Notes under the pieces: generated by a model
Seen by the model: only the letters and a program-made list of their open reading frames with translations
Told to the model about the DNA's origin: nothing
The model's database searches: none
In this document: one piece after another, positions 1 to 37,601 of the stretch
Layout: the number at the start of each line of letters is the position of its first letter
Numbering within the stretch: position 1 is the first letter of the stretch
Program-made: the position numbers and the translations under genes
DNA from: Pirellulales bacterium
Lineage (GTDB): Bacteria; Planctomycetota; Planctomycetia; Pirellulales; JAICIG01
NCBI GenBank assembly: GCA_035533075.1
Contig: DATLUO010000015.1
Coordinates: forward strand, 1-37,601
Direction of reading: 5' to 3'
Length of the DNA: 37,601 bases

Positions 1-177
1 CGCATCGGTCGCAGACGGCGCTCTTGCGCGGCGTGGTGTTTACGGAGCCGTCCGCCGCGGCGTGGTAGTCGCCATCGGAACAAAAACTGAATGCGGTCTT
101 ACCGGCAAGTTCGTCGATTCTTGACGATGTTGCACATGCCAGGGTGGGACCAGCGAGCAAGCACAGGCAACTCGAAA
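1..177. other. left-edge non-coding stretch with a partial repeat
   Basis: No start-to-stop gene can be supported here. On the minus strand an open frame without an obvious ATG runs from about 130 off the left edge and could be a fragment of a neighbouring gene. Positions 141-160 (AGGGTGGGACCAGCGAGCAA) match one end of the palindromic repeat found complete at 6634-6727 and inside narB at 2645-2684. Confidence 0.4.
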
Positions 178-771
178 CTATTGAACCGCAAGCGGCACCA
201 AAAAATTCCGCAGGATGTCGCTGCCGCAGTGGGTCAAAAAGCTTTCGGGGTGAAACTGCACGCCTTCCAGCGGATAACGCCGGTGGCGGACGCCCATGAT
301 CTCACGGCTGCCGTCGGGGGCGTCGCACCAGGCCGAGACATCGAAGTCGTCGCTGAGCGTGCCGGGCTGAATCACCAGGCTGTGATAGCGCGTCGCCTGG
401 AACGGATTCTCCAGGCCGGCGAACAACCCGCGGCCGTCATGCTCGATCAGGTCGGTCTTGCCGTGCATCAGCCGCTTGGCCCGCACGATTTGTGCCCCGA
501 AGGCATGGCCGATCGACTGATGACCGAGGCAGACGCCGAGAATGGGGACCTGCGGGGCGAAGCGGGTGATCACGTCGCACGAGACGCCCGCCTCGCGCGG
601 CGTGCAGGGGCCCGGCGAAATGATGATGTGCGACGGCCGTCGCCGGGCAATCTCGTCGAGCGTGATCTGATCGTTGCGATGCACCTCCAGATCCAGGCCC
701 GCATCGATCTCGCCCAGCCGCTGCACGAGGTTGTAGGTGAAGGAGTCGTAGTTGTCGATCAGCAGGATCAT
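178..771 (-). CDS. pabA: aminodeoxychorismate/anthranilate synthase glutamine amidotransferase subunit
   Basis: This encodes a 197-residue class I glutamine amidotransferase that supplies ammonia to chorismate-using synthases in folate or tryptophan synthesis; it acts in the cytoplasm. The start MILLIDNYDSFTYNL is the invariant N-terminus of the PabA/TrpG family, so the ATG at 771 is chosen over an upstream in-frame ATG that would add a non-homologous arginine-rich leader. The nucleophile cysteine lies in GVCLGHQSIGHAFG and the His-Glu pair in VQFHPESF. MHGKT and YHSL family motifs are also present. The gene starts 17 bp after the narK stop on the same strand, so it is probably cotranscribed with the nitrate genes, although the functional link is unclear. 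PabA and TrpG cannot be separated from sequence alone, and many bacteria use one protein for both roles. Confidence 0.93.
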   Translation of the reverse strand: MILLIDNYDSFTYNLVQRLGEIDAGLDLEVHRNDQITLDEIARRRPSHIIISPGPCTPREAGVSCDVITRFAPQVPILGVCLGHQSIGHAFGAQIVRAKRLMHGKTDLIEHDGRGLFAGLENPFQATRYHSLVIQPGTLSDDFDVSAWCDAPDGSREIMGVRHRRYPLEGVQFHPESFLTHCGSDILRNFLVPLAVQ

Positions 772-787
772 ACGATGATTGTAGTCC

Positions 788-2026
788 TCAATCGACGACG
801 GACAAAGTAGGTGAGTTGACGCGCGATGCTGCCAGGCCGCCCTTGCCGATGAAGAGGCCTTCCCACGCGCGGCTGACGCAAACCAACGCAATCGCGGTGG
901 CAAAGGCGGTCAACGAGAAGAGAAAGAAGCCGCCGGCAAACTGGCCCGTCTGTTGCTTTACACTGCCCAACAACGTGGGCAGCAGAAAGCCGCCCAGGCC
1001 GCCCGCCGCGCCGACCAGGCCGGTGACGGTGCCGATCTGTTTGCAGAAACGTTGCGGCACAAGCTGAAACACCGCGCCGTTGCCCATGCCCAGCATTCCC
1101 ATGACGGCGAACATCAGCAGCGTGCCGCCCGCCAGCGGCGGCGACGTGGCCAATCCCAGCAACAGCGTGCCCACGCCGAGATAGAGGAGCGTCAGCAGGT
1201 GGACACCGCCGATGCGGTCGGCCAGATAACCTCCGGCGGGCCGCAAAAACGAACCGGCCACCACGCACAGCGTGGCGAAGCCGCCGGCGGCCGCTTTCGA
1301 CAGACCATATTGATCGTGAAAGAAAATGTTCAGGAAGCTCGCCAGTCCCACAAAGCCGCCGAACGTCACGGCGTAAAAAAGGCAGAACCACCACAGGTCG
1401 GGCTGGCGCGCGACTGCCGCATAATCCGTCAACGTCTGCGGCGGCGGCTGCGTGGGACTGTCTTTGGCGGCCAACACGAAAAAGGCCAGCACCGCGACGA
1501 GCGGCACGATGGCCAGACCAAACACCGCGTGCCAGCCGATCGCTTCCGCCAGCCGCGGGCCGAAAAACGTGGCCAAGGCCGTGCCGCTATTGCCGGCGCC
1601 GGCGATGCCCATCGCCAGGCCCTGATATTGCGGCGGATACCAGCGGCTGGCCAAGGGCAGTGCGGCGGCGAAACTTGCTCCAGCCACGCCCAGCATCAGT
1701 CCGACGATGAGCAGCGCGCCAAAGCTGTTCGCCGCCAACCAGGCGAGCAACAGCGGAATGACGGTCAAGGTCATGCCCGCCAGCGCCGTCCGCCGGGCCC
1801 CGATGCGGTCGGTCATGTATCCCAGCACCAGCCGCAAGAGAGCGCCGCCAAGGATCGGCACGGCGACCAGCAATCCGCGCTCGGCGGCCGAGAGGCGAAA
1901 GTCGGGCACGATCGAATTGGCCAGCGCGCCGATGAGCACCCAGACCATGAAGCTGACATCGAAGTAGAGGAAAGCGGCCAGCAGCGTCGGCCAATGGCCG
2001 GCCCGGCGGAATTCACGAAGGTGCAT
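788..2026 (-). CDS. narK: nitrate/nitrite MFS transporter, NarK/NNP family
   Basis: This is a 412-residue polytopic inner-membrane protein of the major facilitator superfamily, with about 12 hydrophobic segments. The two glycine-rich nitrate signatures typical of nitrate/nitrite porters are visible: [19 protein letters not shown] near residue 140 and [15 protein letters not shown] near residue 310. The MFS loop motif [11 protein letters not shown] follows the second helix. It lies directly downstream of narB and should import nitrate (or exchange nitrate for nitrite) for the reductases. The translated start [19 protein letters not shown] fits the family N-terminus. No Shine-Dalgarno sequence is possible next to this ATG, because the bases immediately upstream are the heptamer array at 2027-2078. 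Substrate direction cannot be told from sequence. Confidence 0.93.
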
Positions 2027-2078
2027 GGTTAGTGGTTAGTGGTTAGTGGTTAGTGGTTAGTGGTTAGTGGTTAGTGGG
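2027..2078. repeat. GGTTAGT heptamer tandem array abutting the narK start
   Basis: About 7.4 uninterrupted copies of the 7-bp unit GGTTAGT lie directly against the narK start codon (narK reads leftward from 2026). An inverted, less regular set of copies follows at 2127-2167, so the two arrays can pair across about 50 bp. Confidence 0.95.
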
Positions 2079-2126
2079 CAGACGGCCGCGCCGCGATATT
2101 TCCTTTCCGCTTCAGCGACTCCCCTC

Positions 2127-2167
2127 AACTAATCACTAACCACTAATCACTAACCACTAACCACTAC
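2127..2167. repeat. inverted heptamer array overlapping the narB 3' end
   Basis: Copies of CACTAAC/CACTAAT, the reverse complement of the array at 2027-2078 with a few substitutions. The narB stop codon (2150-2152) and its last residues VVVSG are encoded by this repeat, so the repeat has probably replaced the original 3' end of the gene. Confidence 0.9.
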
Positions 2168-4408
2168 TCCCCTCTTCCTTACCCGCACGGCACAGGCCTT
2201 GTAGGCGGGCTGCTTCGAGTAGGGGTCGAACACCGCGTGGGTCAGTTGGTTGACTGTCGCGTAGTGCATCGGAATGAAGACCTGGCCTGCCGGCACGCAA
2301 CGGGTCACGAAAGCGCGCGCTTCGATCCGGCCCCGCTGCGATTCGACGTAGACCCACTCGCTCGGCTGAATGCCGTACGACCTGGCGTCGGCGGGATGGA
2401 TCTCGAGGTAAACGTCGTTCGGATAGAGCTTGCGCAGCACCGCCGACTTGCTGGTGCGGGTCTGCGTGTGCCACTGTGCGACGCTGCCGCGGCCCGTGAG
2501 CAGGGTCAGCGGGTAACGCTGATTGGTCGGCTCGCGCAAGGGCCGCGGCGACTCGAAAATGAACCGCGCGCGGCCGTCGGCGTGGTAGAACCGGCCGTCG
2601 GTAAACAACCGGCGCTCGCTTCCGCTTCTTGGCGCGTTGCCTTCGGTGGGCCGGCGCTCGCAAGCTCGCTGGTCCCACCCTGGGTGCTGCGAATACGGCC
2701 ACTGCACACCCCCACGTTCATCGAGCATTTCGTAGCCGTCGATACCCGTAAAGTCGCACGGCTGGCCTCGCGAAAGCTCTTTGAGAATCTGAAACACCTC
2801 TTCGGGCGACGTCCATCGCTCGAACATCGCGCCGCATCCCCAAGCTTGCCCAATCAGGTGGAAGATGCTGAAATCGGCCAGCGCCAGACCTGGCGCTCGG
2901 GCAACCTTTTTCGTCAGCCCGATGCGGCGCTCCGAGTTGATGAACGTGCCTTTCTTTTCTCCCCAGCCGGCGGCCGGCAAGAAGAGGTCGGCCAACTGAG
3001 CGGTTTCCGTGCTGTGGTACATATCTTGAACCACCAGAAACTCCAGACGCCCCAGCACGTCGAGCAACTGGCTCTGATTGATCCACGAGTGGGCCGGATT
3101 GGTGGCGATGACCCACAGCCCTTTGATTTTGCCCGAGAGGATTCCCTCGATGATTTCGTGATAGGCCCAACTGTTCCGCTGCGGAATCCGGGCGGCGTCG
3201 ATGCCGAGCAGCCGGGCCACCTTCTCGCGGTGTTCGGCATTGGTGAAATCGTGGCCGCCCAGCAGGTTGGTCGTGTTGCTGAACAGCCGCGACCCCATGG
3301 CATTGCACTGGCCGGTGATGGAGTTGGCCCCCGTGCCCGGACGGCCGAGATTGCCGGTCAACAGGGCCAGATTGATCAGGCTTTGAGCGGTCCGCACTCC
3401 CTGGTGGCTTTGGTTCACTCCCATCGTCCACCAGAACGAGACACGTTTGCCTTCATGGATGGCACGGGCAACCTGGTGAATCGACTCAACGCTGAGTCCC
3501 GTCGCCGCGGCCACTCGCTCCGGCGGATAGTCGGCCACATGAGCGGCGAAGGCGTCGAAGCCGACTGTGTGCGCGTCGATATAGGGGCGATCGATCCAGC
3601 CTTCGGCAATCAGGATGTGCGCCAGTCCGTAGAACAACTCCAAATCACTCTTGGGCTTTAACGCCAGGTGCTGAGTGGCCCGCATCGCCGTTTCCGTCCG
3701 CCGTGGATCGACGACGATGATTTCCGGGCGGTGCGGATTGCGCATCACGCGCTGCCACATAATCGGGTGGGCGATGCAGACGTTGGCGCCCACAAACACC
3801 AGCACGTCGGATTCTTCAAGGTCCTGGTAGGTGTAAGGCGGGGCATCGAAACCGAACGACTCCTTATAGGCCACCACAGCGCTGGCCATGCACTGTCGCG
3901 TGTTGCCGTCGCCGTGAACGAGGCCCATGCCGAATTTGGCCACAGCACCCAACAGCGCCATTTCCTCGGTGGTGATCTGGCCGGTGCTGAGAAACGCCAC
4001 CGACTCAGGACCATGCTCGCCGAGAATCGCTTTGAAGTGAGCGACGAAGGCGCCGATCGCCGTTTGCCAATCGGTCGGCTCCAGTTTGCCGCGGCTGCTT
4101 TTCAACAGCGGCGAAACGGCCCGATCGCCACTGTCGAGCACATTCAAGCTTTCCCACCCCTTGGGGCAAGCCATGCCGCGATTCACCGGATAGTCGGTCG
4201 CCGGCGTGAGGCCGATCGCCTCGCCGCCGCGCAAGTGGATGTTCAGGCCACAGCCGGTCGAACAAAAGCCGCAGACCGTGGTCGTGGTGGCGTCGGGCGC
4301 GCTCCGCGCCGGGACTCGGCCCAGGCCGAAGCCGCCGGGCGCCAGCAGCATTTGGCGAGTGAGATCGCCGTCTCGCTGAAGCAGCAGTTTCGACAGCGGT
4401 TGCATCAT
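2150..4408 (-). CDS. narB: assimilatory-type nitrate reductase catalytic subunit, molybdopterin oxidoreductase
   Basis: This 752-residue cytoplasmic enzyme reduces nitrate to nitrite using a bis-MGD molybdenum cofactor and one [4Fe-4S] cluster. The N-terminal cluster ligands are CGFCSTGC followed by ACPKG (residues about 46-82). The likely Mo-ligand cysteine is in NTRQCMAS, as in NarB/NasA/NapA enzymes. The C-terminal molydopterin-binding domain contains [16 protein letters not shown] and [19 protein letters not shown]. There is no Tat signal, which fits a cytoplasmic NarB/NasA-like enzyme, and the NasA C-terminal [2Fe-2S] extension is absent. Its ATG overlaps the stop of the upstream ferredoxin/anchor gene by 4 bp (ATGA), implying translational coupling. 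Around residues 577-588 the chain contains [12 protein letters not shown], which is a translated copy of a palindromic repeat (see 2645-2684). The C-terminus runs into the heptamer array. Confidence 0.93.
2645..2684. repeat. half palindromic element (family A) in frame inside narB
   Basis: This stretch matches one arm of the palindrome at 6634-6727 with a single-base difference pattern (CAGC instead of CAAG/CAAC near the GGGAC end). It is read through in frame as [12 protein letters not shown], between the conserved GGVQWPYS and [16 protein letters not shown] segments of the reductase. Confidence 0.9.
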
Positions 4409-6150
4409 CCGCCGACTCCTCCCGGCATCTTGGGTTGGGCGACGGCGGCAAAGAACAGATACCGTTCGAGCAATTCACCGGCCAAGCAGGCAACGAACAG
4501 GGTACTCGCCACGAGACCCGTAAAAAGGTCGCCGGGCTGGCCCGAGGGCGGTGCGCCGATCTGGAGCAACAGGCCCGGTAGTGCGATGCCGCCTACAAAA
4601 CCGCAAATGAACCGCGATTTTGTGACGGCGGCGAGTTCTCCCAGCATCAAGAGGGCCGAGCGCCGCAACGGCGAAGCCTGCTTCTGACGCACATGCCGGA
4701 AGATCGAAGCCTCCACCAGGAGTTTGACCGCCATCGACGCGGTCAGCACCACGCACACCTGCCGGCCGTAGTCCGCCATCAGCGCGCCCCCGCGAATCGC
4801 CTCGATGCTAGCGGCGTTGATGTAAGACGTCGACAGGGCGGTGGCGGCGCCCAGGGTTGACATGGTCAGCAAAAACTTGGCACTCGTGGCGGCAGCGTTC
4901 CAAAACGCGCGACGCGTGACAGCGTAAACCATGACCGAGCAGAACACGCCCGCTAAACCGAGACCCACGACCGCGAACGCGAGCAGCGTGTCGCCGGCGC
5001 TGGCCACACTCGCATTCGACCACCACGTCGACGCGGCATAGACGACGGCCGCGGCAGCGAACAGTCCAAAGGCCAGAATCTCGCGGCTAAGCCAACTTGT
5101 GCGCAATCCCAGAATGGCGCGAAAGGCGTACCGCGGCCGGCCCAAGTGCAACACACTCGCGGCCAAGGCCAGCAGCCCGAACAGCAAAGCGCTGGTGGAG
5201 TGTATCGGGCGGAGGGCAGCCAACACTCCGCTGCCGGGCACCCGTCGCATGGCCAGCTCGACCAGAAAGGCGCCCACCGAAAGCTGCGTGAGCACCAACA
5301 TCACAATCAAGGGCCAGTGCGCGTGTTCTCGTTTGACCGAGTAATAATCGGCGGGCAGAAGGTTGCGAGGCAGCGCGCGGGCGGTTTTGTAATTCGTCGT
5401 GGGAAAGGTGATGGTGGGCTCGGGCGCGCCAGGTAAAAACGAATTCGTTTCGCAATTGGCGATGACGTCTTGTTGCCCGGCGACGGTAATGCGGATCGCC
5501 TCGTGCGGGCAGGCTTGCACGCAAGCCGGCGCCTCGCCGACCGCCAGCCGCTCGCTGCACATGTCGCACTTTCGGACGATGCCGCGCCGCGGGTTGTATT
5601 TCGGCACGTCGTAGGGACACGCAAACACGCAGTACTGGCAGCCGATGCACTGGTCGTCGAGGTGTTTGACGATGCCCGTCTCAGGGTGCTTCTCGTAGGC
5701 CCGCACGGGGCAGGCGGTCATGCAGGCCGGATCCAGACAGTGGTGGCAAGCCGTGGTGGCGTGTTGCAGAATCGGCAGTTCGGGCGTGCCTCCGTGCAAC
5801 AGGCCCACCTCGCGCCACGTTTCGTGCTCGTCGAGCCCGTTCAGCGTATGGCAGGCCGTCACGCACGATTTGCACCCGGAACAGCGATCGAGATCGACCT
5901 CAAAGGCATATTGTTGTCCGGGTCCGGGGGGCGAGGCGGGCAGCAGGGAGCGATAGTATTTCGCCTGACTCGGTTCATCGGACGTCGCGTGCCTTTGCGA
6001 GAACCGTTCGACGGCCGACAGGTCGTGCTGCTCGGCCAAGAGCGATGCCACTAGCGCCGATGCATCGCGCGGCGGCGAGACGCGATGAATCGCTGGCGGC
6101 TTCGATTCGCGAATGACTGCGGATGTTGACACGTTAAGCGTGTTTGCCAT
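4405..6150 (-). CDS. four-cluster ferredoxin fused to DmsC-like membrane anchor (nitrate reductase electron-transfer subunit)
   Basis: This 581-residue protein has two parts. Residues about 85-240 carry four cysteine groups of a DmsB/NrfC-type ferredoxin: [37 protein letters not shown], and CDMC with CVQACP. Residues about 280-575 contain some eight hydrophobic helices like the DmsC/NrfD quinol-binding anchor. It likely passes electrons from membrane quinol to NarB, the next gene, with which it shares a 4-bp overlap. Normally these parts are separate subunits in DMSO-reductase-type enzymes, so the fusion is notable; no Tat signal is visible, so the iron-sulfur part should face the cytoplasm. 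The ATG at 6150 lies inside one arm of a large palindrome (6141-6329) and has no Shine-Dalgarno sequence. No other methionine occurs before the first cluster, so a near-cognate downstream start is possible. Confidence 0.85.
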
Positions 6151-6329
6151 CAGCTTTAGCTGGTGGTTCCGATAGTGGGTTTATCTTCTCTCGGCCGGCT
6201 TTAGCCGGGCTTCTCGGTCGTGGCTTTAGCCATCATTCAGACCAGCGATGATCGAGAAGCCCGGCTAAAGCCGGTTCAGTTTCCGATTGATTGTGGTCGC
6301 CAACCACCAGCTAAAGCTGGTGGCAAACA
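6141..6329. repeat. nested palindromic elements covering the leader of the nitrate reductase operon
   Basis: The outer arms are 6141-6168 and 6302-6329, pairing at 27 of 28 positions. The inner arms are 6195-6216 and 6253-6274, a perfect 22-bp inverted repeat built around GGCTTTAGCC. The start codon of the ferredoxin/anchor gene (6148-6150) lies in the outer left arm. Confidence 0.92.
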
Positions 6330-6633
6330 GGAACGACAACACGAGCGGTTGCAAGGTCGCGGTAAGCAGGCCGCGTACCGGCGGGGCGCGGGACGCTGTT
6401 TTTTCGGAAAGCCGAAGCGATTCAGTCGTTTGCGATGCCGCCCGTCCTAGCGTGCTGCCGAAAGAACGCGCAGTGTCGCCTAGTCGTAAGGCAGACGCTG
6501 GCGCCGGCGAACATGGGAATCGGCAGATGTGCTTCGGCTTTCCGAAGAAAGCCGCACCCCGCAGATCGCGGGCACGCGGGCTGCTATGTGGCGGCTGCGA
6601 ATGTGGCCTCGGCAAACTGCCGGGGCCACGTAT
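6330..6633. repeat. imperfect palindromic element with TTCGGAAAGCCGAAGC core
   Basis: Arms 6399-6418 and 6531-6550 pair at 19 of 20 positions, and weaker complementarity extends outward on both sides (about 6365-6398 with 6551-6590). A related element lies at 13448-13580, in inverse orientation relative to the right arm. No coding sequence is supported in this stretch. Confidence 0.8.
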
Positions 6634-6727
6634 GTAGGGTGGGACAACCGAGCTTGCGAGCGCCGGCCCACCACGATTGCCGAAAAATGGTGGGCCGGCG
6701 CTCGCAAGCTCGCTTGTCCCACCCTAC
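6634..6727. repeat. complete palindromic element (family A) upstream of nirBD
   Basis: Two 40-bp arms, 6634-6673 and 6688-6727, pair at 39 of 40 positions around a 14-base loop. The element ends 36 bp before the nirBD start codon. Partial copies occur at 141-160 and within narB at 2645-2684. Confidence 0.95.
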
Positions 6728-6763
6728 GAACCCGCGTCCAGCCGCTTGCTTGAAGGTGATCCA

Positions 6764-9700
6764 ATGATTCGATCCAACACGAAGACCGTCGTTGTCATCG
6801 GCAACGGCATGGTCGGTCACCGGTTCTGCGAGAAGCTGGTTGAATTCGACAAGCTCCATCAATACAAGATCGTCACGTTTTGCGAGGAGCCGCGCGCGGC
6901 CTACGACCGCGTCGGGCTGACCTCGTTTTTCGCTCATCGCGATGCCGAGAAGCTGATGCTCGCACGGCTCGACTGGTATCGCGAGCACGATATCGATCTC
7001 AACATCGGCGACCGGGCCAACAAGATCGACCGCAAGCATCGGCGGGTCTTCAGCGATCGTGGCCGCGAAATCCCTTACGACTTCGTCGTTCTTGCCACCG
7101 GCTCGTATCCCTTCGTGCCGCAAGTGCCCGGCATCAAGCAACCGGGCGTCTTTGTCTACCGCACGATCGACGACCTGGAGCGGATCATCGCCTATGGCGA
7201 AAAGGTCAGTCGGGCAGCCGTCATCGGCGGCGGGCTGTTGGGACTGGAGGCGGCCAAGGCCAGCTACGATCTGGGACTGGAAACACACGTCGTCGAGTTC
7301 GCGCCGCGGCTCATGCCGAGGCAAATCGACGAGAGTGGCTCGAAGCTGCTGGTGGAAAAGATCGAACGGCTGGGGGTCCGCGTTCATTTGAACAAGAGCA
7401 CCAAAGAAGTGCTCGGCCACGGCGGCGTCGAAGGGCTCATATTCAACGACGATGCGCGGCTCGACGTGGGCATGATCGTCGTCTCGGCGGGTATCCGGCC
7501 TCGCGACGAGTTGGCGCGCGACTGCGGCCTCACGGTGGGCGAGCGGGGAGGCGTCGTCGTTGACGACGCTCTGCAAACGAGCGATCCGCAGGTGCTGGCG
7601 ATCGGCGAAGTGGCCTCTCACCGAGGCATGGTCTACGGTCTGGTCGCCCCGGGTTATGAAATGGCCGAGATCGCGGCCGCCAACTTCTGCGGCGACGAGC
7701 GGGCGTTCACCGGCGCCGACCTGTCGACCAAGCTCAAACTGATGGGCGTCGACGTAGCCAGCTTCGGACGTCATGAAGCCCCGCCCGAAGAGGCCCGCGG
7801 GCTGGTCTACGAAGATCCCTTTGGCGGCGTTTACAAAAAACTCCTCTTCAGCCACGACGGTACACGGCTTGTGGGAGGCATACTGGTGGGCGACGCCGCC
7901 GACTACGGCCGCTTGCTGGCCCTCACCAAGAGCGGCCAGCCGCTGCCCGTTCCGCCGGGCGAATTGATTCTCGGCAAGAAGGATGCGGCGGCCGGCGCCG
8001 GTCTCGACGACGCCTGCCAGGTCTGTTCGTGCAACAACGTCAGCAAAGCACAGATCTGCCGCGCCATTCGCGAGCAAGGGCTTACTGACCTGGGCGCGGT
8101 CAAGGGATGCACCAAGGCCGGCACCGGCTGCGGCGGTTGCCTGCCTTTGGTCAGCGACCTGTTGGCCGCCGAGCTGACGGCCGCGGGCAAGGCCGTGAGC
8201 AAACGTCTTTGCGAGCACTTTGCCTACACGCGGCAGGAGCTGTTCGAGATCGTCAAAATCCGCGGCATCAAAACTTTCGCAGAGATGATCGCCGGTCATG
8301 GCCAGGGGCATGGCTGCGAAATCTGCAAGCCGGCCGTGGCCTCGATTCTGGCCAGCTTGTGGAACGAAAACGTCCTGGCGCCGCCGCACCAAACGCTGCA
8401 AGACACCAACGATCGCTTTCTGGCCAACGTGCAGCGCGACGGCTCGTACAGCGTCGTCCCGCGCGTTCCGGGCGGAGAGATCACGCCCGAAAAACTGATC
8501 GTCCTGGGACAAGTGGCCCGCAAATTCGGCTTGTACTCGAAGATCACCGGAGGGCAGCGCGTCGACCTGTTCGGCGCCAAGCTGCACCAGTTGCCCGATA
8601 TCTGGGAAGAACTGGTCGAGGCGGGGTTCGAGAGCGGTCACGCTTACGGCAAGGCGCTGCGGACCGTGAAGAGTTGCGTGGGGAGCACCTGGTGTCGCTA
8701 CGGAGTGCAAGACTCGGTCGGCTTTGCCATTCGCGTGGAAGAGCGTTATCGCGGCATCCGCGCGCCGCACAAGATCAAGGCCGCGGTATCGGGCTGCGTG
8801 CGTGAATGCGCCGAGGCCCAGGGCAAAGATTTCGGCCTGATCGCCACGGAACAAGGGTACAACCTTTACGTCTGCGGCAATGGCGGCGCCAAACCCCGCC
8901 ACGCCGAGTTGCTGGCCGCCGACCTCGACGAAGACACGGCCATCAAATACATCGACCGCTTCCTGATGTACTACATCCACACCGCCGACCGGCTGACGCG
9001 GACCAGCGTCTGGCTGGAAAAGATGGACGGCGGCATCGACCATCTGCGCGCGGTGATCGTTGACGACAAGTTGGGCATTTGCGACGAACTGGAGCGGCAG
9101 ATCCAGTTCCTCGTCGATTCGTACCGTTGCGAGTGGGCCGAAGTGGTCAACGACCCCGAGCGCCGCCGGTGGTTCAAACAGTTTGTCAACACGGACGAGA
9201 CGGAGCCGGGCATCGAGCTGGTGACCGAGCGAGGCCAGCAACGACCCGCCGATTGGCCGAAGAATTTTGATTTTGTTCCGCTGGAGCAGGTCAAACTGAA
9301 CGGGCACGGTGTGCGTCAGCCCGGCGTAGCAGAACTCGTGAGAGTTCCGGACGTAAACCGCGGCGACGGCCGGACTTCTCACGAAGTCTGCTACGGGCCG
9401 GCCACAAGCTGGGTGAATGTCGGCCGGGTCGAGGATTTTCCCCTCGAGGGCGGCGCCGCGGTGAAGTACGGCAAGTGCCAGCTTGCCGTTTTCCAATTCG
9501 CCAGTCGCGGCGAGTGGTACGCTACGCAGAACATGTGCCCCCACAAGCGGGCCTTCGTGTTGTCGCGCGGCATCATCGGCGATCAGGCAGGGGTGCCCAA
9601 GGTCGCCTGTCCGTTGCACAAGAAGACCTTCGCGCTCGAAACCGGCGAATGTCTGAGCGGCGAAGATTACTCGATCCGCGTGTTTCCCGTGAAAGTGGAG

Positions 9701-9859
9701 GGTGGCGAGGTGTACCTCGAACTTCCACCGGAGCACGAGCTTGACCTGGGATTAGCCACCGATCTGCACGCGGTCCGCGGCTGCCAGGATCGCGCGCCGG
9801 GGTGTCTGCAACTAACTTCCGCGCCGCCACGTGCCAGTCATCTAAGCAGTATCGCTTAA
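6764..9859 (+). CDS. nirBD: single-chain assimilatory nitrite reductase, NirB-NirD fusion
   Basis: This 1031-residue protein should reduce nitrite to ammonium with NAD(P)H. It starts at ATG 6764, preceded by GAAGGTGAT, and MIRSNTKTVVVIGNGMVG is a natural NirB N-terminus. Upstream codons belong to the palindrome. Domains in order are FAD/NAD(P)-binding Rossmann folds (VVIGNGMVG near residue 9 and AVIGGGLLGLEAA near residue 150), a BFD-like [2Fe-2S] domain (CQVCSC and GCTKAGTGCGGC, about 418-460), and the ferredoxin-like and sirohaem/[4Fe-4S] reductase domains (CVGSTWC near 637, SGCVRECAEA near 676). A NirD Rieske-fold domain follows (about 883-990). Unlike E. coli NirD, it keeps the CPH and CPLH ligand pairs, so it may hold a Rieske cluster. 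The junction between NirB and NirD parts is encoded by a palindromic element at 9325-9395. The last ~20 residues may also be repeat-derived. Confidence 0.94.
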   Translation: MIRSNTKTVVVIGNGMVGHRFCEKLVEFDKLHQYKIVTFCEEPRAAYDRVGLTSFFAHRDAEKLMLARLDWYREHDIDLNIGDRANKIDRKHRRVFSDRGREIPYDFVVLATGSYPFVPQVPGIKQPGVFVYRTIDDLERIIAYGEKVSRAAVIGGGLLGLEAAKASYDLGLETHVVEFAPRLMPRQIDESGSKLLVEKIERLGVRVHLNKSTKEVLGHGGVEGLIFNDDARLDVGMIVVSAGIRPRDELARDCGLTVGERGGVVVDDALQTSDPQVLAIGEVASHRGMVYGLVAPGYEMAEIAAANFCGDERAFTGADLSTKLKLMGVDVASFGRHEAPPEEARGLVYEDPFGGVYKKLLFSHDGTRLVGGILVGDAADYGRLLALTKSGQPLPVPPGELILGKKDAAAGAGLDDACQVCSCNNVSKAQICRAIREQGLTDLGAVKGCTKAGTGCGGCLPLVSDLLAAELTAAGKAVSKRLCEHFAYTRQELFEIVKIRGIKTFAEMIAGHGQGHGCEICKPAVASILASLWNENVLAPPHQTLQDTNDRFLANVQRDGSYSVVPRVPGGEITPEKLIVLGQVARKFGLYSKITGGQRVDLFGAKLHQLPDIWEELVEAGFESGHAYGKALRTVKSCVGSTWCRYGVQDSVGFAIRVEERYRGIRAPHKIKAAVSGCVRECAEAQGKDFGLIATEQGYNLYVCGNGGAKPRHAELLAADLDEDTAIKYIDRFLMYYIHTADRLTRTSVWLEKMDGGIDHLRAVIVDDKLGICDELERQIQFLVDSYRCEWAEVVNDPERRRWFKQFVNTDETEPGIELVTERGQQRPADWPKNFDFVPLEQVKLNGHGVRQPGVAELVRVPDVNRGDGRTSHEVCYGPATSWVNVGRVEDFPLEGGAAVKYGKCQLAVFQFASRGEWYATQNMCPHKRAFVLSRGIIGDQAGVPKVACPLHKKTFALETGECLSGEDYSIRVFPVKVEGGEVYLELPPEHELDLGLATDLHAVRGCQDRAPGCLQLTSAPPRASHLSSIA
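9325..9395. repeat. palindromic element (family E) at the NirB-NirD junction
   Basis: Arms 9325-9350 and 9370-9395 pair at 22 of 26 positions. Each arm is also a small hairpin by itself, AACTC-GTGA-GAGTT on the left and GACTTC-TCAC-GAAGTC (as read on the plus strand in the right arm), and the differences between arms keep these inner stems paired. It is translated without a stop as the linker between the two domains. Confidence 0.88.
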
Positions 9860-9887
9860 GTATGTGGCACGACAGGCGCAGCGTGCC
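9826..9887. repeat. stem-loop forming sequence at the nirBD 3' end
   Basis: GTGCCA at 9831-9836 can pair with TGGCAC at 9865-9870 with TAAG/CTTA pairing inside, and GGCAC at 9866 can alternatively pair with GTGCC near 9883-9887. The nirBD stop codon (9857-9859) lies inside. There is no T-run, so this may be another repeat element rather than a classical terminator. Confidence 0.45.
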
Positions 9888-10065
9888 GTCTCGCGTTGCC
9901 CTGCTGATGAAAAATTCCGCAGACGTATCGTACTGTGGACAAATAACTTAGCACACGTCGGCGGGTGCAGGCCGGGCCGTGACAAACCGTTTGGAACGCC
10001 GTTTTCATAAGCGTCGAGATTCAGCAGTCAATCACATGGTCTACTGGCGAGATCCGAAGGCCATA

Positions 10066-11832
10066 ATGGCAGGTGGGCTACTCCTCGACGATTCAATAAA
10101 CACCGCCGACACCGACAGGTCTGATTTCGCCGAACGACTTGTTCGCCCGCTCAGGTTTCGCTACGCGGTGGTCTTCGTGGCGGTGGCGTCGTTGTTGCTG
10201 GCCGACCAGGCTGTCATTCAACCGCTGTTGGTGCGGCTGAATGGCTATGCGCCCGTCATCAACCTGGCCGGGCGTCAGCGGATGCTGAGCCAGAAACTGG
10301 CGAAACAATCACTCGCGATTGAGTTCGGCGTCGGTGAATCATCGGCGGCAGCCCGTCGCCGTGAGTTGTCGAAGACCGTCGAGCAGTGGTCGACGGCGCA
10401 TCGCGTCTTGCGCGACGGCGACGCTCGACGAGGAATCTCGCCCATAACCACTCCGCAGATTGCCGCGGCGTTACGAGACTTGGAGCCGGACTTTGCCGCC
10501 ATGCGAGCGGCGGCCAGCCAACTGGCCGCAGTGCATGAACCGTCGCAGTGGCTGGGGCAGAGCCTAAGCGATGCCCCGGCGCCTCAAACCGGGACATCGC
10601 CTGGCCGCATCGTCCAGGCGCAGACTGAGCCGTTCACAGGCCAGGCTCTGCCCCAGCCACCGGTCGAGCGCATCGCGAATGCCGACTCGCCGTCCGACCG
10701 TATGGCGCTGGTACGTGCGGTTCTCGACCATGAAGCCGACTACTTGTCGGGCATGGAGCGCGTGGTCGCCATGCTCGAGGCGGAGGCCCAGCAACAGGTG
10801 GCGTGGCTTCGTCTGTGCGCCCTCGCGGCGGTGGTGATGGCCATCCTGCTCCTGGCCAGTCTGTATGCCTTCGTCCTGCGGCCGGCGACGACGCTCATTC
10901 GGCAACAGTTGCGAATGCTTGCGGCGAGCGACGACCGCCATCGGGCGCTGGCAGAGTTGCTGCGCCGCGCACGCGACGAGCTGGAACTGCGTGTCGCTGA
11001 ACGAACGTCGGAGCTGAGCCAGGCCAACACGGCCCTGGAGTGGGAGATGCGACATCGCCAGCACGTTGAAACGCGCGTGCGGCGGCTTTCCTCGAACCTG
11101 GCGCATGCCACGCGGATTACGGCGCTGGGACAGCTCGCCACGGGGTTGGCCCACGAGTTGAACCAACCGCTCGGCGCCATCGCCAACTATGCCGGTGTCT
11201 GCGAACTGCTCCTTGAAGAGGAACTGCACGACAACCACGCTTCGCGCCGCGCCATCAGCGAGGTGAAGCGATCGGCGTTGCGGGCGGGCGAAATCGTGCG
11301 GCGGATGCGCAATTTCGTGCGGCGCGGCGCCGACCAGGCGTCGCGAGTCGACTTAAACGGTCTCGTGAGAGAAGTCGCCGAATTGTGCGACCCCGAGTTG
11401 CGGCGCAGCGACGTCGAGCTGACTCTCAATTTGTGCGGCGAGGCATTGGTCGTCGCCGATCCGATTCAGATTCAGCAAGTGCTGGTGAATCTGGTTCAGA
11501 ACGCCCTGCAAGCCATGCGCGACGTCGACGGCCGCAAAATCGTCGGCATTCGCACGTCGGTGGCCGCGGGCGGCGCGCAGGTCGATGTGGCGGATTCGGG
11601 CCCCGGTTTTCCGGACGAGGGCCGCGACGACCCGTTCGCGCCGTTCTTCTCCACCAAGGACGACGGCCTGGGAATGGGGCTGTCGATCAGCCAAACGATT
11701 GTCGAACAACATCAGGGGCGCATCTGGGCGGGCAATCGCCCGGCCGGCGGCGCGATCGTCAGCTTCTGTTTGCCACTTGCTCCAAACCATGACACCCCAA
11801 ACCGCGCCACCGCCCACAGTCTTTGTGGTTGA
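10066..11832 (+). CDS. membrane histidine kinase with NIT/PilJ-type sensor domain
   Basis: This 588-residue sensor kinase has a first membrane helix at about residues 32-48 and an extracytoplasmic PilJ/NarX-like sensor containing NLAGRQRMLSQKLAKQSL, the P-box-like motif of this family. A second helix lies at about 250-268, followed by a short coiled coil. The HisKA domain has the phosphoacceptor in GLAHELNQPLGAIANYAG, and the HATPase domain has LVNLVQNALQAM, DSGPGFPD and GMGLSISQ. ATG 10066 is preferred because GAAGG lies 5 bases upstream; GTG 9979 or ATG 10036 would add residues without homology. It follows nirBD and overlaps the response regulator by 44 nt, so sensing nitrate or nitrite is a fair inference. 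The sensor domain contains a 39-codon stretch bounded by the inverted repeat 10546-10662, apparently an inserted palindromic element. The kinase core resembles FixL/NtrB-like enzymes. Confidence 0.9.
   Translation: MAGGLLLDDSINTADTDRSDFAERLVRPLRFRYAVVFVAVASLLLADQAVIQPLLVRLNGYAPVINLAGRQRMLSQKLAKQSLAIEFGVGESSAAARRRELSKTVEQWSTAHRVLRDGDARRGISPITTPQIAAALRDLEPDFAAMRAAASQLAAVHEPSQWLGQSLSDAPAPQTGTSPGRIVQAQTEPFTGQALPQPPVERIANADSPSDRMALVRAVLDHEADYLSGMERVVAMLEAEAQQQVAWLRLCALAAVVMAILLLASLYAFVLRPATTLIRQQLRMLAASDDRHRALAELLRRARDELELRVAERTSELSQANTALEWEMRHRQHVETRVRRLSSNLAHATRITALGQLATGLAHELNQPLGAIANYAGVCELLLEEELHDNHASRRAISEVKRSALRAGEIVRRMRNFVRRGADQASRVDLNGLVREVAELCDPELRRSDVELTLNLCGEALVVADPIQIQQVLVNLVQNALQAMRDVDGRKIVGIRTSVAAGGAQVDVADSGPGFPDEGRDDPFAPFFSTKDDGLGMGLSISQTIVEQHQGRIWAGNRPAGGAIVSFCLPLAPNHDTPNRATAHSLCG
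10546..10662. repeat. palindromic element (family D) in frame inside the kinase sensor domain
   Basis: Arms 10546-10565 and 10643-10662 pair at 19 of 20 positions (GGCTGGGGCAGAGCCT core). Inside lie two smaller hairpins, 10570-10579 with 10589-10598 and CGCCTGG/CCAGGCG near 10599-10620. The whole element spans 117 bases, exactly 39 codons, with no stop in the kinase frame. One arm recurs alone near 19013-19032. Confidence 0.9.
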
Positions 11833-12445
11833 CGACGATCAGCAAATGCGCGAATCGCTCGTCATGCTGATCGAGACGATGGGGTATCCCGCGCGCGGTT
11901 TTGCCACGGCGGGGGCGTTTCATCGGACCTATCTGCGCCAATGGCCCGGCTGCCTGGTGCTCGACGTGCGGTTGCCGGGCAAAAGCGGAGTGGAGCTGTA
12001 CGAGCAGTTGGTCCGTGAAGAAAAGCGGCTGCCCGTGATCTTCATCACCGCCCACGCCGACGTGACGACCGCGGTGGCGGCCATGAAGACCGGGGCCATC
12101 GAGTTTTTGGAAAAGCCGTTCGACCGTCAGACGCTGCTGGAGCGCATCGAACGGGCGTTGGCGCTCGACGCCGACTGGCGCCGGCGGCAGGCGAACTTCG
12201 ACGCGATCGACGCCCGGATCGCGCGACTGAACGGCCGCGATCGCGAAACGTTGCAGTTCATCCTGGCGGGCGAATCGAACAAAGTCATGGCGGCCAGGCT
12301 GTTCATCTCCGAACGGGCGGTGGAAATGCGCCGGGCCGTCATCATGCGCAAGGTCGGTGTATCGTCGTTGGCCGAACTGATCGACGTGGCCGTGACTCAC
12401 CGGCTGCTGGCCGAAATTTCCACCGTGTCCGACGTTGCTCGGTAG
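11789..12445 (+). CDS. FixJ-like two-component response regulator
   Basis: This 218-residue regulator begins at ATG 11789, inside the 3' end of the kinase gene in another frame. Its receiver domain (about 9-125) shows the acidic pair VVDDDQQ, the phosphoacceptor aspartate in CLVLDVRLPGKSG, the conserved threonine in FITAHADVTT, and the lysine in FLEKPFD. The C-terminal LuxR/FixJ-type helix-turn-helix is recognisable in LNGRDRETLQFILAGESNKV and RLFISERAVEMRRAVIMRKV. The canonical 'ANK' of the recognition region is altered to SNK, and the domain is otherwise normal in length. It should be phosphorylated by the overlapping kinase and control the nitrate genes, but its targets are inferred only from position. 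Confidence 0.92.
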   Translation: MTPQTAPPPTVFVVDDDQQMRESLVMLIETMGYPARGFATAGAFHRTYLRQWPGCLVLDVRLPGKSGVELYEQLVREEKRLPVIFITAHADVTTAVAAMKTGAIEFLEKPFDRQTLLERIERALALDADWRRRQANFDAIDARIARLNGRDRETLQFILAGESNKVMAARLFISERAVEMRRAVIMRKVGVSSLAELIDVAVTHRLLAEISTVSDVAR

Positions 12446-12487
12446 CTGACTTGTTGCCTCGGCCCGCTTGCCATAGAATCCGTCCGC

Positions 12488-13408
12488 CTAATCGACAGCC
12501 TGCTCCCGGTGCGGCCGGCGCGCCTTGTAGGCTTCGATGGCGGTTACAGACCGCTGCTTGTGCTCGGCCGGCGCCATCGACAACGCAAGTTCGCCGTGTT
12601 TGACGGCGGCGTCGAAATCGCCCGCCGCGGCGCAAGCGGCGGCCAGCGTGTGAATGAAGCGCCAATCGCTCCAGCCGGCCAGCTCACAGGCCCTCGTGCA
12701 ATCGGCAATGGCCTGGTCGAAGTCCCGCTTGGCCCGCCAGGCGAGGCCGCGGTTGTGATAGGCCAAGGCGTGCTTGGGGTCGAGCCGCAGGGCTGCGTCG
12801 TAGTCGGCAATGGCTTGGTCGAAGTCCTGCTTGGCGTGCTGGGCGGTGCCGCGCATGCGGTAGGCCAAGGCGTACCTTGGGGCGACCCGGATGGCTTCGT
12901 TGTAGTCGGCAATGGCCCTGTCGAGGTCCTGCTTCTTTTGCCAGGCGAGCCCGCGATTGTAGTAGGCCAAGGCCAGCTTTGGGTCGAGCCGCAGGGCTTC
13001 GCTGTAGTCGGCGATGGCGTCGTCGTATTCGCCTTTCGCATGCCGCACGATTCCGCGGCAGGTGTAGGCCGACGCCGCTTTGTGAGCCACGGCGATTTGC
13101 CGCGTGAAGTGGTCGACGGCCTGGCTATACGGCACCACATTGCCGGCCTCGACCCATCCACGGACCCGGCCCGACTCCAACCACAGCCAGTCGCCCTTCA
13201 CCTGTCCGACTTGGTAGACACGAAAGGCCGTCCCATCATCGACGACCTTGTTGGCGACCTTCAACGGTTTGGCGTACCTGGTAATGACCTGTTCGCCAAC
13301 CGACGCCGCCGGCGACTGGGGCAGCGAAACGGGTGCCGCCCGGCCGCGCATCTGGGCCTCGACCAGCGAGGGAGACAATACGACAAGGAAAAAAACAAGA
13401 CGCATCAT
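12488..13408 (-). CDS. secreted SH3-like/TPR repeat protein
   Basis: This is a 306-residue protein with a cleavable signal peptide (MMRLVFFLVVLSPSLVEAQ). An SH3-like domain follows (about 40-95, with YQVGQVKGDWLWLESGRVRG), then at least four TPR units (about 108-280, repeats of the form A..YNRG.A...K.D.D.AIADY.EA.R.DP). TPR proteins mediate protein contacts, and no enzymatic motif is seen. It is convergent with the response regulator gene, 42 bp away. The gene at 24492-25109 encodes a shorter relative with the same order of domains and the shared pattern GDW...GW...VV...AIDYF.RQLA. Codons across the TPR region are highly repetitive at the DNA level, suggesting recent internal duplication. Confidence 0.85.
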   Translation of the reverse strand: MMRLVFFLVVLSPSLVEAQMRGRAAPVSLPQSPAASVGEQVITRYAKPLKVANKVVDDGTAFRVYQVGQVKGDWLWLESGRVRGWVEAGNVVPYSQAVDHFTRQIAVAHKAASAYTCRGIVRHAKGEYDDAIADYSEALRLDPKLALAYYNRGLAWQKKQDLDRAIADYNEAIRVAPRYALAYRMRGTAQHAKQDFDQAIADYDAALRLDPKHALAYHNRGLAWRAKRDFDQAIADCTRACELAGWSDWRFIHTLAAACAAAGDFDAAVKHGELALSMAPAEHKQRSVTAIEAYKARRPHREQAVD

Positions 13409-13783
13409 AGAACCCGTCAGTTTGCCGAGAGAGCATTGGCACCCGCCGCAACGCAGCCCGCGTGCCCGTGATCTGCGCGGCGCGGTTTTTTTCGGAAAGC
13501 CGAAGTGACTCTGCCAATTTCAATCTTCGCCGGCCCTCGACTGCTGCTGATATGTCGCGCAGTACCGCCCAATTGTAATGCCGCCGCGGCGTCATGTCTG
13601 CGTGCGGCTCTACTTCACGCGGACCGCGTCACGAACGTGGCGCAGCGTTCCTAGGCCGCCAAAACCGGGTGACGGCTTGTAATCGGGGCAAGAAGTTGCG
13701 TGGCGCTCCGCGCTTAATTATAATCCGCGTCACAATCGTCCCATCCCTTCTGGCCCCATCGCCCCATCCGCGGAAACTTTGCT
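13409..13783. other. intergenic region with dispersed repeat and amylase promoter
   Basis: Positions 13448-13580 hold a copy of the dispersed repeat also found at 6330-6600 (shared cores GCCCGCGTGCCCG, TCGGAAAGCCGAAG). The rest has the promoter described at 13696-13724. No gene is supported. Confidence 0.75.
13696..13724 (+). promoter_or_regulatory. sigma-70-like promoter of the amylase-like gene
   Basis: TTGCGT (13696-13701), a 17-base spacer and a perfect TATAAT (13719-13724) stand 60 bp before the GTG start at 13784 in an AT-rich patch of otherwise GC-rich DNA. Confidence 0.55.
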
Positions 13784-16700
13784 GTGAATCGCACCCCATT
13801 CGGCACTCGCCGCCGTCCGGCCCGCAAGGCCGCCCGCCGCCCACGTCGGCTCATTCGAGAAGTTTTGGAAATACGGTTGGTTCTCGATGTTTCGGCCCCG
13901 CCCATTCTGCAATGGTTCGAGGGGAGCTATAACACGATCGAACAACGAGTGCCCGATATCTTCGCAGCCGGTTACGGCGCCGTGCTCACGCCGCCGCCCG
14001 GACGGGCCGACTCGGGCAACCAGTCGGTCGGCTACGATGTCTACAACCGCTTCGACCTCGGCAGCCCCGGCGACCCCACGCTGTACGGCACCGAGACCGG
14101 CCTGAAGGCGATGGTCGCCGCCATCCACCAGACGGGCGCCAGCTACTACAGCGACCTCGTCTGGAACCACGACGGCTTCGAGAACCTGGGCACGCCCGGC
14201 TTTGCGGCGTCGGGCGGCTACCCTGGCTTCGCGCTCACGCTCAATCCCTCCAACAACGACGCCGGCTACAACGACATCGACGGCGATTTCCACAGCGCCT
14301 ACGACACCAGCACCACGGGCATGCGGCTGTCGGGCCTGATCGACATCGCCCAAGAGAAGAACTACCAGTTCATCCGCAACCCGGTCGGTCCGAACCCGAT
14401 GAACCTGCCGGCCGGCACGACGCCGCTCAACGGCCGCCTGGCCAATGTGCCCGATCCGAACAACGCCCGCTTCTATCCCGACCAGAACCTGCCGCCGATC
14501 ACGGTGAACGACCCGGCCACCGGCGAGTACAACCTGAAGATTTACCCGTTCAACAACGCCCAGCCGCTCGACGGCACGCCGGTGGCAGAGAACGCCCTGG
14601 GCTATTTGATGCGCTATGCGCAGTGGATGGTGCAGACCATCGGCGTGGACGGTTTTCGCCTCGACGCGGCGAAGAACATGCCGTCTTGGGTGCTCAACTA
14701 TTACGATCAGGCCGTCTACCGTTCGTCGGACCGCACGCTTTTGAACGGCAGCCAGGAACCGATCTTCGGCTTCAGCGAGGTCTACGACGGCGACAAGAGT
14801 TTGCTGCAACAGTACGTCAACAAAGACATCAACCCCAATGACCCGAGCACGGTGGGCGGCAACCGCGACGTGCTCGATTTTCCCCTCTTTTTCGCCCTGC
14901 AAAGCAACCTCACCAGCAACGGCTACCAGAACAACTGGTACAACGTCGTCAACGCCAGCCAAGACTCGCAAGACGACGGCCTGGCCAACAACGGCTCCGA
15001 AGGCGTCTCCTTCGTCAGCAGCGCCGACAACGGCCCGCCTTATCTCGACAACGTGGCCTACGCCTACACCCTCACGCGGCCGGGCAACACCATCGTCTAC
15101 GACAACGGGCACGAGTTCGGCAACAACCGCTCCTTTCCGGCGGACGGCCGCGGCGACGCGCTGGGCGGACTCTACGGCGACACCATCACCAGCCTAGTCA
15201 ACATCCGTGACACTCACCCCGACGGCAACTACGACCAGCGCTACATCGACAACAACGTGCTCGTCTACGAACGTGATGACTCGATGCTCGTCGGCCTCAA
15301 CAACCGGCTTGACAGCGGCTACGACAACCGAACGGTCCACACCGACTTCGCCCCCGGCACCTATCTGGTCGAGCTGACCGGCAACGCCGGAAATCCGAGC
15401 ACCAACGAGGATGGCAATGTTCGTCCGCTCTTGCAGGTCGACCAGTACGGCAACGTCAACTTGAACGTGCCGCGCAACCAGGACGACGGCAACTTCACCG
15501 GTGACGGTTATGTGATTTACGCCCCCGCGTCGCCTCAAGGCAATCTGACCATAAATGGCCTCGATCACGTCATTCCCGGCGACACGCCGACGACCGACAC
15601 CAACGGCAGCGCCCGGCTCTCGCCGATCGACGTCGTCACCGGCAACACCTTCCAGATCCAACTCGACACCAACAACGTCAACCTGCTGGCCAACCCGCAA
15701 TTTCACGATCAGGATGCCAACGGCGACAACGCACTCTACAAGATCGACGGCGGCGTAGACGCCACGGGCAGCGGTTTTGTCGACACTACGCCCGGCGACG
15801 CGGCCTATGGCTTCCAGCAGTTCACCACGCTTCACAATCCCGGTTATTTCAGCGCCGACGGCGATGGCGAGTATCTCCAGACCATCGACACTTCGAAGCT
15901 GTCGAACGGCTACCACTACATCGACGTGCGCGCTTTCCGCCACCGCGACCCTGGCGAGCCGCCCATCTTCACCGACTTCAAGGTGACGATCTATGTCGAC
16001 CGCTCGCCTACCGTGTCGAAGGTCGTCAGCCTTACCGATGTGACACCGGGCGACAACGAGGACGAGGTGCTGACGGTCCGATCGACCGACATGCTCGCCA
16101 ACAACGTTCACGTCTTCTTCGACCTGCCGGCCGGCCTGACCGACTCGCAGATCCTCAGCATGGTAGGCAGTGCCAATCAGGCCACGCAGATCGACCGCGA
16201 CCTGTGGACCATGGAAATGACCGGCCTGACCAGTGGAAACCACGTGGCCACGGTCGTTTCTTACCAGGTCGACGGCAGCGCCAGTATCCAGCGGTTCCCC
16301 GGCTTGTTTACCTCGACGATTTACGGCTCCGGCCTCGGCGACCTCGACTTCGACGGCAAGATCGACGCCAACGACGTCGAGTTATTTGGCCGGGTGCTGG
16401 AAAGCCACAACACGCAGTTCAATCCGGCCGCCGATCTCAACGGCGACGGGCAAATCGACAGCACCGACCTGATCTTGCTGTACCCCACGCTCTTGGCGGC
16501 CCATGCCGACGCCGCCACCCTGGCCGCTTTCCAGCAGTTGCTCGGCCCCGCTGCCGGCGGCGATACGGTCCTGGAAGGAACGAATCTGACGCTGTCGGCG
16601 AACGAGCCGACGGGCACGACACCGCCCTTGAGCTTCTCATGGGCTTTGAACGACGACGGCAATTTCGGCGATGCCACAGGGGTTTCGCCCACGCTCACCT

Positions 16701-18718
16701 GGACACAGCTCGCCGCGTTGGGCATCGACAACGAAGGACGCTACCCGATCACGCTCGAAGTGACCGACGGCACGAACAGCATCCAAATTCCCAGCACGCT
16801 GATCGTTCAGGCGGTGCCGCCGACGCTGTCGATCGCCGGGCCGGGTGAGATCACCGAAGGCGATACCTACACGCTCGGACTCTCCGCAAGCGAACCGGGT
16901 GGCGACACGATTACAAGTTGGGCCATCGACTGGGGCGACGGCACGACGCAAAACTTCTCAGGTAATCCGGCCTCGGTGACTCACATTTACGCGGCCCCGC
17001 CCAGCGCGGTGGCCATCTTGGCCACGGCCACCGACGAGGACGGCGCCTACACGTCGAATGCCTTGCCCGTGACCGTGGACGACGCCTTGCTCACGCCGTC
17101 GGGTTTGACGTTTGGCGCCGTCGAGGGTGCGACGTTCAGCGGAACCGTCGCCTCGTTCACCGACGCGAATCCTTATCCGCAGTTGTCCAGTTTTTCCGCC
17201 ACGATCGACTGGGGCGACGGCAGCAGCAGTTCGGGCAGCGTGGCGCCCAACGGCGCCGGCGGCTTCGACGTGCAGGGCACGCACGCCTATGCCGAAGAAG
17301 GCAACCACCCCGTCGCCGTGACAATCAACGATACCGGCGGCAGCCAGGCGACAGCCAGCAGCACGGCCGCCGCCTCGGATCCGGAGGTAGTTGCGACCGC
17401 GCAGGCTGCCGCCGCCGCGGTTGGCTCGTCCACCGGACCGATCGTGCTGGCCACGTTCACCGACCCGGGCGGAGCGGAGCCGCTGGCCGACTATCAGGCG
17501 ACCGTCGATTGGGGCGACGGCACGACCGCCGACGTGGGAGCGACGGTCGTCGGCAGCGGCGGCCTGTTCAGCGTGCTGGGAAGCCACCTCTATGCGGCTA
17601 AAGGCACGTATCCAGTGCGGGTGACGATCGCGCATGACAGCGCTCCGAATGCGACGGTGACGGGCGCCGCCACGGTCGTGCAGAACGTCGCCTTGGTATT
17701 GCTCGACGCCACAGACAAGGCAACCTTGAACGCCGCGGGAAACGCCAGCGTGCGGCTCGCTGGGGGCGGCGCCGCCGAAGTATTGTCGAACAACGCCGCG
17801 GCGGTCGTCGCCTTGGGCAATGCGGCGATTTCGGCGAACGAGCTCGATGTGGAGGGCACGCCCGGCCGCGACGTGCATGGCAACGCGGCGATTCAGGGCC
17901 TTTTGGCAACGGGCCTGACGACCGTACAAGACCCCTTCCTGAGCGACCCATTCGTCTCGCTGGCGGCGCCGGCGCCGGGCACGAACATGGCCGCGGCAAA
18001 CATCGGAGGCAGTACGACGATCACTCTTCCGCAGGGAACCTACGTGGGCGGCATTCATGTCTCTGGCCAGGCGCAGGTCACGCTCGCGCCGGGTGTCTAC
18101 TATCTACAGGGCGGCGGTTTTTCCGTCAGCGGAGGTGCGCGGGTCTACGGTCAAGGAGTGCTGATTTATAACGCCCCGCAAGCGGCAAACGCCGATGGCA
18201 TCGTGATCGGCGGGCAGGCGCTCGTGCAACTTTCCGGACTGAGCCAATACAACGGACTCGCGATTTTCCAGGACCGTTCATCGAACGCCCCGCTGTCGCT
18301 TGGTGGCAACGCATCGCTCGTGGTTACCGGGGGAATCTATGCGGCCGGCGGCGACTTAGCCGTCTCTGGCGGCGCCATGCTGCACGTCACGGGCAGCAGC
18401 GCGAGCGGCCTTAGCGCGCGGGTAGTCGTGGTCGAATTGAACGCATCCGGGAACGCTCAGGTCTCCATCGACGCCAGTCAGAACGCGCCTTTGGTTGCTG
18501 GTGCCGCGCCTGCCGCTGTCTCCGCCGCCGCCAGCGATGCGGCACTGGCCGCGCTCGCGGCCGAGGGGGGCGATTCATTCGCCGCATCCGCTCCCGACGT
18601 GCTCGCTGCAGCGCTGCCAGCCAGCACTTCGGACGGCAGCGATGTCAGCGGCCAGGCGGTGGTGGATGTTCTGCCCGCCGCGGCGTTTGACGATCTCGGA
18701 CGAGACGCCGCGCTTTAG
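13784..18718 (+). CDS. giant secreted alpha-amylase-like protein with dockerin, PKD and beta-helix-like domains
   Basis: This 1644-residue protein begins at GTG 13784 with a basic N-terminus and RREVLE-like segment ending LEIRLVLD, resembling the planctomycete LEPRxLL sorting signal. A GH13-type (beta/alpha)8 catalytic domain spans about 40-500: DLVWNHDG, the nucleophile D294 in VDGFRLDAAKN, the acid/base E332 in FGFSEVYDG, and the third acid D415 in SSADNG. These fit alpha-glucan hydrolysis. A beta-rich region follows, then a dockerin-like calcium-binding pair (about 852-905; DLDFDGKIDANDVELF and DLNGDGQIDSTDLILL), three or four PKD-like repeats (WGDGT motifs, about 925-1300), and an alanine/glycine/valine-rich repetitive domain (about 1310-1570) with regularly spaced GGNASV/SGGA/SGQAQV turns suggesting a beta-helix. 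Substrate specificity is not determinable. It has a good promoter at 13696-13724. Confidence 0.88.
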   Translation: MNRTPFGTRRRPARKAARRPRRLIREVLEIRLVLDVSAPPILQWFEGSYNTIEQRVPDIFAAGYGAVLTPPPGRADSGNQSVGYDVYNRFDLGSPGDPTLYGTETGLKAMVAAIHQTGASYYSDLVWNHDGFENLGTPGFAASGGYPGFALTLNPSNNDAGYNDIDGDFHSAYDTSTTGMRLSGLIDIAQEKNYQFIRNPVGPNPMNLPAGTTPLNGRLANVPDPNNARFYPDQNLPPITVNDPATGEYNLKIYPFNNAQPLDGTPVAENALGYLMRYAQWMVQTIGVDGFRLDAAKNMPSWVLNYYDQAVYRSSDRTLLNGSQEPIFGFSEVYDGDKSLLQQYVNKDINPNDPSTVGGNRDVLDFPLFFALQSNLTSNGYQNNWYNVVNASQDSQDDGLANNGSEGVSFVSSADNGPPYLDNVAYAYTLTRPGNTIVYDNGHEFGNNRSFPADGRGDALGGLYGDTITSLVNIRDTHPDGNYDQRYIDNNVLVYERDDSMLVGLNNRLDSGYDNRTVHTDFAPGTYLVELTGNAGNPSTNEDGNVRPLLQVDQYGNVNLNVPRNQDDGNFTGDGYVIYAPASPQGNLTINGLDHVIPGDTPTTDTNGSARLSPIDVVTGNTFQIQLDTNNVNLLANPQFHDQDANGDNALYKIDGGVDATGSGFVDTTPGDAAYGFQQFTTLHNPGYFSADGDGEYLQTIDTSKLSNGYHYIDVRAFRHRDPGEPPIFTDFKVTIYVDRSPTVSKVVSLTDVTPGDNEDEVLTVRSTDMLANNVHVFFDLPAGLTDSQILSMVGSANQATQIDRDLWTMEMTGLTSGNHVATVVSYQVDGSASIQRFPGLFTSTIYGSGLGDLDFDGKIDANDVELFGRVLESHNTQFNPAADLNGDGQIDSTDLILLYPTLLAAHADAATLAAFQQLLGPAAGGDTVLEGTNLTLSANEPTGTTPPLSFSWALNDDGNFGDATGVSPTLTWTQLAALGIDNEGRYPITLEVTDGTNSIQIPSTLIVQAVPPTLSIAGPGEITEGDTYTLGLSASEPGGDTITSWAIDWGDGTTQNFSGNPASVTHIYAAPPSAVAILATATDEDGAYTSNALPVTVDDALLTPSGLTFGAVEGATFSGTVASFTDANPYPQLSSFSATIDWGDGSSSSGSVAPNGAGGFDVQGTHAYAEEGNHPVAVTINDTGGSQATASSTAAASDPEVVATAQAAAAAVGSSTGPIVLATFTDPGGAEPLADYQATVDWGDGTTADVGATVVGSGGLFSVLGSHLYAAKGTYPVRVTIAHDSAPNATVTGAATVVQNVALVLLDATDKATLNAAGNASVRLAGGGAAEVLSNNAAAVVALGNAAISANELDVEGTPGRDVHGNAAIQGLLATGLTTVQDPFLSDPFVSLAAPAPGTNMAAANIGGSTTITLPQGTYVGGIHVSGQAQVTLAPGVYYLQGGGFSVSGGARVYGQGVLIYNAPQAANADGIVIGGQALVQLSGLSQYNGLAIFQDRSSNAPLSLGGNASLVVTGGIYAAGGDLAVSGGAMLHVTGSSASGLSARVVVVELNASGNAQVSIDASQNAPLVAGAAPAAVSAAASDAALAALAAEGGDSFAASAPDVLAAALPASTSDGSDVSGQAVVDVLPAAAFDDLGRDAAL

Positions 18719-19237
18719 CCCGGACGCACTGGCGATTCGACGGCGCGGCAGAACTGGTTTAGAGTAGATTAGAATAGAGTCGTCCGGGGAGATGCGTAAC
18801 GGAGAACGATGGACTTGCCAATCAAATTCCCCCGGCGATGCCGAAGTGGCCGCCGAGGAGGCCGCTCGCTTTCGGGCGCTTTCGCCCGCGGAACGAATGC
18901 GCCCTTGCCCACGACTTCTACTGCCAAACGTTAGCCGAGACAGAAATCTACTGTATCCTGAGGGCATCGCTTGGCCGCCACGCTCTTGAAGGGCGTCAGC
19001 CGCAATCTGGCCAAGCTCTGCCCCAGCCACCGCTTCTCACGGCAAAACGTTAGCTTGGCGTGGGCGTCACACCCGCTCATCGGCGGTCGGTGGGTTTTTC
19101 TCTGCATTGGCCGTGCTCGTCAACCGATAGCAGATAGGATGGCTCTAGCGATTGGCGGGTTTACTACACGTACGCGTCGGTGACGCCGCGCCACGGAACG
19201 CGAGAGCGCCCTGCAATGCTATCGAAGGACTGCCATC
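18719..19237. other. intergenic region with gene remnant and repeat arm
   Basis: It contains the frameshifted remnant at 18809-18989 and a solo arm of the palindrome family D near 19013-19032 (GCTCTGCCCCAGCCACCG). Nothing else is recognised. Confidence 0.6.
18809..18989 (+). pseudogene. frameshifted remnant of a small planctomycete protein
   Basis: ATG 18809, preceded by GGAG at 18801, gives MDLPIKFP, and the next frame then continues as GDAEVAAEEAARFRALSPAERM before losing homology-like character. The second piece resembles the N-terminus of short conserved planctomycete proteins, recalled but not searched. The break near 18833 suggests a +1 or -2 frameshift, and the 3' end is replaced by unrelated sequence leading to a repeat arm. 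Confidence is low. Confidence 0.35.
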
Positions 19238-20995
19238 ATGCCGTCTAGGATCCTGCTCCTGGGCCTGCTGACCAGTTCCTTGGGCTTGTGCGAAAGCTCC
19301 GCTCAGGCGCAGCCCCTGCCGACGAAAAAACCGCCGACCAGCGTGCCGGCCGCTTCGGGGCGCGTACCGGGTGGTCAGGCCGCTCCGCGGGGGACGAAGG
19401 GCCAGGCCGTCTCGCAAGTGGAAGAAGCCCCGGATGCCGAGCCCGTGATGGGCGAACCGATGACCGAAGGTCCGACGGTGCCCATCGAACCGGAACAGAT
19501 GATGGGCGAAGAGCCGGTGAGCGAAGCGGCATCGACAGATTGGACGAAGAACTCCAACGCGCGCATCTTTCCGCGGCCGGGCAACTTCTTCATCCTGCCC
19601 AGCGGTCCCGGTTACTACTCCATGGTGGACCAGATGCGGGGCAGCCGCCGCGAGGCCCCTCCCCAATCGGCATATCCGGCGTTTGCCATCATGGCACCGG
19701 GCTTCTTCGACGCCGATTTTCGCTATGTCGACGAAAAGGACAATAAAGACAAGCTGTGGTACGAGCGGCTCAAGCGGATCCGCATTGGCAAGAACTTCCT
19801 GTTCTCGACCGGCGGCGAGGAGATGAACCGCTACAACGACTTCAACAACCTGACGCCCGTCACCAACGTCTACGACCTGAACAGGATCCGCACTTACGGC
19901 GACCTGTGGTACCGCGACCAACTGCGAGTGTATGGTGAGTTCATCGATGCCGACCGCGGCGGTGGGACCTTGCCGCCGGCGCCCACCGACATCGACCGGG
20001 CCGACATCCTCGACCTGTTCGTCGACGTGAAATTGGGCGAGATCGCCAAGCATGCCGTCTACGTCCGCGGAGGCCGGCAGGAAGTGCTGCTCGGTTCGCA
20101 ACGGCTGATCTCACCGCTCCCTTGGGCGAACATGCGGCGCAATTTCGACGGCGTGCGCGGCTTCCGACAAGGGGAGAAATTCGACGTCGACCTCTTCTGG
20201 CTCGAGCCCGTCATTCCCAACGCCAACAAGTTCGACTCGACGGACCACAACCAACAGCTTGCCGGCGCCTGGTGTACCTATCGTCCCAAGAAGGGCCATT
20301 TTCTCGATCTCTATTATCTCTACTATAATAACTCGAACACCGTCGTGCAGCAGGGCATCGCGGTGGCCCCCACGCGGTTCAACACGCTGGGCACGCGATA
20401 CGCGGGCGACCGCAACAATTACCTGTGGGATTTCGAGTACGCGCTGCAACTCGGTCGGCACGGGAGCCAGGATCTTGTGGCGGGCATGGCGACGACCGGC
20501 GTCGGTTATCACTTGGCCAAGCGCGCGTGGAACCCGACACTCTGGCTGTACTACGACTTCGCCAGCGGCAGTGCGAACCCGAACGCCGGCCAGTACACGA
20601 CCTTCAACCAGCTCTTTCCGTTCGGCCACTATTATCTGGGCTGGGCCGACGCGGCGGGCCGGCAGAACATCCAGGACCTCAATTTGCACCTGGGCCTCTA
20701 TCCCGTGCCGTGGACCACCGTCTGGCTGCAATACCACCATTTCTGGCTGAACCAGCCTCGCGACGCGCTGTACAACGCCGGCGGCGTGGCGGTGCGGCGC
20801 GATCCGAGCGGCGCCGCGGGGACGAACGTGGGCGACGAGGTCGATTTGGTGATGAATCTCCACCTCACCGCCACATCGGACTTCATGGTGGTCTACTCGC
20901 AACTGTTCGGCGAGGGCTTTCTACAGGCCACGTCGACCGCGACCAAGTCGTCGTCTCAGGAGGCGGTGTATGCGATGTATAACTTCCGCTGGTAA
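19238..20995 (+). CDS. outer-membrane beta-barrel porin, AlgE-like (alginate export domain family)
   Basis: This 585-residue protein starts at ATG 19238 with GAAGGA eight bases upstream. It has a signal peptide (MPSRILLLGLLTSSLGLCESSAQAQ), a proline- and glycine-rich low-complexity linker to about residue 100, and a long barrel domain of alternating aromatic/polar strands. Segments such as RIRTYGDLWYRDQLRVYGEFIDAD, VRGGRQEVLLGSQRLISPLPW and NFDGVRGF are typical of the alginate-export/AlgE porin family seen widely in planctomycetes. The C-terminus ends in YAMYNFRW, with the terminal aromatic expected of an outer-membrane barrel. It probably allows passage of an anionic or other small solute. 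The transported substrate is unknown. Confidence 0.85.
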   Translation: MPSRILLLGLLTSSLGLCESSAQAQPLPTKKPPTSVPAASGRVPGGQAAPRGTKGQAVSQVEEAPDAEPVMGEPMTEGPTVPIEPEQMMGEEPVSEAASTDWTKNSNARIFPRPGNFFILPSGPGYYSMVDQMRGSRREAPPQSAYPAFAIMAPGFFDADFRYVDEKDNKDKLWYERLKRIRIGKNFLFSTGGEEMNRYNDFNNLTPVTNVYDLNRIRTYGDLWYRDQLRVYGEFIDADRGGGTLPPAPTDIDRADILDLFVDVKLGEIAKHAVYVRGGRQEVLLGSQRLISPLPWANMRRNFDGVRGFRQGEKFDVDLFWLEPVIPNANKFDSTDHNQQLAGAWCTYRPKKGHFLDLYYLYYNNSNTVVQQGIAVAPTRFNTLGTRYAGDRNNYLWDFEYALQLGRHGSQDLVAGMATTGVGYHLAKRAWNPTLWLYYDFASGSANPNAGQYTTFNQLFPFGHYYLGWADAAGRQNIQDLNLHLGLYPVPWTTVWLQYHHFWLNQPRDALYNAGGVAVRRDPSGAAGTNVGDEVDLVMNLHLTATSDFMVVYSQLFGEGFLQATSTATKSSSQEAVYAMYNFRW

Positions 20996-21017
20996 GTCGG
21001 TATGGCCTTGTATGATG

Positions 21018-21090
21018 AGCGGGCGAAGGGACTTGAACCCTCGACATCCAGCTTGGGAAGCTAGCGCTCTGCCAACTGAGCTACGCCCGC
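21018..21090 (-). tRNA. tRNA-Gly (anticodon CCC)
   Basis: The minus strand folds as a cloverleaf: acceptor GCGGGCG/CGCCCGC, D-arm GCTC...GAGC, anticodon stem CTAGC/GCTGG with loop TTCCCAA, T-arm GAGGG-TTCAAGT-CCCTT, discriminator T. The anticodon CCC reads GGG. CCA is not encoded. Confidence 0.97.
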
Positions 21091-21099
21091 GATGTCCTT

Positions 21100-21127
21100 A
21101 GTCTACAACGTCCGGCGACGGTGGCAA
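21100..21127 (-). promoter_or_regulatory. promoter of tRNA-Gly
   Basis: On the minus strand TTGCCA (21127-21122), a 16-base spacer and TAGACT (21105-21100) lie 10 bp before the tRNA. Confidence 0.55.
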
Positions 21128-21156
21128 GACGCGCCGGCAAGAGACTTGACCGGCGA

Positions 21157-22230
21157 CTACCGCGGTAGCCCGGCTTCGATCCCCTCCGCGATGCGCCGGC
21201 CGACCTCGCTGGTCGAGAGTTTGCCGCCCAGGTCGGGCGTGGTTTGAGCGGAGGCCAAGACCCGCTCGACCGCTTGGCGCACGAGCTCGCCCGCCTCCGC
21301 TTCGCCCAGCCAGTCGAGCATCATGGCCGCGCTCAGCACGGCCGCCACCGGGTCCGCAATCCCCTTGCCGGCGATGTCGGGCGCCGAGCCGTGTACCGGT
21401 TCGAACATCGAGGGAGCTGTCCGCTCGGGGTTCAGATTGGCACTGGGCGCCAGTCCCAGGCCGCCCGAAATCAGCCCGCCCAAGTCAGTCAGGATATCGC
21501 CGAACAGGTTCGAGGCCACCACCACGTCAAAGCGTTCCGGCGAGCGGACGAAGTTCATCACGGCGGCGTCGGCATGCTGCTTTTCGGCCTCGACGTCGGA
21601 ATAGTCGCCACGGACCTGTTCCAGGATTTCATCCCACAACACATAGGCATAGCGCTGGGCGTTCGACTTGGTAATCATCGTCAGCCGCCGGCGCCGCCGG
21701 CGTGCCAGGTCGAAACCGAACCGCAGCACGCGCTCGATTCCCCGACGCGTGTGTACCGCCGTCTGCACCGCCGATTCATCGTGTTGGCCCACACGGAAGC
21801 GTCCGCCGACGTTGACATATTCCCCCTCCGAGTTTTCGCGGACCACCACCAGATCGATGTCGCCGGGTCGCTTGCCGGCCAGCACGCACGGCACGCCCGG
21901 ATAAAGCCGGGCCGGCCGCACGCAGGCGTATTGATCGAACCGCTGACGGATTTGCACCAACGGGGCCAAGGTGACATGGTCGGGCAGTTCGGCCGGCCAA
22001 CCGACCGCGCCCAACAGAATGGCATCGAACGGCCGCAGCACTTCCAAGAAGTCGTCGGGCACCACCTTGCCGGTCGACCGAGCAAACTGGCAGCCCCAGG
22101 GCAAATGCGTGAAATCGAGCTGGAACGAAGGTTGCCGCCGCTGCACGGCTTCCAGCACGCGCAAAGCCTCATCGGTTACTTCCGGCCCGATGCCGTCGCC
22201 GGGATAGACGGCGATGCGATACGTTTTCAT
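21157..22230 (-). CDS. dmlA: D-malate / tartrate dehydrogenase-type oxidative decarboxylase
   Basis: This 357-residue member of the isocitrate/isopropylmalate dehydrogenase family uses NAD to oxidise and decarboxylate a 2-hydroxy acid. The ATG at 22230 gives MKTYRIAVYPGDGIGPEV, the normal family start; an upstream in-frame ATG would add an unrelated leader. Features favouring D-malate/tartrate dehydrogenase (DmlA/TtuC) over LeuB are FDAILLGAVGWP, FDQYACVRPARLYPGVPC, VVRENSEGEYVNVGGR and NLFGDILTDLGG. The lysine in MITKSNA and aspartates in the DILTDLGG region form the active site. The family motif PSANLNPERTAPSMFEPVHGSAPDI is intact. The neighbours are two tRNA genes, so no operon context supports a pathway. 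3-Isopropylmalate dehydrogenase activity cannot be ruled out. Confidence 0.88.
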   Translation of the reverse strand: MKTYRIAVYPGDGIGPEVTDEALRVLEAVQRRQPSFQLDFTHLPWGCQFARSTGKVVPDDFLEVLRPFDAILLGAVGWPAELPDHVTLAPLVQIRQRFDQYACVRPARLYPGVPCVLAGKRPGDIDLVVVRENSEGEYVNVGGRFRVGQHDESAVQTAVHTRRGIERVLRFGFDLARRRRRRLTMITKSNAQRYAYVLWDEILEQVRGDYSDVEAEKQHADAAVMNFVRSPERFDVVVASNLFGDILTDLGGLISGGLGLAPSANLNPERTAPSMFEPVHGSAPDIAGKGIADPVAAVLSAAMMLDWLGEAEAGELVRQAVERVLASAQTTPDLGGKLSTSEVGRRIAEGIEAGLPR

Positions 22231-22308
22231 GCTCGGTCCTGTGTGATTTGGTCTTGGCTGTGGCCTGCAAACCAAGCAGGATGACGCATCTGCGGCAGTA
22301 TCGCAAGA

Positions 22309-22338
22309 TTGACAAGGCATCTCGGCCGCCGGTACGAT
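22309..22338 (+). promoter_or_regulatory. promoter of tRNA-Val
   Basis: A consensus TTGACA (22309-22314), 18-base spacer and TACGAT (22333-22338) stand 39 bp upstream of the tRNA. Confidence 0.65.
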
Positions 22339-22377
22339 CCGTCAAGCGGGTTTCCAAGTAGCGGAGGCCGTGCTTTC

Positions 22378-22454
<77 letters not shown>

Positions 22455-22529
22455 TACTGCAAGTGCATCGTGATTTCACCGAACATGATTGACAACTTTC
22501 GGCTGCTTCCAACCTCGTGTACGATCGTC

Positions 22530-24341
22530 ATGGCCAGGGCCGCCTGCACGTTGTGCGTCTGGCTCGCCGCGGCTCTGCTTGGCGCCGCCTCGCCACGCCC
22601 GAATGTGGTGATCTTTTTGGCCGACGATGCCGGCTGGGGCGACTACAGCCAATCGGGCAACCGCCAGGTCGCGACGCCGAACATCGACTCGCTGGCCCGC
22701 GACGGAGTGTCGCTCGATCGCTTCTACGTTTGCCCCTTGTGTTCGCCGACGCGGGCCGAGTTTCTCACCGGCCGGTATTATCCGCGCGGCGGCGTGCGGG
22801 GCGTCTCGACCGGCCAGGAACGGCTCGATCTGAGCGAGAAGACCGTGGCCGAGGCGTTCCAGGCGGCCGGTTATGCCACCGGGGCGTTCGGCAAGTGGCA
22901 CAACGGCAGCCAGTGGCCCTATCACCCGCGGGCGCGCGGCTTCGATGATTACTTCGGTTATACCGCGGGCCATTGGGGCGAGTATTTCAACGCGCCGCTG
23001 GAAGATAACGGCCGCATGGTCCGCACCCAGGGTTACATCGTCGATGTCTGCACCGACCGGGCACTGCGATTCATCGAACAGCACCAGGACCGGCCGTTCT
23101 TCTGCTACGTTCCCTTCACCACGCCGCACACGCCTTGGGCGGCCCCCGAAAAAGACTGGCTGCGGTTCAAGGACAAGCCGATTGCCCAGCGGGCCACCGA
23201 CGCCAACAAGGAATCGCTCGACGAAACCCGCTGCGCCCTGGCCATGATCGAGAACCAAGACCGCAACGTCGGCCGCGTGCTGTCGAAGCTCGACGACCTA
23301 AAACTGCGGCAAAACACGATCGTGGTGTACTTCTCCGACAACGGCCCGAACGCGATGCGCTGGACCGGCGGCATGAAGGGCAAGAAGGGCGACACCGACG
23401 AGGGGGGCGTGCGCAGCGTCTGCTATCTTCGCTGGCCCGAGCGTCTGCCCGCCGGCCACACCGTCAGGCAGATTGCCGGCGCGATCGATCTGCTGCCAAC
23501 CCTGACCTCGCTGGCCGGCGTGCCGCGCGTGGGCGACAAACCGCTCGATGGCCGCGATCTCAGCCCGCTGCTCTTGAAGCAAGAGACCGATTGGCCCGAA
23601 CGCATGATCTTCTCCACTTGGGGCGGACGGACCAGCGTGCGGACCGGGCGGCACCGGCTCGACCACCAGGGACGGCTGTTCGACATGCTCGCCGATCCCG
23701 GCCAGATAACGGCGATCGACGATCGCGAGCCGGAAACTGCCTCGCGGTTGGCGGCAGCGGTGGCAGCCTGGCGGCAGGAAATGTTCGGCGGCGCGGGGCA
23801 AGCGGCGGCCGGTCCGCGGGGCAAAGCACCGTCGAAGGCGGCTGCCGCCAGCGCCGTCGATCCGCGTCCCTTTCCGGTCGGCTACCGCGAGTTTCCCATC
23901 GCAATGCTGCCGGCCCGCGACGGCGAACCGCGCGGCGGCGTGCGGCGCAGCAGTGGTGCTCCGAACTGCTCGTATTTCGTGCATTGGACCGCGAAAGACG
24001 ACAGCATGGTCTGGCTGATCGACGTCCACACCACGGGCCGCTATGAAGCCGTCATCGACTACACTTGTGCGGAGGCGGACGCCGGTTCGCTGGTCGAGCT
24101 GAGTTTTGGCGGCAGCCGGCTGACGGGCAAAGTCGTTCCGGCCTGGGACCCGCCGCTGAACACGAACCAGGACACGCTGCCTCGCACGCACGGCGAATCC
24201 CAGATGAAAGAGTTCCGCCCCTTGCGGCTGGGCGAGATTCACTTGGAAAAAGGCACGGCGCCGCTTACCTTGCGGGCGTTGGAGATTCCCGGCAAATCGG
24301 TGATGGACGTCCGCCGCATCACGCTCAGGCTGCTTGAATAG
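22530..24341 (+). CDS. secreted sulfatase (arylsulfatase family)
   Basis: This 603-residue protein is chosen to start at ATG 22530, where a signal peptide begins at once (MARAACTLCVWLAAALLGAAS). ATG 22485 would add an odd leader, and an earlier in-frame ATG lies inside the tRNA. The mature part opens RPNVVIFLADDAGWGDYS, whose DD binds calcium. The formylglycine site is C71 in CSPTRAEFLTGR, a perfect C-x-P-x-R. Other sulfatase motifs are GKWHNG and DNGPNAMRWTGGMKGKKGDTDEGG, including the metal-binding DN. Residues about 455-603 form an additional C-terminal beta-rich domain with repeats typical of planctomycete sulfatases. It probably removes sulfate from algal or animal polysaccharides in the periplasm. 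The maturation enzyme is not in the window. Confidence 0.93.
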   Translation: MARAACTLCVWLAAALLGAASPRPNVVIFLADDAGWGDYSQSGNRQVATPNIDSLARDGVSLDRFYVCPLCSPTRAEFLTGRYYPRGGVRGVSTGQERLDLSEKTVAEAFQAAGYATGAFGKWHNGSQWPYHPRARGFDDYFGYTAGHWGEYFNAPLEDNGRMVRTQGYIVDVCTDRALRFIEQHQDRPFFCYVPFTTPHTPWAAPEKDWLRFKDKPIAQRATDANKESLDETRCALAMIENQDRNVGRVLSKLDDLKLRQNTIVVYFSDNGPNAMRWTGGMKGKKGDTDEGGVRSVCYLRWPERLPAGHTVRQIAGAIDLLPTLTSLAGVPRVGDKPLDGRDLSPLLLKQETDWPERMIFSTWGGRTSVRTGRHRLDHQGRLFDMLADPGQITAIDDREPETASRLAAAVAAWRQEMFGGAGQAAAGPRGKAPSKAAAASAVDPRPFPVGYREFPIAMLPARDGEPRGGVRRSSGAPNCSYFVHWTAKDDSMVWLIDVHTTGRYEAVIDYTCAEADAGSLVELSFGGSRLTGKVVPAWDPPLNTNQDTLPRTHGESQMKEFRPLRLGEIHLEKGTAPLTLRALEIPGKSVMDVRRITLRLLE

Positions 24342-24427
24342 CCATTTGATCGAAATCTAGTCAGCAAAGTTAGCCGATCTGCTCTGCTGCGAAGCGAACT
24401 TTGGGACGCTACCCCCGCTCGTTGATC

Positions 24428-24457
24428 TTGTCAATGTTTGCCGGCCGCGCGTACACT
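24428..24457 (+). promoter_or_regulatory. promoter of the TPR-related gene at 24492
   Basis: TTGTCA (24428-24433), an 18-base spacer and TACACT (24452-24457) lie 34 bp before the start codon, and a strong AAGGAGG follows at 24478-24484. Confidence 0.45.
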
Positions 24458-24491
24458 GCGGACGGACCTATTCCGCAAGGAGGCAATTGAC

Positions 24492-25109
24492 ATGAGAAAA
24501 CGTCTCGTTGGCTCGTTCGTCGCGGTTGCCTGGCTTTCGGTTGCTTGGGCCTGGGCCGCCGAGCCGGTATCGAACGACCAGGCAACGGTTGATGCGGAAG
24601 TTCCGGCCGAGTGGCGCGGTCGGGCGTTGCTCACCAAGCCGCCTGACATCGTATTGCGAAAGCTGCCCGATGCACAGGCACCCGTCGCCGCCGTATTGCC
24701 CGCCGGCATTTGGCTCTACGTGCAGCGGGTCGAGGGTGATTGGTTTTCCGTCAGATACGGCTGGTTACGGGCCGCCGACGTGGTGCGCGACGACGAGGCG
24801 ATTGACTATTTCAAGCGACAACTCGCAACCGCCGAAACGGCATTTGCCCATCTCTGCCGGTCGCGTGCATGGCTCCTCAAACAAGTTCTCGACAAGGCCC
24901 AGGCCGACATCGGTGAGGCAGCCCGACTTGACCCGCAAAATGCCCGGATCTTTCTTGCTCGTGCGAGAATCGCGCACGCCGAACAGCGCTATGACGATGA
25001 ATTGGCGGCCTACGACCGCCGGTTGGCCCACTCGTCGGTTCCTACATCGGATCATGGGCTTTCTCCGGCACGGCTGAGTATCGTCGCGCGAACATGCGCG
25101 CCGAGGTAG
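24492..25109 (+). CDS. secreted SH3-like/TPR-related protein, probably truncated
   Basis: This encodes 205 residues. ATG 24492 is preceded by AAGGAGG with seven intervening bases. The signal peptide MRKRLVGSFVAVAWLSVAWAWA is followed by an SH3-like segment (LYVQRVEGDWFSVRYGWLRAADVV) and about two TPR-like helical pairs (DEAIDYFKRQLATAE, ADIGEAARLDPQNARIFLAR). It is a shorter relative of the protein at 12488-13408, whose repeats continue for a further hundred residues. The last ~30 codons (HSSVPTSDHGLSP...CAPR) do not look like TPR sequence. The last 58 bases overlap the opposite-strand 3' end of the DUF3368 toxin gene. I infer the original 3' half was replaced when the toxin-antitoxin module arrived. 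Confidence 0.7.
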   Translation: MRKRLVGSFVAVAWLSVAWAWAAEPVSNDQATVDAEVPAEWRGRALLTKPPDIVLRKLPDAQAPVAAVLPAGIWLYVQRVEGDWFSVRYGWLRAADVVRDDEAIDYFKRQLATAETAFAHLCRSRAWLLKQVLDKAQADIGEAARLDPQNARIFLARARIAHAEQRYDDELAAYDRRLAHSSVPTSDHGLSPARLSIVARTCAPR

Positions 25110-25540
25110 AATCCCAACTTGTCCAGTTGATCCAGGCAGGGACGAATGGCGGTAATCAGTCCAGATTGCTTTGCTTGCACGAGGACGCCCAGCGTGCCGG
25201 TAAGACGTATCCCCAGAGTCTGCGCGTAGGCTCGCGCCGCGGCATCGTCGAGAACCAGCAAGGGATCGGTCTTGGCAAGCGCAAGTGCGATGGTCTCGCG
25301 TTCCCCGAAATCCAATCCTCCCGTAACCCGCAGCAAATCGAGCGGGGCAACGGCTTCCACGCCGACCCATGCCAGCGCGTTCAGTGAAGGAACGTCAAAT
25401 CCTTTCAATTCGCCCTGGCGCAGCTCGTCGACGACCGCCTGCGGCACGAACACCTGCTGATATAACTGCGGAAGGAAATCGAGACAGCCAAGCTGGTGCA
25501 GATAGAGCAGCGGAGTCGTATTCGAAATGACATCAGGCAT
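25052..25540 (-). CDS. DUF3368 PIN-like toxin of a toxin-antitoxin pair
   Basis: This 162-residue protein is of the DUF3368 family, which adopts a PIN-like nuclease fold. The N-terminal SNTTPLLYLHQLGCLDFL, the acidic LDFGERETIALALA and LLVLDDAAARAYAQTLG motifs, and GTLGVLVQAKQSGLI are family features. The aspartates in VLDDAAAR and the glutamate in GERETIA are probable metal ligands. The gene is on the minus strand immediately after the UPF0175 antitoxin, overlapping it by 8 bp, the usual arrangement. It is expected to act as an RNase toxin restrained by its antitoxin. Its 3' end overlaps the opposite-strand TPR-related gene. Confidence 0.88.
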   Translation of the reverse strand: MPDVISNTTPLLYLHQLGCLDFLPQLYQQVFVPQAVVDELRQGELKGFDVPSLNALAWVGVEAVAPLDLLRVTGGLDFGERETIALALAKTDPLLVLDDAAARAYAQTLGIRLTGTLGVLVQAKQSGLITAIRPCLDQLDKLGFYLGAHVRATILSRAGESP

Positions 25541-25784
25541 TTCTTATTTCGCCCAGTAGTTCCTCCTCGCTCTGCTGAAAAGTAGCGACGCCGTAGGCGC
25601 CCAGTCGCGAAAGAAACTGAACCCGTGAAACGCCGGCCAGTCGCGCCGCAGCCCCAGATGACAGTTTCTTCAGCTCGAACAGTTTAACGGCCGCGAGCAT
25701 TCGCAACTCGGCACCGGCTTGCTCCGGGGATTCCGCCAAAGCAGCGACCGCATCGTCAGGAATTGTGAGTGTGAGTTCGTGCAT
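25533..25784 (-). CDS. UPF0175 family antitoxin
   Basis: This 83-residue protein begins MHELTLTIPDDAVAAL and contains the UPF0175 core LRMLAAVKLFELKKLSSGAAARLAGVSRVQFLSRLGAYGV, a helix-turn-helix-like segment (SGAAARLAGVSRVQFL). AAGGAGC precedes the start by about seven bases. It overlaps the DUF3368 toxin by 8 bp, so the two are translationally coupled. The antitoxin is expected to bind the toxin and probably its own promoter. Confidence 0.88.
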   Translation of the reverse strand: MHELTLTIPDDAVAALAESPEQAGAELRMLAAVKLFELKKLSSGAAARLAGVSRVQFLSRLGAYGVATFQQSEEELLGEIRNA

Positions 25785-26181
25785 GCCTAGCTCCTTGATG
25801 GTCGATCATTCCGCAGCAATCGGACCCGGTTGCCGAGCCGCGCACCTTGAATTCTACTCCAGCCCGCGAGCGAAACCAAACTCAATGCGCCGCTACGATC
25901 CGTGGATTATGAGGCAATTGCCAAGCCCGCCACCGTTTGCGTCTGGCTGACGCGCGGCAAAGGAGAATCAACGCGAGGGTGTGCCCGCGGCGCTGCTGGC
26001 GTGAGGAACGGACGACGAGCAACCGGGCACAGGGCCCGGACGTGGCGGCGTTGCGCATCCCGCGACGAAAAACCCCTTCGTCGCCGCGCAACTTTTCAGC
26101 GGGAAATTCGAAGATGGCCAACTCGCGCAATTTGCGGTGACCTTGTGCGCAGTTGGCCATCTCGACACCTATTGTGGTCGG
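25785..26181. other. intergenic region with a strong hairpin
   Basis: No gene is supported. Positions 26113-26129 and 26146-26161 form an inverted repeat (GATGGCCAACT...AGTTGGCCATC) with one bulge, 20 bp beyond the Uma2 gene stop. It could end leftward transcription of that gene, but lacks a clear T-run. Confidence 0.6.
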
Positions 26182-26793
26182 TCAGTCCGACCAGATTCGC
26201 TCAAGTTGCAAGACAAAACCCGGCAGCACGGGACCGCCGCTGATCGTCCGCGGCGCTTTGAGCGTCTGCGGTTTCTTGCCGGGACGATAAACCTCGACGC
26301 GGCGAGCCATTGGATCGATGAGCCACCCCAGCCGTACGCCAAGCTCGACGTACTCGTGCATCTTGGCGCGCAACGGCCTGAGTGAATCGCTCTCGGACCT
26401 GATCTCGACCACAAAGTCGGGTGCCAAGGGGGGAAATTTTTTTCGTTGAGCGCGGGTCAGGGCGCGCCACCGATCGCGCGCGACCCAGGCAGCGTCCGGC
26501 GAACGCAGGGGACCGCCGGGCAAGCGAAAGCCGGTCGATGAATCGAAGACCTCGCCTTGACGCACGCGCTCGTTCCAGGCAACAAGCTGATAGTTGAGGC
26601 CGGAATTGGATCGTCCCGTCTCACCGCCGGAGGGAGGCATGACGATCAGATCTCCGCTGCCTGTGCGCTCGATCCGCAAATCGCGATTGCGCTGGCAGAA
26701 CTCAAAGAACTCGTCCTCGCTGAAGCGGTTAATCGCCGGTCCGAAGTGGAGCACCAGCGGTGAGCCGATCGAATCGGTAGTGACGGTGGCCAT
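26182..26793 (-). CDS. Uma2-family (DUF820) restriction-endonuclease-fold protein
   Basis: This 203-residue protein has the PD-(D/E)xK fold of the Uma2/DUF820 family. ATG 26793 (MATVTTDSIG) is used, since upstream in-frame codons are arginine-rich and unlike the family. Family features are FSEDEFFEFCQRN, GDLIVMPPSGGETG, SPDAAWVARDRW and the catalytic-type APDFVVEIRSESDSL, followed by KMHEYVELGVRLGWLIDP. The acidic D and E-x-S residues are the presumed nuclease site. Members are very common in planctomycetes and cyanobacteria and are often transposon-associated, although no transposase is seen here. Its biological role is unproven. Confidence 0.9.
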   Translation of the reverse strand: MATVTTDSIGSPLVLHFGPAINRFSEDEFFEFCQRNRDLRIERTGSGDLIVMPPSGGETGRSNSGLNYQLVAWNERVRQGEVFDSSTGFRLPGGPLRSPDAAWVARDRWRALTRAQRKKFPPLAPDFVVEIRSESDSLRPLRAKMHEYVELGVRLGWLIDPMARRVEVYRPGKKPQTLKAPRTISGGPVLPGFVLQLERIWSD

Positions 26794-27073
26794 AGTTGTC
26801 GTTCCCGCGCTCTTTGCATTAACGATAACCGCATCGGGACCCGACTGGAAGCCGGCTGGCATCCGCCGAACGACTAAAAAACCGATGCGCCAAGCCGCCG
26901 GAGCGCCGGACACAAGGCCCCGACGTGACAGATGTCGCGGGCGGCGCACCAAGACCGGGCAGGCGAGACGCCTACACCACAAGCCCGCTCCGCTCACGCT
27001 CGTCCCCGTGGCCGGCACGAACGACCGGCTGACGCGCCGCCCGCCGCCAACGACTCTTCTCCGCCTCTGGAAC
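26794..27073. other. non-coding spacer between divergent Uma2 and DUF3800 genes
   Basis: The sequence is open in one plus-strand frame and one minus-strand frame but the products are arginine/proline-rich with no recognisable domain. It contains a GGCAGGCGAGACGCC hairpin-like patch near 26957-26975. It may hold what is left of the DUF3800 5' end. Confidence 0.45.
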
Positions 27074-27877
27074 ATGGTGCGCGCCATCCGTTCCGCAGAG
27101 CGAGACCATTTTGGTGGTTACCTCCGCGAAGTATACGGAAATGAGGTGAAGGCCAAGCGATTGCTGAAGCGTAAGCGATTTGGCGAAGCCCAACGAGACG
27201 TCGAAATCGCCCCCTCGGAGTGCTTGAGGCTGGCGAATTCGTTGCTGACCAAAGGCAAAGCGGCGAGAGGCCAACCGACCAACAATCCAACGTTTCTGGA
27301 GATTGTCGCCTTCAGCCGGCAGGTGCTCAGCTTCGTTCACGCGGTGCTCGACATCGCAGCAGGTTTCAGCGTACAAGTCTTTGCTTCGATGCTGGCGCCC
27401 GATGCGCCGAGGCCAGAATCCGGCAGGCTCCGCAAGGATTACGTCTACCTGTTTGAGCGATACTTCTACTACCTTGAAACGCTTCCGCCCCGCGAGCGTG
27501 GAATTGTCGTCTTTGACGAGCTGGAGAAATCCCAGTCGCACCGCCTGCTGGAACAGATGGCCGCCTACTTTCTCGGCAGTCCGACCGGCCAGTATCGCAG
27601 TTCGCGGATCGTTCCCGAGCCCTTCTTCGTGCATTCCGACCTGACGACGGGCGTGTTCTTGGCAGACTTGACCGCGTACATTCTCGGCTGGGGCTGGCGG
27701 ACGAGCCGCATGCCGCAGGCTGTTCGCGAGGAGCTGCGCGCCTACGCGGCGAAACTGCACGACATGCAGTTTCACGGGCAAAAGCCAAAAACCGACCAGA
27801 GTGGCTATTGGCAGTTGCACGGCATCACCTATCTCGACGATCTTCGCGGCCAATGGGAGCGAGGTGATGAGCCGTAA
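27074..27877 (+). CDS. DUF3800-domain protein lacking the usual N-terminus
   Basis: The 267-residue product has the C-terminal part of DUF3800 proteins (RNase H-like fold): GIVVFDELEKSQSHRLLEQMAAYF, SSRIVPEPFFVHSDLTTGVFLADLTAYIL and GWGWR. Normal members start with a catalytic YxDESG strand, which is not present here or in the upstream frame to 26594. ATG 27074 is the first methionine with homologous-looking sequence (EVYGNEVKAKRLLK). Either the gene is truncated by the rearranged spacer at 26794-27073, or it is a divergent variant. No partner gene is identified. No good Shine-Dalgarno is seen. Confidence 0.6.
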   Translation: MVRAIRSAERDHFGGYLREVYGNEVKAKRLLKRKRFGEAQRDVEIAPSECLRLANSLLTKGKAARGQPTNNPTFLEIVAFSRQVLSFVHAVLDIAAGFSVQVFASMLAPDAPRPESGRLRKDYVYLFERYFYYLETLPPRERGIVVFDELEKSQSHRLLEQMAAYFLGSPTGQYRSSRIVPEPFFVHSDLTTGVFLADLTAYILGWGWRTSRMPQAVREELRAYAAKLHDMQFHGQKPKTDQSGYWQLHGITYLDDLRGQWERGDEP

Positions 27878-28058
27878 AAAAACGAAGGCAGTGGCCAGCC
27901 CTTGCGAGCCAACCAAAGCCTCCACTCAAATTATAGCCGATTTGCCATGTTAGTCAAAACCAACTCGCCGCTCGCGAGGTCAGCCTCGCAAGTCACGCGC
28001 TTGAGCGACGCGAGCTCGGTCGGGGCGTGGGGCTCGCGGCCGGTCGCCCTTTAGCTCG

Positions 28059-28141
28059 TCACGCGTCGGCGAATCGCTGCGGCAGGCGAGCATCGCGCCC
28101 ACGTACCACAGGAATACGTGTGTGTCGAGAAGCAGCCTCGT
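28059..28141 (-). pseudogene. vapC-like PIN toxin remnant
   Basis: The minus strand reads RLLLDTHVFLWYVG, the diagnostic N-terminus of VapC PIN toxins. The expected ATG is ACG (28141-28139). After about 13 codons homology moves to another frame (DARLPQRFADA, then TGA at 28061-28059). The rest of the PIN domain is missing, replaced by repeat-like sequence. Confidence 0.7.
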
Positions 28142-28380
28142 TGGCCCCAAATAACTTGACGACCTCATCGGGCAACGGGCGATCGAGGTCGTCCGGAACG
28201 GTGAAGCCGCCCGCGGCACGGCCAAACGCGGGGGGCACATCGCGGGCCGGGAAATGGGCTGGATTTCAGCGATCGCAATGTCGCCGCGAACAACCAGTAT
28301 CGGCTCGCCGGCCTCGATGCGATGGAGGAACGCCAGCGGATCGTGCTCGATTTCCTGAACGCTGATTTGAGTCGTACATG
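28142..28380 (-). pseudogene. Phd/VapB-like antitoxin remnant
   Basis: The minus strand reads TTQISVQEIEHDPLAFLHRI then EAGEPILVVRGDIAIAEIQP, followed in a shifted frame by FGRAAGGFTVPDDLDRPLPD and EVVKLFGA. This is a complete Phd/VapB-like antitoxin split by one frameshift near 28220-28240 and lacking an in-frame ATG. It directly precedes the toxin remnant, as in an intact vapBC operon. Confidence 0.65.
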
Positions 28381-28494
28381 GCGGGCGAACGTCGCATCGC
28401 GATTGACAAGCCGTTGCATGCCCATCGGCGCGGCGTTACGATAGCGTTCCAAACGAGGTTACATTTCCATGCCCGCTTCACGAGGAGGCTCGCC

Positions 28495-29970
28495 ATGTCG
28501 TTCAGGCTTTTTGTCGTCGCGTGCCCGGTCGTCGCTTTCGCCCTTGTCGCGGCGCCGGCCTTTGGCGACAAGCCGGTGACCCTCGTCAAGGTTCGGCTAC
28601 AGGGCGGCCGAAGCGTGGTGGGCGAGTTGATCGAGCAATCGCCCGCGCGCCTTAAGTTGCGCGAACTGAAAAGCGGCAAGGAAACCAGCTTCGCACAGGA
28701 CGAGTTGCTGAAGGTCGACCGCGATCTTGCCGACGGCGACGCCATCGCCTCGGCGGGCCTGCCCGCCTTCGTGGCCTGGAAGTTGTCGCGCGAGCAAGTC
28801 GGCTCAGCTTCGGGCAAAATCGCCGACGTGAAGCCGACGGCGATTTACTTGACTATCGGCACGAAAGCCGGCGCTGAAAAAGGGCAGAAGCTCACCGTCT
28901 ACCGCGACGAGGGCGAGGTCAAGGATCCTGACTCCGGCGAGGTGCTCGAACGCCAACGCGCAAAGATCGCCCAGCTCGAAATCACCGAGGCCAGAGAAAA
29001 GTTCAGCAAGGCGAAGCTGCTCGGCAACCTGGAAGTCCAACTTCGCATCGGCGACGAGGTCGAGACAGACCAGAACGGCACGGCCATCGCCGTTCTGCCG
29101 CCGGTCGATCAAGACGGCAACCGCACCACCGGCGGCGAGAAGCTCGCCGAGGAGCTGACCACGGCGCTGGTGAATCGGGGCGTCAAAGTGGTCGAGCGGA
29201 CGCTCTTGGACAAAGCGCTGGCCGAGTTGGAATTGCAGCAGGAAGCCGCATTCGACGAGGCAAGCGCGCGAAACCTCGGCAAGCAGCTTGGAGCGCGTGC
29301 GATCATGACCGGCCGCGCCGTGCAAACCGGCCGCGTGCTCGACGTCCACGTTCGGCTGATCAAGGTCGACACCGGCGAGGTCGTCCTCGCCGCTTCGCAG
29401 AAAAAGAACGGCAGCCTTGGCGACGTCGTCGGCGATGCGGGCGCAAAGGGCCCGAAACCGTCGTCCGGCGGCGACCTGTTAAGCCGTATTGACCTTGCCG
29501 TGCATGCTCACTCGGGCAACGTAAAAGCATCAGGTAAATCGGTGATCGTTGGCCCTCAATCCGCGCTATCGATTCCACCATTCTCTTCGAGCGGCGATTA
29601 CGAGCTTGAAATCGGTTTTGTAAGGACGGGCGGGTCCGACGCCTTAGTCGGCGCATTGCCGATAGGGAACGGCCACTTCAACTTTGGCTTGAGCTCCGAG
29701 TATGGCAGGCAGCATAACCTGATGAGCGCGGCCCACCAGCCCGGTAGCCTACAAAATGGCAGGCACTATACCCTCCGTCTTCGCGTCAAACACAAGGGCG
29801 GTAGCGGAGACGTGGAAATGTTCCTCGATGGCGAGAGCATCGTGAAGACCCAGTTTGCCATTTCCCCCGCCGACCGCGAGTGGGCCGGCATTCAGCCCGG
29901 CTGGATTCCGGCGATCAAGTCGCAGAATGCGACGTACGAAATCCAGTCGATCACCCTCAAGCGGTTGTAA
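28495..29970 (+). CDS. secreted FlgO/CsgG-like protein
   Basis: This 491-residue protein starts at ATG 28495 behind GAGGAGG. It has a signal peptide (MSFRLFVVACPVVAFALVAAPAFG). Residues about 25-85 resemble an SH3-like/ribosome-associated small fold (VRLQGGRSVVGELIEQSPARL). Residues about 185-305 resemble the FlgO/CsgG-type fold: AIAVLPPVDQDGNRTTGGEKLAEELTTALVNRGVKVVERTLLDKAL, then LGKQLGARAIMTGRAV, and VHVRLIKVDTGEVVLAA. The C-terminal ~140 residues look like a carbohydrate-binding/LamG-type sandwich. It probably functions at the periplasm or cell envelope. It lies 35 bp before the next gene on the same strand. Its exact role is unknown. Confidence 0.78.
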   Translation: MSFRLFVVACPVVAFALVAAPAFGDKPVTLVKVRLQGGRSVVGELIEQSPARLKLRELKSGKETSFAQDELLKVDRDLADGDAIASAGLPAFVAWKLSREQVGSASGKIADVKPTAIYLTIGTKAGAEKGQKLTVYRDEGEVKDPDSGEVLERQRAKIAQLEITEAREKFSKAKLLGNLEVQLRIGDEVETDQNGTAIAVLPPVDQDGNRTTGGEKLAEELTTALVNRGVKVVERTLLDKALAELELQQEAAFDEASARNLGKQLGARAIMTGRAVQTGRVLDVHVRLIKVDTGEVVLAASQKKNGSLGDVVGDAGAKGPKPSSGGDLLSRIDLAVHAHSGNVKASGKSVIVGPQSALSIPPFSSSGDYELEIGFVRTGGSDALVGALPIGNGHFNFGLSSEYGRQHNLMSAAHQPGSLQNGRHYTLRLRVKHKGGSGDVEMFLDGESIVKTQFAISPADREWAGIQPGWIPAIKSQNATYEIQSITLKRL

Positions 29971-30005
29971 CAGGCCACTTTGTCCCGTCGTGAGGAGGAG
30001 CGTGC

Positions 30006-30749
30006 ATGTTCTACGAGCCGGTGCCAAGCGAGCGCTATTTCGAGCGCGATCGGAAGTACGCCGAGATCAACTGGACATATTTCCCGGGAATCGTCGATGC
30101 ATTCGAGCGGCGGATACGAGGCTGGTACATTGAGCCAATCGAGATATTGCTTGAGCGCGGGGTGAATCGACACGTTCGCCGGGTTGTTTGCTGCTTGGCG
30201 AATCGCCACGACGGCGGGCACTACTCGTTTGCCGTTATGGCAATGACGTGCCTGCTGATTGATACGCTCAGTCAATTTCAACGCGGACTCCTAAAGGCGA
30301 CGACAAGCGCTTTCAAAGCATTCGTCATCCACGATCTACCGAGCTACAACGTCACGATATCGCCCGCGATCGACGACTACGGTCGGGGAGCCGGAGATCC
30401 CAAACAGTTGTCGAATATCGCTGACGTGCTCTATACCGGCTTCCGCTGTGGCATTCTGCATCAGGCTCACGCACCCCTGTACTGCGGAATTCGTCCTGGG
30501 AATGTTCCGCCAATCATCGAGCCAACGGACCATGCGAAGTATGCGGCAGGGGCGACCAAATCGACCGTAGGCGGCGACTGCGCGGTAGTCGTTATCTATC
30601 CAGAGCACTTGTTCGATGAAGTGATGAGCTTTTTCGCAAAGTACCTCAGCAAGCTCAAGGACAGCGACTCGAAAAACAACCAGCTCAGGGACGACTTCAA
30701 GAAGAAATTCGCGGACAGCTTTGGTATTGATATATCAGGGGCATCCTGA
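30006..30749 (+). CDS. protein of unknown function with HEPN-like R-x4-H motif
   Basis: This 247-residue product has an excellent ribosome-binding site (GAGGAGGAG, ending six bases before ATG 30006). It has no signal peptide or membrane segment. The conserved-looking segment YTGFRCGILHQAHAP contains R147-x4-H152, the spacing of HEPN ribonuclease motifs, in a mainly helical context. I recall FRCGILHQ in other uncharacterised bacterial proteins but cannot search. It starts 35 bp after the FlgO-like gene and is followed by a terminator at 30820-30862. A HEPN RNase is plausible but not established. Confidence 0.65.
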   Translation: MFYEPVPSERYFERDRKYAEINWTYFPGIVDAFERRIRGWYIEPIEILLERGVNRHVRRVVCCLANRHDGGHYSFAVMAMTCLLIDTLSQFQRGLLKATTSAFKAFVIHDLPSYNVTISPAIDDYGRGAGDPKQLSNIADVLYTGFRCGILHQAHAPLYCGIRPGNVPPIIEPTDHAKYAAGATKSTVGGDCAVVVIYPEHLFDEVMSFFAKYLSKLKDSDSKNNQLRDDFKKKFADSFGIDISGAS

Positions 30750-30819
30750 CCATACGGATCAGCCGCGAGGGACGTGCGGAGCCACGGCGAATCACTTCGG
30801 TCGGTACTGGCCGAACATC

Positions 30820-30862
30820 CGCCCCAGCCGAGCCTAGCGGCTTGTTTGGGGCGTTTTCGTTT
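30820..30862 (+). terminator. intrinsic terminator
   Basis: CGCCCCA at 30820-30826 pairs with TGGGGCG at 30847-30853, with an inner AGCC/GGCT stem, followed by TTTTCGTTT. It ends the transcript of the gene at 30006. Confidence 0.7.
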
Positions 30863-30952
30863 GGCGATGGGCGGCGGTTGCCCGATTGCAAAGACGGCGA
30901 CGGCCCATTATAAGGATGGGTTGCATATTCGCGTTCGCAACGAAGGTCGAAA

Positions 30953-31837
30953 ATGAGCGCCTTCTACTATCAAGAGGCGGGAATCGTGAAGGGGCCGATA
31001 ACGGCCAAGGAACTCAGGCGTAGGCTGGCCTGTGGCAGTTTGGCAAGCGGCACGCTTATCCGACCATACCGAAGTAATGGTTGGTGCCCAGCGAGCGACA
31101 TCAGCGGGCTGACGCCAACACCTGTAAGGGTCAATGCCGTTCAGACCGTTCCAGATATCGCTGGTCGATCCGATGTCAGTCAGGCGCGCCAACGGCAGCC
31201 AGCAGAGCGCGTTCAAATTCGCGCGGCACGGAGGCGGGAGTCGAAGCGGTCCGCGATAGCGAACGTCTTGCAATGGCTCTGTAACCCTGTCAACGCGTGC
31301 TTTGCAGCGATGATGGTGCTTGGCCCTGTCGTTCTTTTCGTCGGTTGGATGAATTATGAACCGCCGAAGGCCGACTCGCCGCGCGTTGTCGCTCCAGTAG
31401 CGGCGCCGGCAACGGCACCAAATCCTGTCCCTCCCGCCCCTGTTCAACCGCCGAGTAACTACGCTGCCGAGCAATCAGTTGACCGCAACGGGACTCTCGA
31501 CCGCGTAGCAGCAATGGTCAACATCGAGGAAGCCGTAAGAAAGCGGCTTGTGGCTCTGGCGTGCCGACCACCCGCTAGGTTTCCGCGGCTCGACGTGGAA
31601 TTCACGTCGATGGGCGACGGCACCTATTATATTTCAGCGTCCCCCGTCGATTGCCAGAATCGTTTCGGGGCCACGGTACAGATGGGATACGGGGCGACCG
31701 TTGACGCGGCTGGCAACGTCCAAGCCCTCGTAATGCAAGACGCTTTGGGGAACTATGAAATTAGCGACGGCAAAAACGTCATCCGCGATAGGTTACCATA
31801 CCCAGAAGATTTTGCAGAAGATTTCGGAAAACAGTGA
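30953..31837 (+). CDS. GYF_2-domain membrane protein
   Basis: This 294-residue product begins with a GYF_2 (DUF4339) fold: FYYQEAGIVKGPITAKELRRRL, GSLASGTLIRPYRSNGWCPASDI. A membrane helix (ACFAAMMVLGPVVLFVGWM, about residues 118-138) follows a basic linker, and then a Pro/Ala-rich linker and a C-terminal domain of about 120 residues with no recognised homology (VEFTSMGDGTYYISASPVDCQNRF). GYF_2 domains in planctomycetes bind unknown partners. It is followed in the same direction by a second GYF_2 gene. Confidence 0.8.
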   Translation: MSAFYYQEAGIVKGPITAKELRRRLACGSLASGTLIRPYRSNGWCPASDISGLTPTPVRVNAVQTVPDIAGRSDVSQARQRQPAERVQIRAARRRESKRSAIANVLQWLCNPVNACFAAMMVLGPVVLFVGWMNYEPPKADSPRVVAPVAAPATAPNPVPPAPVQPPSNYAAEQSVDRNGTLDRVAAMVNIEEAVRKRLVALACRPPARFPRLDVEFTSMGDGTYYISASPVDCQNRFGATVQMGYGATVDAAGNVQALVMQDALGNYEISDGKNVIRDRLPYPEDFAEDFGKQ

Positions 31838-31933
31838 TAGCGATAGTCACTTGTTGCGGCCTTGCGTCAATACTTGCCCCAAAAGGGCGTCCCAGACGTT
31901 GAAGTTTAGGCTCAAACAGTGGAGGCTGTAAAA

Positions 31934-32734
31934 ATGGCAGACTGGTTTTATCAGGTTATGGGAACGGAGATAGGCCCAGTGTCGTCGTCCGAACTAAAAG
32001 AGAAGGCGGCAGACGGCACCATTACCCGTGAGACGTTTATTCGCGGGGGGTGCGACGGCGATTGGATCAGTGCCGAAAAGACGAGTTTGTCCTTTGGCGG
32101 TCGAGCGGAGCCGGTTATCGACACGAGCAAGTCGAAGATGCCTCGCGTAAATGCCGCTCAAACGCAAGATTCGCCAGAAAAGGCTGGCAAGCCCAAGGGC
32201 AAAATGCTCGCGATGGCCGGACTAGGAATTGCGGCTTGCGTTCTCGTTGCACTTGCGGCGATGTTCGTGCGGAGTGCGCCGGAAAAGCCTACTAAACCGT
32301 CTAAACCCCCACAACCGGACCCGAAAGCACTTTTCGAGCAGTTCCTTGGTGACCGAGCACCAAACGTTGAAGGCCAGCGATTCACGCACTCCCGCCGTGA
32401 AACGCAGGTTAATGGGCGGCGACACCAGGAAATTAAAGAGCTAGTCGTCGGCAAATTTCGCTACGACGTTCGTAAGACCGATTCGCTGGTGTCACCGTTT
32501 GTTGGGGAAGTCCAAACATTCGTAGAAGAAATCCACAGCAGTTACGACGAGGGGAGACCGATAGCTAACGCTACCTGGGTCGGCTTCAACGGCAACATGA
32601 CGCTGACTTACGGTTTTCAGGATGGAAGGTGGACGCTCACTAACGCATCGTGCAAGGGGAAGGTCGGCGACCTGGATGAGGGCGTCTCGTTCAAGGCGAA
32701 AGACTGGGCGAAGATGATTGGAATGGATCTTTGA
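31934..32734 (+). CDS. second GYF_2-domain membrane protein
   Basis: A 266-residue product, with ATG 31934 chosen because GGAGG lies nine bases upstream. It has an N-terminal GYF_2 fold (WFYQVMGTEIGPVSSSELKEKAADGTI, FIRGGCDGDWISAEK), then a low-complexity lysine-rich linker, a membrane helix (MAGLGIAACVLVALAAMFV) and an extracytoplasmic C-terminal domain. Its N-terminal architecture parallels the protein at 30953-31837, suggesting paralogues. No function can be named. Confidence 0.8.
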   Translation: MADWFYQVMGTEIGPVSSSELKEKAADGTITRETFIRGGCDGDWISAEKTSLSFGGRAEPVIDTSKSKMPRVNAAQTQDSPEKAGKPKGKMLAMAGLGIAACVLVALAAMFVRSAPEKPTKPSKPPQPDPKALFEQFLGDRAPNVEGQRFTHSRRETQVNGRRHQEIKELVVGKFRYDVRKTDSLVSPFVGEVQTFVEEIHSSYDEGRPIANATWVGFNGNMTLTYGFQDGRWTLTNASCKGKVGDLDEGVSFKAKDWAKMIGMDL

Positions 32735-33070
32735 GCACTGGTGACGGAGGGGAATTGAGGGGAAGCACCATCGGCACCGGCAAACAAAAAGCCCGGTTAA
32801 GGCGGCCCTTAACCGCGCATTGATTGGAGACAGGGCAGTGAAAGCCCGTCTAGGCCATAGGGTAGCGGAGCGGCGGGAGAATGCAATCGCTCGTTTGGCG
32901 AATTTGACGCGAAAGCATCATGGGCCGCGAAGGCGAACAAGCACTTGCTAGTAGAGCCTTGCAGGCGGGGCACGGGACGTCTAGCAACGACGGCGAGGTC
33001 GAGGGTGCAGCGCCCCGCTAGCGCGGGCCACGAAAGAACGCGCGTGACGTAAAAGTTGGAGGGAGACCGA
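32735..33070. other. intergenic region
   Basis: Only the hairpin at 32795-32814 and the ribosome-binding site (GGAGGGAGA) of the next gene are recognised. A minus-strand frame is open here but has no recognisable product. Confidence 0.55.
32795..32814 (+). terminator. possible terminator hairpin
   Basis: A perfect 8-bp stem (GGTTAAGG/CCTTAACC) with a 4-base loop lies 60 bp after the second GYF_2 gene. No T-run follows, so the assignment is weak. Confidence 0.4.
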
Positions 33071-33670
33071 ATGCTGTACGCCTCTGCCGAGTGGTCCCCT
33101 GTGGCCTCGGCGTCCTTAGCCGTCACAGTCATTGGCGTGGCGACCGCGGTGGCGATCTATGTCGGCACAGAGCGGCGAGCCCATCAGAGGTTTGTATCAG
33201 CAATCCTTGCCGACGTGTTGCGGGACGTCAGGCGATTACAAACAACCATAGCGAGTTTGATGCGCGCATACGAGATACATGCACCCGGCGCGTTCCTACC
33301 ACCAAACTACGCCGAGGATTTGGCAAAGGAGTCCCTGGTAGCGAGAGAAATGTTGTTCGACAAATTGCTCGGCGATGTTGCAGCAGCGAGAGGGGGGCTA
33401 GGTGCGAACGCACTGTTACTAAAGCTTGTGCTGCGTGATAGGCTCGGCAGGACCCACCGCGAAGCGATGCAGCTTATAGAGTCACTCATAGAGATTGAAG
33501 CGGTTGGGTATCGCGAGGCGCTGACCGAGGCTAGAATAAGGGCGTTTAATCTCGATGTCGAGACGAGAATCAAAAGGTTGGTTGAGAGCGTCGAGACGGA
33601 CTACACGGCGCTGATGGATTACTCGCCGCTGGCGAACCTACCCGAGACCGAAGAAGTATACGTTAAGTAA
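33071..33670 (+). CDS. small single-span membrane protein of unknown function
   Basis: This 199-residue product starts at ATG 33071 after GGAGGGAGA. A TTG at 33056 in the same frame is less likely. An N-terminal helix (ASLAVTVIGVATAVAIYV) anchors it, with the remainder cytoplasmic, helical and rich in arginine and leucine, suggesting a coiled-coil-like helical bundle. No family is recognised. It lies just upstream of the DNA methyltransferase on the same strand. Confidence 0.65.
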   Translation: MLYASAEWSPVASASLAVTVIGVATAVAIYVGTERRAHQRFVSAILADVLRDVRRLQTTIASLMRAYEIHAPGAFLPPNYAEDLAKESLVAREMLFDKLLGDVAAARGGLGANALLLKLVLRDRLGRTHREAMQLIESLIEIEAVGYREALTEARIRAFNLDVETRIKRLVESVETDYTALMDYSPLANLPETEEVYVK

Positions 33671-33841
33671 CCCCATAGCGCATCGTCTGCATTGCGTACC
33701 TTGTCGCGGCTGCGGCTTGCGACAAGTGGAAGGCGCTAATGAATTAGTCGCGGCCGGAAATCGAGAGAGCGATAAGGTCTTTACAACGCGCGATCGTCGC
33801 CGACGCTCGGGTCTCCGGGTACAAGAACGGATAGGTGCCTC

Positions 33842-36751
33842 TTGATCGACAATGATGCGTGTGATTACAACGACCTCGATCCGTCAGTTGGCGAGGGGGT
33901 CCGCGGCGAGATGACCGGCCGAAAGCACGCCCTTGACCTGCACCGGTGGTTTGCTCGTCGCCCGCTCACCTTGACGCGGGTCGCGGCGTACTTGGCACTC
34001 ACCGGGGGAGTTGATTCAGGTTCTGACATCGTGAAGGCCCTTGCGGCCCCAACTCCGGACGCCGCCACCCTACGAGCGGCACGCGAACGGATTCGCGAGG
34101 CGCTGGGAGTGGCCTGTTCCGACGACGACGCGGCGCACGATTGCGACGACTTCCGCGCGAACGTTCTGGATCCCTTTGCTGGAGGCGGGAGCGTCCCTCT
34201 TGAGGCGCTTCGTCTCGGATGCTCAGCGACGGCCGGTGAACTCAACCCGCTGGCGGCAGCTATTCTGCGCGCAACGTTGAGCTTTCCCGTGCGGTTGGCC
34301 CCAAAGCAATCGGCAGAACGTCGGCCCTCTGGCGAGCATCGCTGGGAGGGCCTCCTGCCTGAGTTTGAGCGGTGGTTTACCGAATTACAGACCGATGTTG
34401 CCAATCGGTGGTCGAAGCTTTACGCGCGCGAAGACGCGACCGTGTATCGGCTTTGGGTCCGGCGAGCGAAGTGCCCGAATGAACAATGCGGTTGCAATGT
34501 TCCCTTGAGACTGCAGGTCGATCTCGATGCTTGTAAACTTGCCGCTGTGTTCCATTGTGCCGACGGTCAGACAGCGTTCGCTTTGACCGAAGTCTCAGAA
34601 GGGGCGGCCGAAGGTCGCGGCTCCGTGTGCCCATTCTGTGGCACTGCAATGTCGACTCACGAGCTTCGTTCGCAAAACGGTCTGACTGCTCCGCCCATAC
34701 TCGCAGCCGTCGCACGCCGTTCCGACGCGAGACTCTCGTGGTCCACCGCAACATCCGAGGAATCATGGGACCTTGCGAGCGGCCAGCGCGACCGGCTGGC
34801 CGAGTTGATGCGAGGAATAGCCGGACGCGCGCTGGAGCATCCTGTGCGGCGCGGCTCGGTATCCGCGCTGAACGAGCCGGAAGCGACGACGTTCGCAGAC
34901 CTGTTTTCCCCTCGGCAACTCCTCGCAAATCTCGAGCTATCTGACGCAATAGCGACCATCAAGGCTCGCATGGCTCGGGAGGGCCTCGCCAAGGAACACG
35001 TGGGGGCATTAACCACCTATTTTGCGTTCAGCCTGGGTTATGTCGCGCAGCGTAATTGCGTCCTCACTTCGTGGAACAGCCAACGTCAAACCCCCATTGA
35101 TGCTCTCGCTAACATGGGGTTCCGATTCCGCCGGGAATTCATCGAGGCGGCGCCAATGCCGCTTCTAGAGCGTTGGTTTCAGGTGACGAGGCAGTCGCTG
35201 GAGGAACTGACATGTCTTCCCCTAGCGGCAACCGTCCTGGAAACAAACGCAGAAACGCTGCCCCTGTCCGACAATACCTTCGACGCGGTCGTCACCGATC
35301 CGCCGTACTTCGATAACATTCCCTATTTCCAGCTATCGTGCTTCTACTGGGCGTGGGAGTCGCGGTTCGCCTCCGGCCGAGCCGAGCATGCGTTCGTTCA
35401 ACCCGATCGCGACCTGGACGAGCTCGTCGTGGTCGACAAAGATGCCTTCGTCGAACGATATGAAACCGGATTGGGGAACTGCTTTGCCCAATGCTTCCGC
35501 GTTCTCAAGCCTGGACGTTTGCTCTGCCTGATTCTAACATCGACCAGCCGCCCCCATTTCCACTCGTTTGTGGGACTTTCCGAAGCGGCAGGGTTTGAGA
35601 TCGTCAGCGTCAAGCGAGTGCCGCTGGACGGGGCGCAAGCTGGAACGTTCCTGGTCTACCTGCGAAAACCCAGCAGCCCGTCAGAGCATCTTGGATTAGC
35701 GACAGATGCGGACGTTGCGCTTGAGCGGCTTGATTCGGGCGAGGCGGTCAACTATGAGGCCCTTGCGCAATTGTTGTCGGAACAACTTGAGCCCGACGAC
35801 GTTGAGGAAATACTGCCGCGTGGCTCAAAAGGACCACAGATCGAGCGTTTGCAGGAGGCCCTTGCCGTGAACGACCCGCGTGAACTTTTGGAGCGGAACC
35901 TCGGCAGGCAAACCCTCCGGCGCATCGCTCGCGAGAAGGGACTTCTAGCGGCGGACGCAAAGCAGAGCAATCCCGTCGACGCGCTCCTATTGCATTTCGG
36001 CTTCCGCGTTCCGAGTCCAGGTGCCCGCGACGGCGTCCGGCAGGCTATCGATAGAATTCGGCACAACGCCTCGCGGCTGCGGCAGAGCCGTGAGATACAT
36101 GAGATCAACGGGCTGGCCAGCGAGGCGACGAACATGGTAGAGGCGATGATCAAGCGCGGTGTCTATGCGTGGGCACGTATTGCCTTTGGCCAGGGCGCCG
36201 ACGAATCGTTGAAGCGACTGCTCGCGACGCGCGGGAAGCCATCGGCCGATCTACGACGGCTTTCCTTCGGCGACTACCTGACGTTGTTTGAGGAGCTCCC
36301 AGATTGCATCTGTCAAAGTGCCTTCGCAAACCGCGTCAAGCAAAAGTTTGGCCGCGCACACATTTATCTCCCTAAAAAGCCGAAGAATAACAGTTTGAGC
36401 GATCGCATTCGCAAAGTCGTCAGCGTTCGCAACAAGGTAGCGCACGCGACGGCCGATCTATCCGATATGCGCGACGAGCTAGTCACGACGCTGGAGATGG
36501 CCGCACTGCTGCTCGATGAGTTGGCAACCGAGCACGCAATTCCACGTGTGGGAGTCGCATCGAAAGAGATTCACGACATGTGGGGCCGCACCGTATACGA
36601 AATCCGGCTGGACAACGGTGCCGCCTTTGAGGCGGTTTTCAGTTCGAAGCTGCAACTTGGGCAGTCTTACTTCTTTTTTGGAAGCGTGGCGAATCCGATC
36701 CCGGTGGACCCGATTCTCATCTCGATCGAAGACGTTGGTGACATTCCGTGA
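33842..36751 (+). CDS. DUF1156-like DNA methyltransferase with C-terminal HEPN-like segment
   Basis: This 969-residue protein starts at TTG 33842 with AGGTG just upstream; ATG 33911 is an alternative but starts inside the DUF1156-like GRKHALDLHRWFARRPL segment. The SAM-binding motif VLDPFAGGGS (about 108-117) is followed by ELNPLA. Two zinc-ribbon-type pairs, KCPNEQC and VCPFCGT, lie between about 210 and 270. The catalytic DPPY is at 486-489 (VVTDPPYFDNIPY). The order is FxGxG first and DPPY later, as in alpha-class amino methyltransferases. Substrates are probably N6-adenine or N4-cytosine. A helical region from about 750 contains R863-NKVA-H868 (R-x4-H), typical of HEPN domains. The final ~55 residues form a beta-rich tail (MWGRTVYEIRLDNG). 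The DUF1156-family N-terminus is inferred by motif, not by search. No restriction enzyme or specificity partner lies beside it. Confidence 0.82.
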   Translation: MIDNDACDYNDLDPSVGEGVRGEMTGRKHALDLHRWFARRPLTLTRVAAYLALTGGVDSGSDIVKALAAPTPDAATLRAARERIREALGVACSDDDAAHDCDDFRANVLDPFAGGGSVPLEALRLGCSATAGELNPLAAAILRATLSFPVRLAPKQSAERRPSGEHRWEGLLPEFERWFTELQTDVANRWSKLYAREDATVYRLWVRRAKCPNEQCGCNVPLRLQVDLDACKLAAVFHCADGQTAFALTEVSEGAAEGRGSVCPFCGTAMSTHELRSQNGLTAPPILAAVARRSDARLSWSTATSEESWDLASGQRDRLAELMRGIAGRALEHPVRRGSVSALNEPEATTFADLFSPRQLLANLELSDAIATIKARMAREGLAKEHVGALTTYFAFSLGYVAQRNCVLTSWNSQRQTPIDALANMGFRFRREFIEAAPMPLLERWFQVTRQSLEELTCLPLAATVLETNAETLPLSDNTFDAVVTDPPYFDNIPYFQLSCFYWAWESRFASGRAEHAFVQPDRDLDELVVVDKDAFVERYETGLGNCFAQCFRVLKPGRLLCLILTSTSRPHFHSFVGLSEAAGFEIVSVKRVPLDGAQAGTFLVYLRKPSSPSEHLGLATDADVALERLDSGEAVNYEALAQLLSEQLEPDDVEEILPRGSKGPQIERLQEALAVNDPRELLERNLGRQTLRRIAREKGLLAADAKQSNPVDALLLHFGFRVPSPGARDGVRQAIDRIRHNASRLRQSREIHEINGLASEATNMVEAMIKRGVYAWARIAFGQGADESLKRLLATRGKPSADLRRLSFGDYLTLFEELPDCICQSAFANRVKQKFGRAHIYLPKKPKNNSLSDRIRKVVSVRNKVAHATADLSDMRDELVTTLEMAALLLDELATEHAIPRVGVASKEIHDMWGRTVYEIRLDNGAAFEAVFSSKLQLGQSYFFFGSVANPIPVDPILISIEDVGDIP

Positions 36752-36920
36752 GGTTGCCCGCGTTCACCTCTCGCAACTCGAAGAACGTTACCGCTTCTTT
36801 TTTTGGGTTGGAGCACGCCGGCGTTCGCCACCTTCTCGTGCTTCATGTCTTGTCTATGCACAGACACTTCCGGCCAAGCAAATTTACCCAAAGCGGGCGG
36901 GGCGACAATGTCCGACCGGC

Positions 36921-37331
36921 TCACGAGCGACCACCGAAGTGTCGTGACGCCACCTCGTCGATGTCGGTCCAATGGTCACCTACTTGGCCGGTCGCAGTCC
37001 CTGTCACCTCGGAGCCGCAGCAATTTCCGTCGGCGGTCGGACCGATAAGGTACCGATGGAGGTTGCATTCTGGTTCGTTCGGTTTTCGCTTGTCCTCGAA
37101 GCGTACCCATTCGATTGCGACTTGCGAACCGCATTTGGCAAACGCCCCATACACCTCGCCAAGGTCCACGCCGCTGGCGGCAACGTAGATGGTTTGTGGA
37201 TGGCGTTCGACATGCGGTAGGAGCAAGCCGGCATCAGCCTTTTCGAGCTCGCAAACTCTATCCGACCCGATGTAGTCGCGTACCAGAGCGAAGTTCTCGG
37301 GATCAACGTTAAACAGCTTATGGTTCATCAT
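36921..37331 (-). CDS. small conserved-looking protein of unknown function
   Basis: A 136-residue product, read leftward from ATG 37331, preceded on the minus strand by GGAGAAAAA. A tandem ATG at 37328 could also be used. No membrane segment or known motif is seen. It is moderately acidic. It is convergent with the methyltransferase gene, 169 bp apart. Upstream in-frame codons to 37598 are arginine-rich and probably not translated. Confidence 0.5.
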   Translation of the reverse strand: MMNHKLFNVDPENFALVRDYIGSDRVCELEKADAGLLLPHVERHPQTIYVAASGVDLGEVYGAFAKCGSQVAIEWVRFEDKRKPNEPECNLHRYLIGPTADGNCCGSEVTGTATGQVGDHWTDIDEVASRHFGGRS

Positions 37332-37601
37332 TTTTTCTCCAATGGGGTTGTGCCAGATCACGGCAATCGCACGTTTAGGGCGGCCCACCACCGCGACGCG
37401 TCGATGGCGGCGAAAGCGGGCCAAGTGATCGCGACGAAAGGGCCGCGCGGCACCATATAACCTATCTTCCGCAGGTCGCGCCGGGGATTTCGGCGGGGTT
37501 TCCGCGGTCGAGCGGGCCACTTCGCGCGGCCGCGAGCCCAGGCGATCCCGGCTGAGTCGGCAACCGTTCGCCGAACACCCGCTCGCTACGATTCTCACCT
37601 C
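37332..37601. other. right-edge non-coding stretch
   Basis: GC-rich sequence with no supported gene. Short inverted GC-rich patches near 37480-37560 look like planctomycete intergenic repeats but no second copy occurs in the window. Confidence 0.4.

Follow-up and report, generated by a model that had tools for sequence, protein, structure and literature searches.

What is the palindromic element that lies inside the sensor domain of a histidine kinase from a Pirellulales bacterium, and how did it come to be there? The window analyzed here is a stretch of 37,601 nt from contig DATLUO010000015.1 (GCA_035533075.1, forward strand), in which a first-pass annotation had pointed to a 39-codon palindrome at 10546-10662 that could either alter signalling or simply extend a loop. 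We propose that the element is very probably of the REP-dimer or REPIN type, inserted in frame into the loop between sensor helices 3 and 4, and that its family has been amplified in this genome and in a family-mate.

The palindrome in the kinase gene

A perfect 16-base arm stands at each end of the element, GTGGCTGGGGCAGAGC starting at 10548 and its exact complement ending at 10660, and the distance from end to end is 113 nt. It falls within codons 190-228 of the 617-codon ORF 9979-11832 and introduces no stop codon (Table 1). Folded as single-stranded DNA, the element reaches -40.5 kcal/mol (z = -6.0), and none of 200 shuffled sequences is equally stable. The 39-codon palindrome is thus real, given its arms, open frame, fold and genomic copies, and a chance origin is excluded more strongly because copies recur elsewhere in the same genome. 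The palindrome had been described as exactly a multiple of three long; retention of the reading frame is certain, whereas the length hinges on the chosen ends and is 113 nt from tag to tag.

The window copy consists of one short unit and one long unit, with a GTGG tag at both outer ends. The short unit, 32 nt including its tag, folds alone to -11 kcal/mol with a z of only -1.5, and the long unit alone gives z = -1.2; neither unit folds significantly by itself. The long unit is missed by a strict unit pattern because TGTCCC stands where the family has TGCCCC. One arm had also been thought to recur alone near 19013. An arm does recur there, but as part of roughly half of another copy, which matches copy L038, including its flank, with 92.4% identity over 92 columns (blastn). 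No empty-site version of the window copy was found.

Table 1. Features of the window that bear on the palindromic element
Feature	Position	Strand	Basis
PilJ/NIT-type sensor histidine kinase gene	9979..11832	+	Pfam PilJ 87-186, HisKA, HATPase_c; phmmer McpN 6gcv
REP-dimer-like (REPIN-like) element	10548..10660	.	GTGG tags outside; in-frame within codons 190-228 (10546-10662)
Short REP unit	10548..10579	+	GTGG tag + CTGGGGCA-GA-GCCTAAGC-GA-TGCCCCGG hairpin; sequence, unit parse
Spacer/apical loop between the two units	10580..10588	.	Sequence + fold
Long REP unit	10589..10660	-	Hairpin enlarged, loop variable; orientation opposite to first unit; family alignment
Partner response regulator (receiver + LuxR-type HTH)	11585..12445	+	Response_reg 1.4e-26, GerE 1.9e-11
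Truncated second copy	18962..19050	.	Right half of REP dimer + start of outer palindrome flank; intergenic

A family of paired hairpins

The 14-base core of the arm occurs 240 times in the genome, compared with 0 occurrences of the pattern read backwards as a control. A DNA search of the same genome with the window element yields at least 68 matches at E ≤ 0.001 (40 of 278 candidates scored), and the best among those listed has 87% identity over 114 nt (E 1.8e-31). Copies were collected from 157 stretches of this genome (664,023 bp), namely the window and 156 stretches fetched around arms; arms followed by T are represented by 100 of 138, and the copy counts are lower bounds genome-wide. With at most three mismatches allowed per arm, this sample contains 105 distinct paired copies, and the genome total is thus at least 105. 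The family comprises well over a hundred interspersed copies. Copies are most often 149-157 nt long; three of the 105 (those of the window, L009 and L010) measure 113 nt and share the combination of one short and one long unit. The window copy belongs to this rarer 113-nt subtype.

Each unit consists of a GTGG tag and a hairpin, CTGGGGCA-GA...GA-TGCCCCRG, and since each copy pairs two such units in inverted orientation, the organization is that of a REP dimer or REPIN. The strict unit pattern identifies 165 units in the 105 copies, with the inner stem flanked by GA on either side in 143 units and a long interior of 46-64 nt (mostly 51-52) in 159. The inner stems fall into several complementary kinds (GCTTGGCC/GGCCAAGC, GCCTGGCC/GGCCAGGC, AGCTGGCC/CGGCCAGC and GCCGCG/CGCGGC), and on average 7.03 of 8 positions pair, compared with 6.22 when partners are shuffled (highest of 200 shuffles, 6.40), indicating co-variation. 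This unit-by-unit pair counting replaced RNAalifold, for which 83 copies of 148-158 nt were reduced to 41 by removing those more than 90% alike and 40 were aligned. The RNAalifold pairs lie mostly in the invariant arms because the stems shift by one base between subtypes, and two-sided changes are found in 3 of 25 pairs.

G012, a genome from another family of the same order, shows the two-unit form most plainly; 10 of its 13 fetched stretches contain both arms by the criterion applied. Its copies of about 80 nt (79-85 nt) read GTGGCTGGGGCAGAAC...GATGCCCCAG, a loop and then the inverse, and one of them folds with z -7.15. Of 296 genomes of the order, 9 contain the 17-mer GGTGGCTGGGGCAGAGC, with 224 occurrences in this genome, 117 in its sole sampled family-mate, 14 in G012 and 1-3 in each of six others; a whole 152-nt element used as a query finds matches in 3 of 39 genomes. 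One viral contig also carries the 17-mer, and a search of plasmids with the window copy gave no match. Rfam provides no identity above the gathering threshold, and the hairpin alone accounts for weak matches to mir-550 (22 bits against 81).

A classical REP unit is an imperfect hairpin of 20-40 nt. The short window unit and the G012 units are of similar size, whereas 159 of the 165 parsed units of this genome are long. REP dimers of the GTAG superfamily (BIMEs or REPINs), including those of Opitutus terrae, share the outside tag, the inverted hairpin pair, the high copy number and the mostly extragenic location (PMC3733652). That source reports frequent association of REPs with RAYT genes and the occurrence of intragenic REPs and REP dimers in many species, with some dimers, as in this family, inside genes that include both uvrA genes of O. 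terrae and the uvrA of Thioalkalivibrio. It also describes GTGG, a variant of the GTAG tag, in O. terrae GTAG-20, unpaired GA in the stems of P. aeruginosa GTAG-24, and the nesting of REP dimers in palindromes that end in TATA in other bacteria (PMC3733652). The present family differs from these GTAG-superfamily REPs in its units of mostly about 70 nt, its enlarged inner stem and its variable loop of about 30 nt. Thus, it appears to be a REP-dimer family of an already known kind that is itself undescribed; a limited literature search found no paper on it, including none on repetitive extragenic palindromic sequences of Pirellula.

The sensor kinase and the position of the insert

The host protein has 617 residues when counted from the listed GTG, and its true start may lie downstream. 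The assignment of a nitrate-type sensor domain by the first-pass annotation is confirmed by Pfam (PilJ, 3e-15, followed by HisKA and HATPase_c) and by a phmmer match of the sensor to the ligand domain of McpN (6gcv, 1e-7). The sensor half scores near zero in a codon model, and Pfam and the orthologues are therefore the basis for regarding it as coding. The response regulator 3' of the kinase probably starts near 11789 rather than at the beginning of its listed ORF. The genes beside the kinase encode a molybdopterin oxidoreductase, an Fe-S/DmsC-type protein, an MFS transporter and a nitrite-reductase-type protein, and are consistent with nitrate control. Together they form a nitrate/nitrite-type cluster at 788-9859, in which the nitrite-reductase-type flavoprotein carries a Rieske domain.

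The alignment with PilJ/NIT kinases that had been suggested as a check was made with orthologues from a protein search of 39 genomes, including this one. The six best other matches that also cover the sensor half (L049-L054; other families, 40-49% identity) all lack the 39-residue insert, and the length of the surrounding loop varies among them. Conservation of the 39 residues outside planctomycetes, which the first-pass annotation would have taken as a refutation, was looked for in plasmid records and not seen; two records match the sensor region, and only one spans the insert, with 175 encoded residues against 225 query residues. A protein search of GTDB 220 contigs returned only relatives of the kinase half and no near orthologue, and no conservation of the insert was found outside its own genome.

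When residues 54-300 are modelled by AlphaFold2 from a single sequence (mean pLDDT 62.6), helices lie at 3-63, 70-93, 106-114 with 116-131, and 185-246 in model numbering. Positions 134-182 fall below pLDDT 50, and the insert occupies 137-175. The best solved structure in Foldseek is the sensor of the nitrate receptor McpN (E 9e-5, probability 1.00). The model helices, the low pLDDT and the McpN match therefore place the insert in the loop between helices 3 and 4, and the orthologue alignment agrees with the earlier view that it lies between conserved helices. The host protein shares the sensor fold of the McpN/PilJ-type nitrate sensors (6gcv) and differs from them by its 39-residue insertion at this point. 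By the topology of such bundles, the helix 3-4 loop would be the membrane-distal end, and the model suggests that the 39 extra residues are probably floppy or disordered. Between the two effects envisaged at the outset, simple extension of a loop fits better.

Copies in other genes

Do other copies of the family also enter proteins? Few copies lie in coding ORFs, with about 5 of 105 read inside genes and the bulk elsewhere. In a UvrA gene, a REP dimer (L032 2442-2594) adds 51 residues between GTPEDIV and SYTGEMLAPVL; this insert is absent from all 17 alignable relatives, whose linkers vary in length (2 of the 19 relatives have no usable downstream part). A third intragenic copy, after those of the kinase and UvrA, lies inside an NRPS condensation domain, which Pfam splits at that point. 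Furthermore, L137 and L230 contain long ORFs that are coding on both sides of the copy by codon usage, so that these copies are probably read in frame in two more proteins; the relatives of the L137 protein diverge around the insert. Three other candidates were rejected as intragenic: L035 2502-2659 has a prohead-protease-like coding part on one side and a capsid-like one on the other and is probably intergenic read-through, and the copies in L206 and L227 lie upstream of alanine dehydrogenase and NAD kinase.

A frame survey took in every strongly coding ORF that runs into a copy (n = 10), not just the in-frame cases. Five ORFs (L032, L035, L137, L212 and L230) are still coding beyond the copy in the same frame and none in another frame; three (L010, L187 and L231) gain short tails, and two (L009 and L144) meet a stop inside the copy. 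No surviving frameshifted gene was found among these ten. The window kinase stands outside this set because of the near-zero score of its sensor half. Copies are open in 54-60% of frames, compared with approximately 49% for shuffled sequences, and chance in-frame passage is therefore expected in nearly one in five cases (one third multiplied by the 54-60% of open frames). The simplest reading is survival of the in-frame insertion events. Copies can also end genes, since the host gene of the 113-nt copy L009 3501-3613, presumably DUF255/YyaL-like, terminates at a stop within the element.

The window contains other repeats as well. A second palindromic repeat of 37 nt with a GGTGGGCCGGCGCTCGCAAGCTCGCTGGTCCCACC core lies at 2645-2681 inside ORF 2150-4408 on the minus strand, where it is in frame and read as a 13-residue peptide between two domains of the molybdopterin oxidoreductase. 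This peptide recurs in the prohead-protease-like part of L035, and the repeat is found at 68 places with at most 4 of 35 mismatches in the 157 loci of this genome. Short TGGTTAG arrays at 2026-2077 and 2128-2166 stand in opposite orientation and give a 39-nt inverted repeat between genes.

Ends, outer palindromes and transposase genes

An outer flank is recognizable in 49 of the 105 copies, and on both sides in 31 of them. The outer palindrome ends in TATACTTC...GAAGTATA, and many copies lie inside the form TATACTTCACGCGGCC...GGCCGCGTGAAGTATA. At L308 1501-1568, a 68-nt outer palindrome, TATACTTCACGCGGCC...GAAGTATA, contains no REP dimer; it is internally shorter and was rejected as an exact empty junction, as was L309 as an empty outer palindrome, being an internally deleted copy. 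At least three kinds of larger palindrome have copies at their centre. Among 56 stand-alone copies, left and right flanks show no clear excess of identity that would mark a target-site duplication. The flanks are complementary with a score of at least 20 in 16 of the 56, compared with 9.1% of shuffled pairs, an excess that comes partly from known host palindromes. The family may conceivably target the hairpin tips of single-stranded DNA, an idea that we hold only tentatively and consider rather unlikely.

Y1_Tnp genes occur in all four genomes examined, with 12 matches in this genome, some of whose products we take to be RAYT-like in sequence. A scan of 22 Y1_Tnp loci from the four genomes, reaching about 1.5 kb, found a perfect tag and outer stem only at L294 (this genome) and L283 (G001), in both cases about 1 kb away, which is approximately no more than expected by chance. 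None of the 22 loci has a Y1_Tnp gene immediately flanked by family repeats, and none of them ties a RAYT clearly to the family.

Origin of the insert

We propose that a family of inverted REP-like hairpin pairs with external GTGG tags was amplified in this planctomycete and in one sampled family-mate, presumably moving as single-stranded DNA through a RAYT-type (Y1) transposase, and that a copy of the 113-nt subtype entered the kinase gene at the helix 3-4 loop of the extracytoplasmic domain. The gene would have survived because the insertion preserved the reading frame and brought no stop, so that the protein would carry about 39 extra, probably disordered residues at its membrane-distal tip. 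These residues are presumably translated, and they may be near-neutral for signalling and tolerated in a surface loop. Of this proposal, the data show the family membership, the unit structure, the absence from orthologues, the in-frame reading and the similar in-frame copies elsewhere.

Could the element instead be a classical MITE, a non-autonomous derivative of a DDE transposon with terminal inverted repeats of 16-18 bp that is moved by an IS transposase rather than by RAYT? The perfect terminal inverted repeats would suit such an origin, as would the flanked copies (49 of 105, 31 on both sides), which form a longer palindrome, TATACTTC...GAAGTATA, as in a MITE with a TA target. However, the inner element lacks a target-site duplication in the 56 stand-alone copies, and its tag and hairpin interior with co-varying inner stems, together with the minimal two-hairpin form of G012, is REP-like. 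The outer palindrome constitutes a layer of its own; many family copies lie inside it in the manner of MITEs with TA-type ends, whereas the window copy has no such flank. We therefore regard a MITE as improbable.

An adaptive insertion, selected for changed ligand access, dimer packing or kinase regulation, is still harder to sustain and seems very unlikely. The insert does lie within a sensor, and the kinase adjoins nitrate-reduction-type genes, so that modulation could matter; yet unrelated proteins also contain copies of the family in frame, the inserted residues are predicted to be disordered and occupy a loop whose length differs among orthologues, and conservation outside this genome was not found. 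The behaviour of the family also resembles that of the Rickettsia palindromic elements (RPE-1 and others), which, as described in PMC3733652, are likewise palindromic and in frame within functional proteins; in the present family these are a kinase, UvrA and an NRPS. The likeness is one of behaviour as described. RPEs come from a different phylum, and the present family has the bulk of its copies outside genes. An RPE proper, or its descendant by transfer, is extremely improbable because the family is confined to this order among the genomes searched (17-mer in 9 of 296, heavily in 2) and has GTGG hairpins of its own.

The REP-dimer family thus adds a large, apparently undescribed member of its kind for a planctomycete, and, within a large bacterial genome, it clearly illustrates the in-frame entry of palindromic repeats into proteins. 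Its occurrence in uvrA repeats an oddity already published for other REP dimers (PMC3733652). The naturally insert-free orthologues make the tolerance and effect of such peptides directly testable. If the family did target hairpin tips, its insertion into genes would be incidental, with disordered linkers grafted time and again into proteins such as sensors and UvrA.

Follow-up and report, generated by a model that had tools for sequence, protein, structure and literature searches.

A diverged DUF1156-family methyltransferase with a putative C-terminal HEPN endoribonuclease domain in a Pirellulales bacterium

The survey of the HEPN superfamily describes the HEPN domains of R-M systems as fused to nucleases, helicases and ATPases and not to methylases, and takes this as an argument that the RNase is tied to restriction rather than to modification (PMC3710099). 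Table 1 of the same survey records occasional fusions of HEPN-M domains to domains of nucleic acid methylases (PMC3710099), so that a methylase fusion is not wholly unprecedented. A 2026 survey of BREX-related (BR) systems places HEPN, in its available text, on the DUF499 ATPase (PMC12839542), and a phrase search of the open-licence literature retrieved no paper naming a HEPN-methyltransferase. The superfamily is marked by an Rx4-6H motif with a polar residue (N, D or H) following the R, to which an Ex3[KR] motif is added in many families (PMC3710099).

The window analysed here is an entire contig of a Pirellulales bacterium (C15, DATLUO010000015.1), 37601 bases in length. An ORF occupying exactly positions 33842-36751 of the forward strand encodes from a TTG start a protein of 969 aa, hereafter the HEPN-methyltransferase, and the frame stays open for another 22 codons upstream of the TTG. 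The ORF is real and complete, as its codon-position G+C pattern agrees with that of its neighbours and one full-length relative exists, while its exact start is uncertain (TTG or ATG, see below). The features of the coding sequence and of its methyltransferase half are as follows.

33842..36751, + strand: coding sequence of the HEPN-methyltransferase, TTG start, with an in-frame ATG alternative at 33911
33890..34003, + strand: DUF1156-like N-terminal segment (residues 17-54, HRWFARRPL), which aligns in relatives; PF06634 at 17.9 bits, short of the cut-off of 24
34169..34192, + strand: methyltransferase motif I, DPFAGGGS (residues 110-117), conserved in the relative and in other DUF1156 proteins
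34472..34639, + strand: stretch with the cysteine pairs C211/C216 and C263/C266, invariant in alignment A1, possibly a zinc ribbon
35297..35308, + strand: methyltransferase motif IV, DPPY (residues 486-489), DPPF in the relative

Residues 1-600 constitute a methyltransferase of the DUF1156/HmaB type, matching the PADLOC HmaB model at E=1e-32 and retaining both adenine-methyltransferase motifs intact. The NCBIfam model DUF1156_antiphage matches the 969-aa protein at E=4e-17 and 61.8 bits, far below its equivalog cut-off of 1000. Likeness to DUF1156 proteins elsewhere in the phylum ends near residue 600, and the remainder (residues 601-969) is common only to the one full-length relative, encoded in the planctomycete MAG OFTM316 (L007/L036, JAJFFG010000069.1), with 36% identity overall and 40% in this part; the C-terminus is therefore specific to the pair. 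In a tree of the methyltransferase core the two HEPN-methyltransferases are sisters with a support of 1.0 and stand apart from ordinary HmaB proteins, including those encoded in the same two genomes. A Pfam scan for a fused DNA endonuclease, a Type IIG feature, detected no nuclease domain, the stretch at residues 610-730 being modelled at a pLDDT mostly below 60.

Searches with the C-terminus covered 397 class-level genomes, 97 relatives and a phylum-wide set of 392 genomes and returned these two members only, and scans of genome_contigs recovered the OFTM316 relative alone. Conservation of the C-terminus thus rests on one comparison. No match was obtained in the plasmid and phage collections, nor in viral_contigs with the C-terminal query, while the whole-protein query found in the latter six distant methyltransferases, none with a fitting C-terminal motif. 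A weak match in genome G671 (L049) was considered as a third member and rejected, as its frame carries stops.

The C-terminal part is composed of the following elements.

35669..36031, + strand: linker helices (residues 610-730), located where ordinary BR methyltransferases have their HTH-like triad
36032..36532, + strand: HEPN-like helical domain (residues 731-897), from two AlphaFold models and PDB comparison
36140..36154, + strand: E767-x3-K771, second HEPN motif Ex3[KR], E-x3-R in the relative
36428..36445, + strand: R863-N-x3-H868 (RNKVAH), candidate active site of a HEPN RNase, which reads RNRVEH in the relative
36542..36748, + strand: small beta-barrel tail (residues 901-969), SH3-like or OB-like, with OB-like rows of the PDB comparison at Z about 6

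Both HEPN motifs are present, including the polar residue after the R, and R863, N864, H868 and E767 are invariant between the window protein and its relative. Two AlphaFold runs were made, with the window sequence and the relative as respective queries, and each model was compared with the PDB; as both share one two-sequence alignment, they are not fully independent. The place held by the HTH-like triad in BR methyltransferases is modelled with low confidence, and the HEPN-like domain and the barrel come after it instead. The HEPN-like helices have a pLDDT of mostly 70-90, with less certain loops, and in both models the Rx4H motif is found at the end of the helix preceding the last helix, approximately where HepT has it. 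HEPN entries lead the comparison of the first model (2hsb at Z 9.3, HI0074 at 8.8, HepT at 8.6 and Csm6 at 8.0), while the second model matches HepT (6m6w) at Z 9.9, with 3.2 A over 120 residues. The RX4HXY motif of HepT ends at Y104, so that its R is residue 97 and lies 36 residues ahead of the end of the aligned range, and R863 is 34 residues ahead of that end in the first model. The tail resembles SH3-like and OB-like barrels (ribosomal L2, Rpt OB, EutN), the match to the ribosomal L2 barrel having a Foldseek probability of 0.99 and a TMt of 0.66-0.74 over about 45 aa, at an E value that is not significant. 

A sequence-only reading of the locus had proposed a DUF1156-like methyltransferase ending in a helical stretch with RNKVAH at R863-H868, followed by a beta-rich tail, and this architecture is borne out by the HmaB match, the two intact methyltransferase motifs and the agreement of sequence and AlphaFold models. 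The HEPN-like character that it assigned to the C-terminus is likewise upheld as a candidate assignment: the sequence features are present, the predicted fold is compatible with HEPN, and R863 and H868 are conserved in the only homologue found. Neither of the two outcomes that this reading had named as contrary to it was seen. The profile matches over the motif region are weak and to HEPN families (CARF_HEPN, E=0.01; HEPN_RiboL-PSP, E=0.18), and no HEPN profile match to the C-terminus passes its curated cut-off. In a profile-profile comparison with Swt1-type HEPN, the motif alone was aligned (P 0.025, probability 2%).

The OFTM316 relative is the sixth and last gene of an operon-like run in a Type-1 BREX-related (Hma) setting, which comprises in order an SNF2 helicase with NOV_C, HmaB, a HEPN_Swt1-DUF499 protein (HmaC, 1009 bits), a GHKL ATPase, SIR2 and the HEPN-methyltransferase. 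The operon thus already holds an ordinary HmaB. Given that the relative is part of an Hma operon with its own methyltransferase, GHKL ATPase and SIR2, defence is the best reading of its function. The GHKL gene was also traced in the phylum; most of its matches fall in the ATPase region of long proteins of ~640 aa, probably of HtpG type, and the tracing therefore gave no context. Genes for a GmrSD-type protein that has an additional Mrr_N domain, on the opposite strand, and for a large serine recombinase lie next to the operon (L036:9458-12016 and 13549-15465), which suggests a mobile defence island. Another gene whose start looks SIR2-like (VVFLGAGASAP, by eye) is located upstream of the operon (L038:15833-17701).

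In the window, no identifiable defence partner of the HEPN-methyltransferase occurs within 33 kb upstream, and no restriction enzyme, DUF499 ATPase or helicase could be identified up to the contig end, which follows 850 bases past the gene. Within these bases an ORF of 136 aa (36924-37331, - strand) has a codon pattern like that of coding sequence but matches nothing in Pfam; it is probably convergent with the HEPN-methyltransferase gene, which is therefore probably the last of its own transcription unit. Upstream lie two adjacent GYF_2-domain proteins (PF14237; 30953-31837 and 31919-32734), both of which seem by eye to have a membrane segment in the middle, and a 204-aa protein in which one membrane segment is predicted (by eye) and for which no known family was found. 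At a distance, a 1060-aa ORF (6677-9859), which by eye resembles a NirB-like assimilatory nitrite reductase carrying a Rieske-type tail, adjoins nitrate reductase-like and transporter-like genes. A search for DUF499 gave no match on this contig but identified genes on contigs C182 and C193 of the same genome; both have an ordinary DUF1156 methyltransferase and a large, helicase-sized ORF next to them, and C29 gives a weaker match. The genome carries two other Hma-like loci. It also encodes on contig C63 a stand-alone Swt1-like HEPN protein of 216 aa (L047:1435-2085 in G000; PF18731, E=6e-36), which over residues 3-79 shares 53% identity with the N-terminal region of the DUF499 ATPase from the relative's operon and has no fused ATPase. 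The earlier suggestion of a self-contained system with no separate restriction enzyme finds no support here, given the early end of the contig, the two other Hma-like loci and a relative that sits in a complete Hma/BR operon, helicase-nuclease included. Nor does the small membrane protein qualify as a partner, no counterpart of the 204-aa protein being noted in the OFTM316 operon.

Taken together, the protein is probably a diverged DUF1156-family N6-adenine methyltransferase, a paralogue of HmaB, fused to a C-terminal HEPN endoribonuclease and a small beta-barrel, and may constitute a latent abortive-infection effector. This reading draws on the sequence motifs, their conservation in one relative, a HEPN-compatible predicted fold and the relative's defence operon. 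The methyltransferase half would read or mark DNA at a target site, its putative substrate, and the HEPN half would be kept inactive while the protein engages properly modified self DNA or a partner complex, each half possibly controlling the other. Infection, loss of modification or unmodified DNA would release the HEPN half, which as an active RNase would cut cellular or phage RNA, so that growth stops and the protein may provide a backup abortive infection in its own genome too. This scheme follows proposals for HEPN domains in R-M and BR systems (PMC3710099, PMC12839542). That the modification enzyme itself carries a suicide RNase, the methyltransferase sensing modification loss or unmodified DNA and directly licensing its own HEPN domain, is put forward tentatively.

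The catalytic part of this reading has to be weighed against two other views of the C-terminus. A motif of the R[NDH]x3-5H type arises in 22% of shuffles of the 369-aa C-terminus and in a single sequence means little by itself, and while structure prediction did yield a helical bundle with HEPN entries in the lead, unrelated four-helix bundles (including BRIL fusions) score Z 9.0-9.2, within 1 Z of the HEPN entries, so that the fold match cannot decide the matter by itself. As the models are of moderate confidence and derive from two sequences, the region might be such an unrelated bundle, for instance a portion of the C-terminal HTH-like module found in BR methyltransferases, with RNKVAH as a coincidence. 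We regard this as quite improbable, since two diverged proteins share the motif at the same column, correctly placed before the last helix (1.3% of column shuffles), the second HEPN motif is present, and the weak independent profile matches over the motif region are to HEPN families; moreover, a motif of this type is absent from the last 420 residues of all other full-length DUF1156 methyltransferases collected. A HEPN-like bundle may also be real but non-catalytic, with a role in dimerisation or in the binding of nucleic acids, in a DNA methyltransferase that is solitary or accessory, as some HEPN domains lack catalysis (PMC3710099) and the window gene is solitary as far as the contig extends. 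However, the catalytic R, the polar N, the H and the Ex3[KR] motif are all kept at 36-40% identity, which makes such a role unlikely.

The HmaB-like sequence, together with the contig being cut shortly past the gene, would also suit a plain modification subunit of an Hma/BR system whose remaining genes lie beyond the contig end, the HEPN domain being an accidental decoration. This is very improbable, as the relative's operon has its ordinary HmaB already, the HEPN-methyltransferases form a well-supported clade of their own, the DUF499 genes of the own genome are on C182, C193 and C29 and none is on this contig, and the ORF that follows the gene is probably convergent.

Compared to known systems, the HEPN-methyltransferase is most similar to HmaB, the DUF1156 N6-methyltransferase of Type-1 BR systems, with which it shares the DUF1156-like start, the order from motif I to DPPY, the long spacing between them and the overall length, and the OFTM316 relative is encoded in such an operon. 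It differs in its C-terminus with HEPN domain and beta-barrel and in its separate clade, and in OFTM316 it stands beside the HmaB of the operon and does not replace it. Like HmaC, it carries a HEPN RNase domain, here a candidate one, on a core subunit of such systems, and the motifs are alike (VRNRWAH in HmaC, VRNKVAH here), whereas the HEPN domain is N-terminal on an ATPase in HmaC and C-terminal on a methyltransferase here, with no detectable homology between the two domains beyond the motif. HepT of the HEPN/MNT toxin-antitoxin systems is among the top structural matches and has likewise Rx4H before the last helix, but the tyrosine of its RX4HXY is not present (HAT in the window protein, HDR in the relative), and no MNT domain or antitoxin gene was seen in the neighbour genes scanned. 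By analogy, the scheme proposed here would resemble the RM-coupled RNase of the PrrC/EcoprrI type, which is silenced by the modification system and freed on attack (PMC3710099), although PrrC is a separate protein and the RNase domain is here fused to the methyltransferase. The layout is new only in part, as HEPN was already known in DUF499/DUF1156 systems, on the DUF499 ATPase, and what is new is its placement on the methyltransferase. This pairing is rare, with two members known. A conserved HEPN domain on a methyltransferase of the DUF1156 type would stand as a counter-example to the generalisation of the HEPN survey (PMC3710099), and would make the gating of an abortive RNase by a modification subunit directly testable.
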